64,000 nt of DNA, from assembly GCA_903893215.1 (NCBI GenBank), contig CAITLJ010000023.1, positions 1-64,000 of the forward strand. The letters run 5' to 3'. Shown here in pieces: positions 1-64,000 of the stretch. The position numbers were made by a program, and so were the translations under genes. Each line of letters begins with the position of its first letter. Position 1 is the first letter of the stretch. The stretch is from an uncultured Ferrovum sp. (lineage in GTDB: Bacteria; Pseudomonadota; Gammaproteobacteria; Burkholderiales; Ferrovaceae). A model generated the notes under the pieces. That model was not told the origin of the DNA. It saw only the letters and a list, made by a program, of their open reading frames with translations, and ran no database searches.

Positions 1-108
1 GCCACTCACCCGCAACGCTGGAGCCGGCATACCCGGTGCTGGTCGGAACCAGATCATGTGTGGCTCAACCCCCCATCGAAGACGGAGAAAGTAGCGACGA
101 TAAATTGA
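1..108 (+). CDS. Transposase C-terminal end, IS3-type OrfB (partial at window edge)
   Basis: The first reading frame is open from base 1 to a TGA at 106-108 and encodes 35 residues. They include HPQRWSRHTRCW and, further on, VWLNPP. This arrangement (His-Pro-x-Arg-Trp, an Arg/Trp-rich stretch, then V-W-L/I-N-P-P) is what I know from the C-terminal tails of IS3-family OrfB transposases. The DDE catalytic core would lie to the left, outside the window. A possible element end is the sequence ending TGTTGACA at about 134, which read inward gives TGTCAACATAG and fits the 5'-TG rule for IS3 ends. Only the tail is visible, so whether the element is intact cannot be judged. Confidence 0.5.
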   Translation, partial: ATHPQRWSRHTRCWSEPDHVWLNPPSKTEKVATIN

Positions 109-306
109 TCGACGGGGTGCCAACTATGTTGACAGACACCGGAATGCTTCCTGTCTTGGTGAGGTGATTTCGGGGCTGCCCTGCGGCAGCGGTGGTCGAA
201 TCATTCACCCGGTAGATGGCAGGAATATGAACGTTGTGCTTTGCAGCACAAAATGATGAAAACAAGCACGCGGATGTTGCGTTTTAACAACGACACCCGC
301 GCGTTT
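109..306. other. Non-coding gap between transposase tail and phosphoesterase
   Basis: I see no convincing gene here. The left portion (to about 134) may be the end of the insertion sequence. A perfect 6-bp hairpin, GCTGCC-CTGC-GGCAGC, lies at 175-190 but has no T-tract, so I do not call it a terminator. The phosphoesterase transcript from the right presumably ends in this gap. Confidence 0.4.
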
Positions 307-1578
307 TCAGTGTGTGTTGCTGCTCAGATCGATACGGTCAAGCAGGCGCGTACCACTGAAATCCTGGTTGAACCCGAAGGTATCCATGCTGACCCGGCCA
401 CTACGATGCACCGACACCTGCGCCCAGGCGTAGGTGAGGTCGGTGTCGGGATGGCGCGTATTGACCGCTTTCTTCTTGCTGCCGCCTGCGGAGAAAGGTG
501 ACCCGCCAGATCCCACGATCACCTGCCACGCCGGCAAGCCTTGCGTCAAGGTGGGTTGCTCGATGTGATAAATGTGCTGGTGACCACAAAAATAGGTGCC
601 GCCGTAGCGGTTTACCAGCGCCCAGAACTGGTCGCGATTGCCGCCCGGGGTGGCATCGCTGAAGCCGTCCGGCGGGACGTCGTCGGCATACTGGTAGGCA
701 AAGGCCGGTTTGTGGCCAAACAGGAACAGGTGCTTCTGTCCCCGGCGCGTGAATGCTGCTGCGAGGTCCTGTGCCAGCCACTGCACGGCTACACTGCCAT
801 CGCGACCGACCGGGTCGGTATCCAGCACGACGAAGTGGCTGTCACCCACGTCGAAGCTGTAGGTGAGCTGCCGCTGGCTGGTGGCAATGCCATCGAGCAC
901 CGCCGGATCGGCAATCGCCGGCTCGGCCGCGTCGCCGGAAAAATGCGTCGCCGGTTGCCCGACCACGGCCGGGAAGCGCTTTGCATCGAGGATCAGGTCG
1001 CCCATGTTGGCGCGCCACAGCGCTTCATTGGCCGGCTGCGCCTTTTTGCCAAGCCCCTTGTCCTGCACTTCATGATTTCCCGGCACTGGCACGACGTAGG
1101 TGCCAGTCTCGAACAGGTTAGCTACCAGGCCGCGCCAAAAGGCATACCACGCCTGAAACTGTGTGTAGCCGTTGCTGGCGACAACCGCCCCGGACACCGG
1201 ATCGAGCGTCACGGCTGGCGCCTGCGGGTCGAGCTTGCCGTAGCCCATGATCATGTCACCGTTGAAGAACAGCAGTTGCGGATGCTGGGCCCCGATCTCG
1301 CGGACCAGGCGCGCCCAAGCTGGTGTGTTCTGCAGCCACTGACGGTCCTGCGCCGACAGCCCCACCGTCGCCGGGTCTTCCCGCGAATCGCCGACCGTGG
1401 CGAAGCTGAGCACGACCGGATCGTTGGGCGCCACGCCGGCCGCGAGGCTGGCCGCCCCAGGCGCGGCCCAGGCGGTGCCGCTGCCGACGCCCCACCACAC
1501 GACCACAACCCCCAGAATCAGGCCCGCCAGGGCCTGCGCCTCGCTGCCGGGACGATGGACGCGAATACGTCGGCGCAT
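307..1578 (-). CDS. Exported metallophosphoesterase (calcineurin-like)
   Basis: A 423-residue calcineurin-like metallophosphoesterase that should hydrolyse phosphate esters outside the cytoplasm. The metal-ligand motifs appear in order: GDSR (63-66), NGD (106-108), GNHE (167-170), GHKP (288-291) and GHQH (332-335). Residues 16-38 form a hydrophobic signal or anchor segment ending TAWA-A. The ATG at 1578 is preceded by GGGAGG about 8 nt upstream, while longer versions run into the neighbouring gene. It is the last gene of a leftward unit, 16 bp after the YncE-like gene and behind a TonB receptor with a Pho box, so I infer it releases phosphate or processes the receptor's substrate. The exact substrate (phosphomonoester, phytate or nucleotide) cannot be read from sequence. 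Confidence 0.85.
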   Translation of the reverse strand: MRRRIRVHRPGSEAQALAGLILGVVVVWWGVGSGTAWAAPGAASLAAGVAPNDPVVLSFATVGDSREDPATVGLSAQDRQWLQNTPAWARLVREIGAQHPQLLFFNGDMIMGYGKLDPQAPAVTLDPVSGAVVASNGYTQFQAWYAFWRGLVANLFETGTYVVPVPGNHEVQDKGLGKKAQPANEALWRANMGDLILDAKRFPAVVGQPATHFSGDAAEPAIADPAVLDGIATSQRQLTYSFDVGDSHFVVLDTDPVGRDGSVAVQWLAQDLAAAFTRRGQKHLFLFGHKPAFAYQYADDVPPDGFSDATPGGNRDQFWALVNRYGGTYFCGHQHIYHIEQPTLTQGLPAWQVIVGSGGSPFSAGGSKKKAVNTRHPDTDLTYAWAQVSVHRSGRVSMDTFGFNQDFSGTRLLDRIDLSSNTH

Positions 1579-1594
1579 CAGGTGTGCCTCCCGC

Positions 1595-2656
1595 TCAGGG
1601 CTTGGGCGCCACGACCAGCAGTTCAAACTCCGGCTTGCCCGGCACCGGGATGTAAAGGGTGCCCGTGACCACATCGTAGGCGTTAGTGCGACCCTTGGGC
1701 GCCGTTGGCAGCGTCTGCGCCAGATGGTAATGGTCGCCATCGTCCTGCTGCACGATGGACACCGTGCCGACTTCGCCGCCCGTGGAGAACAGCAACCCGC
1801 GCCTGGCGTCGTAAAACACGCCGTCCGGCCCCTTGCCCACAGCCACCTTGGCCACTTGCCTGCCAGAGGCCGGGTCGGTCACCACCAGCACGCCATTGGC
1901 GCATACCGAGAACACGCGCTGGTTGGCGGCATCCAGAGCCAGCCCGGTGGGCTCTTCGCAGCCCGGCAGGTCGATGCGCTTGCGGATCGCCAGCTTGGGC
2001 AGGTCGATCACCGCTACCTGCGCCTTGTCTTCCAGGTTCAGGTACAGCGTGTTGCCGTCGGCCGCCATCACTTCGGGCTTGCCGTCCACCGGCAGCGTCT
2101 GCTCCACAGCCCCGGTCTCGGGATTGATCACCGTGACATTGCGCCCACGGCCGTTGAAACTATAAACGCGGTCGGTGCTGGCGAGATACAACACGGCATC
2201 CGGGTTGTCACCGCCGGACGGCGTCTTGCGGATCACCTCCAGCGTCTTCAGGTTGAAGGTGACGATGCTGTTGGTCTTGCCACTGCTGACATAGCCTTGG
2301 TTGCGCTTCACATCGAAAGCCACGCCGTGGGTGCTGCCGACCAGACCGTCAATGCGCATGGGGGGCAGCTTGCCGGCCGGGTCAATCGCACTAAGGTGAT
2401 CTCCCAGTGTCAAAAAGACCCGCCCCGTGCTTTCCTCGAAGGCGGCGAAATCCCAGCCGGGGGCAGCGCCCACAGGGATGTGCCGGGTGACCGCGTACTC
2501 CGCCGGCGCGGCAGCGTCCGCTGGCTGCGGCAGCGTCAAGGCCAGGGCGCTCAGGGTAAGCGTGCGTGCCAGAACGTTCGGGGAAAGAGTCAGGCCAGCC
2601 TTGCGGCCGCCCCGTCCAGCGGCCGCCGCAGCGGCCGCAATGCGGGCAAAGATCAT
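1595..2656 (-). CDS. Secreted YncE-like beta-propeller protein
   Basis: 353 residues with repeated blade-like motifs (DKAQVAVIDLP, ASGRQVAKVAVGKGPDGV, TNSIVTFNLKTLEVI), typical of the YncE/YVTN seven-bladed propeller family. An Ala/Leu-rich segment ending at about residue 49 (PADA-A) looks like a signal peptide, giving a periplasmic protein. Family members are often encoded beside TonB-dependent receptors and are thought to act as periplasmic binding or accessory partners; their biochemical role is unclear. The gene lies 8 bp after the receptor gene and shows no Shine-Dalgarno, so translational coupling is likely. The n-region of the proposed signal peptide is unusually long (about 30 residues, Ala/Gly/Arg-rich), so the true start could be internal. 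Confidence 0.75.
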   Translation of the reverse strand: MIFARIAAAAAAAGRGGRKAGLTLSPNVLARTLTLSALALTLPQPADAAAPAEYAVTRHIPVGAAPGWDFAAFEESTGRVFLTLGDHLSAIDPAGKLPPMRIDGLVGSTHGVAFDVKRNQGYVSSGKTNSIVTFNLKTLEVIRKTPSGGDNPDAVLYLASTDRVYSFNGRGRNVTVINPETGAVEQTLPVDGKPEVMAADGNTLYLNLEDKAQVAVIDLPKLAIRKRIDLPGCEEPTGLALDAANQRVFSVCANGVLVVTDPASGRQVAKVAVGKGPDGVFYDARRGLLFSTGGEVGTVSIVQQDDGDHYHLAQTLPTAPKGRTNAYDVVTGTLYIPVPGKPEFELLVVAPKP

Positions 2657-2664
2657 CAGTAATC

Positions 2665-5472
2665 TCAGTAATTGAAGTTCAGACCAAACTGCATCGTGAC
2701 GTTGTAAAACTCACGCTGGATCGGACGGTTGGATTGACCCTCAGTGTACTTGAGCGGTTCGTTGGTGATGTTCTTGAAGTTGACGTACAGCGACAGCTGC
2801 TTGTCGAGCGCGTAGGTACTGGAGAAGTCCACGGTGGTACGGTCTTCCTGGAACACGTCCAGCCCCGGACCACTTCCAACACCGAACAGGTTGCGGCTTA
2901 CGTAATAGGCGCCAAGGCGCGCGGTGATGGCATCCTTTTCGTAGAACACCGCGATATTGCCCGTGCCGCGCGAGGTCAGCGGCAGCTGGCTTTTCTCGCC
3001 CGGGCGGATATCAAAACTCGAATCCACGAACGTGTAATTGGCGCTGGTACCCAAACCACCGAAGTAGCCCGGCAGGTTGCTAAACTTGTTGACGTAGTTC
3101 AGTTCCAGACCGCGGGCGTAAGAGCTGCCGGCATTGCTGTAGCTGGTTTGGGTGTACAGGTTGCCCGCGATCACAGGATGCGACACGTTGGTGATGATGT
3201 AATCGCTGAACTGCTTGTTGAAGATGGCCGCAGAAATGATGCCTGCATGCGGCAGGTACTGCTCGATCGAGGCATCCAGGTTGATCGACGTCTGTGGCTT
3301 CAGGTTGGGGTTACCCTGCGAGATGGTGAGGGCGCCGCTATCAATCAGGTAGGGCGAGTTGACCTGACCGAAGGTGGGGCGGGCAATGGCTGTGGACACT
3401 GCCAGACGTCCGATCAGGTCCTGTGAGAAGGCATAACGCGCCTGCAGCGACGGAAAGAAGTTGTTGTAGCTGTTGCTGTTGGTTTCCGGCGTGTCTGTAC
3501 CAGCCACCACGTCCTGGTGATCGTGGGTATATTTGGCGCGGGTGGCTTCGGCACGCGCCCCGCCAATGAATGACCAGTCGCCATAACCGAATTCGTATTG
3601 GCCGTAGGCGGCGTAAACGTCTTCCGCCTCGCTTTCGACCGATGTCGGGTCCAACGTTGCGCCGGCCGGATTGGCGAACAGACCCTGGGTGAGCGCCGTG
3701 CTGATGGTCGGACCATTGTTGTACACGCCGTTATAAAAACTCACGGCGGCCGGGTCGGTGACGTAACTGGCCAGCGGCGCATTCAGCGGCGTGTTCGCAT
3801 ACTGATAGGTGTAGGTGCCCGGCACATTGCGGGTGCGCAGACGAGCATTCAGGCCCACCTTGATGTTTTCGCCGTCCATGTCGGTGAATTGCGTTGGCAT
3901 CTTGAAGTTGACCTGATAAGCCTTTTCCTGATCAACAATGCTATTCGCGGTATTTTTGATCTTGGCCAGGTTGTAGCCGGCCGTCGTGTAGGGGTTGGCT
4001 CCGGTCACTGACACCACCGGATAACCGCCATTGGTGGTGTTGTAGGTAACGGTGGCGGGCGTGGCGGGTGAGAAGGTGAACGAGGTGTTGCGGTCGTACA
4101 GGTTGTCGAAGCTGCCGCGGGTGTAGCCGACACGGTAATCCAGAGTGTCTTCACCGATCCGGTTGGAGCCGCCCAGCGCCATGACGCGGTTACCCACCTT
4201 TTCAGCATGGTCGCGCAGCGCGCGGGTGAAGTTACCACCGCCTGCTGCAGAAATGGTGTCGGTGAAACTGCCGCTGGCATCCGGCCCCACCGGTGCGCCG
4301 TCCGGGTTGAAAATCAGACGCTGGCGTTCCACGGTTTCGGTATAACCGGCGGTAAAAGCACGAAAGTAGTACTTGCTGTCGGCAGTGGGCTGGAATCCCA
4401 AGTCCAGACCAAAAGCGTGACGGGTACGGTGATAACGATAGAAGCGCTGCTCGATGCCGGCCAGCGAGTTGTTCAAGGGAGTGGTGTTGTCCAGATAGCC
4501 GGGTTCGACGTCATCAATGCCGCGTTTGTCTTCGTAGTAGGTGCCGGTAGCTACCACGCTGAACGGACGGTCAGAGTACGACTCGAGCTTGTTGCCGGGC
4601 TCCAGCATGATGTCGGCAAGGCCAAAGCGCGTGCCGGCAGTCAGCGACAGGTCGGCGATGCCGCTGTTGCGCAGGAATTCACGACCCGATCCGATGTGAC
4701 CTTCCACGAAGGGTTTGCCGCTGAGCGGGGCGGTCTTCGGGGTGATTTCGATGGTGCCACCGATCGCTTCGGCATCCTGCTCGGGCGTCAACGTCTTGGT
4801 CACCGTCATTGCACCGATCAGTCCGGTGGGGATGGCATCGAGCGCCACGGCGCGACCGGCCGAGGGCGAGGCATTGTTCGATGGCGGCAGGCGCAGGCCG
4901 CCAAAAGTCACGCTGTTGAAGTCGGCGTTGATACCGCGAATCAGCACAAAGCGACCTTCTGCAGTGTCGTAGGTCAGTGACACGCCCGGCACACGGGCCA
5001 GGGCTTCACCAGCGCTAACGTCCGGCAGCTTGCGGATTTCTTCGGCCGTGGTGATCGTGACCTGGTTCGGCGCGTCCTGCTGCGCGGCACGCGCCACGGC
5101 CGACGAGGTACGCTGCGCCAGCACCTGCACCGATTCCAGCGTGGCCACCTTGGCGTCCAGCTCAAAATCCTTTGCCACACCGGATTCGGCGACCGTCACG
5201 CTGGCGCGCGCGCGTTCCAATCCGTCGATTTCCACGGTGACGGTGTAGGTTCCCGCGGCCAAGCCCTCCAGTTTGTACACCCCGTTGCCATCTGTCACGA
5301 CCTGCTTGCCGGTTTCCAGCACGGTCACGCGCACACCCACAGCCGGACGGTGGCTCACCGAAGACTGCACCTTGCCAGTGATGGCGACCTCGCCGGCGGC
5401 GTGGGCAAACGTGGTGCACAGGGCGAGCACCAAGGCGGACAACACCGGGCGACAGGAATGAATGCGAGACAT
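2665..5472 (-). CDS. TonB-dependent outer-membrane receptor with N-terminal CarboxypepD_reg-like domain
   Basis: A 935-residue TonB-dependent transporter. After a signal peptide (cleavage near THAHAA-type residue 25) comes a carboxypeptidase-regulatory-like beta domain (about 28-110: GEVAITGKVQ to VTVAESG). A plug follows (IRKLPDVSAGEALARVPGVS, then LIRGINADFNSVTFGG), then a long beta-barrel ending in an aromatic residue (FGLNFNY), as outer-membrane proteins do. The ATG at 5472 has GGAG 6 nt upstream; a TTG at 5484 is less likely. It is the first gene of the receptor / beta-propeller / phosphoesterase unit and lies 52 bp below a Pho box, so phosphate-starvation control is inferred. The ligand is unknown. 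The barrel style resembles receptors for organic substrates rather than classical ferric siderophore receptors. Confidence 0.9.
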   Translation of the reverse strand: MSRIHSCRPVLSALVLALCTTFAHAAGEVAITGKVQSSVSHRPAVGVRVTVLETGKQVVTDGNGVYKLEGLAAGTYTVTVEIDGLERARASVTVAESGVAKDFELDAKVATLESVQVLAQRTSSAVARAAQQDAPNQVTITTAEEIRKLPDVSAGEALARVPGVSLTYDTAEGRFVLIRGINADFNSVTFGGLRLPPSNNASPSAGRAVALDAIPTGLIGAMTVTKTLTPEQDAEAIGGTIEITPKTAPLSGKPFVEGHIGSGREFLRNSGIADLSLTAGTRFGLADIMLEPGNKLESYSDRPFSVVATGTYYEDKRGIDDVEPGYLDNTTPLNNSLAGIEQRFYRYHRTRHAFGLDLGFQPTADSKYYFRAFTAGYTETVERQRLIFNPDGAPVGPDASGSFTDTISAAGGGNFTRALRDHAEKVGNRVMALGGSNRIGEDTLDYRVGYTRGSFDNLYDRNTSFTFSPATPATVTYNTTNGGYPVVSVTGANPYTTAGYNLAKIKNTANSIVDQEKAYQVNFKMPTQFTDMDGENIKVGLNARLRTRNVPGTYTYQYANTPLNAPLASYVTDPAAVSFYNGVYNNGPTISTALTQGLFANPAGATLDPTSVESEAEDVYAAYGQYEFGYGDWSFIGGARAEATRAKYTHDHQDVVAGTDTPETNSNSYNNFFPSLQARYAFSQDLIGRLAVSTAIARPTFGQVNSPYLIDSGALTISQGNPNLKPQTSINLDASIEQYLPHAGIISAAIFNKQFSDYIITNVSHPVIAGNLYTQTSYSNAGSSYARGLELNYVNKFSNLPGYFGGLGTSANYTFVDSSFDIRPGEKSQLPLTSRGTGNIAVFYEKDAITARLGAYYVSRNLFGVGSGPGLDVFQEDRTTVDFSSTYALDKQLSLYVNFKNITNEPLKYTEGQSNRPIQREFYNVTMQFGLNFNY

Positions 5473-5523
5473 GAGGGGCTCCAACGGGACTGTAATGATG
5501 ATCTGTCACGGTAGTCGGTGAAG

Positions 5524-5541
5524 ATGACAGTCCAATGAAAG
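5524..5541 (-). promoter_or_regulatory. Candidate Pho box (PhoB-binding site)
   Basis: Reading leftward, the sequence is CTTTCAT-TGGA-CTGTCAT: two 7-mers spaced exactly 4 bp. Against the consensus direct repeat CTGTCAT-N4-CTGTCAY only one repeat base differs. It ends 52 bp before the receptor ATG, where a PhoB-activated promoter would have its -35 region. The basis is pattern matching only. Confidence 0.6.
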
Positions 5542-5634
5542 CCAGATAGTTTTCAGCAGTTGTCAGGCCACGCTAAGAAATACGTGGCAGGCGCACCACA
5601 CACACGGTGGGCGTAAGACATTATCTGCAAAGGG

Positions 5635-5707
5635 TGCCGGCAGCAGGAATCGAACCCGCGACCTTCTGATTACAAATCAGCTGCTCTACCAACTGAGCTA
5701 TGCCGGC
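5635..5707 (-). tRNA. tRNA-Thr (anticodon UGU)
   Basis: A complete 73-nt cloverleaf reads leftward from GCCGGCA at 5707. The acceptor arms GCCGGCA / TGCCGGC pair perfectly, the D-arm has the usual AGCTCAGTTGGTAGAGC, and the T-loop has GGTTCGATTCC. The anticodon loop TTTGTAA gives UGU (bases 5674-5672), read as threonine. The discriminator is A. CCA is not encoded (the genome continues CCC). Confidence 0.97.
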
Positions 5708-5745
5708 TATGCTGCAAGACTGCGCCGGGCGGCGCAGCTGGGATA

Positions 5746-6276
5746 TTACTTGATCACCCGCAGGCTGGGGCGACCCCGCGGTGGCGCACCAGTGGGCGGT
5801 GTGGCCGGATCTTGCGGCGTGCCGGGCTCCGGCGGCCGGGGTGGGCTGACTTCGGCCAGGGTGAGACCGACGGGTCCGGACTGCGCCGACGCTGGCGCCG
5901 CCGCTGGTTGGTCCGGTACCGCATCCGGCACACTCTGGCTGTCCACGGCCTCACCTTCCACCCGCGCCTCGGCCTGAAAGGCCAGCCCTTCGCCGTTTTC
6001 ACGGGCAAAGATGCCGGTGACAGCGCCAACCGGCACCGAGACCTCACGCGACACGCCGTTGAAGCGGGTGAAAAACTCCACCCGATCATTGCTCATCGTC
6101 AGGTTGCGCGTGGCCGCCGGCCCAATGTTGAGTACGATCATACCGTCGCGTACAAACTCGAGTGGCACACGCGTGGCACCGTCCACCTGCACGCTCAGGT
6201 AGGGCGTGAAGCCGCCGTCCACACACCACTCATAAATGGCGCGGATCAGGTAGGGCTTGGTGGACGGCTGACTCAC
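5746..6276 (-). CDS. sspB: ClpXP protease specificity-enhancing factor SspB
   Basis: 176 residues. SspB is a dimeric adaptor that binds ssrA-tagged, ribosome-rescued proteins and delivers them to ClpXP. The N-terminal substrate-binding domain starts with PYLIRAIYEWCVDGGFTPYL and includes VPLEFVRDGMIVLNIGP. A Pro/Ala-rich flexible tail (about 115-165) ends in SLRVIK, the ClpX-binding peptide typical of the family. The start codon overlaps the sspA stop (ATGA), so the two genes are translationally coupled. The tRNA-Thr gene follows 39 bp downstream on the same strand. Confidence 0.95.
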   Translation of the reverse strand: MSQPSTKPYLIRAIYEWCVDGGFTPYLSVQVDGATRVPLEFVRDGMIVLNIGPAATRNLTMSNDRVEFFTRFNGVSREVSVPVGAVTGIFARENGEGLAFQAEARVEGEAVDSQSVPDAVPDQPAAAPASAQSGPVGLTLAEVSPPRPPEPGTPQDPATPPTGAPPRGRPSLRVIK

Positions 6277-6872
6277 TTGCGCATGGCCTTTTCGGATGGC
6301 GTCATCGAATCGATGAAAGCCTGACGCGAGAACAGACGCTCGGCGTACTTCAGTAGCGGTGCAGCCTGACGCGGCAGGGCAATCTGGTAATGATCCAGAC
6401 GCCAGAGCAGCGGAGCGATGGCCACGTCGAGCATGGAAAACTCTTCGCCGAGCATGAATTTCTGCTTGGCGAACACTGGCGCCATCTGCACCAGGCTTTC
6501 CCGAATCACGTTGCGGGCTTTCTCGGCGTTCTTGGCGCTGCTGCCCTCGAGCAGGTCGATCTGGCTGAACAGCTCCATTTCGAAGCGGTAGAGGAATAGC
6601 CGCGCGCGCGCGCGCATCACCGGGTCGGCCGGCATCAGTTGCGGATGCGGAAAACGCTCGTCGATGTACTCGTTGATGATGTTGGACTCGTACAACTGCA
6701 GATCGCGCTCGACCAGGATCGGCACCCGGTTGTATGGATTCATCACCGCGATGTCTTCCGGCTTGTTGTAGAGATCAACATCCACAATCTGGAAGTCCAT
6801 GCCCTTTTCATACAGGACAATGCGGCAGCGCTGGCTGAAGGGGCAAGTGGTGCCCGAATAAAGCGTCATCAT
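6273..6872 (-). CDS. sspA: Stringent starvation protein A (GST-fold, RNA polymerase-associated)
   Basis: 199 residues with the thioredoxin-like N-terminal domain of SspA (MMTLYSGTTCPFSQRCR) and a helical GST C-terminal domain (MELFSQIDLL onward). SspA binds RNA polymerase in the stationary-phase/stringent response and usually lacks glutathione transferase activity. I place the start at the ATG at 6872, because upstream codons are not conserved in the family; the Shine-Dalgarno is weak. A Rho-independent terminator lies just upstream, separating it from petC, so it probably has its own promoter. The coding strand contains an alternating CG run at 6601-6615 that encodes Arg-Ala repeats. Confidence 0.93.
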   Translation of the reverse strand: MMTLYSGTTCPFSQRCRIVLYEKGMDFQIVDVDLYNKPEDIAVMNPYNRVPILVERDLQLYESNIINEYIDERFPHPQLMPADPVMRARARLFLYRFEMELFSQIDLLEGSSAKNAEKARNVIRESLVQMAPVFAKQKFMLGEEFSMLDVAIAPLLWRLDHYQIALPRQAAPLLKYAERLFSRQAFIDSMTPSEKAMRK

Positions 6873-6895
6873 ATGGAGGGTGAACCTCTCTAGTG

Positions 6896-6925
6896 AAAAA
6901 CCGGCGGACTGCATGAGCCGCCGGT
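6896..6925 (-). terminator. Rho-independent terminator after petABC
   Basis: Reading leftward, ACCGGCGG and CCGCCGGT form an 8-bp stem with a 10-nt loop, followed directly by TTTTT. It lies between the petC stop (6993) and the sspA start (6872), so it should end the cytochrome bc1 transcript. Confidence 0.8.
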
Positions 6926-6992
6926 CTTGGGTGAAGGACGCCTGTTCGCGACCGTGACACGGGTCACGACCGCGAGGCTCGCACGGCCCTGG

Positions 6993-7787
6993 TCAGTGGA
7001 TATCTTTCCAGAACTCTTTCTTCAAAGCGAGCATGAGGAAAAATGTGAGCGTGAGGAAGAAAATCACCAGAACGCCGATCTGCACCCGGGTGGCGCGGGC
7101 AGGTTCAGCCATCCAGACCAGATAATTGACCAGATCGGCAGTGAACTGGTCGTATTCGAGCGCGGTCATCTTGCCAGGGACGGCCAGCACCAGCTTCTTG
7201 TGGTGCTCGGTCCCAGCTTCCTTCTTTTCGCCTTCGCCCTTGCCTTCACCCGCCTCGGCAGCCGGCTTTACTTCCTCCAGCTTTTGCACACCCTGCAGTT
7301 CATACAGCACGTGCGGCATGCCCACGTTCGGGTAGGCGAGGTTGTTCCAGCCGGTAGGACGCGACGGGTCCTTGTAGAAGGTCCTCAGGTAGGTATACAG
7401 CCAGTCCGCACCGCGGACGCGGGCTTCGACGGACAGATCGGGCGGTACCACACCGAACCACTGCTTGGCTTCAGCCTTGTCGAGCGCCACCGTCATGGTG
7501 TCGCCGATTTTTTCGGAGGCGAACATCAGGTTGGACTTGATTTCGTCTTCCGACAGGCCGATCTCGGTCAGCTTGCTGTAACGCAGGTACTGGGCCGAAT
7601 GGCAGTTTTGGCAGTAGTTGGCAAAAGTACGGGCCCCGCGCTGCAGCGATGCCTTGTCGCCCATGTTGATCGGCGCGTGGTCTACGGCACCACCTTCGTT
7701 GGCAAAGGCCGGTGCAGCAAGCAGCCCCGAAACCAGGGCGAGTGCGGCCAGGCCGCGTGCAATCAATAAAGAAGTGCGGAAGCTCAT
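6993..7787 (-). CDS. petC: Cytochrome c1 of ubiquinol-cytochrome c reductase
   Basis: 264 residues. The protein carries the heme c of the bc1 complex and passes electrons from the Rieske centre to soluble cytochrome c. It has a signal peptide (to about 29, AFA-N), the heme-binding CQNCH (59-63) and a C-terminal membrane anchor (about 235-255) ending KKEFWKDIH. The ATG at 7787 overlaps the petB stop as ATGA. The middle region contains a charged Glu/Lys/Gly insert (about 185-205) absent from short bacterial forms. It is the last gene of petABC and is followed by a terminator. Confidence 0.97.
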   Translation of the reverse strand: MSFRTSLLIARGLAALALVSGLLAAPAFANEGGAVDHAPINMGDKASLQRGARTFANYCQNCHSAQYLRYSKLTEIGLSEDEIKSNLMFASEKIGDTMTVALDKAEAKQWFGVVPPDLSVEARVRGADWLYTYLRTFYKDPSRPTGWNNLAYPNVGMPHVLYELQGVQKLEEVKPAAEAGEGKGEGEKKEAGTEHHKKLVLAVPGKMTALEYDQFTADLVNYLVWMAEPARATRVQIGVLVIFFLTLTFFLMLALKKEFWKDIH

Positions 7788-9001
7788 GCGGTCACCCGAT
7801 CCGGCACCTGGCGGGTCTTGTCGAGCTTGGTATAGATCGGCATGGCCAGGAAAAACATGAAATAGAGGAATGCGCAGACCCGCGAGACCGGGTTGACATA
7901 CCACAGGTTGGGATCTTGCGTCCCCATGTAGCCCAGGATCAGGAAGGACACGATGAAGATGCCGAAGAAGGTCTTGTAGAGACCACCACGATAACGGATC
8001 GAGCGCACGATGCCGCGGTCCAGCCAGGGTAGCGCCAGGAAAATGGCCACTGCGGCCCCCATGGCCACCACGCCCATCTGCTTTTGCGGAATCGCACGCA
8101 GGATGGCGTAGAACGGCGTGAAGTACCACACCGGCGCGATGTGCGGCGGCGTCTTCATCGGGTCGGCCGGGATGAAGTTGTTGGCTTCGAGGAAGTAACC
8201 GCCCATTTCCGGAGCGAAGAACACCACGGCCGAGAAGATCGCCAGAAATACCGAAACCCCCACCAGATCCTTCACGGTGTAATAGGGATGAAACGGGATG
8301 CCGTCGAGCGGGATGCCCGTCTTGGAATCCTTGTTCTTCTTGATGTCGATCCCGTCCGGATTATTCGAACCCACTTCGTGCAGCGCGATGATGTGGACCA
8401 GCACCAGTCCGACCAGTACCAGGGGCAGCGCGATCACGTGGAAGGCAAAAAAGCGGTTGAGCGTGGCATCGGAGACCACATAGTCACCGCGGATCCACAA
8501 TGCCAGCGGCGGGCTGATGGCATCGAACAGCGAGATGATCACCTGGGCGCCCCAATAGGACATCTGTCCCCAAGGCAGCAGGTACCCCATGAAGGCTTCA
8601 CCCATCAGGCACAGGTAGATGGCCATGCCAACGATCCAGACCAGTTCGCGCGGCTTGCGGTAGGAACCGTACATCAGGCCCCGGCACATGTGCAGGTACA
8701 CCACGACGAAGAACATCGAGGCACCGGTGGAGTGCATGTAGCGGATCAGCCAGCCGAAGTTGACGTCACGCATGATGTATTCCACCGACGCGAAGGCAAA
8801 GCGCGCGTCCGGCTTGTAATTCATGGTGAGGAAAATGCCGGTGACCAGCTGTAGGACCAGCACCAGCATGGCCAGCGAACCGAAGTAGTACCAGAAATTG
8901 AAGTTTTTCGGCGCGTAGTATTCGGAGATATGCGCCTTCCACGTTGAAGTCAGCGGAAAACGGTCATCGACCCAGCCGACGACCTTGGTCAGAGTACTCA
9001 T
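7784..9001 (-). CDS. petB: Cytochrome b of the bc1 complex
   Basis: 405 residues with about eight membrane helices carrying the two b hemes and the Qo and Qi quinone sites. The paired heme-ligand histidine region (RYMHSTGASMFF, YLHMCRGLMYGSYRKPRELVW) and the Qo-site PVWY (HIAPVWYFTPFY) are visible. PVWY in place of PEWY is, to my knowledge, the usual form in beta- and gammaproteobacteria. The ATG at 9001 is preferred over a TTG one codon upstream. It lies 3 bp after petA and overlaps petC by 4 bp. Confidence 0.97.
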   Translation of the reverse strand: MSTLTKVVGWVDDRFPLTSTWKAHISEYYAPKNFNFWYYFGSLAMLVLVLQLVTGIFLTMNYKPDARFAFASVEYIMRDVNFGWLIRYMHSTGASMFFVVVYLHMCRGLMYGSYRKPRELVWIVGMAIYLCLMGEAFMGYLLPWGQMSYWGAQVIISLFDAISPPLALWIRGDYVVSDATLNRFFAFHVIALPLVLVGLVLVHIIALHEVGSNNPDGIDIKKNKDSKTGIPLDGIPFHPYYTVKDLVGVSVFLAIFSAVVFFAPEMGGYFLEANNFIPADPMKTPPHIAPVWYFTPFYAILRAIPQKQMGVVAMGAAVAIFLALPWLDRGIVRSIRYRGGLYKTFFGIFIVSFLILGYMGTQDPNLWYVNPVSRVCAFLYFMFFLAMPIYTKLDKTRQVPDRVTA

Positions 9002-9004
9002 CAA

Positions 9005-9616
9005 TCACGCTCCTTTGGTGTTCTCATCGGCACCGACCAGCAGACGGCCGCTGGGCAGATACATGTGGGGAGGAATGCGCATGTTGTAGGGCGCCGGGAC
9101 GCCCTGGAACACGCGTGCAGCCATGTCGAACTTGGAACCGTGGCAAGGGCAGAAGAAGCCGCCCGGCCAGTCATCGCCCATGCCGGCCGCATTGCCGGCT
9201 TTCATGCGGTCCTGCGGCGAACAACCAAGGTGGGTGCAGATACCGACCACCACGAGCAGGTTGGGGTGTTCGGCGCGCGAACGGCTGGTGTTCTTGCAAT
9301 ATTCAGGTTGCTGGTCGGTGTTTTCCGACTGTGGGTCACGCAGGCGGCTGGCGTTTTTGCCCAGCTGCTCGATCATTTCCGGCGTGCGGTTGACCACCCA
9401 CACTGGCTGGCCGCGCCATTCCGATGTCAGCATCATGCCCGCCTCGACCTTGGAAACGTCGACTTCCACGGGAGCACCTGCAGCCTTGGCGCGCGCGCTG
9501 GGCAGCATGCTCATCACAAACGGGGTGGCAACAGCCCCAACAGCGGCGGCACCGAGGAGCGAGGAAGCTCCGATCAGAAGACGGCGACGGCCGTGATCCG
9601 AAGTTGAATCACTCAT
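9005..9616 (-). CDS. petA: Rieske iron-sulfur subunit of the bc1 complex
   Basis: 203 residues. The 2Fe-2S ligands are in CTHLGC and CPCHG, separated by a loop of typical length. The N-terminus HGRRRLLIGASSLLG is a twin-arginine signal/anchor, so the folded protein is exported by the Tat system, whose genes lie about 1 kb to the right. It accepts electrons from ubiquinol at the Qo site. It is the first gene of petABC; a plausible sigma-70 promoter lies just upstream (9641-9668). Confidence 0.97.
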   Translation of the reverse strand: MSDSTSDHGRRRLLIGASSLLGAAAVGAVATPFVMSMLPSARAKAAGAPVEVDVSKVEAGMMLTSEWRGQPVWVVNRTPEMIEQLGKNASRLRDPQSENTDQQPEYCKNTSRSRAEHPNLLVVVGICTHLGCSPQDRMKAGNAAGMGDDWPGGFFCPCHGSKFDMAARVFQGVPAPYNMRIPPHMYLPSGRLLVGADENTKGA

Positions 9617-9640
9617 GGCGGAATCCTGTAGCGCTAAAGA

Positions 9641-9668
9641 AGATTACAAAACCTCGGGATGTTAACAA
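9641..9668 (-). promoter_or_regulatory. Possible sigma-70 promoter for petABC
   Basis: Reading leftward, TTGTTA (9668-9663) and TAATCT (9646-9641) are 16 bp apart, and the -10 is preceded by TTTTG. Each hexamer matches consensus only partly (4/6 and 3/6). The distance to the petA start is about 25 bp. Confidence 0.35.
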
Positions 9669-9805
9669 ATAAGCCGCCGCTTTGCCGCGAAATATTGCGG
9701 CGCACACCGTGTTCCGCCCTGCTCGGACTTTGGCTGGAGCACAATGTTCCCGGCTTGCACGTACCTTTCAGGACGGTCAGCCGCATCAGATAGTGCATGG
9801 ATAAG

Positions 9806-9835
9806 TTGACCGGGCGCGCCGGGCAACCGTATGTT
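9806..9835 (+). promoter_or_regulatory. Possible sigma-70 promoter for mscL
   Basis: TTGACC (9806-9811) and TATGTT (9830-9835) are 18 bp apart, matching 5/6 and 4/6 of the sigma-70 hexamers. They lie about 85 bp upstream of the mscL GTG. Confidence 0.45.
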
Positions 9836-9918
9836 CGCGTGCAACCGGTTGCTTTTTGCCACCGGATACAGCCGGCAGGCCGGCCCTGCCCTCATCAACA
9901 CCTGAACAGGAAACGATT

Positions 9919-10350
9919 GTGGCCTTCATCAAGGAATTCAAAGAATTTGCCCTGAAGGGCAACGTGTTTGACCTGGCCGTCGGCGTGATCATCGGCGCGG
10001 CCTTTGGCAAAATTGTCGATTCGCTGGTGAAAGACGTGTTGATGCCTATGTTGGGGCTGCTCACCGGCGGTCTCGACCTCAAAGGGCTGTATTTCACCCT
10101 TGGCAAGCAGACGTATGCCACCCTGGAACTGGCCGAGAAGTCCGGCGCTGCCGTGGTCCGCTACGGCGCCTTCCTGCAGTCGGTGGTGGACTTCCTGATC
10201 ATCGCCGTGGCAGTGTTCGTGGCGGTTCGTCAGATCAACCGATTGCATCGCGCCGAACCCGCCGCTGAGCCAGCACCCGCCGTCGAGCCGCCTACACCGG
10301 AAGACATCCTGCTGCTGCGCGAGATCCGCGATACGCTGAAACGGCCTTAA
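9919..10350 (+). CDS. mscL: Large-conductance mechanosensitive channel
   Basis: 143 residues. MscL is a homopentameric inner-membrane channel that opens under membrane tension to release solutes on hypo-osmotic shock. The sequence shows the amphipathic N-terminal helix ([13 protein letters not shown]), TM1 ([18 protein letters not shown]), TM2 ([16 protein letters not shown]) and the C-terminal helical bundle ([13 protein letters not shown]). The start is a GTG at 9919 with AGGA 8 nt upstream, which gives the family's usual N-terminus. The 3' end overlaps the convergent tatC stop by 4 bp, so there is no room for a terminator between them. Confidence 0.96.
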
Positions 10351-11132
10351 CCGCCTCCCGGACGGCGCACCGGCACCGCTTCGTCGGTGCGCACCGCGGC
10401 AGGTTTCCAGCGGCTGGCTGCCAGGATACCCACTTCGTAAAGCAGGCATAGCGGCACGGCCAGCATGCTCTGCGAGACGATATCGGGCGGGGTGAAGATG
10501 GCTCCCACCACAAACGCACCGACGATCACATAGCGGCGGATATCGCGCAGCGTATCCACCGACACCACGCCCATCCGCACCAGCACCACCACGGCCACCG
10601 GCACCTCGAAGGTCACGCCGAAGGCCACAAACATGGTCAGCACGAAGCCCAGATATTTGTCGATGTCGGTCATCACCGCCACGCCCTCGGGCGCCGCGCC
10701 GTTGATGAAGCCGAACACCACCGGAAACACGGCGAAGTACGCAAACCCCATCCCGCAATAAAACAGTACCGTGCTGGAGACCACCAGCGGCAATATCAGC
10801 CGCTTTTCATGGCTGTAAAGCGCTGGTGCCACAAAGGCCCAGGCCTGATAGAGCATGAAGGGCAAGGCCAGCGTGAAGGCCGCCATCATCGCGACTTTCA
10901 TCGGCACGAAGAACGGCGTGGTGACCTCGGTGGCGATCATGTGCGCGCCCTGCGGCAAGGCGTGCAGCATGGGCAGCGCCAGCAAGGTGTAGAGCCGGTT
11001 GGCAAAGGGCAGCAAACATAGCAGCGCCACGCCAAATGCCATCAGGGCGCGCACCAGTCGCGTGCGCAGCTCAATCAGATGCGAGAGGAAGCCCTCGTCG
11101 GCGCCGCCGGGCGGCGTGTGCGGTGTGCTCAT
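10347..11132 (-). CDS. tatC: Sec-independent protein translocase TatC
   Basis: 261 residues with six membrane helices. TatC is the core receptor for twin-arginine signal peptides. The cytoplasmic N-terminus carries the conserved [16 protein letters not shown] motif, and [13 protein letters not shown] and [10 protein letters not shown] segments mark the family. Its start overlaps the tatB stop by 4 bp (ATGA). It is the last gene of the long leftward string and serves, among others, the Tat-dependent Rieske protein PetA. Confidence 0.97.
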
Positions 11133-11674
11133 GCAGTCAGGCGGCTGCGCGGTCCGCGCGCCGGGGCACTCGGGCCGAGCATGCGCTGCCAGCCCATCAG
11201 GCTGTCCGGCACCACAATTGCAGGTGCAGGTGCAGGTGCAACTGCACCCTCCTCGGGATAAGCAGGCTCGAACACGGGCGGCTGGCGCGCGCCAAGGTGA
11301 CTGTCGGGATTCAGCGTTGTCGTGTCGGCGCTGGAGTGGCTGGATGCCGCATCGGGCTCGGGCAGCAGTGCAGGCTGCGTGGCCTGCATCACATTCTTGC
11401 GCTGCTGTTCGAATTCGGATTCCGCAGCCGCCAGCGAGTTGCGCACGTCGGCCTGAAACGCATTTGCTGCCCCCTGCAGATCGACCTGCACCCGGCGCAT
11501 TTCCGACAGATCCACCTCGCGCTCAATGTCCGCCCGCACCGACGCGGCATATCGCTGGGCACGATTGAGCAGCACCCCTGCAGTGCGCGCCACCCGCGGC
11601 AGCCGCTCCGGGCCGATCACCACCAGTGCCACCACCCCGATCAGGGCCACTTCGGAAAAACTGAAATCAAACAT
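11129..11674 (-). CDS. tatB: Sec-independent protein translocase TatB
   Basis: 181 residues. The N-terminal hairpin hallmark MFDFSFSEVALIGVVALVVIGPERLP (the first ~26 residues) gives a membrane helix followed by the conserved GPERLP, then an amphipathic helix and a long variable tail. TatB forms the signal-peptide receptor with TatC. The tail is Pro/Ala-rich and includes a short PAPAPA tract encoded by three tandem CAGGTG hexamers on the opposite strand (11221-11238). It overlaps tatC by 4 bp and follows tatA by 47 bp. Confidence 0.95.
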   Translation of the reverse strand: MFDFSFSEVALIGVVALVVIGPERLPRVARTAGVLLNRAQRYAASVRADIEREVDLSEMRRVQVDLQGAANAFQADVRNSLAAAESEFEQQRKNVMQATQPALLPEPDAASSHSSADTTTLNPDSHLGARQPPVFEPAYPEEGAVAPAPAPAIVVPDSLMGWQRMLGPSAPARGPRSRLTA

Positions 11675-11721
11675 CGAACTGCACCCGCCTTGCAGCCGTC
11701 CGGCGTGAAGACTTGTGCACT

Positions 11722-11931
11722 TCAGCCAGGACGATGATCGTGCGGCTCGCCCGTCAGGGTCTTGCCCTCACCCGGCTTGGCCGCCGGCGTATCACCACCG
11801 GACATGCCTTCCTTGAAACTGCGGACAGCTTCGCCAAGGTCACGGCCTGCGCCGGACAACTTTTTGGTACCGAATACCAGAACCACGATCACCAGCACGA
11901 TCAGCCAGTGCCAGATACTGAATGAACCCAT
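11722..11931 (-). CDS. tatA: Sec-independent protein translocase TatA
   Basis: 69 residues with the typical TatA form: a short N-terminal helix ([21 protein letters not shown]), the FGTKKL hinge and the amphipathic helix [16 protein letters not shown]. It polymerises to form the Tat pore. AGGAGA lies 6 nt before the ATG. It directly follows hinT (14 bp) and precedes tatB. Confidence 0.96.
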
Positions 11932-11945
11932 GAGTTTCTCCTGAA

Positions 11946-12308
11946 TCAGTTGGCAGCCGGCAGGGCGTCGCCCAGCGGCCGCGGTTTGCCACCACCCAAT
12001 CCATGGGCGTGCAAATGAAATACGGTCTGGCCCCCATCTTCGCCGGTATTGATGATGGTGCGGTAACCATTCTCCAGGCCAATATCACGGGCCACCTTGG
12101 CCACCGCCAGCATTACCCGCGCCAGCAGGCCGGCATGGTGCTCGGCCACACAATCGGCCAGCGACGCAACGTGCATTTTCGGGACCACCAGAAAGTGCAC
12201 CGGCGCGGCCGGATTGATGTCGTGGAACGCCAGTACGTAATCGTCTTCGTAGATCTTGCGGCACGGAATGGTGCCTGCCACGATTTTGCAGAAAATGCAG
12301 TCGCTCAT
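11946..12308 (-). CDS. hinT: Histidine-triad nucleotide-binding protein (HinT type)
   Basis: 120 residues beginning [23 protein letters not shown]. The catalytic histidine triad HLHAH near the C-terminus identifies the HIT family, which hydrolyses purine nucleoside phosphoramidates. The ATG at 12308 is chosen because AGGA lies 9 nt upstream; a TTG three codons earlier overlaps hisE. It sits between hisE and tatA, a position common in betaproteobacteria, and is probably co-transcribed with both. Confidence 0.93.
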
Positions 12309-12313
12309 ACCTT

Positions 12314-12643
12314 TCAATCCTGCGGCCGCGAGGCCTTTTCATCGATACCGGAAATGCCTTCACGCCGCTTGAGTTCGGCCAGCACGTCATTGGGTCCCAG
12401 CCCGGCGTGCGACAGCATCACCAGGCAATGAAACCAGAGATCAGCAGTTTCCCGGACCAGATGCAGTGTATCACCGGACTTTGCCGCCAGAATCGTTTCG
12501 ACCGCCTCCTCGCCCACCTTCTTCAGGATGGCGTCCATGCCCTTATGATGCAGGCGTGCGACATAAGAGGTGGCAGGGTCAGCACTTTTGCGCTGCTCCA
12601 GCAGACCAGCGAGTTCAGCCAGGAAGGTATCGGCATTCAGCAT
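12314..12643 (-). CDS. hisE: Phosphoribosyl-ATP pyrophosphatase
   Basis: 109 residues. HisE removes pyrophosphate from phosphoribosyl-ATP, the second step of histidine synthesis. The all-alpha MazG-like fold shows the metal-binding [15 protein letters not shown] and [11 protein letters not shown] motifs. Here hisE is a separate gene, not fused to hisI. It lies 30 bp after hisI and 5 bp before hinT. Confidence 0.96.
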
Positions 12644-12673
12644 GTGGGGGGGGCCGCAAGAAAGAGGACTGGC

Positions 12674-13075
12674 TCAATGGCCAGGTTTGGCGTACATGTC
12701 GGCGGGGTCGCGCAATACCGCTTCGCTCTCCACCCAGACACCGTCGGTCAGGGTACGAAAAAAACAGCTGTGGCGGCCGGTATGGCAGGCAATGCCACCG
12801 TGCTGCACCACTTGCAGCACCAGCGCATCCCCGTCGCAATCAAGTTGGACGCCCTGCACCTGTTGGCGATGACCGGATTCCTCGCCCTTGCGCCACAGGC
12901 GCCCGCGGCTACGCGACCAATAAGTGGCGTAGCCGGTGCGAACAGTTTCGGCCAGTGCCTCGCGATTCATCCAGGCAATCATCAGCACCCGGCCGGTGCC
13001 AGCTTCCTGTGCCACTGCCGCGATCAGGCCGCGGTCATCCCATGCGGGGGCATCCAGAAAATCTCTTGCGCTCAC
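12674..13075 (-). CDS. hisI: Phosphoribosyl-AMP cyclohydrolase
   Basis: 133 residues. HisI opens the purine ring of phosphoribosyl-AMP, the third pathway step, using zinc and magnesium. The conserved [26 protein letters not shown] and [13 protein letters not shown] segments are present, as are the zinc-site cysteines near [14 protein letters not shown]. Its start overlaps the hisF stop (ATGA). Confidence 0.96.
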
Positions 13076-13836
13076 AGGCGGACTTCCACGCCACGTGCGG
13101 CCAGATAGGCTTTGGCGCTCTGCACGGTATGCTCGCCGTAGTGAAAGATGCTGGCGGCCAGCACTGCGTCGGCACGGCCAATCAGGATGCCATCGGCGAG
13201 GTCCTGTAACGAGCCAACACCGCCACTGGCGATGACCGGCACGGGTACGGCATCGGCCACGGCACGGGTGAGTTCCAGGTCAAAGCCACTGCGCGTGCCG
13301 TCGCGGTCCATGCTGGTGAGCAGAATTTCTCCCGCGCCCAGCCGGCAGACCTCCACCGCCCAGGCCACTGCATCCAGTCCGGTCTCACGCCGCCCGCCAT
13401 GGGTGTAGACCTGCCAGCCACCGCGCACCGGGTCCCGCTTGGCGTCCACCGCGACCACGATGCACTGCGCCCCAAAACGGTCGGCGGCGTCCGCTACCAG
13501 GCGCGGATTGGTCACCGCAGCCGAGTTCATGCTGATCTTGTCGGCACCGGCGTTGAGCAAGGCACGGATGTCCGCCACCTCGCGCACACCGCCGCCCACG
13601 GTAAGGGGAATGAACACCTCGGCACTGACCGCCTCAATCACCGGCAGGATCAGGCCACGGCCGTCGGAACTGGCCGTGATGTCGAGAAAGGTGACTTCAT
13701 CGGCACCCTGCTCGTCATAACGGCGCGCCACTTCAACCGGGTCACCGGCATCACGCAGACCGGTGAAATTGACGCCCTTCACCACCCGCCCCGCATTCAC
13801 ATCCAGGCAAGGGATGATGCGTTTTGCGAGACCCAC
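13072..13836 (-). CDS. hisF: Imidazole glycerol phosphate synthase, cyclase subunit
   Basis: 254 residues forming a TIM barrel. HisF uses ammonia from HisH to convert PRFAR into imidazole glycerol phosphate and AICAR. Typical motifs are [21 protein letters not shown] at the N-terminus (catalytic Asp of CLDV), TVGGGVRE, and the C-terminal phosphate loop VIASGGVGS. It follows hisA by 5 bp and overlaps hisI. Confidence 0.97.
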
Positions 13837-13841
13837 GCCGG

Positions 13842-14591
13842 TCAGACCGGCAGCCGCGGATATTTCGCGGCAAGTTCGAGGGCAGCCTTGAAATCAAGGT
13901 GGCCTTCGTATACCGCACGGCCGGTGATTGCGCCCATGATGCCCTCATCCTGCACGTCACACAGCGCCTGGATGTCGGTCAGGTTGGTCACACCCCCGCT
14001 GGCAATCACTGGTATATGCAGCGCTCGCGCCAGTTTTACCGTGGCATCCACGTTGAGACCCTGCAACATGCCGTCCCGACCGATATCGGTATAGATCACG
14101 GCTTCCACGCCGTAGCCCTCAAAGCGCTGGGCGAGGTCAATCACGTCGTGGCCGGTCAGCTTGGACCAACCGTCCACGGCCACCTTGCCGTCCCGGGCGT
14201 CCAGCCCCACCATGATATGGCCGGGAAAGGCGTCGCAGGCTTCGTGCAGAAAGCCTGGATTCTTGACGGCCGCCGTGCCGATGATGACGTAGGTGACACC
14301 GTCATCAAGATACCGCTCGATCACTTCCAGGCTACGGATGCCGCCGCCCAACTGGATCGGGAGTTCGTCGCCCAGCTCGCGGATGATGTCGCGTATGGCA
14401 GGTTCATTGACCGGCTTTCCGGCGAAGGCTCCGTTCAGGTCAACAAGGTGCAGGCGCTCGGCCCCCAGGTCTTTCCACTGCCGGGCCATGACCGCGGGTT
14501 CTTCGGAGAAAACGGTGGCCCCTTCCATCTCGCCTTGCTTCAGGCGAACACAGTGGCCGTCCTTGAGATCGATGGCTGGAATGACAATCAT
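13842..14591 (-). CDS. hisA: ProFAR isomerase
   Basis: 249 residues, a TIM barrel like HisF. It isomerises ProFAR to PRFAR. The visible motifs are [17 protein letters not shown] (catalytic Asp in AIDLKDG), QLGGGIRSL, and GVTNLTDI near the second phosphate site. No Shine-Dalgarno is visible before the ATG at 14591. The 60-bp gap upstream contains tandem TTGGGAA-type repeats and is the only sizeable gap between hisH and hinT. Confidence 0.97.
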
Positions 14592-14603
14592 GGCTTGAGT
14601 GGC

Positions 14604-14628
14604 TTGGGAAGTTGGGAACGGTTGGGAA
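14604..14628. repeat. Three short TTGGGAA repeats between hisA and hisH
   Basis: TTGGGAA occurs at 14604-14610, 14612-14618 and 14622-14628. A related doublet (TGGCTTGAG / TGGCTTGGG) lies just to the left. They fill the 60-bp hisH-hisA gap. Function is unknown; they may be a simple slippage product. Confidence 0.5.
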
Positions 14629-14651
14629 CCAGGAACAGGACGAAGAAAGCC

Positions 14652-15290
14652 TCAGGGCTTCCATTGCACAAAATTGGACAGCAGGGCGAGACCGGCACGG
14701 TCACTTTTTTCCGGGTGGAATTGCACCGCAAACAGCTGGTCGCGCGCAACCGCGCAGCAAAACGGATCGGGATAGGCAGAGATACCGGCGACCACAGCCT
14801 GATCGGCCGGCGCAACGACATAACTGTGCACAAAATAGAAGCGGGTGTCAGTGGCCAGTCCCTGCCACAAGGGATGGTCCATGGCGGGTTGCACCTGGTT
14901 CCAGCCCATGTGCGGCACCTTCAGCCGCTGGCCGGCACGGTCAGTCATGCGTTCGACAGGAAAACGGGTGACTTCACCGGGGAGGATGCCAAGCCCGGGG
15001 GTATCGCCTTCTTCGGAATGGTCGAACAGCAACTGCAGTCCGATACAGATACCGAGGAACGGTTTTTCGCGAGCGGCCTGATGCAGCGCCTCACGCAGGC
15101 CACGCTGGTCGATTTCGCGCATGCAATCACGCATGGCGCCCTGCCCCGGAAACACCACGCGATCGGCATCCGCCACCCTGGCCGGGTCGCTGCTTACCTC
15201 CACCATGTGACCGTCGGCCACGTGTTCGAGCGCCTTCTGCACCGAGCGCAGGTTGCCCATCCCATAATCGACCACCACGATCAGGCTCAT
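14652..15290 (-). CDS. hisH: Imidazole glycerol phosphate synthase, glutaminase subunit
   Basis: 212 residues. HisH is the class I glutamine amidotransferase that feeds ammonia to HisF. It begins MSLIVVVDYGMGNLRSVQKAL. The nucleophilic Cys lies in FLGICIGLQLLF, and the His/Glu of the triad lie near the C-terminus (AVQFHPEKS). The ATG at 15290 matches the family N-terminus; longer upstream codons are not conserved. It follows hisB by 7 bp. Confidence 0.97.
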   Translation of the reverse strand: MSLIVVVDYGMGNLRSVQKALEHVADGHMVEVSSDPARVADADRVVFPGQGAMRDCMREIDQRGLREALHQAAREKPFLGICIGLQLLFDHSEEGDTPGLGILPGEVTRFPVERMTDRAGQRLKVPHMGWNQVQPAMDHPLWQGLATDTRFYFVHSYVVAPADQAVVAGISAYPDPFCCAVARDQLFAVQFHPEKSDRAGLALLSNFVQWKP

Positions 15291-15297
15291 GCGGGTC

Positions 15298-15885
15298 TCA
15301 CAGGCTGCCTTTGGTGGAGGGCATGGTGCCCGCAGCGCGGGGATCGGGCTCGACCGCGGCACGCAGGGCCCGGGCAAACGCCTTGAACACGGTTTCTGCC
15401 TGATGGTGGGCGTTGCGACCACGCAGGTTGTCGATGTGCAGGGTGATGCCAGCGTGATTCACAAAACCCTGGAAGAATTCGTAAAACAGGTCGACATCAA
15501 AACCGCCGATCATGGCGCGGGTGAATTCCACATGGAATTCCAGACCCGGCCGGCCCGACAGGTCGACCACCACGCGCGACAGCGCCTCGTCGAGCGGCAC
15601 GTAGGCATGGCCATAGCGACGCACACCCTTCTTGTCGCCGATCGCCTTGGCGAAGGCCTGCCCCAGGGTAATACCCACATCCTCGACGGTATGGTGCGCG
15701 TCGATATGCAGGTCGCCCTTGGCGAGAATATCGAGGTCGATCAGGCCATGGCGCACAATCTGGTCGAGCATGTGGTCAAGGAATGGCAGACCGGTATCGA
15801 GCTTGCCGACGCCAGTACCGTCCAGCCCGATGGTGACCGAGATCTGCGTTTCGAGGGTATTGCGGGTGACCTGTGCGGTGCGCAT
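15298..15885 (-). CDS. hisB: Imidazoleglycerol-phosphate dehydratase (monofunctional)
   Basis: 195 residues. HisB dehydrates imidazole glycerol phosphate using two Mn ions. The two copies of the metal motif are visible: [12 protein letters not shown] with [11 protein letters not shown] in the first half, and [12 protein letters not shown] with [12 protein letters not shown] in the second. The N-terminal HAD phosphatase domain of the enterobacterial fusion is absent, as usual outside gamma enterics. I chose the ATG at 15885 ([10 protein letters not shown], the common betaproteobacterial start); a GTG at 15924 would overlap hisC. Confidence 0.96.
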
Positions 15886-15920
15886 TGGAAGGGTTCTGAT
15901 AAGGATGGAGTGAGCTGTCG

Positions 15921-17003
15921 TCACGCGAGGGTGGCAAGCACGGCTCCCAGGGCGGCGATCAGACGATCGTTCTCCTGCGGCGCGCCCACAGTGATCCGCA
16001 GGCAGCCGCGCAACAAGTCGTGCGCGCTGTTCAAGTTCTTGATCAATATACCATGCTGCTTTAGACCGTCAAACACGGACTGGGCCTGTGCCACCCGCAC
16101 CAGCACGAAGTTGGCTTCACTCGGAAACACCTGCACTCCGGACAGGGCGGCCAGCGCATTGGCAAGGCGCGCGCGCTCGGTGCGCAGCAGGTCGACCTGC
16201 GTCTGCAGCGTAATGGGGGCCGCCAGCACCGTGTCGGCAATCACCTGGGTGGCCACCGACAGATTGTAGGGCAAGCGGAGTTTTTCAAACTGCGCGAGCA
16301 GCGCGGGGGCGCCCGCCAGGAATCCCAGCCGGATGCCTGCCAGGCCAAGCTTGGACAGGGTGCGCATGACCAGCAGGTTGGGATGTCGCGGCAGCCACGA
16401 CAGGTAACTGCTGTCCGTGAACGGGTAATAGGCTTCGTCCACCACCACCAGCCCGGGGGATGCCGCGAGGATGGCGGACACCGCAGCCGCCGGGAACAGG
16501 TTGCCTGTCGGGTTGTTCGGCATGGCCAGAAAGATCAGCGCTGGGCGGGTGCGCTCGATCGCTTCCAGCATGGCGGGCAGGTCAAGCGAAAAGTCGGCCT
16601 GCAGCGACACGCCGGTGTAACCCAGACCACAGGCCTCGGCCAGCAGACGAAACATCACGAAGGCCGGCTCCACGCTGAGCAGGGAAGCCCCAGGTTGCGC
16701 CACCGCCTGGGCGAGGATCTGGATCACCTCATCCGAGCCGTTGCCAAGCAGCAGGTCGATGCCGGCCGGTATGCCCATGTAGGCTGCGATGCGTTGCTTG
16801 AGGGCGCGCGGGTTGGCGTCGGGGTAACGGTTGTAGGCCGCGTCCGCCAGGCGCCGCCCCAGTTCCTCACGCAGCGCTTCAGGCAGCGGAAACGGGTTTT
16901 CCATGGCGTCCAGCTTGAGCAGGCCGGCGGCGTCGGCCACATGGTAGCCCTGACGGGCGCGCACATCGGCGCGGATCAGACCGAGCAGGTCATCACTGTG
17001 CAT
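15921..17003 (-). CDS. hisC: Histidinol-phosphate aminotransferase
   Basis: 360 residues, a fold-type I PLP enzyme that transaminates imidazole acetol phosphate with glutamate. [30 protein letters not shown] and the PLP-lysine motif [16 protein letters not shown] are present. The start ATG at 17003 overlaps the hisD stop by one base (TGATG) and has AGGAGG-like bases just upstream. It lies between hisD and hisB in pathway-gene order. Confidence 0.96.
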
Positions 17004-18304
17004 CAGGAGGGCTCCATGCGCAGTTCGGCGGCACGCGCATGGGCCGACAGGCCCTCGCCATGGGCAAGTACCGAGGCGGTCCGGCCAAGGCGCTGCGCGC
17101 CAGCGGCCGACACCTGGATCAGGCTGGTCCGTTTCTGGAAATCGTAAACACCCAGCGGCGAAGCGAAACGCGCGGTACGCCCGGTGGGCAGCACGTGATT
17201 GGGCCCGGCGCAATAATCGCCCAGCGACTCCGAGGTGTAAGGCCCCATGAAAATGGCACCGGCATGGGTGAGCGCGTCGACCCAGCGCTCCGGCTGCTGC
17301 ACAGACAGTTCGAGATGCTCAGGCGCGATGCGATTGGAAATTGCGCAGGCCTCGGCCAGATCGCGCGTGTGAATCAACGCCCCGCGCCCCTGCAACGAGG
17401 CACGGATCACCTCGGCCCGTGGCATGCCAGCAATCAGCCGGTCCATCTCGCGGGCCACCGCATCGAGGAAGTCCAGGTCGGGACTGAGCAGGATGGCCTG
17501 GGCAATTTCATCGTGTTCGGCCTGGGAAAAGAGGTCCATCGCCACCCAGTCCGGACGGGTTTGGCCGTCGCTGATCACCAGGATTTCAGAAGGGCCGGCC
17601 ACCATGTCGATGCCGACCACACCGAATACCCGGCGTTTGGCGGCCGCCACCCACGCGTTGCCGGGACCAGTGATCTTGTCAACGGCAGGCACCGTGGCAG
17701 TACCGTAAGCGAGTGCGGCCACGGCCTGCGCCCCGCCGATGGTGAATACGCGATCCACCCCGGCCAGACTGGCTGCTGCCAGTACCAGTTCGTTGCGCAC
17801 ACCATCTGGCGTCGGCACCACCATGATCAGCTCGCCCACCCCGGCCACCTTGGCCGGAATGGCATTCATCAGCACCGACGAAGGATAAGCCGCCTTGCCA
17901 CCCGGCACATACAGGCCGGCACGGTCCAGCGGTGTGATGCGCTGACCCAGCAGGGTGCCGTCAGTCTCGGTATACGACCAGCTCTCTGCCTTCTGGTGTT
18001 CGTGGAAAGCGCGGATGCGGGCGGCCGCATCGGCCAGCGCAGCCGCCTGGTCAACCGGCAGCCCCTCCAGGGCGGCCCGCAGCACAGCCGGCGACAGCTC
18101 AAGCTGTGCCGCTTTCGACACGTCGAGCCGATCGAAGCGACGCGTGTAATCCAGCAACGCCGCGTCGCCGCGGCTGCGCACGTCAGCCACGATCTGTGCC
18201 ACGGTCTGGTCGACCAGGGGGTCCTGCGCCGACTCGAAAGCGGTCAATTGCTGCAACTCGGCATCAAAGCCGGACTGCACAGTGGAAAGACGACGAATGT
18301 TCAT
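17003..18304 (-). CDS. hisD: Histidinol dehydrogenase
   Basis: 433 residues. HisD carries out the final two NAD-linked oxidations of histidinol to histidine with one zinc. Family landmarks are [41 protein letters not shown] and AGPSEILV, with QAEHDE in the zinc/catalytic region. It follows hisG by 48 bp and overlaps hisC by one base. Confidence 0.97.
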
Positions 18305-18352
18305 GTGCGTTGATTCCGGAACAATGGGTGGCCGACGCGTCTTGCGCCGGCC

Positions 18353-19030
18353 TCAGGCAGCCTGGACGGCGCCCTGGAAAATATCGAGCAGCGGCGCAAT
18401 GCGCGCTCGCTGCAGCTTCCAGGCCGCCACATTGACGATCAGCCGCGAGCTGATGTCACGGATATGCTCCACCGCCTCAAGATTGTTGGCGCGCAGGGTA
18501 CCACCACTGCTGACCAGATCGACAATGGCATCTCCGAGCCCGGTCAGCGGCGCAAGTTCCATCGAACCATATAGCTTGATCAGGTCGACATGCATGCCCT
18601 TGGCCGCAAAATGTTCCGAAGCCGTGCGGATGTACTTGGTTGCGACGCGCAGGCGCGCGCCACGACCGATCGCCGCCTGGTAGTCAAAGCCCTGAGGGAC
18701 GGCCACCATCATGCGGCACTTTGCAATCTGCAGGTCGAGCGGCTGGTACAGACCATCGCCGCCATGTTCGAGCAGGACGTCAAGGCCGGCCACACCAAGG
18801 TCTGCTGCACCGTATTGCACGTAAGTCGGCACGTCGCTGGCGCGCACGATAACCAGACGCACATCGGCGCGATTGGTACCAATGATCAGCTCGCGCGAGC
18901 ATTCTGGGTCGGCCGCAGGCTCGATGCCGGCCGCCGCCAGCAGGGGCCGCGTATCCTGAAAGATGCGCCCTTTGGAGAGCGCGATGGTGATCCCGGTGAA
19001 GGGTGCAGTCATGGTCTGTGGCTGGGACAT
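18353..19030 (-). CDS. hisG: ATP phosphoribosyltransferase (short form)
   Basis: 225 residues, the first step of histidine synthesis. It is the short HisG form, lacking the C-terminal regulatory ACT-like domain, and should therefore need the HisZ subunit; no hisZ is in this window. [14 protein letters not shown] opens the catalytic domain, and [18 protein letters not shown] forms the PRPP-binding region. I chose the ATG at 19030, which has AGGGG 9 nt upstream; an ATG at 19012 would shorten it by six residues. It follows murA by 16 bp. Confidence 0.94.
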
Positions 19031-19046
19031 GGCGCTCGCCCCTGGC

Positions 19047-20568
<1,522 letters not shown>

Positions 20569-20589
20569 GATGGGGGGTGCCCGGTGGGC

Positions 20590-21345
20590 TCAGTGGCGCA
20601 GGCGCCAGCCCCGGGAAATCAGTACAAGAGTCAGCCATGATAGGGCAAAAGCACTCAACCCTACAATCAGCAGGCTGTCGAGCGGCGCGACGTCGGACAC
20701 CCCGAAGAAGCCATGACGGAACCCGTCGATCATGTACAGAAAGGGGTTGAAGCGCGATACGTCGCGCCAGAAGGGCGGCAGGCCGTGAATCGAGTAGAAC
20801 ACGCCAGCCAGGAAGGTAAGCGGAACGATCAGGAAATTCTGAAAGGCGGCCATCTGGTCGAACTTCTCGGCCCAAATGCCCGCGATCAGTCCAAGCACCG
20901 CAGCCAGCAGATTGCCCAGCAGTGCGAACGCCAGCAACTCAAGCGGGTGTGCCGGCAGGCGCGGGAAGAACAGCAGGCTGACCAGCCAGACGCAGGTACC
21001 TACGGCCATGCCGCGCACCATGGCCGCCATCACGTAAGCACCAAACATTTCGATCGGCCGCAGCGGGGTGAGCAGCACGAACACGATATTGCCGGTGATC
21101 TTGCTCTGCACCATGCTGGAGGAGGTGTTGGAGAACGCGTTCTGCAACATCGCCATCATGGCAAGGCCGGGCACCAGGAATTCGCGGTAGCTGATGCCCG
21201 GATAAATTTCCGAACGGCCGCTCATCACCTGCGCGAAGACCAACAGATACAACAGGGTGGACACCAAAGGTGCCAGCAGGGTCTGGAAACTGACTTTCCA
21301 GAAGCGCAGCATTTCCTTGCGGAACAGGGTAAAGAAACCGCGCAT
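20590..21345 (-). CDS. ABC-2 type exporter permease (YadH-like)
   Basis: 251 residues with about six membrane helices and the ABC-2 family signature near the C-terminal half (FQNFLIVPLTFLAGVFYSIHGLP). It pairs with the ATPase gene immediately upstream, which it overlaps by one base. YadGH-type exporters are widespread near mla genes in betaproteobacteria. Their substrate is unknown, and envelope lipids or polysaccharide have been suggested by context only. It is followed by ibaG after 21 bp. Confidence 0.88.
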   Translation of the reverse strand: MRGFFTLFRKEMLRFWKVSFQTLLAPLVSTLLYLLVFAQVMSGRSEIYPGISYREFLVPGLAMMAMLQNAFSNTSSSMVQSKITGNIVFVLLTPLRPIEMFGAYVMAAMVRGMAVGTCVWLVSLLFFPRLPAHPLELLAFALLGNLLAAVLGLIAGIWAEKFDQMAAFQNFLIVPLTFLAGVFYSIHGLPPFWRDVSRFNPFLYMIDGFRHGFFGVSDVAPLDSLLIVGLSAFALSWLTLVLISRGWRLRH

Positions 21346-22301
21346 CAGGCCACCTCGCCGCGCATGATGGCCACAAACACGTCTTCCAGGTCGGGCTGGC
21401 CCACCTCCAGGTCGGCAATGGTCAGGCCGCTCTCACGGCAAGCCGCCAGCACCTGTTCCACCTCGGCGTAACTGTCGATGGCAATGCGCAGGCGACCATC
21501 GGCCAACGGCACGGCGCGCGCGGCCAGGGGGCCAGGCAGGACTTGCGCTGCCTGCAGACGCAGGGTGACGCTGGGATGCGAATGATCGGTAAGCAGCTTG
21601 CTGGTGTGATCCAGGGCCACAATACGCCCCGCCTTCATCATGGCCACCCGCTCACACAGGCTTTGCGCCTCCTCAAGATAATGGGTGGTGAGCAGGATGG
21701 TCTGGCCTTCGGCGTTGAGGCGGCGGATGAACTTCCACAGGGTTTGCCGCAATTCCACGTCAACCCCGGCGGTGGGCTCGTCGAGCACCAGCACGGCAGG
21801 ACGGTGCACCAGCGCCTGCGCCACCAGTACCCGGCGCTTCATGCCGCCCGAGAGCGCACGCATGTTGGCATTGGCCTTGTCCTGCAATTGCAGGTTTTCG
21901 AGCAGTTCGTCGATCCAGGCGGCGTCGGGCCGGATACCGAAATAACCGCACTGCAGGCGCAACGTTTCGCGCACCGTGAAAAAAGGATCAAACACCAATT
22001 CCTGCGGCACGATGCCGACCGCCCGCCGGGCTGCGCGATAGTCCGCGCGTACGTCATGCCCCAGGATGGCCAGCGTACCGGCATCCGGCCGGGTCAGGCC
22101 GGCAAGCAGGTTGATCAGGGTGGTCTTGCCAGCGCCATTGGGGCCCAGCAGCGCGAAGAACTCGCCTTGCTGTACCTCCAGATCCACACCGCGCAAGGCC
22201 TGAAAACTGCCGAATGACTTCTGCGCCCCCTCGATGCGGATGGCCGCAACCCGGGCGGGAGAAGGATCTGCCGGGATACCCGCCAACGGCCGGTCAAGCA
22301 T
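21345..22301 (-). CDS. ABC exporter ATPase (YadG-like)
   Basis: 318 residues. Walker [10 protein letters not shown], the signature LSGGMKRRVLVAQAL, Walker B AVLVLDEPTAGVD and the switch TTHYLEEAQ are intact. A C-terminal extension of about 75 residues after the ATPase core is typical of ABC-2 drug/polysaccharide exporter ATPases. The ATG at 22301 overlaps the mlaB 3' end by 8 bp. It should energise the permease encoded next. Confidence 0.9.
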   Translation of the reverse strand: MLDRPLAGIPADPSPARVAAIRIEGAQKSFGSFQALRGVDLEVQQGEFFALLGPNGAGKTTLINLLAGLTRPDAGTLAILGHDVRADYRAARRAVGIVPQELVFDPFFTVRETLRLQCGYFGIRPDAAWIDELLENLQLQDKANANMRALSGGMKRRVLVAQALVHRPAVLVLDEPTAGVDVELRQTLWKFIRRLNAEGQTILLTTHYLEEAQSLCERVAMMKAGRIVALDHTSKLLTDHSHPSVTLRLQAAQVLPGPLAARAVPLADGRLRIAIDSYAEVEQVLAACRESGLTIADLEVGQPDLEDVFVAIMRGEVA

Positions 22302-22623
22302 GCGGCACGCTGTTGTCGGCCAGAAAACCCACACCATAAAGCCCGGCCAGGGTGACCACGGCCGCCGGCACGTTGCGCACCTCGAACTTTCCGCCGAGCG
22401 CTTCGGTATCGCGCCGCAGCGCCAGCACGAGTGCCAGTGCAGCGGAGTCGACCGTAGTGGCGCCCTGCAGGTCAAGCTGCAAGCCGGCGGCACTGACCGC
22501 CGGGCGACACAGCGTCTGCAGACCGGCCACGCTGCCCAGCGTGACCGGCCCCTGCACGCGCACCAGAGTGCCTTCGCGCTGGATGGTGGTGGCGTTGCTG
22601 CCGTTCGGGGTGCCCACGGACAT
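22294..22623 (-). CDS. mlaB: STAS-domain protein MlaB
   Basis: 109 residues. The STAS fold shows LVRVQGPVTLG, LDLQGATTVDSAALALVLAL (with the conserved Ser) and a C-terminal FEVRNVP segment. MlaB binds MlaF in the inner-membrane MlaFEDB complex and supports its ATPase. It follows mlaC by 2 bp. Confidence 0.88.
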   Translation of the reverse strand: MSVGTPNGSNATTIQREGTLVRVQGPVTLGSVAGLQTLCRPAVSAAGLQLDLQGATTVDSAALALVLALRRDTEALGGKFEVRNVPAAVVTLAGLYGVGFLADNSVPHA

Positions 22624-22625
22624 GC

Positions 22626-23255
22626 TCAGCCCTTCTTTGCCGGCTTGGCGGTTTCTGCGGCGCGCGCCTTGTCCTGCAGGTCCTTGATCAGGCCGTCGAT
22701 GCCGCCTGCCGTGACACGGTCGGTAAAATCGGCCCGGTAGTTGGTGACCAGGCTGATGCCATCCACCTTGATGTCGTAAACCTTCCAGGTATTGTCTTCG
22801 CGCGCCATGGCGTAATCGAGCGGAATGGTGCGGCTGCCGTCGGACACCAGACTTTGCACATTGGTGTTGGCATCCGTGGCACTGCCGGCCCAGGGCTTGT
22901 AGGTGATGTTCTGGTTCCGGAAGCGCGACAGCGCGCTGGAGTAGGTGCGCACAAGCAGGTTGCGGAAGGCATCAACCACCTGGCTCTGCTGTTCCGGCGT
23001 GGCCTTGTTCCAGTTCTTGCCGAGGGCAAGGCGGGTCATGCGGGTGAAGTCGAAGTGCGGGACGATCTTGGTTTCGACCAGGTTGTAGGCCTTTTGGCGA
23101 TCCCCTGCCTGAAGGTCCTGATCCCTTTTGATCATGGTGACGACTTCGTCAGTGACCGAGCGCAGGATCTCATCCGGACCGGGGTCGGCCGCAAAGGCAG
23201 GGGCGGTCAACAGCAGGATGGCGGACAGAAGCAGGGGCTTGATGGATTTCAACAT
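22626..23255 (-). CDS. mlaC: Periplasmic phospholipid-binding protein MlaC
   Basis: 209 residues. MlaC shuttles phospholipids between the outer-membrane MlaA-porin complex and inner-membrane MlaFEDB. It has a signal peptide (LLLTAPAFA-A, cleavage near 22), the VPHFDFTRMTRLALGKNW core and the NYRADFTDRVTAGGIDGLI C-terminal region. The ATG at 23255 has AGGA 9 nt upstream. A 192-bp gap separates it from mlaD, where many relatives carry mlaA. Confidence 0.95.
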   Translation of the reverse strand: MLKSIKPLLLSAILLLTAPAFAADPGPDEILRSVTDEVVTMIKRDQDLQAGDRQKAYNLVETKIVPHFDFTRMTRLALGKNWNKATPEQQSQVVDAFRNLLVRTYSSALSRFRNQNITYKPWAGSATDANTNVQSLVSDGSRTIPLDYAMAREDNTWKVYDIKVDGISLVTNYRADFTDRVTAGGIDGLIKDLQDKARAAETAKPAKKG

Positions 23256-23447
23256 GATCGGTATTCCTGTGTGCAAAAGCGGGCGCATGCGGCGCCCACC
23301 GTAGACCTTGGTCGGACCGGATCTCATGATCCGGCCCTGAGTTTCAAACGGCTTGATGGACGCGCTCGTTGACCAGACCGCAGCCAGCCAGGACCGTTCC
23401 CTGCGTCAGGTGCGCCGGCGCAGCCAGCGGCGCAGCCCCTTCCACCA

Positions 23448-23924
23448 TCACTTCGTGGCAGCAGGCGCGGATTCCTGCGATTTGCTGAGGAAGAACTGGC
23501 CTATCAGCTTTTCGAGCACCAGCGCCCCCTGGGTGTGTGTGATTTCGCTGCCGTCCTTCAGCTGGTCGGGTTCGCCGCCAGTTTCCACGCCCACGTACTG
23601 TTCGCCAAGGATGCCGGACGTCAGGATCGAAGCCGTGGTGTCGGTGGAGAACGGAATGCGGCGGTCCAGGCGGAAGGTGACCAGCGCATCATACTTCTTG
23701 CTGTCAAAGCGGACGCTGGCGACCCGCCCGACCAGCACACCGGAAGCCTTCACCGGTGCCTGCGCCTTCAGTCCGCCAATGTTGTCGAAGTGGGCGGTGA
23801 CCGTATAAGTGTCGGCCAGGGTGGAACCCCCGGCATTGCTGACCTTCAAGGCAAGGAACAGCAGGGCGGCAAAACCACCCACCACAAAGATGCCAACCCA
23901 CAGGTTCAGCGTGGCACGATTCAT
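23448..23924 (-). CDS. mlaD: MCE-domain lipid transport protein MlaD
   Basis: 158 residues. One N-terminal membrane helix (LWVGIFVVGGFAALLFLAL) is followed by a single MCE domain (TVTAHFDNIGGLKAQAPVKASGV to TSGILGEQYVGVETGG). MlaD forms a hexameric ring on MlaE that holds lipid. The ATG at 23924 is preferred to the TTG one codon before. It lies 3 bp after mlaE. Confidence 0.96.
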   Translation of the reverse strand: MNRATLNLWVGIFVVGGFAALLFLALKVSNAGGSTLADTYTVTAHFDNIGGLKAQAPVKASGVLVGRVASVRFDSKKYDALVTFRLDRRIPFSTDTTASILTSGILGEQYVGVETGGEPDQLKDGSEITHTQGALVLEKLIGQFFLSKSQESAPAATK

Positions 23925-23927
23925 CAA

Positions 23928-24719
23928 TTACCCCTTCAGCATGAAAGCTGTCAAAACCAGATCGAGTGCAAGGATGGCCAGCGAAGAGCTGACCACCGTG
24001 CGTGTGGTGGCGCCGGAAACACCTTCGGCGGTAGGTTCGGCCGCATAGCCCTGGTAGGTGGCGATGGCACAGATGGCGAGACCAAACACACTGCTCTTGA
24101 CCATGCCGTTGATCACGTCGTGGCCAAAGTCCACCCGGCCATCCATTTGCGACCAGAAAGCCCCGGGGTCGACGCCAATCATGACCACCGCCACCAGATA
24201 ACCGCCAAACACTCCCATGGCAATGAACATGGCAGTCAGCAGTGGCATGGAAAGCACCCCGCCCCAGAACCTCGGGCCGACCACCCGGGCAATCGGGTTG
24301 ATAGCCATCATTTCCATGGCCGACAGCTGCTCGGTGGCTTTCATCAGGCCGATTTCAGCGGTGATCGCCGAACCGGCGCGACTGGCAAACAACAGCGCGG
24401 AGACCACCGGGCCGAGTTCACGCGTCAGTGACAGGGCGACCAGCACGCCAACGCTTTCGGCGCTGCCGTAGGTCTGCAGGGTTTCATAGCCCTGCAGACC
24501 GAGCACCATGCCGACGAACAGACCGGACACCAGAATGATGATCAGTGACATCACGCCAGAGAAAAAGATCTCGCGGATGGTCAGCGAAAAACGACGGAAG
24601 CTGGTTCCGGAATGGCGCAGGGTAAGCGCCAGGAACACCACGACCGCGCCAATGCCTTCGGCAATTTCCAGCGTGAAATGACCGACCCGGCGAAAACCGG
24701 ACGGGATGACCTTAAGCAT
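23928..24719 (-). CDS. mlaE: Phospholipid ABC transporter permease MlaE
   Basis: 263 residues with five to six membrane helices of the MlaE/TGD1 permease family. Characteristic are LSLTRELGPVVSALLFASRAGSA and AEIGLMKATEQLSAMEMM, which form the coupling region. It makes the membrane channel of MlaFEDB. It overlaps the mlaF 3' end by 8 bp. Confidence 0.96.
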   Translation of the reverse strand: MLKVIPSGFRRVGHFTLEIAEGIGAVVVFLALTLRHSGTSFRRFSLTIREIFFSGVMSLIIILVSGLFVGMVLGLQGYETLQTYGSAESVGVLVALSLTRELGPVVSALLFASRAGSAITAEIGLMKATEQLSAMEMMAINPIARVVGPRFWGGVLSMPLLTAMFIAMGVFGGYLVAVVMIGVDPGAFWSQMDGRVDFGHDVINGMVKSSVFGLAICAIATYQGYAAEPTAEGVSGATTRTVVSSSLAILALDLVLTAFMLKG

Positions 24720-25539
24720 GTGCGGTTCCTGGAGTGACTGCGCCGCCTGTCAACAGACTGGACAGGGGAGGCGCAGGATAATCGAAAGGCACCGGTCCAT
24801 CCATCTCGCCCCATACAAATTGATGGACATAGGGCAAGGTGGAAGCGCGGATCTGGTCGGGCGTACCTTCCGCCACGATGACTCCCGCCGAAACGAAGTA
24901 CACATAATCGACCAGCCGCAGCGACTCCTGCACGTCGTGAGTGACGATGATCGAGGTGGTGCCGAGCGAGCGGTTCATCTCGCGGATCAGCTTGGCGATC
25001 ACACCCATCGAGATCGGGTCAAGGCCGGTGAACGGCTCGTCATACATCATCAGCCGCGGGTCGAGCGCGATGGCGCGGGCCAGCGCCGCACGGCGTGCCA
25101 TGCCCCCCGAAAGCTCGGCCGGCATGCGCTCCTGCACGCCACGCAGCCCCACGGCATTCAGTTTGAGCAGGGTGAGATCGTGGATCATCGATTCGGTCAG
25201 ATCGGTGTGTTCACGCATCTGAAAGGCCACGTTGTCGAATACCGACATGTCGGTGAACAGCGCGCCAAACTGGAACAGCATGCCCATGCGTCGACGCAAC
25301 AGGTAAAGCGCATCATCATCGATGGCGCGCATGTCCTGACCGTCAACGCGGAGCATGCCTTCGCTGGCGCGCAATTGCCCACCGATCAGGCGCAACAGGG
25401 TGGTCTTGCCGCAGCCGCTCTGCCCCATGATCGCAACGATCGCACCCTGCGGTATGCGCATGTTGATGCCACGCAATACATCTCGATCGCCATATCGGAA
25501 ATTCAGACCGGAAATTTCAACTGCGGCATCGGCTGCCAA
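24712..25539 (-). CDS. mlaF: Phospholipid ABC transporter ATPase MlaF
   Basis: 275 residues if started at the TTG at 25539, which has GGAG 8 nt upstream and gives the usual family length. An ATG at 25623 would add 28 unconserved residues and overlap the divergent ABC gene. Walker A GQSGCGKTT, signature LSGGMARRAALARAIA and Walker B RLMMYDEPFTGLDPIS are intact. It energises MlaFEDB and heads the leftward string of about 23 genes ending at tatC. Its promoter must lie near 25540-25600, where an 8-bp palindrome GTTTAAAC occurs. Confidence 0.93.
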   Translation of the reverse strand: MAADAAVEISGLNFRYGDRDVLRGINMRIPQGAIVAIMGQSGCGKTTLLRLIGGQLRASEGMLRVDGQDMRAIDDDALYLLRRRMGMLFQFGALFTDMSVFDNVAFQMREHTDLTESMIHDLTLLKLNAVGLRGVQERMPAELSGGMARRAALARAIALDPRLMMYDEPFTGLDPISMGVIAKLIREMNRSLGTTSIIVTHDVQESLRLVDYVYFVSAGVIVAEGTPDQIRASTLPYVHQFVWGEMDGPVPFDYPAPPLSSLLTGGAVTPGTAHA

Positions 25540-25597
25540 AGGCGCGCACTCCAAGAGGGTATGGTTCGAGTTTAAACTACGCCCTTCCGAATCCCAA

Positions 25598-26368
25598 ATG
25601 CGCGCCGTGACCGTCCCAGCCATTGCACTCGATGATGTTCACAAGCGCTATGGAGCGCGCCAGGTGCTGCGCGGCATCACGCTCGCCATCGCCGCCGGCC
25701 AGAGCGTCGCGCTGGTGGGACTGAACGGGGCCGGCAAGACCACCCTGCTGCGCTGCCTGCTCGACTTCCAGCGCGCCGATCGCGGACAGTTGCGTATCGA
25801 CGGGGTGGCGGCAGCCCAGGCGCAGGCGCGCAGCCGCCTGACCTTCCTGCCGGAGCGCTTCCAGGCACCACCGTTCCTGACCGGACGGGAATTCCTCCGG
25901 CTGTCTGCCGACCTGCACGCGCAGGATTGGCATGCAGACCAGGCCGAAGCACAATGCCTGGCGCTGGCGCTGGCGCCAGGTGACCTCGACAAGCCGGTGG
26001 CGCGCCTGAGCAAGGGCAGCAGCCAAAAACTTGGACTGGCAGCTTGCTTGTTGAGCCGTAAGGCGCTCTATATACTCGATGAGCCGCTGTCCGGGCTGGA
26101 CGTGCAGGCGCGTGCGCTGGCCATCGGGCAACTGAATGGTTTGCGGGCGGCCGGTTGCACCCTGTTTTTTACCTGTCATGAGCCTGCCGACATTGACGTG
26201 CTCTGCGATCGCATGGTGCTGTTACACGATGGCCAACTGCACTTCGACGGCAGCACCATGGCACTTAAAGCCCGCTTCTCATCCAGCAGCCTCGAGCAAT
26301 CGGTGCTGGAATGCCTTGCGGCTCCACCCGGGGTCCCTGCGGACCCCGTCTCCGGCCTGAGCCCATGA
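25598..26368 (+). CDS. ABC transporter ATPase, first gene of the pilus-like island
   Basis: 256 residues. Walker A GLNGAGKTT (about 41-49), Walker B YILDEPLSGLD and the switch His in FFTCHEPAD are intact. The signature is LSKGSSQKL, a variant of LSGGQ also seen in ABC-2 exporter ATPases. The ATG at 25598 begins just after the divergent mlaF start region. The 3' end overlaps the regulator gene as ATGA. No permease is adjacent; the likely partner is the ABC-2 permease at the other end of the island (39182-39952). Substrate unknown. It is not related to the Mla system beyond being an ABC ATPase. Confidence 0.85.
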   Translation: MRAVTVPAIALDDVHKRYGARQVLRGITLAIAAGQSVALVGLNGAGKTTLLRCLLDFQRADRGQLRIDGVAAAQAQARSRLTFLPERFQAPPFLTGREFLRLSADLHAQDWHADQAEAQCLALALAPGDLDKPVARLSKGSSQKLGLAACLLSRKALYILDEPLSGLDVQARALAIGQLNGLRAAGCTLFFTCHEPADIDVLCDRMVLLHDGQLHFDGSTMALKARFSSSSLEQSVLECLAAPPGVPADPVSGLSP

Positions 26369-27864
26369 CCGCGTCATCTCCTGCACCAACGTCGGCGGCC
26401 ACCAGCCCCAAACCGGGCCTGCTGATTGTCGATGACGACCCGCTGATCACCGATACCCTGCAGTTCGTGCTCTCGCGCGATTTCGACGTGACCTGCTGCG
26501 CCAACCGGCCTGATGCCGTGGCCTTTGTCCGCAGCAGCGCCCACCCGCCGCAACTGGCACTGGTCGATCTGGGACTTCCGCCGGTGCCACACCTGCCCAC
26601 CGAGGGCTTCGCGCTCGTCGGGGAACTGCTGGCCCATCTGCCGGGCCTGCGCATCCTGGTCTTGTCCGGCCAGAGCGATGATGCCAATGCCCGTCGCGCA
26701 CGCGCGCTCGGTGCCATTGATCTGGTCGCCAAACCGTGCGAACCGACCCATCTGAAAGTCATGCTGCGCGAGGCACTGCGCATTGGGCAGACCGACCCGC
26801 GCAGCGCAGCCGAACCGGGCAACGATCAGGCCGGTGATCAATCCCCGGCAGGCGGCCTGGTCGGACACAGCCCGGCGCTGATCAAGCTGCGCAGCCAGAT
26901 CGCCATGTACGCCGCGTCCGGCCATCCCGCGCTGATCGAGGGGGAGTCGGGCAGCGGCAAGGAACGGGTGGCGGCCTGCCTGCATCACCTGAGCCCGCGG
27001 GCCGACCAGCCCTATCTGGCACTCAACTGTGCCGCCATTTCACCCGCGCTGGTGGAGCCCACCCTGTTCGGCTATGCCAAGGGCGCGTTCACCGGCGCTA
27101 CCGCCCAGAAAGCCGGCTACTTCGAAGACGCCGGCCAAGGCACGCTGTTTCTGGACGAGATCGGCGAATTGCCGATCGACCTGCAGGCCAAGCTGCTGCG
27201 CGTACTGGAAAACGGCGAATTCCAGCGTGTCGGCGAAACCCAGACCCGGGTGAGCAATGCGCGCATCATTGCCGCCACCAACCGGGACCTGCGTCGCGAA
27301 ATCCGCAGCGGCGGCTTCCGCAGCGACCTGTATCACCGCCTGAGCGTGTTCACCATCCAGGTCCCCCCACTGCGCGATATGGGGGAGGACCGACTTGTGC
27401 TGCTGCAGCATTTTTCGCGCACCTTTTGCACCCAAGGCGGCGTGGCGCCGTTCCAGCTCGACCCGGCTGCCGAGCAGGCGTGGCGAACCTACGGCTTTCC
27501 GGGCAATGTGCGCGAACTGCGCAATATCGTGATCCGCCTGGTGACCAAATATGCCGGCCGCAAGATCGGCCTGAATGATCTGCAGGCCGAATTCGACCTT
27601 GATCCGGACGACGCACTCGGTGCAGGCACCCATCTGCAGGCGATCGACGAAGCGCGTGCCGAGCTGTCGCGCAGCACCAATTTCAACCTGGAAGATGCGC
27701 TACGCAGTCGCGAACGGCTTTACATCGAGGCGGCCTTGTCGCTGTGCCAAGGCAACGTAACCCAGGCCGCGCGCATGCTGAGCGTCAACCGCACCACGCT
27801 GTATGGCCGGCTTGAGGTGCTGGCCCGTTGTGACCCAAGCGGGCGCCTGCCCGGCCTCGTCTGA
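26365..27864 (+). CDS. Sigma-54-dependent response regulator (NtrC family, PrsR-like)
   Basis: 499 residues. There is a receiver domain (about 17-138) with acidic pocket IVDDDP, phospho-acceptor D68 in LVDLGLPP and the conserved Lys in VAKPCEP. An AAA+ domain follows with Walker A GESGSGKE (193-200) and the sigma-54-contact loop GAFTGA (240-245) intact. A Fis-type helix-turn-helix lies at the end ([20 protein letters not shown]). The receiver resembles PrsR, the regulator of PEP-CTERM/exosortase loci, but no exosortase is seen here. It should activate -24/-12 promoters; one lies upstream of the island's prepilin gene. The cognate kinase is probably encoded at 37367-39187. Confidence 0.9.
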
Positions 27865-27875
27865 GCAGGGAATCG

Positions 27876-28793
27876 ATGAGCGGCGCACTCTATCTCAAAC
27901 ATTTCGGCCTGCAGGAAGCGCCGTTTCGGCTCACCCCGGACACCACCTGCTTTTTCACGGGCGCTGACCGCGGCCCCACGCTACAGGCGCTGGTCTACGC
28001 GGTGACCGAAGGCGATGGCATCATCCGGATCACCGGGGAAGTGGGCGCCGGCAAAACCATGTTATGCCGTATGCTGCTCGAAGCCCTGCCGGATCACGTC
28101 GATGTGCTGTATGTGGCCGTGCCCAACCTGAGCCGGCGCGAAGTGTTGCTGGCGTTGTCGCGCGAACTGGGCCTGGAATGCCAGGATCCCGAGAATGCCG
28201 TCGACCTGCTGGCCCGCCTGCAGGACGAACTGGTCGAGCGCCACACCGAGGGCTACCGGGTGGCGGTGCTGATCGATGAGGCGCACACCATGCCAGCCGA
28301 AACATTGGAGCAGATCCGGCTGCTGTCGAATCTGGAAAGCCGCAATGCGCCGTTGCTGCAGATCGTGCTGTTCGGCCAGCCGGAACTCAATCGCCTGCTC
28401 GATACCAGCGAGATGCGCGCGCTGCGCGACCGCATCAAGTACAGCTTCACCTTAGGCCCGATGAGCGTGGATGAGGTGGCTTCCTACCTGGATGTGCGGC
28501 TGCGGGCGGCCGGCTATCATGGCGGCGGGCTGTTTCGTCAGGCCAGCCTGCGCCGTCTGGCGCGTCAGGCAGGCGGCATGGCACGCCGGATCAATATCCT
28601 GGCCGACCGCAGTCTGCTCGCGGCGTTTGCCGATGGCAGCCAGGTGGTGCTGCCGCGGCATGTCGATCTGGCTGTCCGCGACGGACGCAGCCCGCCGCTG
28701 CATCTGACTCCACGCACCTGGCTGATCCTGCTGGGTGGCATCATTTTCGGCATGGCCATCAGCTGGCTGCTGCTCAAGGCTGGACACGGATGA
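27876..28793 (+). CDS. ExeA/MshM-like AAA ATPase with C-terminal membrane helix
   Basis: 305 residues. Starts LYLKHFGLQEAPFRLTPDTTCFF, the hallmark of the ExeA/MshM family, with Walker A GEVGAGKT (54-61) and Walker B VLIDEAH. A single membrane helix near the end (ILLGGIIFGMAISWLLLK) would place the ATPase in the cytoplasm and a very short tail outside. In Aeromonas, ExeA with ExeB assembles the type II secretin; in MSHA loci MshM sits beside the secretin gene, as here (overlaps mshL by 4 bp). I infer a role in secretin placement or assembly. Confidence 0.85.
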   Translation: MSGALYLKHFGLQEAPFRLTPDTTCFFTGADRGPTLQALVYAVTEGDGIIRITGEVGAGKTMLCRMLLEALPDHVDVLYVAVPNLSRREVLLALSRELGLECQDPENAVDLLARLQDELVERHTEGYRVAVLIDEAHTMPAETLEQIRLLSNLESRNAPLLQIVLFGQPELNRLLDTSEMRALRDRIKYSFTLGPMSVDEVASYLDVRLRAAGYHGGGLFRQASLRRLARQAGGMARRINILADRSLLAAFADGSQVVLPRHVDLAVRDGRSPPLHLTPRTWLILLGGIIFGMAISWLLLKAGHG

Positions 28794-30712
28794 ACCCAAG
28801 CTTTTTAATTTCTGCCCGGCGCGGCCTTGGCTGTGCCAGCGTCCTGTTGCCCCTGCTGCTGCTCGGCGCCTGCGGCAGTGCGCCCATCACTCCCGACGCA
28901 GCACACCTGCATCAGGCCAACGACAGCCGGACAGCAACGGACGCTGCCACTGCGAGCGATGCCGGCATTCCTCCGGCGCTGCTGCTGCCGCCCCCCCCGC
29001 CCGCACCGCAGGTCACCGACACGGCCGAACGTTACACCGTGGTGGTGCGGCAGGTACCTGTGCAGGAATTGCTGCAGGCCGTAGCCCGGGACGCCCGGGT
29101 GAACATCGATATCCACCCGGCCGTCCGCGGTCTGGTGTCGCTCAACGCGGTGGATCAGACACTGCGTCAGATCCTGCAGCGGATCAGTCGGCAGACCAAT
29201 GCCCGCTTCCGGATGGAAGGTCCCAACCTGGTGGTCGAGCCCGACACCCCATACCTGCGTACGTACACTGTCGACTACCTGAACGCCAACCGAAACAGCG
29301 AGGCAGAGATTGGTGCCTCCAGCCAGGTGTCCTCGTTGTCAGCCGCCAGCACCGGCACCAGCGCTGGCGGCGGCGGCGGCGGGTCGAGCGAAAAGGTGAA
29401 CACCACCATGCAACACCACTTCTGGGAAACGCTGGTGCAGAACCTGAAGGACCTGTTGCATGAGCCCACCCCACCCGCGCTGCCGAATGCAGCGCCGCAA
29501 CGCGTGATCGAGGCTTCGACCGCCCCACCGCCCGGCGTCGGCAGTGCCCCTGGCACCAGCAACGCTGCCCCGGCATCAGCCGCTGCAGGCGGCGCCGGCA
29601 ATGTGGCGCTGGGCAGCAACCCGGCAGCCGCAGCAGCGACCGCAGCGGCGGCTGCGGCTGCGGCGACTGCCAACGGCAATGCCGAAGCCGCCCAACGCGT
29701 CGCCAACGACGGCGTCCTGGTGATTGCCAATCCGGAAACCGGCGTGATCAGTGTGCGCGCCACCAGTCGCCAGCACGAACATGTGCAGGAATTCCTCGAC
29801 AAGGTCCTTGGTTCGGCGCGCCGCCAGGTGCTGATCGAAGCCACTGTGGTCGAAGTCACGCTGAACGACAATTACAACGCCGGCATCGATTGGTCGCGCC
29901 TGCCAACCGGCGGCAATTTTGCATTCAACGTGGGCGCCGTCGGCCAGACAGGCAGCCTTGGCACGATTGCGGCGCCCAACGTGCCGCAAGGCAATGGCGG
30001 ATTGTCGGTGCGTTATGCCACTGGCAGCGTGGGGGCAGCACTCAACCTGCTCGACACCTTCGGCAATACACGCGTGCTGTCCAGCCCCAAGCTGATGGCG
30101 CTGAACAACCAGACCGCACTGCTCAAGGTGGTCGATAACCTGGTCTACTTCAATGTGAGTTCGCAGGTCGTGCCAGGCAGCAATACGTCCACCGCCTTCG
30201 CCGTGACCACGGCCACACCACGCAGCGTGTCGGTGGGACTGGTGATGGCGGTGACGCCGCAGATCAGCGAAGCGGGTGCGGTGTCTCTGATCGTGCGCCC
30301 CACCATCTCGCGCGTGCTCAGTTATGTGACCGACCCGAGCACGTCGCAGACTGCCAATGCCGTGCCCAATCTGGTGCCCCAGATCCAGGTGCGTGAAATG
30401 GAGTCAATCCTAAGCGTACAAAGTGGCCAGATTGCCGTACTGGGCGGTCTGATGCAGCAAACGGTCGATCGCAAGACCACCGGCGTGCCAGGCCTGGGCC
30501 AGGTGCCCACCGTGGGTGACCTGTTCAACAACCGTAACGACACCACCACCAAGACCGAACTGGTAATCTTCCTGCGCCCCGTGGTGGTGGATCGACAGAA
30601 TCCGCTGCCGGCGGGTACCCAACCACCGATCGAGGCCGATTTTTTTCAACAGCGCACGCCCACCAACCCGGCCCCGCTGCAGCCAACGCCCTTGCTGGAG
30701 CGCCGCTCGTGA
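28790..30712 (+). CDS. MshL-like secretin lipoprotein
   Basis: 640 residues. The lipobox LLLGAC (modified Cys 28) anchors it to the outer membrane before oligomerisation. An N-terminal domain with VPVQELLQAVARDARVNIDIHP and a secretin homology domain (about 325-615: EATVVEVTLNDNYNAGIDW, VLSSPKLMALNNQTA, VREMESILSVQSGQIAVLGGLM, VPTVGDLF) mark the MshL/PilQ family. Two low-complexity stretches stand out: a Gly run near 200 and a long Ala-rich linker (about 265-310). It should form the pore through which the fibre or substrate exits. Confidence 0.92.
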   Translation: MNPSFLISARRGLGCASVLLPLLLLGACGSAPITPDAAHLHQANDSRTATDAATASDAGIPPALLLPPPPPAPQVTDTAERYTVVVRQVPVQELLQAVARDARVNIDIHPAVRGLVSLNAVDQTLRQILQRISRQTNARFRMEGPNLVVEPDTPYLRTYTVDYLNANRNSEAEIGASSQVSSLSAASTGTSAGGGGGGSSEKVNTTMQHHFWETLVQNLKDLLHEPTPPALPNAAPQRVIEASTAPPPGVGSAPGTSNAAPASAAAGGAGNVALGSNPAAAAATAAAAAAAATANGNAEAAQRVANDGVLVIANPETGVISVRATSRQHEHVQEFLDKVLGSARRQVLIEATVVEVTLNDNYNAGIDWSRLPTGGNFAFNVGAVGQTGSLGTIAAPNVPQGNGGLSVRYATGSVGAALNLLDTFGNTRVLSSPKLMALNNQTALLKVVDNLVYFNVSSQVVPGSNTSTAFAVTTATPRSVSVGLVMAVTPQISEAGAVSLIVRPTISRVLSYVTDPSTSQTANAVPNLVPQIQVREMESILSVQSGQIAVLGGLMQQTVDRKTTGVPGLGQVPTVGDLFNNRNDTTTKTELVIFLRPVVVDRQNPLPAGTQPPIEADFFQQRTPTNPAPLQPTPLLERRS

Positions 30713-31881
30713 GCCTGCTGCTGGATGCGCTTGATCGCGCCGACAAGTCGCGCCGACCGGCACCGGTCGGCGAACTGGGGCTGGAGCCGCGTCCGGGCGA
30801 GCCCGGTCAGGGTGCAGAAAGCAACCCCCTGCCGCCCGCGGCAATGCAGGCACTGTTTGATCTGCAAGGCGCTCCCAGACGGTCCAGAGCGTGGCTGACC
30901 TGGCTGTTGTTGTTGCTGATCCTGACCTTGATGGCGGTCGCCGGCCTATGGCTATGGCTGGGTGTACCGGTCAGGACTGAGCCCGCGCAACTGCCCGTGC
31001 TGGCAGTGAATCGCGCCCGACCGACAGGCGGCCCGCCCGTTGATGCCCATGCTGCTGCCGACCGACCACACAGCCAGGCCACGGGGGCAGCGGGAGCAGC
31101 CGCGCAGCTCCGCAAGGCACCGGCAGCGGCGACCGACGGTAACAGCCGCACGCTGCAGCTGAATGCGCGCGCTGGTGCTGACGCCGGGCCGGTCGGCGCG
31201 GCGTCACTGCTGCAGGCGAACCCGCCGAAGCCCTCCAGCGAAACTGTGCAGGCAACGCGCAACCCGACCACCGTGGCCCCTGCGGACATCCGTCTGTTCC
31301 GCACGCCGGCGCGCAATCAGCCCGAGCCGGCTCTGATGGCGGCCTGGACTGCGCTGCGTGAGGGGCATGCTGCGGAGGCGCGCGAAGCTTATTTGCGGCT
31401 GGAAAAAACCATGCCCGACAATCCGGATGTGCAGCTTGGCCTTGCCAGTCTGGCTGCAGAGCATGGCGATCAGGACGAAGCCCGCGCGCGCTATCAACGC
31501 GTGCTGGTGCAGGATCCGCTCAACCAGACAGCACAGGCTGGCCTGACCCTGCTGGCGCCGCCCGGTGGCACGGGGCCGCTGGACAGCCAACTGCGCAATC
31601 ATGCTGCAGCGCATGACAGCGAAGCCCAGCTGGCCCTGGCGGCGCGCCTGAGCAGCGCCGGTCAATGGCCGGAAGCGGAGCAGGCCTGGTTCGACGCCTT
31701 GCAAGCCGATCCCGATAACCCTGACACACTCTACAACCTGGCTGTCGCCCTCGATCACCTGCATCAGTCGAGCGCGGCCACACAACATTACCGCGCAGCC
31801 CTGCAGGCAGGCGAGCGCCGCCATGCGCGCTTCGAGCGAAGCGCCGTTGAACAGCGCCTGCGCGCACTTGCCGGGCAGTGA
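30709..31881 (+). CDS. MshN-like TPR protein with one membrane helix
   Basis: 390 residues starting with a GTG that overlaps the mshL stop (GTGA). The cytoplasmic N-terminus begins SLLLDALDRADKSRR, similar to the start of MshN/GspB-type proteins. A membrane helix (about 64-84) and a Pro/Ala-rich linker follow, then several TPR-like repeats (about 205-390: AAWTALREGHAAEAREAYL, NPDTLYNLAVALDHLHQSSAA). MshN is thought to stabilise pilus assembly complexes in the periplasm. The assignment rests on architecture and gene order. Confidence 0.75.
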   Translation: MSLLLDALDRADKSRRPAPVGELGLEPRPGEPGQGAESNPLPPAAMQALFDLQGAPRRSRAWLTWLLLLLILTLMAVAGLWLWLGVPVRTEPAQLPVLAVNRARPTGGPPVDAHAAADRPHSQATGAAGAAAQLRKAPAAATDGNSRTLQLNARAGADAGPVGAASLLQANPPKPSSETVQATRNPTTVAPADIRLFRTPARNQPEPALMAAWTALREGHAAEAREAYLRLEKTMPDNPDVQLGLASLAAEHGDQDEARARYQRVLVQDPLNQTAQAGLTLLAPPGGTGPLDSQLRNHAAAHDSEAQLALAARLSSAGQWPEAEQAWFDALQADPDNPDTLYNLAVALDHLHQSSAATQHYRAALQAGERRHARFERSAVEQRLRALAGQ

Positions 31882-31966
31882 CGCGCGCATGAGCAGATTG
31901 CCAGGTAGCACAGATCCATCCGGCCACGGCAAGCCGGGGCTGGAGCCGGCAGCCGCGGAGCATCCG

Positions 31967-33700
31967 ATGCCAGGCAAGGCAGATACCGACAGGCGTGCAG
32001 GAGGCGGCGCCCGCCAGATGTTGGGCGAAGCGCTGATCGAACGCGGCATCATCTCGCCCGACCAGTTGCGCATTGCCCTGATCGAGCAGCGTCGCAACGC
32101 CTTGCCGCTGGGCAAGCTGCTGGTCAGCCTGGGCTTCGTATCCGAGGCCACCGTCCGCGACATGCTTTCGGAAAGCCTGGGCCAGCTCAGCATTGACCTG
32201 GCCAACACAATTGCCGATCCGGCTGCCCTGGCGCTGGTGCCCCGCGAAGTGGCGCGCCGCCATCATGTGTTGCCGGTGGCGCTGCAGCGCGAGGAAAACC
32301 GGCTGATCCTTGCGGTGTCCGACCCCAACGACGTAGTGGCGCTCGACCAGATCCGCGTGCTGTTGCGTGAAGACCTGCACATCACCACGGTGCTTGCGCG
32401 CGACTCCGACATCACCTCGGGTATCGAGCAGTACTACGGCTTCGAACTCTCGATCGATGGCATCCTGCACGAAATCGAAACCGGCGAAATCGATTACCAG
32501 AGCCTGCAGGGCTCCTTCGACGAGTACAGCCAGCCAGTGGTCCGGCTGATCGATTCCCTGCTCAACGATGCCGCGCAGCAGGGTGCCTCCGACGTGCACT
32601 TCGAGCCAGAGCAGGGTTTCCTGCGCATCCGCTATCGCATCGATGGCGTGCTGCGGCAGATCCGCTCCCTGCACAAGACCTACTGGCCCGCCATGGTGGT
32701 CCGCCTGAAGATCATGGCGCGGATGAACATTGCCGAAACCCGCGCGCCGCAGGACGGCCGCTTCTCGCTCACCGTCTCCGGCCACCCGATCGATTTTCGC
32801 GTCTCCACCCAGCTGACCACGCATGGCGAAAACATCGTCCTGCGTATCCTGGACCGCCAGAAAGGCATCGTGCCGCTCGAGCGCCTGGACCTTCCGGAGG
32901 GCGAACTGCGTCGCCTGAAGCTGATGATTGCCAGACCGGAAGGCATGATCCTGGTCACCGGGCCCACAGGCAGCGGCAAGACCACCACCCTGTACTCGAT
33001 TCTTAACCGGCTCAATACCGAAGGCGTCAATATCATGACGCTGGAGGAACCGGTGGAATATCCCATGCCACTGATCCGCCAGACCTCGGTCAACGAAGCG
33101 GCCAAGATGGACTTTGCGAACGGTATCCGTTCCATGATGCGGCAAGATCCTGATGTGATCCTGGTAGGTGAAATCCGTGACCGGGATACGGCGGAGATGG
33201 CCTTCCGCGCTGCCATGACCGGACATCAGGTGTACACCACCCTGCATACCAACTCGTCGATTGGCGCAGTGCCGCGCCTGCTCGATCTGGGCGTGCTGCC
33301 AGACATCATGGCCGGCAACATCATCGGCGTGATTGCCCAGCGCCTGGTGCGCCTGCTCTGCCTGGCCTGCCGCGAAGCGGTGCCGATGGATGCCGCCACG
33401 CGCAGCCTGCTCGAACGTCCCGACCTGCCGGCCCCCACCGAAACCTGGCGGGCCGTGGGATGCCGGGAATGCGCCGGCCAGGGCTATCGCGGCCGTCGCG
33501 CCATCATGGAACTGCTCAAGGTGGACGAAGACATCGACGAGCTGATTGCCCGTCGCGCCACGGCTCGCGAAATCCGTCATCTGGCGATGGCGAAAGGCTT
33601 TCAGCCACTGGTTGAACAGGGCCTGCGACTGGTGCGCGAAGGGCGCAGTTCACTGGCCGAAGTGTCTCGCGTGGTCGACCTGACCGACCGGGTGGCCTGA
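31967..33700 (+). CDS. MshE-like pilus/secretion assembly ATPase (GspE/PilB family)
   Basis: 577 residues. An N-terminal MshEN domain (LGEALIERGIISPDQLRIAL), the type II/IV ATPase core with Walker A GPTGSGKTTT, Asp box EPVEYPMP, Walker B and HTNSS, plus a tetracysteine zinc site (CLAC and CREC) are present. It should power subunit polymerisation. MshE-type N domains bind cyclic di-GMP, so second-messenger control is possible. I chose the ATG at 31967 because GGAG lies 6 nt upstream; an ATG at 31889 would add 26 residues and follow mshN more closely. No PilT-like retraction ATPase is found in the island. Confidence 0.9.
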   Translation: MPGKADTDRRAGGGARQMLGEALIERGIISPDQLRIALIEQRRNALPLGKLLVSLGFVSEATVRDMLSESLGQLSIDLANTIADPAALALVPREVARRHHVLPVALQREENRLILAVSDPNDVVALDQIRVLLREDLHITTVLARDSDITSGIEQYYGFELSIDGILHEIETGEIDYQSLQGSFDEYSQPVVRLIDSLLNDAAQQGASDVHFEPEQGFLRIRYRIDGVLRQIRSLHKTYWPAMVVRLKIMARMNIAETRAPQDGRFSLTVSGHPIDFRVSTQLTTHGENIVLRILDRQKGIVPLERLDLPEGELRRLKLMIARPEGMILVTGPTGSGKTTTLYSILNRLNTEGVNIMTLEEPVEYPMPLIRQTSVNEAAKMDFANGIRSMMRQDPDVILVGEIRDRDTAEMAFRAAMTGHQVYTTLHTNSSIGAVPRLLDLGVLPDIMAGNIIGVIAQRLVRLLCLACREAVPMDAATRSLLERPDLPAPTETWRAVGCRECAGQGYRGRRAIMELLKVDEDIDELIARRATAREIRHLAMAKGFQPLVEQGLRLVREGRSSLAEVSRVVDLTDRVA

Positions 33701-33703
33701 CCC

Positions 33704-34903
33704 ATGGCCGTTTACCGGTATCGGGCAATGGATCAGCAGGGCAGCATCGTGCGCGGCACGCTGGAGGCGGTCAACCCGCTCGACCTCGAAATGCGCCTGC
33801 GCCGCATCTCGCTCGACCTGATCACTTTCCGCGCCCAGTCGCAACGACGACTGCGCAAGGTGGTGCGCGGCCGCGCCGACCTGATCAATTTCTGCTTCCA
33901 CATGGAGCAGTTGCTGCGTGCCGGCGTGCCGCTGGTCGATGCGCTACGTGACCTGCGTGACTCTGGCGGGGAACGCGGGCTGCGCGACCTCACCGCCAAC
34001 CTGATTGAAGGCATCGAAGGCGGCGCGCGCCTGTCGGATGCCATGGAACAACAGGGAGGCGCCTTTGATGCCGTGTTCGTGAACCTCGTGCGTGCCGGCG
34101 AAGAATCCGGCGAACTTCCCGAGGTGCTTAACCAACTCACCATTAATCTGCGCTGGCAGGACGAGATGATGGCCCAGACGCGCAAGCTGCTGCTTTATCC
34201 GCTGACCAGCGGTGCGGCCGTGGTCGGCATGGTGCTGTTCCTGTTCATCTATCTGGTGCCGCGCCTGGCCGAAGTACTGCGCACCCTGTCCCGCGACCTG
34301 CCGCCCGGCACGCGCATGCTGCTTGCGATTTCCGATTTCATCACGGCCTGGTGGCCGGCGCTGCTGGCCGGCCCGCTGGTGCTGTGCGCGCTGGCAGTCC
34401 TGCTGGTGCAGCGCAGCCAGAACCTGCGGCTGCGCTGGGACCGCGTGTTGCTGGGCATCCCGCTGTTTGGCCCGATCCTGCTGAAAATCATCCTGGCGCG
34501 TTTTTCCACCTACTTTGCGCTCATGTATGGCGCCGGCATCCCGATCCTGGACTGCATCCGTACGTCAGAACGGATCGTTGGCAACGCGGCAGTCAAGGAA
34601 GGGCTGGAACGGGTGGGGCGCGCCATCGGCGACGGCCAGGGGCTGACCGCCGCCTTTCGTTCGGTGGGAGTCTTCCCACCCCTGGTATTGCGCATGCTGA
34701 GCATCGGCGAGACCACCGGCGGACTGGACCGCTCCCTGCAGAACGTGGCGTATTTCTACAACCGGGATGTGCGCGAAGCCGTGGACAGCCTGCAGGAACT
34801 GATCCAGCCAATCATCCTGCTGGTCTTTGGCACCATCCTGGCCGGCGTATTGGTGCCGGTGTTCGGGCCGATCTACGACACCGTGGCCCAGGTCAAATTC
34901 TGA
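33704..34903 (+). CDS. MshG-like inner-membrane platform protein (GspF/PilC family)
   Basis: 399 residues with two repeated GspF domains (about 60-185 and 265-390), each ending in membrane helices. The typical FCFHMEQLLRAGVPLVDALRDLRDSGG appears in part as NFCFHMEQLLRAGVPLVDAL. The second half has YFALMYGAGIPILDCI and SIGETTGGLDRSLQNVAYFY. It is the membrane platform that couples the ATPase to pilin polymerisation. It starts 3 bp after mshE. Confidence 0.93.
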   Translation: MAVYRYRAMDQQGSIVRGTLEAVNPLDLEMRLRRISLDLITFRAQSQRRLRKVVRGRADLINFCFHMEQLLRAGVPLVDALRDLRDSGGERGLRDLTANLIEGIEGGARLSDAMEQQGGAFDAVFVNLVRAGEESGELPEVLNQLTINLRWQDEMMAQTRKLLLYPLTSGAAVVGMVLFLFIYLVPRLAEVLRTLSRDLPPGTRMLLAISDFITAWWPALLAGPLVLCALAVLLVQRSQNLRLRWDRVLLGIPLFGPILLKIILARFSTYFALMYGAGIPILDCIRTSERIVGNAAVKEGLERVGRAIGDGQGLTAAFRSVGVFPPLVLRMLSIGETTGGLDRSLQNVAYFYNRDVREAVDSLQELIQPIILLVFGTILAGVLVPVFGPIYDTVAQVKF

Positions 34904-34925
34904 TCATGCACCTGCGAAGCCGATC

Positions 34926-36512
34926 ATGCTGACCCGACACCTGCTTCATCTCAGCAATCAGGAAATGGTGTGTGTCCCCTGGCGATTTGGCCAGCCGCTG
35001 GCCGAGCACCGCTTTGCTGCAGACGCCGCCGGGCTGGCGGCATTTCGCACCTATCTGACCGACTGGCGCAATGTGCCTGCCTATCTGGCCATCGACCTGA
35101 TCGAGGAAGACTTCCGGATCGAAACCCTGCCGCACCTGCGCTGGCTGGACCGGCGCACAGTAGTGAAACGCCGGCTGGGTCAGATGTACCGCAACACCCC
35201 GTTCCGTCTGGCAATGCTGCAGGGCCGTGAAACCACGGGCCGGCGCGACGACATAATGCTATGCACGGCAATCACCCAGAGCGAAGGCCTGTCCAGCTGG
35301 CTGGACGTAATCGGGGAGTGTCGCATCCCTCTGCTTGGCATCTATCCGACCGCGCTGCTCGGCGAACAGTTGCTACGCGCGCTGGGGCAGCCGGCGGGCC
35401 CTGTACTGACCGTTACACCGCTGGGCCATGGCGCCGTCAGGATCAGCTTTTTCCAGCAAGGCCGCCTGAAATTCAGCCGCATCTCGGAGCCCGGCGGCCA
35501 GGGATATGTCGACGAAGTCGACCGCTTCCGCGAAGAAGCTCGCAAGACACTTCAGTACGTGGCAGCCCAATCCTGGTATGAGCGCGGACAGACACCGGCC
35601 ACGCTGGTGATTGCCCCAACGGTGCTGACCGAGCGGATCCGGCTGCGCTGGTTGGCAGAGGATGCCTCGGCACAGGTCGTGACGCCTGGTGAGCTGGCCC
35701 TGCGCCTGCGGCTGCCAACCCCGGGGGCAGGCGCCAGCGCCACGGCGATCCTGCTGCAGTTACTGATGCAACGCCGTCCGCCTGCCCAGCTCGCACCGCG
35801 CGAACGGGTGCGTGACGGGCGACTCTGGTACGTGCGTACGGCCCTGTTTGCCCTGAGTGGCCTCGCAGGCGCTGCAGCCATCGTCCTCGCCCTTCTCGAC
35901 CTGCACCAGGGAATGCAGGTGCGCGACCAGCAACACATGCTGCAGGACCAGCTGGCCGGGGACCGGCAGCAGATCGAGCAGCTGCAGTCCAGCCTGCCAG
36001 CCAGCACCACGCCGCCCGACCTGATGAGCGCCACGGTTCGCTTCCAGCAAAACGAAGTGCTGCATCGGCCGCGCCTGCAGGACCTGCTGCCTGTGCTCGC
36101 GGACAGCCTGGCCCGACAACCGGCCATCGAATTGCACCGGCTGTCCTGGTTGGTGACCACGACGCCACCTGCGGCCATCGTGAGCCCGCTGCGCGACAAC
36201 GGCACGGGTACTGCGGGATCGGCTGCACAGGACACCCTTTTGCTGAACGGGGCGACCCCACGCACTTTCTTTGTCGATGCACGCATCGAGGCGGAGGTGC
36301 GCGGTGGTGCCGATCATCACGAGGCAGCGCTGGCAGAGGTTGAGCAGCTGGTCCGGCAACTGGGCGCGCCCACCCGCCAGGTGCAGTTGCTCGTGCCGCC
36401 ATTTGACGCCAGCCCGAAGCATGCGCTGGCGGGCGACGCCCTGGCCCCGGGACGTCGCCCGGCCACTTTCATCCTGCGCATGATTGAACGTCATGCCCCG
36501 CCGGCACCATGA
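34926..36512 (+). CDS. MshI/PilM-PilN-like assembly protein (apparent fusion)
   Basis: 528 residues. The N-terminal ~300 residues look like the actin-fold cytoplasmic domain of GspL/MshI (YLAIDLIEEDFRIETLP, LSSWLDVIGECRIPLLGIYP). A single membrane helix (about 308-330, ALFALSGLAGAAAIVLALL) follows, then a periplasmic helical segment (HMLQDQLAGDRQQIEQLQ) and a ferredoxin-like C-terminal domain. That is PilM plus PilN, or a GspL-like protein, in one chain. The start ATG at 34926 is 22 bp after mshG. The 3' end overlaps the next gene by 4 bp. The family assignment is by layout and position rather than by strong motifs. Confidence 0.7.
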   Translation: MLTRHLLHLSNQEMVCVPWRFGQPLAEHRFAADAAGLAAFRTYLTDWRNVPAYLAIDLIEEDFRIETLPHLRWLDRRTVVKRRLGQMYRNTPFRLAMLQGRETTGRRDDIMLCTAITQSEGLSSWLDVIGECRIPLLGIYPTALLGEQLLRALGQPAGPVLTVTPLGHGAVRISFFQQGRLKFSRISEPGGQGYVDEVDRFREEARKTLQYVAAQSWYERGQTPATLVIAPTVLTERIRLRWLAEDASAQVVTPGELALRLRLPTPGAGASATAILLQLLMQRRPPAQLAPRERVRDGRLWYVRTALFALSGLAGAAAIVLALLDLHQGMQVRDQQHMLQDQLAGDRQQIEQLQSSLPASTTPPDLMSATVRFQQNEVLHRPRLQDLLPVLADSLARQPAIELHRLSWLVTTTPPAAIVSPLRDNGTGTAGSAAQDTLLLNGATPRTFFVDARIEAEVRGGADHHEAALAEVEQLVRQLGAPTRQVQLLVPPFDASPKHALAGDALAPGRRPATFILRMIERHAPPAP

Positions 36513-37405
36513 GCCGCCCGAAGCCGTCAATCGCCCCACTGCACCTGCCCTTGCTGGTGCTGCTTGTCACCCTGGCCTGTGCAGCGCTGCTGGACTATGC
36601 GACGAGCCGCTTTCTGACCGACATGGAAGATTCCCAGTCCAGACTTGAGCATGACGTCAGCGCGACCCGTATCCGCAAGTTGCAGATTCGCAATCGCGAA
36701 GCCAGCTTCCGCGCCGACGCCGACGCGTTCCGTCAACTGGAACTGCGCGGCATTCGCGGACCAGAGCAGCGTCTGGCCTGGGTGGCCATCACCGAAGCGC
36801 TGGCCCGGGAGTTCCGGCTGAGCCGTTCGGATTACCAGCTGGCAGCGCAGCGACCGTTTGCCCAGATCGCCACGGACGAGGGCAAGGTGGTGCGACTGAA
36901 CGCCAGTCGGGTCGCCGTGTCACTCGATGCCGCACACGAGGGGCGCCTGCTCGGCTTTCTGCAAGGGCTGGATGCCCGGGTGCCCGGTCTGCTGCTGGCA
37001 CGGCAGTGCCAATTTGACAGTTCGGGCGGCGATACCCCACTGGTGCACGCCAACTGCAGCCTGGACTGGGTCACCATGGACGCCGCCGGATTGCCCGCCA
37101 TGCCAGGCCTGCGTGCGGACAGCCCTGACCGCAAAGCCGGTCTGGTCGACATTGGCACCGCCCGCCCGATCAGCGATAGCGGTCGCCTGTTCACCACCGC
37201 GGCGCAGCGCCATCGCATCGACGCTGGCGGCTTGCCCGCCAATGCGTCAGCGGTGGGGCGTCCGCTGACCGCTATTGCGCCAAGGGCATTGCCGCCAGAC
37301 CAGCAGTCCGCGCTGAGCGGATTCGTGCTGCGCAGCGGCGGCAGAAATACTTACTGGCTGGACGACTCAGGAAGCCCGCACAGCAGTCCCGTAACTGGCC
37401 GCTGA
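36509..37405 (+). CDS. MshJ/PilO-like protein with C-terminal MshK-like module
   Basis: 298 residues. An N-terminal membrane helix (LPLLVLLVTLACAALLDYA), a coiled coil (about 32-75) and an alpha/beta domain match PilO/MshJ. From about residue 215 the sequence GRLFTTAAQRHRID, then LSGFVLRSGGRNTYWLDD, recalls the small MshK/GspB-type proteins that read 'RLFFTPAQR ... LNGVVRRSDGRTTVWING' (paraphrased from memory). So one gene may combine MshJ and MshK. Its stop lies inside the convergent kinase gene (39-bp overlap). Confidence 0.65.
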   Translation: MSRPKPSIAPLHLPLLVLLVTLACAALLDYATSRFLTDMEDSQSRLEHDVSATRIRKLQIRNREASFRADADAFRQLELRGIRGPEQRLAWVAITEALAREFRLSRSDYQLAAQRPFAQIATDEGKVVRLNASRVAVSLDAAHEGRLLGFLQGLDARVPGLLLARQCQFDSSGGDTPLVHANCSLDWVTMDAAGLPAMPGLRADSPDRKAGLVDIGTARPISDSGRLFTTAAQRHRIDAGGLPANASAVGRPLTAIAPRALPPDQQSALSGFVLRSGGRNTYWLDDSGSPHSSPVTGR

Positions 37406-39187
37406 TTCCGGCGCCGGCTGCAGGCGGAATATCACCTGACCACCGCGGTTGCCGAGCAGGCTGAGCCGGTAGCCTTGCTGGCGAGCCTGTGCAGCTGCCT
37501 GCATGAGGCCGATGCCGAGCCCCTTCATGGTGCTGGCGGGATGCAGGAACAGACGCTGCACCACTTCCTGCGGCACGGCGCTGCCGCCGTCTTCAACCTC
37601 GAAGCCCGGGCCGGCCTCGTTGGGAACCCAGCGCAGGATGACGGCAATGTCGCGTTCCAGCGCACGCTTGCGCAAGGCATTGTCGAGCAGGTTTTCTGCC
37701 ACGCTGTCGAACAACTGGCGCGGCAGGACGCGATCAGCGCCGTCTGTGGGGTGCCCGATGAATTTCACGCCGCGCTCCAGATAGCGGGTTTCGAGAGCCG
37801 ACCACCACTGCAGCGACGGTGACTGCACCTCGGCCGACTGCGCGCTGGGGGCGCGCAGTTTTTCGAGCGTGCCCTGCAAACGCTGGCTGAGCAGAGGCAA
37901 CTGACGCTTCACCATGCGCGCGTAATCGCCGGCCTGCTCGTCCTCCATCAGTTGACCGGCTGACGTGAGCGAGACCAGTGATTGCAGCAGATTCTTGATG
38001 TCGTGCGTCAGCCGCGCACCCGTCTCATGCACAGCCTGCATGTAAGCGTTCTGCCGCAACTGCAGTTCGCGGCATTTGCCAGCATGAAATTCAGCAATCA
38101 GCTGGGTCAACAGGCGCACATGCAGCACCACGGCGGGCGTGGCCGGGTTGATGGTTTGCAGCATGATCTGCAGGTCATGAAAGGCAAACATCAGGGGTTC
38201 GTCGACAAACGCCGGGCCGCGGTGTCCCTCGCCATTTTCGGTGCGCCAGCCGGCCGCGCGCACCCAGGGCAAGTCCTCGAGCAGGGCGATCGCTGCATCC
38301 ATGAAGGCCTGCGGATCACCGACACGGTCAGCCCGCGCCGCGAGATCCTGCAGAAACCCCTCAAACGGCACCCCGACACTGAGAATGTAACGCGACAGAT
38401 AGGAACGCAAACCGGAAAACCCATGGCTGGGGTTCCATAGCAGGGCAAGCGCCAACAGGGCCAATGCCACGGTGAACACGGTGATCAGCAGCGCCTCGAA
38501 GTAGCCGGCACCAGAAACGCTGGTGGCGACCAGGGTGCCCAGCACCAGACTGACGGCCAGCTGGAACGAGAGCAGGCTGTAAAAAAAATCGAGCCCGCGC
38601 GCCTCGCGCTCCAGTTCGGCAGCTGGACGCAGCAGCAGCATGGCCGCCAGTACCACCGGCAATCCAAGATTGACCGCGTACAACAGAGGTTCGGGCACGG
38701 TCTGGGTGCTGAGCAGGGCTGGAACGGCGCGAAACAGCAGCAGGACCAGCAGGCAGAACAACGCCCCAAGCAGATGGGTGCGCGTACGACGCAGCTCGGT
38801 GCCCGAGATGCGGCCACCCAGGATGCCAATCAACACGCACATCCACAGCACCACAAACCACTGACCACCCAGCACCATGGCAGCGATCAGGCCGCCTGCC
38901 ACGGCCAGCAGGGTGGTCAGTCGCACGCTGGCGCCGCGACTGAAAAACGGCTGCCAGAGCAGGAACAGGCCAAAATGCGCCAACAGCAGGGCACGCGAGC
39001 CTGCATCGGCCCTGCCGATGGTGGCCAAAAACAGCGTGCCGATCAGCAAGGGCAGTCCCGCCATTGCCCAGAGCGCCCCCCCCAGCAGCCCATGCATGTC
39101 CGCCGCGGCAGTCGTACGCGCTCCGGACACGTTGTTGGCGTTGGTTTGGTCGGGAGACTGCAGCACACGTATCATCGGATCATGCAT
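37367..39187 (-). CDS. Membrane sensor histidine kinase (PrsK-like)
   Basis: 606 residues. About eight to nine N-terminal membrane helices (35-270) are followed by a GAF-like region (about 270-350) and a kinase core with phospho-acceptor His in LTHDIKNLLQSL, N-box SVAENLLDNAL and G-box GLGIGLMQ. The HDxKN H-box and many-helix sensor resemble PrsK, the partner of PrsR. It is the only kinase in the island and is probably the partner of the sigma-54 regulator 10 kb away. The ATG at 39187 overlaps the divergent permease start; an internal ATG at 39097 (576 residues) is a plausible alternative. Confidence 0.85.
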   Translation of the reverse strand: MHDPMIRVLQSPDQTNANNVSGARTTAAADMHGLLGGALWAMAGLPLLIGTLFLATIGRADAGSRALLLAHFGLFLLWQPFFSRGASVRLTTLLAVAGGLIAAMVLGGQWFVVLWMCVLIGILGGRISGTELRRTRTHLLGALFCLLVLLLFRAVPALLSTQTVPEPLLYAVNLGLPVVLAAMLLLRPAAELEREARGLDFFYSLLSFQLAVSLVLGTLVATSVSGAGYFEALLITVFTVALALLALALLWNPSHGFSGLRSYLSRYILSVGVPFEGFLQDLAARADRVGDPQAFMDAAIALLEDLPWVRAAGWRTENGEGHRGPAFVDEPLMFAFHDLQIMLQTINPATPAVVLHVRLLTQLIAEFHAGKCRELQLRQNAYMQAVHETGARLTHDIKNLLQSLVSLTSAGQLMEDEQAGDYARMVKRQLPLLSQRLQGTLEKLRAPSAQSAEVQSPSLQWWSALETRYLERGVKFIGHPTDGADRVLPRQLFDSVAENLLDNALRKRALERDIAVILRWVPNEAGPGFEVEDGGSAVPQEVVQRLFLHPASTMKGLGIGLMQAAAQARQQGYRLSLLGNRGGQVIFRLQPAPESAASYGTAVRAS

Positions 39188-39952
39188 TCCAGGATCTGGG
39201 CAATCGCCCGCTATACCTTGCTAGAACATCTGCGTGGCCGGATGGCCACCAGCGCAGGCCTGTTGGTGGTGCTGGGGCTGATGCTGGCGCGCCTGCTCGA
39301 CGGCGTGGCACTGACCGAAAGCGCGGCAGTGCAATCCACTCTGGTGGCGGCCCTGCTGCGGCCCGCCATGGTGCTGCTGATGGCGACATCGGTCATTGTA
39401 AGTCAAGTGCGCGAAGGCAGTGACAGGACGCGTGATTGGCTGCTGGCATTACCCATGCCCCGGTCGCATTGGCTGGGCGGCCGTCTGGGCGGCCACCTGA
39501 TGGCTGCCGTCATGCTCGGATTGACCGCCGGCCTGACGCTGGCGCTACCGGCTGGTCCGCTGGCGGGCTTCCTGTGGGCTTGCAGCCTTGCACTCGAGTT
39601 GATGCTGTGCACCTGCATGGCCATGTTTCTCTCGATCAGCCTGGACCAGACACCGGCCGCCCTGTTGGTGTTTGCCGGATGGTATGTGCTGGCGCGCGGT
39701 ATGGCCGCCCTGCAGCTGGTGGCCGGCATGCCGCTGCTCGCCGATGGCAGCCTGTTCATGGAGATTGCGCCACATGGCCTGCAATGGCTGGGGCTGCTGC
39801 TGCCGCGGCTGGACCTGTTTGCCACAGCACCTCTGTTGCCAGACGGCAAGGTCGCCATTCCGGCGCTCCAGTGGCTCGCAGGACAGGCCGCCATCTATGG
39901 TGGATTGCTGGCAATTGCCAGCCTGCTTGACCTGAACCGACGCGAGTGGTGA
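39182..39952 (+). CDS. ABC-2 type transporter permease
   Basis: 256 residues with six hydrophobic segments (for example TSAGLLVVLGLMLARLLDGV and MVLLMATSVIVSQVREGSDR) arranged as in ABC-2 permeases of the GldF/NosY type. No ATPase is adjacent; the ATPase at 25598-26368, which starts the same island, is the probable partner. The start codon overlaps the kinase start on the other strand, so regulatory sequence must lie inside one of the genes. The stop overlaps the next ATG (TGATG), indicating coupling to the helical protein downstream. Confidence 0.75.
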   Translation: MHSRIWAIARYTLLEHLRGRMATSAGLLVVLGLMLARLLDGVALTESAAVQSTLVAALLRPAMVLLMATSVIVSQVREGSDRTRDWLLALPMPRSHWLGGRLGGHLMAAVMLGLTAGLTLALPAGPLAGFLWACSLALELMLCTCMAMFLSISLDQTPAALLVFAGWYVLARGMAALQLVAGMPLLADGSLFMEIAPHGLQWLGLLLPRLDLFATAPLLPDGKVAIPALQWLAGQAAIYGGLLAIASLLDLNRREW

Positions 39953-40752
39953 TGCCAGCGCGCGCAAGACAGCCGCGGCGCCCCAACCCAGCGTCTGACC
40001 GTCAGCCCTTGCTGTGGCTGGCACTCGGTCTGGCGCTGATCCTGCAGATCGGTTTGCATCAGCGCCTGCCGGCGCCGCGGGCGCTGGCGCGCGATCTGGG
40101 GCCTGCGCCGCCAGCAGACACGATGCGATTGCTGGCGCTGGGCGACGCAGCCGCGCTGGCTTCCGCGCTGATGCTCGGCATACAGGATTTCGATACCCAA
40201 CCGGGCGCGAGCATCCCTTGGCGCGAACTGGATTATGGCAACCTGACGGCGTGGCTGCGTCTGGTGCTGCAACTGCAGCCGTCCAGTCAGTACGCGCTGC
40301 TGTGCGCCAGCCGACTGTATGCCGAAGTACCCGATCCGGTGCGCACGCGACAGATGCTCGACCTGGTGGCGGACAGCTTTGCTGCAGACCCAGATCACCG
40401 CTGGCCTTGGCTGGCGCACGCTGTGGTGCTGGCACGACACCGGCTGCACCAGCCGCAACTGGCGCTGCAATATGCGCACCTGCTGCGCACCAGCATCCGT
40501 GATCCAAACATTCCGCATTGGGTCGGCCAGATGGAGGCGCTGGCGCTGGCCGACCTGAATGAGGCCGCCGCAGCGCGCGTGCTGCTGGGTGGCTTGCTGG
40601 CCAGCGACAGCATCCAGGACGCCCACGAGCGTCATTTTCTGATCGAGCGGCTACAGGCGCTGCAGCCGGCTGCGTCGGGGCAGGTTGGCCTGGAATCCGT
40701 GCCAGCAAGTGTCGTTATTTCGACAGGCGCGACGAAAAACCGACACCAGTGA
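39952..40752 (+). CDS. Unrecognised membrane-anchored helical (TPR-like) protein
   Basis: 266 residues. I do not recognise a family. A basic N-terminus (RARQPRRPN) is followed by one membrane helix (about 21-38, LLWLALGLALILQIGL). An Ala/Leu-rich, all-helical region follows, in which pairs such as NLTAWLRLVLQLQPSSQYALLCASRLYAE and HQPQLALQYAHLL suggest degenerate TPRs (quoted fragments are split from a longer run). It is coupled to the permease gene and precedes the prepilin, so a role in the transporter or in pilin handling is possible. Its 3' end contains the inverted repeat proposed as an activator site. Confidence 0.6.
   Translation: MPARARQPRRPNPASDRQPLLWLALGLALILQIGLHQRLPAPRALARDLGPAPPADTMRLLALGDAAALASALMLGIQDFDTQPGASIPWRELDYGNLTAWLRLVLQLQPSSQYALLCASRLYAEVPDPVRTRQMLDLVADSFAADPDHRWPWLAHAVVLARHRLHQPQLALQYAHLLRTSIRDPNIPHWVGQMEALALADLNEAAAARVLLGGLLASDSIQDAHERHFLIERLQALQPAASGQVGLESVPASVVISTGATKNRHQ
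40710..40725. promoter_or_regulatory. Candidate activator-binding inverted repeat upstream of the prepilin promoter
   Basis: TGTCG-TTATTT-CGACA, a perfect 5-bp inverted repeat, lies about 105-120 bp upstream of the -24 element of the prepilin promoter. That is the usual distance for an NtrC-type enhancer. A second repeat, ACACC-AGTGA-GGTGT, is at 40743-40757. An A-rich tract (about 40784-40813), which could bend DNA, lies between these and the promoter. Confidence 0.4.
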
Positions 40753-40828
40753 GGTGTTGAGTCGCTTGAATTTACTGAGGTGCGGGAAAAAATTCCACAA
40801 AAACCAATCCAAAGCCCCCATTTGGGGA

Positions 40829-40844
40829 TGGCATGGTTTATGCT
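40829..40844 (+). promoter_or_regulatory. Sigma-54 (-24/-12) promoter of the prepilin gene
   Basis: TGGCATG-GTTT-ATGCT matches TGGCACG-N4-TTGCW at 10 of 12 positions, with the invariant GG (40830-40831) and GC (40842-40843) exactly 10 bp apart. Transcription would start near 40855, giving a leader of about 90 nt before the prepilin ATG. A CCCC-ATTT-GGGG hairpin lies just upstream (40816-40827). Confidence 0.65.
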
Positions 40845-40945
40845 GACCTTATGCAGGCCCAAAGCGCGGCAAGGTCAGGCGGACAGCACGAACCCGCGGA
40901 CAGAAAGAAGATCAGGCCGCGCCCTAACAACAAGAGACTTGCACG

Positions 40946-41722
40946 ATGATCCAGCGTACTTTCCCCCGCCAGAGCGGCTTCACCCTTGTCGAGATTGCCA
41001 TCGTTCTGGTGATTATCGGCCTCATCCTTGGGGGGGTGTTGAAAGGCCAGGAACTGGTGACGAATGCCCGCGTACGCAACATTGCTGATCAGCAAAACGC
41101 CTACAAGGCCGCCTTTTTTGCTTTTCAAGACCGTTACCAGGCCGTGCCAGGCGATTACCTGCAGGCCTCCTCCAATATTCCTGGCCTGGCCGGCATTACA
41201 ACCGCCAACGGCGATGGTGACGGTTTTATCGGCTATGACACCGGCACGGGCAAGACTGCAGCCAACGCCACCACTGAGGGCAACGAGCGCATTCTGGCCT
41301 TCACCCATCTGTCCGCCGCCGGGTTCATTTCATGCGCCGCGTGCGTCAGCGCTGGTGCCACGGGCGGCGCACCCAGTCAGGCCAACAGTCCGGTCAATGC
41401 CTTCGGTGGCGTGATCAGCATCGGGTACGACAACGATTTTGGCTATGCCTCGGCCAGCCCGCTGCCAAATCCGAACAACAACCTGAAAAGCGGCGACAAG
41501 ATTCCATCCAACATCCTGGCCGAGGTCGATGCCAAGGTGGATGACGGCAATCCCTACACCGGTGTGTTTCAGTTCAGTCTGAACTCCGCCTCCACCGGGG
41601 GGGGCACGCAGCCGAACCCCGCCAATTGCATCGCGTTGACCCCATCCGGTACTGCACCCACCAATTCGATCTGGAACCGCCAGACACCCGCCAGCGATTG
41701 CGGCGCTGCTTTCACTTTCTGA
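40946..41722 (+). CDS. Type IV prepilin-like protein (major fibre subunit candidate)
   Basis: 258 residues. The leader MIQRTFPRQSG is followed by FTLVEIAIVLVIIGLILGGV. This is the type IV prepilin/pseudopilin site: cleavage after Gly by a prepilin peptidase, N-methyl-Phe and the conserved Glu5. The C-terminal domain is large, rich in Gly/Asn/Ser/Thr, with paired cysteines (CAAC near 131; a second pair near 223 and 252) that may form disulfides. It is the only prepilin in the island and no prepilin peptidase is encoded in the window. Expression is probably sigma-54-dependent. It could form a true pilus or a pseudopilus. Confidence 0.88.
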   Translation: MIQRTFPRQSGFTLVEIAIVLVIIGLILGGVLKGQELVTNARVRNIADQQNAYKAAFFAFQDRYQAVPGDYLQASSNIPGLAGITTANGDGDGFIGYDTGTGKTAANATTEGNERILAFTHLSAAGFISCAACVSAGATGGAPSQANSPVNAFGGVISIGYDNDFGYASASPLPNPNNNLKSGDKIPSNILAEVDAKVDDGNPYTGVFQFSLNSASTGGGTQPNPANCIALTPSGTAPTNSIWNRQTPASDCGAAFTF

Positions 41723-41755
41723 GGGTCGCACGGCCTGGCCGGCCAGCTCGCCCGG

Positions 41756-43732
41756 CTAGCCACCGCCCAGGAGCAGCATTTCTGCACGCGCCAGTGCTGC
41801 CGGTTCGCCCTGCAGCACCACCACATCGTTGGCGGCAAGCAGCACATGAGGGTCAGCGTGCAACTCGGGAGCGCCGCTGCGCCGCACAGCCCGCACCTCG
41901 ATCCCCAATTCAATCAAGCCAAGATCACCCAGCGCTCGTCCGCACGCCCGGGCACCGGCAGGGAGCAGCACGGATTGCAGGCGTAACTGCTCGCCGTCCC
42001 CGGCATCGCTGCGGGCGTCGTCCCGGCCCGGAAAAAAACCACGCATCAGCCGGTAGCGCTGCGCACGCGCGTGGCGGATGCCGCGCAGCACCACCGCCAG
42101 TGGTACGCCCAGTTCCAGCATGGCCTGAGAAGCCAGCATGAGTGCGCCTTCAAGAATTTCCGGCACCACTTCAGCTGCACCGGCGGCACGCAGGCGCTCC
42201 AGGTCCACATCATCGTAAGTACGCACGATCACTGGCACGCCAGGTTCGAGTTCGCGCACATGGCTGATGATGGTCAGTGCCACGGCCGTGTTGGCGAAAG
42301 AAACAATTACTGCTGACGCGCGATGCAATCCGGCGGCAATCAGCACTTCGCGGCGCCCCGCATCGCCGAACACCACCGACTCGCCGCCGGCCGCGGCCGA
42401 ACGCACCCGCTGCGCGTCAAGGTCGAGCGCCACCACCGCGATCGATTCGCTTTCCAGAAAGCGCGCCAGGGTCTGACCACTGCGACCGAAGCCACAGACG
42501 ATCACGTGCTGATTCGCAGCCAGCGCGCGGGTGGACAGTTCATGCAGGGCGAGGGCTCGCATGGTCCATTCGCTGGCGCACAGGTGCAGCACGATGCGGT
42601 CGCTGGCCTGCATCACGAACGGCGAGCACAGCATCGACAACAGCATCGCCGCCAGCGCAATCTGCAGCTGTGCCGGGGCAAGCAGTTGCAGGTCGCCGCC
42701 CTGCGACAGCAGCACAAAACCGAATTCGCCACAGAACGCCAGCGCCAGTGCGGTGCGTAACGAAACAGAGTCGTTGTCGCCGGACAGGCGGGTCAGCCCG
42801 TAAGTCAAGCCCAGCTTGACCGCCGTCAGGCTGACCAGCACCAGCAGCACCCAGGGCGCCTCGCTGACCACCACACGCACGTCGAGCAGCATGCCAATCC
42901 CGATAAAGAAGAGGCCCAGCAACACGTCACGGAAGGGCTTGATGTAATCGGCCACCTGATAGCGATAGGCGGTTTCCGAAATCAGCGCACCGGCCAGAAA
43001 CGCTCCCAGCGCAAGCGACAGCCCGGCGCGCGCGGTGGCCCAGGACAGCAGCAGTGACACCAGCAGCGCATTCAGCACGAACAGCTCGCTGGACTTCTGC
43101 CGCGCCGCCAGCGCAAACCAGCGCGTCAGAACCGGGCGCCCAAGGCGCAGCAACAGGGCCAGCAGGACAGCCGCTTTCAGCGCCGCCCACAGCAGGGCCA
43201 TGCCGAGCTGACCCTGGTTACGTTCGGCCAGGGCAGGCAGCACGATCAGGAGGGGAACCACTGCCAGATCCTGAAACAAGGCCACCCCCATGATGCGCTG
43301 GCCGTGAGTGGACCGCAGTTCCAGCCGCTCGGTCAGCAGGCGCGACACGATGGCGGTGGACGACAGCGCAAACGCACCCGCCAGGGTGACCGCCGCCGGC
43401 CAGGACAAACCCAGCAGATGCATGGCCATGACCAGCAGCAGGAAGGTGGCGCCCATCTGCGCCCCCCCCAGTCCAAACACCGTCCGTCGCATGGCCACCA
43501 GTTCGGCCAGGCTGAACTCAAGACCGACCGAAAACATCAGGAACACCACGCCAAAGTCGCCCAGCGTGATGGCGGCAGCATCCTCGGGCACCACCCGCAA
43601 GGCATGCGGCCCAAGCAGCGCTCCGGCACTGAGATACCCCAGCATGGCGGGCAGGCCAAAGCGGCGAAACAGGGCCACCGCCAGCACTGAGGCGGCCAGC
43701 AGGGCGAGCACAAGGTCGAGTCCGTCGGTCAT
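41756..43732 (-). CDS. Kef-type monovalent cation:proton antiporter (CPA2) with RCK domain
   Basis: 658 residues. An N-terminal Na/H-exchanger domain with about twelve membrane helices (LGPHALRVV, GVVFLMFSVGLEFSLAEL, FFIGIGMLLDVRV) is followed by a TrkA-N/RCK nucleotide-binding domain (HVIVCGFGRSGQTLARFLE) and a TrkA-C domain near the end. Kef-type systems exchange K+ (or Na+) for protons, and the RCK domain senses NAD(H) or glutathione adducts. Which ion is moved cannot be told. The ATG at 43732 is 61 bp from the divergent kdsD. The 3' end converges on the prepilin gene with a 33-bp gap containing the palindrome CTGGCCGGCCAG (41735-41746). Confidence 0.9.
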   Translation of the reverse strand: MTDGLDLVLALLAASVLAVALFRRFGLPAMLGYLSAGALLGPHALRVVPEDAAAITLGDFGVVFLMFSVGLEFSLAELVAMRRTVFGLGGAQMGATFLLLVMAMHLLGLSWPAAVTLAGAFALSSTAIVSRLLTERLELRSTHGQRIMGVALFQDLAVVPLLIVLPALAERNQGQLGMALLWAALKAAVLLALLLRLGRPVLTRWFALAARQKSSELFVLNALLVSLLLSWATARAGLSLALGAFLAGALISETAYRYQVADYIKPFRDVLLGLFFIGIGMLLDVRVVVSEAPWVLLVLVSLTAVKLGLTYGLTRLSGDNDSVSLRTALALAFCGEFGFVLLSQGGDLQLLAPAQLQIALAAMLLSMLCSPFVMQASDRIVLHLCASEWTMRALALHELSTRALAANQHVIVCGFGRSGQTLARFLESESIAVVALDLDAQRVRSAAAGGESVVFGDAGRREVLIAAGLHRASAVIVSFANTAVALTIISHVRELEPGVPVIVRTYDDVDLERLRAAGAAEVVPEILEGALMLASQAMLELGVPLAVVLRGIRHARAQRYRLMRGFFPGRDDARSDAGDGEQLRLQSVLLPAGARACGRALGDLGLIELGIEVRAVRRSGAPELHADPHVLLAANDVVVLQGEPAALARAEMLLLGGG

Positions 43733-43782
43733 GCCTCGAATATAGCGCAGGGCAAGCGCCGCCAGCCATGCGCCGCACGACG

Positions 43783-43788
43783 TATAAT
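43783..43788 (+). promoter_or_regulatory. -10 element of kdsD, abutting the start codon
   Basis: A perfect TATAAT ends 5 bp before the kdsD ATG, so transcription would begin at or next to the start codon and the mRNA would be almost leaderless. No good -35 hexamer is seen at 16-18 bp. The same layout occurs at thiS. Confidence 0.5.
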
Positions 43789-43793
43789 GAGGC

Positions 43794-44786
43794 ATGTCCG
43801 CCGCTACCGACTCCAACCCCGACGCAATCCTGGCCACTGCGCGTCAGGTGCTGCAAACCGAAGCCGACGCACTGACCGCACTGGCAGGCCGCCTCGACCA
43901 TCATTTCCTGCTCGCCCATCAGCTGCTGCTGCATTGTCATGGCCGGGTAGTGGTCAGCGGTATCGGCAAATCCGGCCATGTGGGCAACAAGATCGCCAGC
44001 ACTCTGGCGAGCACCGGCACACCGGCGTTTTTCCTGCATCCGGCTGAGGCCAGCCACGGCGATCTTGGCATGATCCAGCCCGAAGACGTGCTGGTTGCGT
44101 TGTCATATTCAGGTGAAAGCAGCGAACTGCTCGCCATCCTGCCGCTGCTCAAGCGCCGCGGCAGCAAGGTGGTGGCGATCACCGGCAACCCGCAATCCGG
44201 CATGGCCCGGCTGGCCGACGCCCACATCGACTGCCATGTGGAGCGTGAAGCCTGCCCACATAACCTGGCGCCTACCGCCAGTTCCACCGCCACCCTGGCG
44301 CTGGGCGACGCGCTGGCGGTCAGCCTGCTGGTGGCGCGCGGTTTTTCGGCCGAAGACTTCGCGCGCACCCACCCGGGCGGCGCGCTGGGGCGACGCCTGC
44401 TCACCCGGGTGTCCGACCTGATGCATGGCGGCGCCGATCTTCCGCAGGTAAACGAAAACGCCAGCCTTGCGGATGCGCTGCGCGAAATGTCGCGCACCGG
44501 CCTTGGCATCACCACCGTGCTTGACGGTCAGCAACGCCTGCTCGGCATCTTCAGCGACGGTGACCTGCGCCGTGCGCTGGAAAGCGCGCCGGTCGACATC
44601 CGCGCCGCCCGGGTGTGCACCCACATGACACGCAACCCGGTAGTGATCGGCGCCGCGCAGCCAGCAGTGGAAGCTGCCGAACTGATGCAGAAGCGGCGCA
44701 TTTCGGCGCTAGCCGTGACCGATACCGACGGCCGCGTATGCGGCGCCTTCAACATGCATGACCTTCTGCGCGCAGGCATCGTATGA
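43794..44786 (+). CDS. kdsD: D-arabinose 5-phosphate isomerase
   Basis: 330 residues. KdsD interconverts ribulose 5-phosphate and arabinose 5-phosphate, the first step of KDO synthesis for LPS. The N-terminal SIS domain shows VVVSGIGKSGHVGNKIAST, ALSYSGESSELL and THPGGALGRRL; two CBS domains follow (about 205-325). It is the first gene of the KDO/LPS-transport/rpoN operon and overlaps kdsC by 4 bp. Confidence 0.97.
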   Translation: MSAATDSNPDAILATARQVLQTEADALTALAGRLDHHFLLAHQLLLHCHGRVVVSGIGKSGHVGNKIASTLASTGTPAFFLHPAEASHGDLGMIQPEDVLVALSYSGESSELLAILPLLKRRGSKVVAITGNPQSGMARLADAHIDCHVEREACPHNLAPTASSTATLALGDALAVSLLVARGFSAEDFARTHPGGALGRRLLTRVSDLMHGGADLPQVNENASLADALREMSRTGLGITTVLDGQQRLLGIFSDGDLRRALESAPVDIRAARVCTHMTRNPVVIGAAQPAVEAAELMQKRRISALAVTDTDGRVCGAFNMHDLLRAGIV

Positions 44787-45331
44787 CCACCGGATTCCCC
44801 ATTCACGCTCCCAACTCTGCGCCAACGCGCTTTCCAGTCCACCTGCTGGCACAGGCACGCAACATCCGTCTGATCGGCCTGGACGTGGACGGCGTCATGA
44901 CCGACGGACGCCTGCTGTTCCTCGATTCGGGTGAGGGCGGCAAGACCTTCCATGTGCGCGACGGTCAGGGCCTGCGCAGCCTGCAGGATGCCGGCGTGCA
45001 GGTCGCCATCATCACCGGGCGCCGTTCGCTCGCGGTGGAGCACCGGGCGCGCGAGCTGGGCATCAGCGAAGTCCATCAGGGCATCGGCGAAAAGGGCAGT
45101 GTATGGCGCGCCGTTCAGGCACGACTGGATTGCCCGCCGGCAGCCTGCGCCTATATGGGCGATGATCTGCCCGACCTGCCCTGCCTGCGCCTCGCTGCCC
45201 TGCCGGCCTGTCCGGCCGATGCTGTGAGCGAGGTTCGCGCCGAAGCGCGCCTGGTCAGCCAGTATGGCGGCGGCCTGGGTGCCGTGCGCGAGCTGTGCGA
45301 CCTGATCCTTGCAGCGCGCCAGACCGCGTGA
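44783..45331 (+). CDS. kdsC: KDO-8-phosphate phosphatase
   Basis: 182 residues, a HAD phosphatase without a cap domain, active as a tetramer. The nucleophile/acid pair is in GLDVDGVMTDG; ITGRRS carries the conserved Thr, and GDDLPDL the terminal Asp pair. It removes phosphate from KDO-8-P. It is coupled to kdsD and to lptC (GTGA overlap). Confidence 0.97.
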   Translation: MTTGFPIHAPNSAPTRFPVHLLAQARNIRLIGLDVDGVMTDGRLLFLDSGEGGKTFHVRDGQGLRSLQDAGVQVAIITGRRSLAVEHRARELGISEVHQGIGEKGSVWRAVQARLDCPPAACAYMGDDLPDLPCLRLAALPACPADAVSEVRAEARLVSQYGGGLGAVRELCDLILAARQTA

Positions 45332-45903
45332 AGCGTCGCTCGAATGCCTGGCTGCCACTGGGGATCCTGCTGGTCCTGGCCGCCACCTCGTTCTGGCTGG
45401 ACAGTGTGGTCGAAAGCAGCGGCACGCCCGGCCGCTCCCGGCTGCAGCACGACCCCGACCTGATGGTGAAAGGGTTTTCCGTGCACCAGCTCGATCCGGG
45501 TGGCCGCACGCGTTACACGCTATCGGCGCAAACCATGCAGCATTTTGCCGATGACGACTCTTCCACCTACGAGGGCGTCACCCTCGCAGCGTTCGAGCCC
45601 GGCCAACCCGACTTTCACATCCGCGCTGATCATGCAGTACGCGCTGCCCGCGAAGACCAGGTGACCTTCACCGGGGGCGTCCGCGCAGAACGCGACGGTG
45701 CAGGCCGAGACGACCCGCCAATGGTACTCACCACCAGCCTGCTGGAGGTGTACCCTGACCGCAGGCAGGGTTTGGCGCCGCAGCCACTGATTGTCACGCA
45801 CGGGGCAGACCGGCTGGAGGCTGATACCATGTCGTTCGACTATAAACTCTCAACGGTCCGCTTCACTCGTGCCAAAGCCAGCTTCCTCTCTTTCTCGCGC
45901 TAG
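45328..45903 (+). CDS. lptC: LPS export protein LptC
   Basis: 191 residues with a GTG start overlapping the kdsC stop. One N-terminal membrane helix (WLPLGILLVLAATSFWL) anchors a periplasmic beta-jellyroll (MVKGFSVHQLDPGGRTRYTLSA onward, in part), which hands LPS from LptBFG to LptA. Sequence conservation in LptC is low; position between kdsC and lptA supports it. The 3' end overlaps lptA by 35 bp. Confidence 0.9.
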   Translation: MKRRSNAWLPLGILLVLAATSFWLDSVVESSGTPGRSRLQHDPDLMVKGFSVHQLDPGGRTRYTLSAQTMQHFADDDSSTYEGVTLAAFEPGQPDFHIRADHAVRAAREDQVTFTGGVRAERDGAGRDDPPMVLTTSLLEVYPDRRQGLAPQPLIVTHGADRLEADTMSFDYKLSTVRFTRAKASFLSFSR

Positions 45904-46462
45904 CCTGTCCCTGCTCGTGGTGCTCGTCCTGGCAACGGCAGCGCACGCCGAGAAGGCCGACCGCAGCAAGCCGATCCAGGCAGAATCCGATCGACTGACC
46001 CTGGACAACGCCCAGAAAACCAGCGTGTTCGACGGCAATGTGGTGATCACCCAAGGCACCTTGCGCATCACTTCGGAGCGCGTGGTGCTGCATGAGGAAA
46101 AGGATGGTTCGCGTCGCGCCAGCGGTGTGGGGCACCCCGCCACTTTCCGCCAGAAGCGCGATGACGTAGACGAATACGTGGATGGCAACGCCGACCGGCT
46201 GGAATACGACGGCCGTAACGACCGCATCGAGCTGTTCGGTCACGCCAACCTGCGCCGCGGTGGCGATGACATCCGCGGGGAGTACATTTCCTACGACACG
46301 CGTACCGAATTCTTCCGCGTGAACAGCACGGCAGGGCCGACCGGCGGCCCGCCGCCAGGGGGTGGTCGGGTGCATGTCACCATCCAGCCCGCGCCAGCTG
46401 ATGCACCCGCTGCCCCCGCTGCGCAGGGCCGCCACGACGCTGCGCCTGCCACACGTCCCTGA
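45869..46462 (+). CDS. lptA: LPS transport periplasmic protein LptA
   Basis: 197 residues. A signal peptide ends at TAAHA-E, then the OstA-like jellyroll follows ([24 protein letters not shown]-type motif; [19 protein letters not shown]). LptA subunits form the periplasmic bridge for LPS. The start is a GTG at 45869 inside lptC, giving the N-terminus [10 protein letters not shown]. The C-terminus is Pro/Ala-rich and unusually long. Confidence 0.92.
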
Positions 46463-46475
46463 ACCCGCTGCCAGC

Positions 46476-47198
46476 ATGAGCCATCTCGAAGCCCGCGGAT
46501 TGTCCAAGCGCTACCGTTCCCGCACCGTGGTGCGCGACGTGTCGCTGCGCGTCAACAAGGGCGAAGTGGTGGGTCTGCTCGGACCCAACGGGGCCGGCAA
46601 AACCACCTGTTTTTACATGATGGTGGGCCTGGTGCCACTCGACGGAGGTCGCATCACCCTCGACGATGGCGACCTGACTACCCTGCCCATGCACAGCCGC
46701 AGCCGGCTCGGTCTGTCTTACCTGCCGCAGGAAGCCTCGATCTTTCGTCGTTTGAGCGTGGAAGAAAACATCCGAGCCGTGCTCGAACTGCAGGGACTGG
46801 ACGAGGACGAGATCAACCTGCGCTGCGACAGCCTGCTGGAAGATCTGCGCATCACCCATCTGCGCAGCCATGCCGCGATCAGCCTGTCGGGGGGAGAGCG
46901 CCGTCGCGTGGAGATTGCCCGCGCCCTGGCCACCCGGCCGCGCTTTGTGCTGCTCGACGAGCCCTTCGCTGGCGTCGACCCGATTGCCGTGATCGATATC
47001 CAGCAGATCATCCGATTCCTGAAGGAACGCGGCATCGGCGTGCTGATCACCGACCATAACGTGCGCGAAACGCTTGATATCTGCGACCGCGCCTACATCA
47101 TCAACCAGGGCAGTGTGCTGGCCACCGGAGTGCCCGCCGAGATCATCCTGAACGAAAGCGTGCGCAAGGTTTATCTGGGCGAGCACTTCCGCCTTTAG
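46476..47198 (+). CDS. lptB: LPS export ABC ATPase LptB
   Basis: 240 residues. Walker [10 protein letters not shown], signature [15 protein letters not shown], Walker [17 protein letters not shown] and [10 protein letters not shown] are diagnostic of LptB. It drives LPS extraction with LptFG, which are not in this window. The ATG at 46476 gives the usual N-terminus. Confidence 0.97.
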
Positions 47199-47233
47199 GC
47201 GGCGGTCCCCCTTGCCATGCCGGCCCCCGCCTC

Positions 47234-48775
47234 ATGAAGAACAGCCTCCAGCTCAAGCTATCGCAACACCTGGCATTGACGCCACAGCTGCAGCAGTCGA
47301 TCAAGCTGCTGCAATTGTCCACACTCGAACTCAATCAGGAACTGGAACGGTTCCTGATGGAAAACCCGCTGCTGGAGCGGGCCGAAGGCTGGAACGAGGA
47401 TACGCCGGCGGCAGTGCCCTCGGGCAGCGCACCGCGCGAGAGCGAGGTCGCCCACTCCGGACCCGATGCCGCGCCAGGCACCAGCAGCGAGACACCCACC
47501 GAGAACAGTGCTGGCGAGAGCTGGGACTTCGAGGACGCCTGGTCGGGCGATGGCACCACAAGCAACTGGAAGGACGGCGACGATGACAGTGACTTCCCGC
47601 TGCAGGCCGCCGCTGCACCCAGCCTGATTGACCACCTGTTGTCCCAGTTGCGCCTGCTCAACCTGAGTGACCGCGACCTTGCCCTGTGCTCACTGCTGCT
47701 GTCGCACCTTGATGAAGAAGGCTATCTGGGCACGCCGCTCGACGAGGTACTGGCCCAGCTTGATACCGAGGGGCTGCCACTTACCCTCACGCAGCCGCAC
47801 GACGCCAGCCTGACCATCGGCGGCGACGACGAGGACGACGATGATGACGGCAGCGCGCTCGACCTCGCCGACCTGCAGGTCGCCCTTACCCTGATCCAGT
47901 CGCTCGACCCGATGGGTGTGGGTGCCCGCTCACTTGGCGAGTGCGTGGCCATCCAGTTGCAGGCCTTGCCAGTGGACGTGCCCGGCCGCGCTTGTGCGCT
48001 CGAAATTGCGCGCAAGCATCTGGCGCTGCTGGCCAATCGTGACTATCTGCGCCTGCGCCGCAGCATCGGATGCGATGAGACCACCCTGCGACTGGCGCAG
48101 AAACTGATTGAACACTGCAACCCGCGCCCGGCCGCCGACTTCAACGTGAGCGAGGCGCGCTTCGTGATTCCCGACGTGGTGGTGCGCAAGCTGCGCAATC
48201 GCTGGGTGGTCACACTCAACCCCGATGCGATGCCAAAGCTCAGGATTAACCGCATGTATGCCGATATCCTGAACAGGACGCGCGAACATGGGGGGCAGAT
48301 GTCGGCACAGCTTCAGGAGGCACGCTGGTTGATCAAGAACGTGCAGCAACGGTTCGAGACCATCCTGAAAGTGTCGCAGGCCATCGTAGAGCGTCAACGC
48401 CATTTTTTCGAGCACGGTGAAGTGGCCATGCGCCCCCTGGTGCTGCGCGAAATTGCCGATACCGTCGGCCTGCACGAGTCCACCGTGTCCCGGGTCACCA
48501 CGCAGAAGTTCATGCTGACACCGCGTGGCATTTTCGAACTCAAATACTTCTTCAGCAGCCACGTCGGTACCGATACCGGCGGGGCCGCCTCGTCTACGGC
48601 AATCCGCGCCCTGATCAAGCAACTGATCTCGGCGGAGGATTGCCGCAAGCCCCTGTCCGATAGCCGGATATCGGATATTCTGGGACAGCAGGGCATCGTG
48701 GTTGCGCGCCGCACTGTGGCGAAATATCGCGAAGCGATGCAGATTCATCCGGCGAGTCAACGAAAGTCCTTATAA
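47234..48775 (+). CDS. rpoN: RNA polymerase sigma-54 factor
   Basis: 513 residues. Region I (LQLKLSQHLALTPQLQQSIKLLQLS, here quoted in part as LTPQLQQSIKLLQ) binds activators, an acidic region II carries a DDEDDDDD run (about 195-203), and region III contains the core-binding and HTH parts. The RpoN box ARRTVAKYRE near the C-terminus contacts the -24 element. It serves the NtrC-type regulator and the two -24/-12 promoters seen in this window. Its stop codon lies inside the palindrome preceding hpf. Confidence 0.98.
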   Translation: MKNSLQLKLSQHLALTPQLQQSIKLLQLSTLELNQELERFLMENPLLERAEGWNEDTPAAVPSGSAPRESEVAHSGPDAAPGTSSETPTENSAGESWDFEDAWSGDGTTSNWKDGDDDSDFPLQAAAAPSLIDHLLSQLRLLNLSDRDLALCSLLLSHLDEEGYLGTPLDEVLAQLDTEGLPLTLTQPHDASLTIGGDDEDDDDDGSALDLADLQVALTLIQSLDPMGVGARSLGECVAIQLQALPVDVPGRACALEIARKHLALLANRDYLRLRRSIGCDETTLRLAQKLIEHCNPRPAADFNVSEARFVIPDVVVRKLRNRWVVTLNPDAMPKLRINRMYADILNRTREHGGQMSAQLQEARWLIKNVQQRFETILKVSQAIVERQRHFFEHGEVAMRPLVLREIADTVGLHESTVSRVTTQKFMLTPRGIFELKYFFSSHVGTDTGGAASSTAIRALIKQLISAEDCRKPLSDSRISDILGQQGIVVARRTVAKYREAMQIHPASQRKSL

Positions 48776-48779
48776 GGAC
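48766..48779. promoter_or_regulatory. 14-bp palindrome spanning the rpoN stop codon, upstream of hpf
   Basis: GTCCTTATAAGGAC is a perfect palindrome covering the rpoN TAA and ending 16 bp before the hpf ATG. It could be an operator, a -10-containing promoter element or a hairpin near the hpf Shine-Dalgarno (AAGGAG at about 48782). Confidence 0.4.
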
Positions 48780-48795
48780 AGTAAGGAGAAGATCC

Positions 48796-49119
48796 ATGAA
48801 CGTCACGGTCACCGGGCAACATATGGAAGTCACTCCCGCCATCCGTCAGTATGTGGTGGACAAGTTCGAACGTATCAGCCGCCACTTTGACGAAGTGATT
48901 GATGTGGCAGTTGTCCTGAACGTCGAGAAATTGCGACAACACATTGAAGCCAACGTCCACGTAAAGGGGCAGGACCTGTTCGCGGAGACCACCCACGAAG
49001 ACATGTATGCGGCAATTGACGGCCTCGTCGACATCCTTGACCGACAGGTGATACGCCACAAGGAAAAGCGCTCGGAACACCGCCAGACCGCTCTCAAGCA
49101 CCTCGCCGTCGGCGAATAA
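48796..49119 (+). CDS. hpf: Short ribosome hibernation-promoting factor
   Basis: 107 residues, the short HPF form. MNVTVTGQHMEVTPAIRQYV, in part, and KFERISRHFDEVIDVAVVL show the beta-alpha-beta ribosome-binding fold. HPF binds the decoding centre of idle ribosomes and promotes 100S dimers. It follows rpoN, as in many proteobacteria, with a strong AAGGAG ribosome site. Confidence 0.96.
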   Translation: MNVTVTGQHMEVTPAIRQYVVDKFERISRHFDEVIDVAVVLNVEKLRQHIEANVHVKGQDLFAETTHEDMYAAIDGLVDILDRQVIRHKEKRSEHRQTALKHLAVGE

Positions 49120-49157
49120 AGGAAGCGGCGCGGCCGCGAAGGCCGCGCCCTGTCCCC

Positions 49158-49643
49158 ATGGAACTGATCGCCAAGCTCCTCAAACCCCAGAATGTGCTGC
49201 TCGACCTTGAGGTGAGCAGCAAAAAGCGGCTGTTCGAGCAACTGGCCATGCACATCGAACAGAACTACCAACAGCCCCGCACCGCCGTGTTCGAAGCGCT
49301 GTTTCAGCGCGAACGGCTGGGGTCGACCGGACTTGGCAAAGGCTGTGCATTGCCGCACGGCCGGTTGCGTGGTACCCGCGAAACCTATTGCCTGTTTGCA
49401 CGTGCCAGCCAGCCAATCCCGTTCGAGGCCCCCGACAGCCTGCCAGTCAAGCTGGTGCTGATGGTGATGGCCCCTGAACATGCGACCGAACACCATCTGC
49501 GCATCCTGAGCGAAGTTGCCCAGATGTTCAGCGACCCCGATCTGCGCGTACAGTTGGAAAGCGTGCAGGACCCTGCCGAGGCACACGCCCTCCTGACCGA
49601 ATGGACGCCCAATGCCCGACGTCAACGTTCAGCGTCTCTATAG
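49158..49643 (+). CDS. ptsN: Nitrogen-regulatory PTS EIIA protein
   Basis: 161 residues. The phosphorylated His67 lies in GLGKGCALPHGRL. EIIA-Ntr regulates potassium uptake, nitrogen and stress responses rather than sugar import. It is followed by hprK, which overlaps its end by 32 bp; no HPr or EI-Ntr gene is in the window. Confidence 0.95.
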   Translation: MELIAKLLKPQNVLLDLEVSSKKRLFEQLAMHIEQNYQQPRTAVFEALFQRERLGSTGLGKGCALPHGRLRGTRETYCLFARASQPIPFEAPDSLPVKLVLMVMAPEHATEHHLRILSEVAQMFSDPDLRVQLESVQDPAEAHALLTEWTPNARRQRSASL

Positions 49644-50583
49644 TGAGAATCGCGAACGACTCAACCTGAACTGGACCGCCGGAAAGCACGGCGGCCTGCG
49701 TACCGTACCCCTCGGTAGCCTTTATAATCCCAGGGTTGGCATGATCAGCCACCTCAACCTGACGCATCCGCACTGTTTTCAGGTGATCGGCGAAATGGAG
49801 CTTGCCTTCCTGCGCGGCCTTGACAGCGACGCGCTCGATACCGCCCTGGACGTGCTGTTTTCCGAACACCTGGTGGCGATCATCACCGCCGACGGACAAA
49901 GCCCGCACGGTCGCATCATCGAGCGCTGCGACCGGATGAGTATCCCTTTGCTGTCCAGCCCCCGGCCGGGCGCCAACCTGATCGACGTACTGCGCCATTT
50001 CCTGAGCCTGGAGCTGGCTGAAATGATCACGCTGCATGGCGTGTATCTGGTCGTGCTGGAAGTGGGCGTGCTGATCACCGGCAGTTCAGCGGTTGGCAAA
50101 AGCGAACTGGCGCTGGAACTGATCAGCCGCGGCCATGGTCTGGTAGCTGACGATGTGGTGGAGCTGTATCACATCGGCCCCACCACCCTGCAAGGCCGCT
50201 GTCCGCCATTGCTGCGCGACTTTCTGGAGGTACGCGGTCTGGGGGTGATCAACATCCGCTCGATCTTCGGTGAAACCGCGGTGAGGCCACGCAAGACACT
50301 CAAGCTGATCGTGCATCTGGAAAAGCCGGGCCAGGGTGACTTGGCCTCCATGGAGCGCCTGCCAATGAACAGCTCCACCCAGACCATCCTGGGAATCGAA
50401 TATCCGAAAGTGGTCTTGCCGGTGGCCGAGGGGCGCAACCTTGCAGTGCTGGTGGAGGCAGCCACGCGCAATTTCATCCTGCGCAGCCGGGGTATCGACA
50501 GTACCCGTCAGTTTCTCGAACGCCATGAGCGCCTGATGGCGCAGGAGGCAGGAGAAGGACTTGAGGATGACAGTTTTGAATAG
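49612..50583 (+). CDS. hprK: HPr kinase/phosphorylase
   Basis: 323 residues. The Walker A GSSAVGKS (157-164) and HprK signature LEVRGLGVINI are present. The bifunctional enzyme phosphorylates and dephosphorylates HPr on serine. In betaproteobacteria it accompanies ptsN and rapZ, as here. It starts inside ptsN and overlaps rapZ by 17 bp. Confidence 0.96.
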   Translation: MPDVNVQRLYSENRERLNLNWTAGKHGGLRTVPLGSLYNPRVGMISHLNLTHPHCFQVIGEMELAFLRGLDSDALDTALDVLFSEHLVAIITADGQSPHGRIIERCDRMSIPLLSSPRPGANLIDVLRHFLSLELAEMITLHGVYLVVLEVGVLITGSSAVGKSELALELISRGHGLVADDVVELYHIGPTTLQGRCPPLLRDFLEVRGLGVINIRSIFGETAVRPRKTLKLIVHLEKPGQGDLASMERLPMNSSTQTILGIEYPKVVLPVAEGRNLAVLVEAATRNFILRSRGIDSTRQFLERHERLMAQEAGEGLEDDSFE

Positions 50584-51439
50584 CCGCTCCACCGACCTTG
50601 TGCAAGCCATCGTGGTGAGCGGCCTGTCGGGGGCCGGCAAGAGTGTGGCCATGCGTGCGCTCGAGGATGCCGGCTGGTATTGCATCGACAACCTGCCGGT
50701 GAACACCGTGCTGCCCGTCATCAACAGCCTGCGCCAGAGCAGTGTGACCCGCATTGCGCTGAGCACCGACGGCCGCAACCGCGTCAAGCTGGACGAGTTG
50801 CCGGAAGTGATCAGCATACTGCGACGCGACGGCATCGCCGTGCGTCAACTGTTCCTGGACGCCGACACCAATGAACTGGTGCGCCGTTTTCGCGAGACGC
50901 GACGCCCGCACCCCTTTTCCAGCCAGGGTCTGAGCCTGCAGGAAAGCATTGCGCTGGAACGCCAGATGCTGGACAGTTTTGCTGCCAGCGCCCGTTGCAT
51001 CGACACCAGCAATCTGCGCCCGAACGCCCTGCGGGCTGAAATCAAGGCCTTTGCCAGCGCCGATCCTGGCCGTCTCAACCTGTTCATATACTCCTTCGGT
51101 TTCAAGCATGGCATTCCTGTGGAGGCCGACTTCGTGTTCGATGTGCGCTTTCTGCCCAACCCCTATTACGACCCCGAATTGCGCCCGCTCACCGGCCGCG
51201 ACCCCGCGGTGATCGATTTTCTCGCCGCCCAGCCCATGACCGAACAAATCCTCAATGATGTGCACCAACTGGTGGAACGCTGGCTGCCGGCCTTCATTGC
51301 AGACCACCGCAACATTCTCAGCGTGGCAATTGGCTGCACTGGCGGCCAGCATCGCTCGGTATACCTCGCCGAGTCACTAGGCCGGCGGCTGGCTCACCTT
51401 CACCCCACCCGGGTGATCCATCGCGGCTTGAGCGAATGA
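50567..51439 (+). CDS. rapZ: RNase adapter / nucleotide-binding protein RapZ
   Basis: 290 residues. Walker A GLSGAGKS (19-26) is followed by [18 protein letters not shown], and the C-terminal domain shows [24 protein letters not shown]-type sequence and [13 protein letters not shown]. In E. coli RapZ guides RNase E to GlmZ to control glucosamine-6-P synthesis; the target RNA in betaproteobacteria is not known. The ATG at 50567 is preferred over an upstream TTG. Confidence 0.95.
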
Positions 51440-52212
51440 GCACAGAGCACCGCTTTCCCGCGGCTGGTGCGCCACCGGGACCAACCATCACGGTAGCGCT
51501 GACCGGGGCATCCGGCATGCCTTATGGCCTGCGCCTGATCCAGGCTCTGGTGACAGCGGGCGCACGCGTCTACCTGCTCTACTCGCAAGCTGCACAGATC
51601 GTGGCACGTCAGGAACTGGACCTGCCCCTGCCCGCACGCGCCAGTGAAGCTGCCGCCTGGATGACCGAACGTTATGGCGCAGCCCCTGGACAGATCACAG
51701 GCTTCGGTCGCGAAGAATGGTTTGCGCCGGTGGCATCCGGCTCCAATCCGCCGGACGCCATGGTGGTGTGTCCATGCACCATGGGCACGCTGGCGGCGAT
51801 CGCAGGGGGCCTCTCTGACAATCTGATCGAGCGCGCTGCAGATGTGGTGATCAAGGAAGGACGCAAGCTGGTACTGGTGCCACGCGAAACACCTTATTCC
51901 ACTTTGCACCTGGAAAACATGCTGCGCCTGTCGCGCATGGGTGTGGTGATACTGCCACCCAATCCAGCCTTCTATCAGCATCCCACCACCATTGCTGATC
52001 TGGTCGACTTTGTGGTGGCGCGCATCATGGACCAGTTGCGCATACCGCACGCCATCGGTCCGCGCTGGGGTGAACAGCGCCCAGCGACGCCGGGCCGCAT
52101 GGACTCCCAGCAACCTTCACCAGCCAGCCTTGCTGCTGCCGCGGCTGGCGTAAGCGTTGCCGTGAGTGCGGTGCAGGCAAGCACGGCTACCAGCGTGCCG
52201 GACGACCTGTGA
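51436..52212 (+). CDS. ubiX: Flavin prenyltransferase UbiX
   Basis: 258 residues. UbiX makes prenylated FMN, the cofactor of the UbiD decarboxylase in ubiquinone synthesis. It shows the flavin-binding [39 protein letters not shown] and [17 protein letters not shown]. The core is about 205 residues; the last ~45 are an Ala/Gly-rich tail that is not part of the family. It overlaps rapZ by 4 bp. Confidence 0.94.
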
Positions 52213-52228
52213 GCGGAGCGGCAGGGTG

Positions 52229-52816
52229 ATGCAGCAGGTACCGATCTTTGCCCTCAGCGCCACCCTCTTTCCACGTGGGCTGCTGCCCCTGCGCGTGTTC
52301 GAGACCCGCTATATGGACATGGCAAAAGATTGCCTGCGCCATGGCACCGAATTTGGTATCTGCCTGATCACCGAAGGCAAGGAAATCGGGGCGGCGCCCA
52401 GCATCAGCGCTGTGGGCTGCCTGGCCCGTATCACGGAATGGGATATGCCAGAACTGGGCATCCTGCAAATCACGGCCGAGGGCACCGAGCGCTTTCATGT
52501 GCGCGAGCGCCGGGTGAGTTCCAGTGGCCTGATCGTTGCCGGCATTGAAACCTTCGAACCCGAATTGCCGCTTCCGGTGCCAGTGGAATTTGAAGGCATG
52601 GCACGCTTGCTGCGCGCCATTGTGGAAAACGCCGACGAACGCTATTTTCCACGTCCGCTGCGTTTCGACGACGCTGTGTGGGTGAGCTTTCGTTTGGCCG
52701 AGGTGCTGCCAATCGCGCTGGGCCGCAAGTATCAGGCGCTGGCCATGGTGGATCCACTGGAACGCTTGGCACTGCTGCGCGACTGCCTGATGGAGCAGCG
52801 CGGGCGCACCGCATAG
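52229..52816 (+). CDS. LON substrate-binding domain protein
   Basis: 195 residues consisting of the N-terminal domain of Lon protease alone: VPIFALSATLFPRGLLPLRVFE and GCLARITEWDMPELGILQITAEG (quoted in part). No ATPase or protease domain is present. Such stand-alone LON proteins are common in proteobacteria and have no established function. It begins 16 bp after ubiX with the ATG at 52229. Confidence 0.9.
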   Translation: MQQVPIFALSATLFPRGLLPLRVFETRYMDMAKDCLRHGTEFGICLITEGKEIGAAPSISAVGCLARITEWDMPELGILQITAEGTERFHVRERRVSSSGLIVAGIETFEPELPLPVPVEFEGMARLLRAIVENADERYFPRPLRFDDAVWVSFRLAEVLPIALGRKYQALAMVDPLERLALLRDCLMEQRGRTA

Positions 52817-52912
52817 CAGCCACGCGGCGCGAGGACGCGCGTGGTCAGCATGCCATGGAACGCCGCCCCAGCCTTGGATGCGGGTCTGGTTGTCGACAGG
52901 GTGACCACATGA

Positions 52913-54022
52913 CTACAGGTCGGTCTGCACGACCTGCTCCAGCACCTGGCGGACCGGGGCTGGCAGCCCCAGGCGCAGGGCATCCTGCTGACGATGCCAA
53001 CGCAAATCGAGCGCAGTCAGCGTGGGCATCGGATAGGCGTCCGGCAGGCAATGCTCCTGCACCGTCAGATGCAGGGTGAAGTGGGTGAATGCATGACGCA
53101 CCTCGAAGCGGCGCGCGCTGCCGGGCCAAACCGTGACGGAGGGTGACGCGACGTCTGCTGCTGATGCTGATGCTGATGCCGCACCTGTACCAGCCGCAGC
53201 ATGGTCGGACGCCAGGGCAGCCGCCTCCGGAAACGACCACAATCCGCCCCAGATACCGCGGGCCGGCCGGCGCTCCAGCAGCACCTGCCCGTCGCGCCTG
53301 AGCAGCGTGACCAGACTGCTGCGCTCCGGACGTGCCTTGCGCGGTCGTGCCGCCGGTAACTCGGCCACCCGGTCCTGAGCGAGCGCCGCACAGGTGGCCT
53401 GCAGGGGGCACAGGCTGCAACGCGGTCGACCGCGACTGCACACATTGGCCCCAAGATCCATCAGTCCCTGGGTGTAAGCCTGCATGTCCGCTGCAATACC
53501 CGGGTGTTCCGCAGGCAACAGCTGATCCGCCAGCGCCCAGAGCTGCGCTTCAACAGGTGCACTGCCCGGAAAGCCGTCCACTGCAAAGTGGCGGGCAAAT
53601 ACCCGCTTCACATTGCCATCCAGGATCGGGCTACGTTCGCCTGCCGAGAAGGCGGCGATCGCCGCCGCCGTGGAGCGCCCGATGCCGGGCAAGGTGTTGA
53701 GCACAGCGCTGTCGACGGGAAAGCGCCCGCCATGCTGCGCCACCACGGCCTGCGCAGCGGCATGCAGATTGCGCGCCCGGGCGTAATAGCCCAGTCCGCT
53801 CCAGTGCGCCAGCACATCATCGACCGGAGCCGCGGCCAGCGTCTGCACATCGGGAAAGCGCGCCATGAAGCGCTGGTAATAGGGGATCACCGCCGCCACC
53901 TGGGTTTGCTGCAGCATGATTTCCGACACCCAGATGCGATAAGCATCGCAACCACCCTGCCAGGGCAGGCCATGACGACCATGCTGCAGTTGCCAGTCGA
54001 TCACCCGCCGGGCAAAGCCCAT
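52913..54022 (-). CDS. mutY: Adenine DNA glycosylase MutY
   Basis: 369 residues. MutY removes adenine opposite 8-oxoguanine. The catalytic Glu is in VSEIMLQQTQV, the HhH is LPGIGRSTAAAI, and the catalytic Asp region is ILDGNVKRV. A 4Fe-4S cluster (C-x6-C-x2-C-x5-C: CSRGRPRCSLCPLQATC) and a C-terminal NUDIX-like 8-oxoG recognition domain follow. The ATG at 54022 has a GAGG site upstream. In the C-terminal domain a short Ala-Ser tract is encoded by three CTGATG hexamers (53161-53178), a likely slippage expansion. It lies 13 bp after the DUF779 gene. Confidence 0.96.
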   Translation of the reverse strand: MGFARRVIDWQLQHGRHGLPWQGGCDAYRIWVSEIMLQQTQVAAVIPYYQRFMARFPDVQTLAAAPVDDVLAHWSGLGYYARARNLHAAAQAVVAQHGGRFPVDSAVLNTLPGIGRSTAAAIAAFSAGERSPILDGNVKRVFARHFAVDGFPGSAPVEAQLWALADQLLPAEHPGIAADMQAYTQGLMDLGANVCSRGRPRCSLCPLQATCAALAQDRVAELPAARPRKARPERSSLVTLLRRDGQVLLERRPARGIWGGLWSFPEAAALASDHAAAGTGAASASASAADVASPSVTVWPGSARRFEVRHAFTHFTLHLTVQEHCLPDAYPMPTLTALDLRWHRQQDALRLGLPAPVRQVLEQVVQTDL

Positions 54023-54035
54023 ACCATCCTCACCC

Positions 54036-54479
54036 TCAATGTCCGGGCTCGACCTTACCATTGGCTTCCAACCACGCCCACTCTGCCTCGCTGAACAGGC
54101 GCGAGCGCACCAGAAAGCGACGCCCCTCGGGGCCCTCGAGCGAGAACATGCCACCGCGGCCAGGCACCACATCAATGGTCAGTTGCGTATGTTTCCAGTA
54201 TTCGTACTGCGCACCGCCCATGTAGAACGGATGGCCGTCGATGTGGCCAAGCAGTTTGTCATGGTCGGCGAGCAGGAAGCTGCCGAGCGGGTAACACATT
54301 GGCGCGCTGCCGTCGCAGCAGCCGCCTGATTGATGAAACATGACCGGACCGTGTTTGGCCACCACCACATCAAGCAGGTCAAGCGTGGCCTGAGTGGCAC
54401 AGACTAGTGGCACGTGCACCAGGGGTCCCTCCGCTTCCGGCATCGCCTGTCCGGGCGGAGCAATCAAATCTGCCAACAT
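54036..54479 (-). CDS. DUF779 protein, aldehyde dehydrogenase partner
   Basis: 147 residues, DUF779 family. It contains HQSGGCCDGSAPMCYP, a Cys-rich segment that may bind metal, and QYEYWKHTQLTIDVVPGRGG. The gene is regularly next to AldB/ExaC-type aldehyde dehydrogenase genes; the function is not established. GAGG lies 6-7 nt before the ATG. A strong terminator separates it from the dehydrogenase, so expression would need read-through or another promoter. Confidence 0.88.
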   Translation of the reverse strand: MLADLIAPPGQAMPEAEGPLVHVPLVCATQATLDLLDVVVAKHGPVMFHQSGGCCDGSAPMCYPLGSFLLADHDKLLGHIDGHPFYMGGAQYEYWKHTQLTIDVVPGRGGMFSLEGPEGRRFLVRSRLFSEAEWAWLEANGKVEPGH

Positions 54480-54533
54480 GATTCACCTCAGCAAGCAAAG
54501 CACACCTGTTCCTCGAACAAGCGCGTGCCTGAC

Positions 54534-54577
54534 AAAAAAAAAGCGGTGTGCCTCTTCATCGAAGAAGCAACCACCGC
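54534..54577 (-). terminator. Rho-independent terminator after the aldehyde dehydrogenase
   Basis: Reading leftward, GCGGTG pairs with CACCGC, enclosing an inner stem GCTTCTTC / GAAGAGGC with a GAT loop, and nine Ts follow directly. It lies about 50 bp past the dehydrogenase stop. Confidence 0.88.
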
Positions 54578-54627
54578 AAGGGACGCAGGGTAATGCCGTT
54601 CAGCTTTTTATGAGCAAGCCCGGTCGC

Positions 54628-56148
<1,521 letters not shown>

Positions 56149-56208
56149 GTTTACGTCTCCTCGTGATTTTGGTCTTCACCCACTTGCAGCGGGGTGCTTG
56201 CAAACTTT

Positions 56209-56224
56209 AGCAGGAAGCGGGCCA
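56209..56224 (-). promoter_or_regulatory. Sigma-54 (-24/-12) promoter of the aldehyde dehydrogenase gene
   Basis: Reading leftward, TGGCCCG-CTTC-CTGCT matches TGGCACG-N4-TTGCW at 10 of 12 positions, with GG and GC exactly 10 bp apart. Transcription would start near 56198, 50 nt before the ATG. Confidence 0.7.
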
Positions 56225-56260
56225 TACTTGGCGAGCCCCCGCAAAGCACGCAAAAACCGC

Positions 56261-56272
56261 TGTTTTAAAACA
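56261..56272. promoter_or_regulatory. Candidate activator site (perfect 12-bp palindrome)
   Basis: TGTTTTAAAACA lies about 70 bp upstream of the predicted dehydrogenase transcription start, a suitable place for a sigma-54 activator. A second A-rich run follows to its right. Confidence 0.4.
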
Positions 56273-56439
56273 AAAAAACGGCAATCATCCAGACCTCAAA
56301 TCCATGTTGCGACGCACACATGCGCGTGGGTGACGGCGCGCACGGGAGCAGTCTCGCCACAACTGCCGCGCAGCTGTTCCGTTTCGATACAGCATGCGGA
56401 CAGGTTGCGCGGGGTCAGGGCACCACCGCATGTGCATGA

Positions 56440-56445
56440 TAAAAT
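56440..56445 (+). promoter_or_regulatory. -10 element of thiS, abutting the start codon
   Basis: TAAAAT ends 5 bp before the thiS ATG. There is no Shine-Dalgarno, so a leaderless mRNA is possible. The stretch TAAAATGCGGTATG strikingly resembles TATAATGAGGCATG at kdsD. Confidence 0.4.
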
Positions 56446-56450
56446 GCGGT

Positions 56451-56654
56451 ATGCCCATCATCCTGATCAACGGTACGAAACACCACCTGCCCGGCCAACC
56501 CAGCGTGGCCGAGGCCATCGCGCAGCTCGGCATGGGCGGACAGCGCATTGCGGTCGAATGCAACGGCCAGATTGTGCCGCGCAGCCAGCACGCCGGGCAT
56601 GTGCTGCACGAAGGCGACCGCATTGAAATTGTCACGGCGGTCGGCGGCGGCTGA
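56451..56654 (+). CDS. thiS: Sulfur carrier protein ThiS
   Basis: 67 residues, a ubiquitin-like sulfur carrier. It begins [15 protein letters not shown] and ends in the GG tail that is adenylated and thiocarboxylated (here AVGGG). It donates sulfur for the thiamine thiazole ring to ThiG, encoded 59 bp downstream. Confidence 0.93.
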
Positions 56655-56713
56655 AGCTGCCTGCAAGACCGACCCTCGTTCCCAGAACACTCCAGCATTT
56701 TCCGGAATTCCTC

Positions 56714-57493
56714 ATGGATCAGCTCAACATTGCAGGACGTGCCTATCGTTCCCGGCTTCTCGTCGGAACCGGCAAGTACAAGGACTTCGACGAGACGCGT
56801 GCCGCAGTCGAAGCCAGTGGCGCCGAAATTGTCACCATTGCAATCCGGCGCACCAACATCGGGCAGACGCCGGACCAGGCCAATCTGCTGGATTTCCTGC
56901 CACCGGACCGCTATACCCTGCTGCCCAACACGGCTGGCTGCTACAGCGCGGACGACGCCGTCCGCACGCTGCGCCTGGCGCGCGAACTGCTCGACGGCCA
57001 CAGTCTGGTCAAGCTTGAGGTGCTCGGCGACCCGCACACGCTGTATCCAAACATGCCGGAAACCCTGACTGCCGCGCGTACGCTGGTCGGTGAAGGTTTT
57101 CAGGTGATGGTGTACTGCAACGACGACCCGATCATGGCACGTGAACTGGAAGCGATTGGCTGTGTGGCGATCATGCCGCTGGCTTCGCTGATCGGTTCAG
57201 GGATGGGCATCCTCAACCCCTGGAACCTGCGCATCATTCAGGATCAGGCCCGCGTACCGGTGATTGTGGATGCAGGCGTCGGCACGGCCTCTGACGCTGC
57301 GATTGCAATGGAGCTGGGTTGTGCCGGGGTATTGATGAACACTGCCATCGCGAAGGCCGAGCGGCCCATCCTGATGGCCTCGGCGATGCGCAAGGCGGTT
57401 GAAGCAGGACGCGAAGCTTTCCTGGCTGGCCGCATGCCACGTCGCGAATATCAGGCCAGCCCGAGCTCACCCACCAGCGGCCTGATTGCATGA
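56714..57493 (+). CDS. thiG: Thiazole synthase ThiG
   Basis: 259 residues, a TIM barrel that builds the thiazole phosphate of thiamine from DXP, a glycine-derived imine and ThiS-thiocarboxylate. The Schiff-base Lys is K100 in [29 protein letters not shown] and [20 protein letters not shown] mark the family (quoted in part). It overlaps trmB by 4 bp. Confidence 0.97.
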
Positions 57494-58275
57494 ACGGCGA
57501 CAACGCCCGGTCGCGGCAGGATGCCGACGCCAGATCACCAGCGGCTGACGGCGACGAGTTGCGCAACCGGCATATCCGCAGCTTCGTGCTGCGCGCAGGC
57601 CGCCTCTCCCCGGGTCAGGCGCGGGCTATTGACGAACTGTGGGCCAGCTATGGCGTGGATCACCAACCGACGCGCCTTGATGCGGCAGCGGTGTTCGGGC
57701 GCAATGCGCCGCTGGTGCTGGAAATTGGCTTCGGCATGGGCAACACCACGGCCGAGATCGCTGCAGCCCGGCCGGACCTGAACTTCCTGGCGATCGACGT
57801 GCACCCTCCCGGCGTCGGCAACCTGCTCAAGCTGATTGAAGCCGGCGGACTCACCAACCTGCGCGTGATGCGCCACGATGCCGTGGAAGTGGTACGCGAC
57901 ATGCTGGCCCCTGACAGCCTGCAGGGCGTCCACATCTACTTTCCCGACCCCTGGCCCAAGGCGCGCCATCACAAACGACGCCTGCTGCAACCCCCTTTCG
58001 TGCACCTGCTGAGCAGCCGCCTGGCGCCGGAAGGCTACTTTCACTGCGCCACGGACTGGGAGCACTACGCCGCGCAGATGCTGGAAGTGCTCGGCGCAGA
58101 ACCCATGCTCTCCAACACGGCAGCCGGCTATGCCGAGCGCCCGGACTGGCGTCCGCCCACCAAATTTGAAAATCGCGGCCTACGGCTGGGCCACGGTGTC
58201 TGGGACCTGCTGTTCAGGCGCCGGGCAGGAACGCCTGCAGCAGATCATTCAGAAAGCGCTGCCCCAGGGGCGTAG
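57490..58275 (+). CDS. trmB: tRNA (guanine-N7-)-methyltransferase
   Basis: 261 residues. TrmB methylates G46 of tRNA. The SAM site is [16 protein letters not shown] and the catalytic/substrate motif is [15 protein letters not shown]. The 3' end overlaps the convergent hemW gene by 62 bp, so the last ~20 residues ([13 protein letters not shown] region) share DNA with the hemW C-terminus. Confidence 0.96.
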
Positions 58276-59422
58276 GCGCCAGCCACCCTGGATCGCACCG
58301 CACCAGACCGCGCTGCTCCAACTGGTCCAGCGTGGCAGACAGACGAGAGAATGGCAGGCCCGTGCGACGGGTGAACAGGTCGGGCGGAAAGCCCTCGATC
58401 AGCCGAAAGGCATTCATTGCAAACTCGAAAGGCAGGTCAGCCGGTGCCACCTCGTCACGCAGTTGGAGGGCGCTTTCGCCAGCCTGCAATGCGTCAATCC
58501 AGGCTTTCGGATGACGCAGGCGCGCTTCGCGCACGACAGTTTGCCGGTAACTTAGCTTGCCGTGGGCGCCAGGGCCCAGTCCCAGATAATCACCAAAGGT
58601 CCAGTAATTCAGATTGTGCTGGCATTCCTCGCCAGGCTGGGCAAAGGCAGAGGTTTCATAATGACGAAAACCGGCAGCCGCCAGTCGGGCATGGATCGCG
58701 TCCCCATAGGCGGCCACGGCATCAGATTCGGGGAGAGGCGGCGGTGAGCGATGGAATACCGTATTCGGTTCCAGCGTGAGCTGGTAGCAGGAAAGGTGAC
58801 GCACGCCTGTGCCCAGGGCCACTTCCACATCCTGCAAGGCCTGTTCGATCGACTGCTGCGGAAGGCCGTACATCAGGTCGAGGTTGACGCGCGGAAAATG
58901 CTGCAGGGCCAGATCTGCCGCCCGGCGTGCCTCGTCGCCGTCATGGATCCGTCCGAGTGCCGTCAGATGGTCGCCATTGAAACTCTGGATGCCCAGCGAC
59001 ACCCGGTTGACGCCGGCCGCCCGATAAGCCGCGAAACGCCCGGCCTCTACGGTGCCAGGATTGGCCTCCATGGTGATCTCGGCTTCTGCATGCACCGGTA
59101 GCAGGGTGCGAATCAGGGTGAGGGCCTGATCAAGGCCCGCACCGCTGAGCAGGCTGGGCGTGCCACCGCCAATGAAGATGGTTTCGATGCGACGTCCCCA
59201 GACCGTGGGCAATGCCGCCTGCAGGTCGGCCTCGAGCGCCTTCAGCCACGCACTTTCCTGAGATTCGCCGCGCACCTCGTGCGAATTGAAGTCGCAGTAG
59301 GGACATTTGCGCGCGCACCAGGGATAGTGAAGATAAAGCGAGAGCGGCGGCGGCGCATCGAAATGCACGCCAAAGCGCGGCATGGCGAGGGGGATCGGGG
59401 TACCCGTGGGTGCTGCGCTCAC
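58214..59422 (-). CDS. hemW: Radical SAM heme chaperone HemW
   Basis: 402 residues. The radical-SAM cluster Cys are C36, C40 and C43 in [21 protein letters not shown] and [11 protein letters not shown] follow, with a HemW C-terminal domain. HemW, long misnamed as coproporphyrinogen oxidase, inserts heme into respiratory proteins, consistent with a respiring cell that has the bc1 complex. Its start overlaps the rdgB stop (ATGA). Confidence 0.95.
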
Positions 59423-60039
59423 GGCAGCGGAGCGGCGTGCCGCGCCTGCAATGCCTCGACCAGCTGCCGCAGCGCCTGTGCTCGATGACTGAGCCGGTTC
59501 TTGCGCTCGGCACCCAACTCGGCTGCCGTGCAGGCCAGCGATGGCAAAAAGAACAGCGGGTCATAACCGAAGCCACCGTCACCGGCCGGCGCAGTGGCAA
59601 TCTGCCCGGACCAGCGCCCCTGGGCCACCAGCGGATCGGGATCCTCCGGGTGCATTACCAGCACGAGGGTGCAGACAAAGTGCGCAGTGCGATCGTCGGC
59701 ATCACGCAGGGCATGCATCAACGCCATGTTGTTGCGGGTATCCGACTTCGGTTCACCGGCATAGCGTGCACTGTGCACTCCGGGTGCGCCCGCCAGTGCG
59801 TCCACACACAAGCCGGAGTCGTCCGCCAACGCTGGCAGTCCGGCCAGCGCCGAGGCATGGCGAGCCTTGGCGAGCGCGTTCTCAAGAAAGGTGTCAAAAG
59901 GCTCGTCTGCTTCCGGAATCTGCAGGGTGCCTTGCGGCACCACCGCGCAGCCCAGCGGGGCCAGCATGGCCGCAAACTCCTGCAGCTTGCCCCCGTTGTT
60001 GCTGGCCAGCAGCAGCCGTGCCGGCACCCCGGTGCTCAT
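59419..60039 (-). CDS. rdgB: XTP/dITP pyrophosphatase (RdgB/HAM1)
   Basis: 206 residues. It hydrolyses dITP, XTP and similar damaged purine triphosphates to monophosphates. [33 protein letters not shown] and SARYAG identify the family. It overlaps rph by 4 bp and hemW by 4 bp. Confidence 0.96.
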
Positions 60040-60761
60040 GGCAGGCTACCGGCCAGCGCCTGTCTCTGCAGCGCGATCAGTTCGCTGGTGCCCTTGTGGC
60101 CGAGCGCGAGCAAGGCATCGAGTTCCTGCTTGCTGAAGGCCCGGCCCTCCGCCGTACCCTGCACTTCGACGAAGGCGCCGGACGCGGTCATCACCAGGTT
60201 CATGTCGGTGTCACAGCCGGAGTCTTCTTCGTAGTCCAGATCGAGCAAGGCGCGGCCGTCCACCAAGCCCACGGAAATGGCCGCCACCGCCTCGCGCACC
60301 GGATTGACCTGCAGCTTGCCAGCGGCACGCAGGCCGGCCAGCGCGTCGCTGACCGCGACAAAGGCACCGGTGATCGATGCGGTGCGCGTGCCACCATCGG
60401 CCTGCAGCACATCGCAGTCGATTTGCAGGGTACGTTCGCCCAAGGCCGAGAGGTCGACCACGGCACGCAGCGAACGCCCGATCAGGCGCTGGATTTCCTG
60501 GGTCCGACCACTCTGCTTACCGCGCGCAGCTTCGCGGTCACCACGTGTGTGGGTGGCGCGCGGCAGCATGCCGTATTCGGCGGTCAACCAGCCCTTGCCC
60601 TGACCACGCAAAAATGCCGGCACCTTGTCTTCCACGCTGACATTGCAAAGCACCCGGGTATGCCCGAATTCGACCAGCACCGAGCCTTCGGCATAGCGGG
60701 TAAAGCCACGGGTGAGGCGGACGGGGCGCAGTTCATTGTCGGCGCGTTGGTTTGATCGCAT
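60036..60761 (-). CDS. rph: Ribonuclease PH
   Basis: 241 residues. RNase PH trims tRNA 3' ends phosphorolytically. [23 protein letters not shown] (in part), [12 protein letters not shown] and [19 protein letters not shown] are characteristic. I use the ATG at 60761 ([14 protein letters not shown]), though one three codons upstream is possible. It overlaps the kinase gene by about 29 bp. Confidence 0.95.
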
Positions 60762-61797
60762 GGGTTCCATGGTCCGAAACAGGGGGAGGCGGTGGCTGCG
60801 GAGTGCGCGCGACGCGCGCATTTACCGAATGCACCCCGGAGGATACCAGCGTGCGCACCTGACAGAACCAGTCACGCAGACTCCAGCGCCGCCGCTGCAG
60901 ATGCGCAAGCGGGCGCGCCGGAACACCGGTGCCGTCCTGCAGGGCACGCTGCAGGGCGTACACGCTTTGCGGGCGCGCCAGCGGATCGAGTTCGAGGCAC
61001 CAGTCCACGGTGGACAGCAGGACCGGCGAGAATTTGCTGGCGAAGCGCACACTGGCCGGCGCCAGGCGGTCCTGCTTGACCCGTTCGCGCGCTGACGGCG
61101 GCGGATGCCCGGCCATGCAGGAGTAAATGGTGGCGCCCACGGCGTAGATGTCGGTCCACGGACCGAGCGCTGCATCGCCAGCGTGTTGCTCGGGCGCAGC
61201 AAAGCCCTCGGTCAGCACGGTCTTGGCCTGCGGTTCGGGCTGATCAAGCGCGCTGCGGACTGCGCCAAAATCAAGCAGCAGTGGCTGACCATCCACGCCT
61301 ACCAGTACATTGGCAGGCTTGATGTCGAGATGCAGCAGGCGCCTCAGGTGCACTTCGCGCAACCCGTTGAGCAGTCTAAGAAAAAAGGTGCGCAGGAACG
61401 CTTCGTCCAGCCGCGCGCGCTGGGCGTGAATCTGGAACTGCAGGCTGCGCCCCCGTACATGACGCATCACCATGTAGGCCGTGCCATTGGCGCGAAAGAA
61501 ATCCTCCACCCGCACCACGTTCGGGTGATCCACCTTGGCAAGCGCCGCAGCCTCGTCCATGAACGAACGCAGCCCGCGCGCGAACAGCCCACTGCGGCCG
61601 GTCAGTACCTCCACCTGATCGCCGGAGGTGCGTTGCGAAATACCGGCAGGCAGAAATTCCTTGACCACGTGCGGACCCCAGTTGTCGTCACGCATCAGAT
61701 AGACGATGCTGAACCCGCCTGAGGACAGGACTTTTTCGACGGTGAGGTCACCCAGCCGGTAACTGTCCGGCAAGGGCCGGTTGGCTTGCAAGGCCAT
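60733..61797 (-). CDS. Serine/threonine protein kinase (PKN2/Hanks type)
   Basis: 354 residues. The kinase domain (about 15-300) has a Gly loop [10 protein letters not shown], the ATP Lys46 in VVKEFLP, catalytic HLD (156-158) with KPAN and DFG (176-178). The usual HRD is HLD, a 'non-RD' form, so no activation-loop arginine contact. The C-terminal ~55 residues are Pro-rich with no membrane helix evident. In many betaproteobacteria a PP2C phosphatase gene sits beside this kinase between rph and yicC; here only the kinase is present. Substrates are unknown. Confidence 0.88.
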
Positions 61798-61897
61798 GGG
61801 CGTTCCGCGGTAACATACCAATCCCAAATTCTCCCGGTAGCCCCGGCGCAAGTCAAAGCATTCCGTGACTGATTTGCAAGCAGGGCACCGCCGCACC

Positions 61898-62767
61898 ATG
61901 AATCCCGTTTTCAGCATGACCGGCTACGCCGCCGTCACCACCGAGCATGCCTGGGGCAGCCTCGGCATAGAACTGCGTACGGTCAACCACAGGTATCTGG
62001 AAGTGACCTGGCGCGGACCGGAAGACCTGCGCCAGCTGGAAGGTGCCATGCGCGAGGCCATTGCCGGGCGCCTGTCGCGGGGCAAGGTGGAATGCAGGGT
62101 CAACCTGGCCTTGCGTGATTACGCCACCAGCAGCCCACCGAACGCAGAACTCATGCAGCAGCTGGCCGACTGGCAACAGATAGTGCAGGCGGCGCACCCG
62201 CAGGCGCGTGCCCTGAGCGTGGCTGAAGTACTGCAGTGGCCCGGTATGTTTCGCCGCGAAAGCGTGGCCGGCGAGCACCTGGCGACGCAATGCCTGCAGC
62301 AGCTTCAGCAGGCACTGCAGGAACTCGGCGACAGCCGCAGTCGCGAGGGCGACAAGTTGCGGACGTTCATGCTCGAGCGTGCCGACTTCATCGACGCCGT
62401 CCGGCAGGACGTGGCCCCGCGCATTCCGGCACTGGTGCAGCAATACCAGGAACGCCTCTCCCAGCGTCTGCGCGAAGCCCTGGGAGACGATGAGCAGGAA
62501 CGACTGCGCGCCGAAGTGCTGCTCTACGCTGCCAAGATCGATGTGGAAGAGGAACTCACCCGGCTGGGCGCGCATGTGACCGAAGTGCGCCGGGTGCTGG
62601 AGCGTGGCGGCAATGTGGGCAAGCGGCTGGATTTCCTGATGCAGGAACTCAACCGGGAGGCCAACACGCTCGGCTCGAAATCAGTGGCAAGCAGCACCTC
62701 GGCCACGGCCCTCGAGCTGAAGGTGGCGATCGAGCAGATGCGCGAACAGGTGCAAAACCTGGAATGA
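61898..62767 (+). CDS. YicC-family endoribonuclease
   Basis: 289 residues. FSMTGYAAVTTEHAWGSLGIELRTVNHRYLE (in part) and the C-terminal FLMQELNREANTLGSKS are the two conserved YicC ends. YicC/YloC proteins are endoribonucleases with roles in RNA turnover and stationary-phase growth. It precedes gmk, overlapping by 4 bp, as in many proteobacteria. Confidence 0.93.
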   Translation: MNPVFSMTGYAAVTTEHAWGSLGIELRTVNHRYLEVTWRGPEDLRQLEGAMREAIAGRLSRGKVECRVNLALRDYATSSPPNAELMQQLADWQQIVQAAHPQARALSVAEVLQWPGMFRRESVAGEHLATQCLQQLQQALQELGDSRSREGDKLRTFMLERADFIDAVRQDVAPRIPALVQQYQERLSQRLREALGDDEQERLRAEVLLYAAKIDVEEELTRLGAHVTEVRRVLERGGNVGKRLDFLMQELNREANTLGSKSVASSTSATALELKVAIEQMREQVQNLE

Positions 62768-63405
62768 GCACCGCCACCCCCCACCCGCAGGTCACGCGCG
62801 GCGCCATGTTTGTGCTGGCCGCCCCGTCGGGCGCAGGCAAGTCGAGTCTGGTGCGAGAGGTACTGCGCGTTGACGCGCACCTGCGCCTGTCGATCTCGCA
62901 TACCACGCGGCCACCGCGGCCCGGGGAACAGGACGGCCGCGAATACCATTTCGTGTCGCGCGACGCTTTCGCGGCCATGCATGCGGCCGGTGAATTCCTG
63001 GAGTCGGCCGAGGTTTATGGCAACTGTTACGGCACATCGCAGGCCTGGATCCGCAGTCAGCTGGAAGCCGGTGAGGATGTACTTCTGGAGATCGACTGGC
63101 AGGGCGCACGCCAGGTCAAGGCGCTTTTTCCGGGCTGCACCAGCGTGTTCATCCTGCCACCCAGCCTGGACGCGCTGCGCGAGCGCCTGCAGGGCCGCGG
63201 CACCGACAGCAGCGAGGTGATCCAGCGCCGGCTGAATGCCGCGCGCGACGACCTCAGCCATGTCGGCGAATTTGAATATGTTATTATCAACAATGAGTTT
63301 TCCCACGCAGTTGAAGATCTCGCAGCAATCGTCCGGGCGCAGCGCATGCAGCGTGCGCGCCAGTTCCTGCGGCATCCCGAAATCCTGCCGAACCTGGACC
63401 TTTGA
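62764..63405 (+). CDS. gmk: Guanylate kinase
   Basis: 213 residues. P-loop [14 protein letters not shown]-binding [13 protein letters not shown] and [12 protein letters not shown], and [15 protein letters not shown] match Gmk. It phosphorylates GMP to GDP, feeding GTP and (p)ppGpp pools. It is followed by rpoZ and spoT, the usual order. Confidence 0.97.
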
Positions 63406-63416
63406 GGAGCACTGCC

Positions 63417-63638
63417 ATGGCCCGTATCACCGTTGATGACGCACTGAAGCAGATCCCGAACCGCTTTGAACTCACCCTTGCGGCCACCTACCGCTCGCGT
63501 CAGATCGCCAATGGCGCCACGCCTCTGCTCGAACCGAACAAGGACAAACCGACCGTGCTGGCCCTGCGCGAAATCGCCGCCGGCAAGATCGGCGCCGAAA
63601 TCCTCAATGCACGCACCCCGGCGCCGCTGATTCTCTGA
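63417..63638 (+). CDS. rpoZ: RNA polymerase omega subunit
   Basis: 73 residues. [20 protein letters not shown] and the [16 protein letters not shown] helix are typical. Omega aids RNA polymerase assembly and forms part of the ppGpp site. GAGGAG lies 8 nt before the ATG at 63417. Confidence 0.97.
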
Positions 63639-63672
63639 TGGGCACGGCTGCCCGGCGGCAGCACCTCCAACC

Positions 63673-64000
63673 TTGAACCAGCCCACTCCGCATTTCGCCA
63701 GCCCGCCCATCCCGGTGGTTACCGGGTTGAGTGAAATGGTGGGTGATTACCTCAAGCCTGACGACGTCAAACTGGTCGAGCAGGCCTTTGCCGTGGCCTC
63801 CGTAGCCCACCAGGGACAGCGCCGCCGCAGTGGCGAACCCTACATCACCCACCCACTGGCGGTGGCAACCATCTGCGCCGGCTGGCATCTGGACGCGCAA
63901 GCCCTGTGCGCCGCGTTGCTGCACGACACGGTGGAGGACACCACCACCACGACCGTCGAAATTGCCCATCAATTCGGGCGCCCCGTGGCTGATCTGGTGG
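63673..64000 (+). CDS. spoT: RelA/SpoT-family (p)ppGpp synthetase/hydrolase (partial, cut by window end)
   Basis: Only the N-terminal ~109 residues are present. They include FAVASVAHQGQRRRSGEPYITHP, quoted in part as QRRRSGEPYITHP, and AALLHDTVEDTTTT. That is the HD hydrolase domain, with H and the HD pair intact, so the gene is SpoT-like and able to degrade ppGpp. The start is uncertain: a TTG at 63673 gives about 14 extra residues, while GTG codons lie at 63715. Its position after rpoZ is the standard one. Confidence 0.9.
   Translation, partial: MNQPTPHFASPPIPVVTGLSEMVGDYLKPDDVKLVEQAFAVASVAHQGQRRRSGEPYITHPLAVATICAGWHLDAQALCAALLHDTVEDTTTTTVEIAHQFGRPVADLV

Follow-up and report, generated by a model that had tools for sequence, protein, structure and literature searches.

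A predicted phosphate-starvation operon joining a TonB receptor, a YncE-like beta-propeller and a metallophosphoesterase in an uncultured Ferrovum sp.

Known systems and the present gene combination

Uptake of large phosphorus compounds across the outer membrane of Gram-negative bacteria has been described mainly for Bacteroidetes. In Flavobacterium, the phosphate utilisation system (PUS) clusters encode TonB-dependent transporters that are induced by phosphate depletion, lie beside periplasmic phosphatases or phosphodiesterases and are thought to import organic phosphorus (PMC8115612). The PhoB regulon of Caulobacter crescentus includes TonB-dependent receptors, phosphatases and a phytase, while the passages of that work cited here describe no receptor-propeller-phosphoesterase operon (PMC11208175). 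The phosphate-starvation locus vre/hxc of Pseudomonas aeruginosa carries an uncharacterised exbB2-exbD2-tonB4 set and the phosphatase gene lapA (PMC7035377), and in Citromicrobium a TonB receptor gene adjoins a phytase gene, an arrangement for which phytate import was proposed (PMC3400609).

The locus described here was found in a stretch of 64,000 nucleotides (hereafter, the window) whose start is the edge of contig C23 in a genome of 84 contigs and 3.27 Mb. It consists of genes for a TonB receptor, a propeller and a phosphoesterase behind a Pho box. As the Flavobacterium clusters are presented in the source, they pair SusC with the lipoprotein SusD, whereas the window operon has the propeller in the middle place and a TonB set that is linked to it in relatives; none of the three operon proteins, these being the genes visible up to the contig edge, matched a SusD family in Pfam at E 0.001. 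The P. aeruginosa locus, as outlined in its source, differs from the window unit in its type II secretion and TPS components and also in its control by the sigma factor VreI. The Citromicrobium pair is alike in setting a receptor beside a phosphate-releasing enzyme, but that enzyme is a phytase and the cited passages mention no propeller. The principle is known from the PUS clusters of Bacteroidetes, and the present gene combination looks like a novel version of it. Among open-licence papers, judged by title or by the start of the abstract, we found nothing on a receptor-propeller-phosphoesterase combination.

The E. coli propeller YncE adjoins the TonB receptor YncD/PqqU, and this pair resembles that of the window both in the propeller fold and in the placing of a propeller beside a TonB receptor. 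However, the window propeller is 18-19% identical to YncE, and the E. coli receptor belongs to another subfamily and comes without a phosphoesterase. Clusters of xoxF3 have also been drawn with a receptor and a YncE gene (PMC10875860).

The operon and its three products

Along the minus strand, sspB (6276-5746) and tRNA-Thr(TGT) (5707-5633) are followed by the Pho box CTTTCAT-TGGA-CTGTCAT (5541-5524) and, 10 bases beyond it, by a predicted -10 hexamer, TACCGT (5508..5513), which is the best -10 match at spacing 10 and a weak match to TATAAT. On the same strand come the genes for a TonB receptor of 935 residues (receptor A; 5472-2665), a probably exported, YncE-like beta-propeller of 353 residues (2656-1595) and an exported metallophosphoesterase of 423 residues (MPE; 1578-307, scanned from 1581). 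This confirms the arrangement proposed in the first-pass annotation, in which a 7-4-7 Pho box preceded a TonB receptor, a propeller and a metallophosphoesterase. Since the three genes are separated by only 8 bases (receptor A to propeller) and 16 bases (propeller to MPE), a single transcript is likely. The N-termini of all three products resemble signal peptides, as judged by eye. Downstream of MPE lies a probable end of an IS3-like element (1..136, no strand assigned), with a 23-base end sequence shared with contig C40; since the left edge of the window is also a contig edge, the unit may be cut at that side. The placement of the unit on the minus strand was absent from the first-pass annotation.

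Receptor A exceeds the cut-off of TIGR01782 (407 bits against 310) and is composed of a carboxypeptidase-regulatory-like N domain, a plug and a barrel (PF13620, PF07715 and PF00593, each over its cut-off). At E <=1e-40 it was found in 2 of 61 genomes, namely this one and G001, in which the gene is cut by a contig end. The propeller was present at the same threshold in 11 of 399 genomes of the order, again including this one. Its predicted model is confident (mean pLDDT 89.5), and the top PDB match of the model is E. coli YncE (TM 0.74/0.82), with WD40 proteins nearly tied. Profile scores fell below the cut-offs for PF21783 (25.9 bits, cut-off 27.1), PQQ_ABC_repeats (57 bits, cut-off 287) and the YncE equivalog NF052280 (56.4 bits, cut-off 400), and no phytase family in Pfam or NCBIfam matched at E 0.001. 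We rejected the readings of the protein as a beta-propeller phytase or as YncE proper, which lack profile support.

MPE matched PF00149, the calcineurin-like metallophosphoesterase family, with 29.0 bits (cut-off 21.5), and was found in 5 of 61 genomes, this one included, the weakest match having an E of 4e-4 over 64 residues. A search of the PDB with the single sequence returned nothing, and the MPE profile returned two purple acid phosphatase sequences (E about 7e-4). The predicted model (mean pLDDT 83.1) aligned with Lmo2642 (Z 23.9, rmsd 3.4, 259 residues) and kidney bean purple acid phosphatase (Z 23.5, rmsd 3.2, 268 residues), where rows within 1 Z are counted as tied, and further with SMPDL3A (Z 22.1), wheat purple acid phytase (20.4), GpdQ (20.2) and PhoD (20.1). 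The metal ligands are conserved among homologues: D65 in 79/79, D109 in 81/81, N169 in 81/82, and H290, H334 and H336 in 82/82. In purple acid phosphatases the tyrosine ligand sits in the motif GDxxY. The corresponding place in MPE reads GDMIM, and because methionine 112 stands where the motif has its tyrosine, we did not file MPE as a purple acid phosphatase proper, although the fold agrees. By its predicted model, MPE is a phosphoesterase of the purple-acid-phosphatase fold. The shared folds of MPE and the propeller do not tell the substrate.

Relatives of the locus and the proposed uptake route

G001 belongs to the same genus, and the surroundings match there (sspB, tRNA-Thr(TGT), then a YidB-like gene). 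Its receptor is 81% identical to receptor A over residues 6-439, the contig ending inside the gene. Upstream of this receptor we found CTTTCACCGCTCTGTCAC, followed after 10 bases by TACCTT. Aligned pairwise, the two regions have the same heptamers except for the last bases, and their -10 hexamers differ by a single base; the spacer has diverged, and so has much of the flank. Contig C39 of G001 carries, in order, MPE, a receptor of a second type (receptor B), ExbB, ~400 bases, TonB, tRNA-Tyr, tRNA-Gly and tRNA-Thr(GGT). The ~400 bases between ExbB and TonB, a stretch outside the scan, would fit ExbD. In G002, MPE occupies the same place as in the window, between the same tRNAs, but neither a receptor nor a propeller nor a Pho box adjoins it; the propeller of G002 sits on another contig.

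In the window genome, contig C40 ends in receptor B (82% identical to that of G001) and also carries ExbB, ExbD, TonB and the start of a tuf-like frame, recognised by eye. The end of C40 and the left end of the window share the 23-base sequence (21 identical), both copies facing inward and lying 108 and 113 bases from the contig ends. The match scored 36, compared with 29 for the best of 500 shuffles. The motif has 3 copies in the genome, and the ORF beside the third encodes a transposase domain (PF01527). An open frame covers the first 105 bases of the window; by eye it resembles the end of IS3 OrfB, and its 35 residues gave no match in Pfam. There was no overlap between the left end of the window and C40, and no second genomic copy of the first 306 bases of the window. 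The shared, inward-facing end sequences and the transposase ORF at the third copy point to an IS3-like element as what probably sits between MPE and receptor B in this genome; the junction is one that we infer, since a single-copy stretch of 306 bases misfits a plain multi-copy insertion sequence. The second receptor and its own TonB set, which follow MPE in G001, would probably once have been part of the unit in the window genome as well, as receptor B with ExbB-ExbD-TonB.

On balance, we favor the reading that this is a PhoB-controlled system for TonB-energised uptake and dephosphorylation of organophosphates, with the propeller as a periplasmic partner. Under phosphate limitation, phosphorylated PhoB would bind the box and recruit RNA polymerase to the weak -10, a step for which the comparison with relatives argues strongly. 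The receptor, energised by TonB-ExbB-ExbD, would then bring a compound across the outer membrane, which would be bulky organic phosphorus, too large or too scarce for porins. In the periplasm, the propeller might hold or hand over this compound or an intermediate, and MPE would free phosphate, which would then enter the cell by Pst. Import followed by dephosphorylation had already been suggested by the first-pass annotation; as a prediction, it fits the gene content, the linkage of MPE homologues with TonB receptors in other taxa and the Pho boxes at homologues. What the sequences show directly is which genes are present and in which order, the motif and its conservation; the import of organic phosphorus is what we infer from gene linkage. 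As for the propeller, which that annotation had cast as periplasmic partner, such a role is faintly suggested by its recurring neighborhood (in the window, G008, G109, G415 and G142).

The linkage was assessed with MPE relatives from a scan of genome contigs, of which the best 80 of 127 were kept. Receptor B was co-oriented and linked with MPE in 16 of these 80 loci, and in 3 further loci it lay within 200 bases on the other strand. No co-oriented, linked receptor B was found in the other 64, although only 48 of the whole set extend for 3 kb to either side. Receptors of other kinds also occur near MPEs (e.g., L095, L129 and L136). Among the same best 80 loci there was no close relative of the propeller, and a broad propeller profile found two large proteins far from MPE (L142, 5e-39; L083, 9e-10).

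The contiguous trio of receptor A, propeller and MPE was seen only in the window genome among the genomes examined; other bacteria carry reshuffled versions of the gene set, and propeller, phosphoesterase and TonB genes occur jointly in two further families. G008, from a different genus of the same family, has MPE-2, which represents a second phosphoesterase subfamily (PF00149), with TonB and ExbB, divergent from a propeller; another contig has a very similar propeller and then receptor B, and a third has TonB, MPE-2 and receptor B. In G109 and G415, of another family, the order is ExbB, TonB, MPE-2, propeller, with the MPE-2 and propeller genes overlapping and PF00149 matched in G109. G011 has ExbB, TonB, MPE-2 and receptor B; the Pho score upstream of this receptor is 19.6, but there is no -10 at spacing 10. 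G016 has TonB, MPE-2 and receptor B. In G142, likewise of another family than the window genome, a receptor A that is 48% identical over its whole length overlaps the propeller gene; this pair has no phosphoesterase match and no Pho box >=14. MPE and MPE-2 showed no significant BLASTP similarity (best E 1.3). A survey of ten propeller loci in other families, drawn from nine genomes of which G142 gave two loci, found receptor A adjoining in one (L213) and MPE-2 with ExbB and TonB in two (L215 and L216); the remaining 7 had no phosphoesterase or receptor match beside the propeller, some of them being cut by contig ends.

A broader, tentative version of the favored reading is that these genes form a proteobacterial three-part outer-membrane machine for bulky organophosphates. 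In it, a PhoB-controlled TonB receptor, served by an ExbB-ExbD-TonB set of its own, would give the ligand to a periplasmic propeller of seven blades, and the phosphoesterase would be exchangeable. The propeller would then act as solute-binding partners do in other systems, and the phosphoesterase slot would be filled, in different families, by the two subfamilies that lack BLASTP similarity. The significance of the locus lies in the recurrence, both within Burkholderiales and outside the order, of a Pho-linked receptor and phosphoesterase, several times accompanied by a TonB set. It also offers a candidate role for YncE-like propellers that adjoin TonB receptors, and would give them a function if the three-part machine is real.

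A less likely explanation is that the operon is indeed under Pho control, yet the receptor imports a metal complex or a cofactor in place of an organophosphate, and the release of phosphate by MPE is a parallel job. Candidates for such a cargo are a metallophore, a compound resembling PQQ or a metal destined for the phosphoesterase. Iron and cofactor compounds are the classical cargo of TonB receptors, the profiles nearest to receptor B are those of siderophore receptors (although below cut-off), E. coli YncE adjoins the receptor YncD/PqqU, and the receptor-propeller pair of G142 has no phosphoesterase. However, receptor B or the propeller is repeatedly operon-linked with phosphoesterases of two different subfamilies, and the PqqU/YncD profile NF041535 was not among the families matching receptor A at E 0.001.

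Rather improbable is the view that receptor and propeller form a separate module that happens to lie beside MPE, so that MPE alone would serve to acquire phosphate and the propeller would do something unrelated, such as taking part in redox or envelope maintenance. It would account for the solitary MPE at the G002 locus, for receptor A and propeller standing alone in G142 and for the 7 of 10 propeller loci in other families without phosphoesterase or receptor matches, contig-cut loci included. Against it, the Pho box kept in G001 precedes the receptor and not MPE, and G109, G415 and G008 all combine the propeller with genes for a phosphoesterase and TonB.

Predicted Pho control in the genome and at homologues

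The PhoB site consensus consists of two direct 7-base CTGTCAT repeats with 4 bases between them, and in the layout known from phoA about 10 bases separate the Pho box from the -10. The box in the window is one mismatch from CTGTCATNNNNCTGTCAT. It is the only site in the 64 kb with <=1 mismatch, and none of 100 dinucleotide shuffles gave one. The whole genome holds 4 such sites. The second precedes a pstS-like gene on contig C39 of this genome (PF12849), where exactly 10 bases separate the box from TACTTT, the same layout as in the window; the third precedes a PPK2 polyphosphate kinase gene (C37), and the fourth lies 10 bases before a nadB-like gene, recognised by eye, on the other strand (C64). 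Sites with <=3 mismatches number 169 genome-wide, compared with 59 for the reversed pattern. At this level there is no enrichment in the window alone, which has 6 sites against an expectation of 4.38, a count equalled or exceeded in 28 of 100 shuffles. PhoB, whose absence had been named as refuting the first-pass prediction, is encoded in the genome with a score over the curated cut-off (TIGR02154, 339.8 bits; cut-off 296.2), and a PhoR-like kinase, recognised by eye, adjoins its gene. Taken with the box, spacing and -10 kept in G001 and the same layout at pstS, the comparison provides good support for control of the operon by PhoB, and the operon would probably be switched on when phosphate runs out.

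Pho boxes were also scored at homologues in other lineages, with weights built from the consensus and with thresholds of 14 and 16 set after the scores had been seen. A score >=16 was found directly upstream of 8 of 79 MPE homologues, compared with 4 of 633 control ORFs, and the reversed motif reached it in none of the 79. The strong box is thus missing directly upstream of 71 of the 79. These rows, from which 4 homologues with short upstream sequence were dropped, count G002 twice (L068 and L085) and include the window's own MPE, whose upstream sequence is the propeller gene. The 8 belong to Deefgea, two Iodobacter, Beijerinckia, G035, and MAGs labelled Methylobacter, Rhizobiales and beta proteobacterium. 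For receptor B, a score >=14 was found upstream of 7 of 37 homologues and 8 of 609 controls, whereas the reversed motif gave 0 of 37. The 37 were drawn from the MPE loci and from genomes of the family, with 3 rows having 60-61 bases upstream dropped, and 4 of the 7 boxed receptors are close relatives (Duganella twice, Pseudoduganella and an Oxalobacteraceae MAG). With close relatives collapsed, the one-sided Fisher P was 2e-4 for MPE and 0.0024 for receptor B. For the controls, six-frame ORFs of >=300 aa were taken from these loci, and since some are not genes the control rate may be lowered; the reversed-motif control escapes the problem because it was run on the same stretches. Since carriers of parts of the gene set include named isolates such as Duganella, Pseudoduganella, Deefgea and Iodobacter, the question of how large phosphorus compounds cross the outer membrane is testable in Proteobacteria. 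Pseudoduganella danionis and Duganella fentianensis (L117 and L118) are isolates that combine receptor B, MPE and a strong Pho box.

A box score >=10 combined with TAnnnT at spacing 10 was found in 11 of 113 cases and in 6 of 609 controls (P 5e-6; collapsed, 0.004), two of the six controls being a di-haem peroxidase and a GGDEF-EAL protein. A fortuitous box, with the operon under some other control, is highly improbable, and we rejected this reading on the conservation in G001 and the shuffles despite the ordinary <=3-mismatch count in the window, the nadB-like gene with no obvious phosphate connection at one of the four best genomic sites and the unrelated controls that pass the combined rule; the layout shared with pstS and the boxes at homologues in other lineages argue against it further.

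The position of the -10 was examined over 18 sites, which were picked by box score or by name and never by their -10. They comprise the MPE sites scoring >=16 and the receptor B sites scoring >=14, together with those of the window, G001, pstS and PPK2, with one near-identical Iodobacter omitted. A -10 at spacing 10 was missing in 5 of these 18 boxes, that of PPK2 included, and the best -10 lay at spacing 10 in the other 13. The mean -10 score over the 18 sites was +1.87 at spacing 10, and for all 20 other spacings it lay below zero.

A probable IS3-like element between the phosphoesterase and receptor B

A 23-base sequence was found at the edge of the window's contig (within positions 1-136) and again at the right end of contig C40 (L184, 4849-4979), which carries receptor B, the second TonB receptor type, and a third copy lies at L225, 1501-1522. 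Since the copies at the two contig ends face inward, they point to an IS3-like element between the exported metallophosphoesterase (MPE) and receptor B. Such an element may separate the second half of the unit from its Pho promoter. The PPK2 polyphosphate kinase gene on contig C37 of the same genome (L075, 3233-4239) has a Pho box with one mismatch directly upstream and is likely a further member of the Pho regulon.

Genomic settings of MPE

In genome G002 (L068, 7669-14480), the interval between tRNA-Thr(TGT) and tRNA-Tyr/Gly/Thr(GGT) holds MPE together with genes for an FAD protein and an S41 peptidase, whereas the same-genus relative G001 has receptor and TonB genes at the corresponding place. 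This interval is a spot of variable content. Homologues of MPE also occur in records of Peribacillus (46% identical; L123, 3568-4707) and Neobacillus (43%; L134, 9968-11113), bacteria without an outer membrane, so an MPE-type enzyme would also work without a TonB receptor.

A second phosphoesterase subfamily

A second subfamily, MPE-2, occurs in TonB operons that also carry receptor B or a propeller (L071, 266-1672; L193, 3870-5216; L196, 7643-9058; L199, 8296-9666; L215, 1854-3275; L216, 5697-7163). All three members scanned matched PF00149, and the single member scanned against NCBIfam (L193) gave no match. Both subfamilies can occur in one cluster, because on a single contig (L106, 1-5284) the terminal part of receptor B is followed in order by ExbB, TonB, MPE-2 and MPE.
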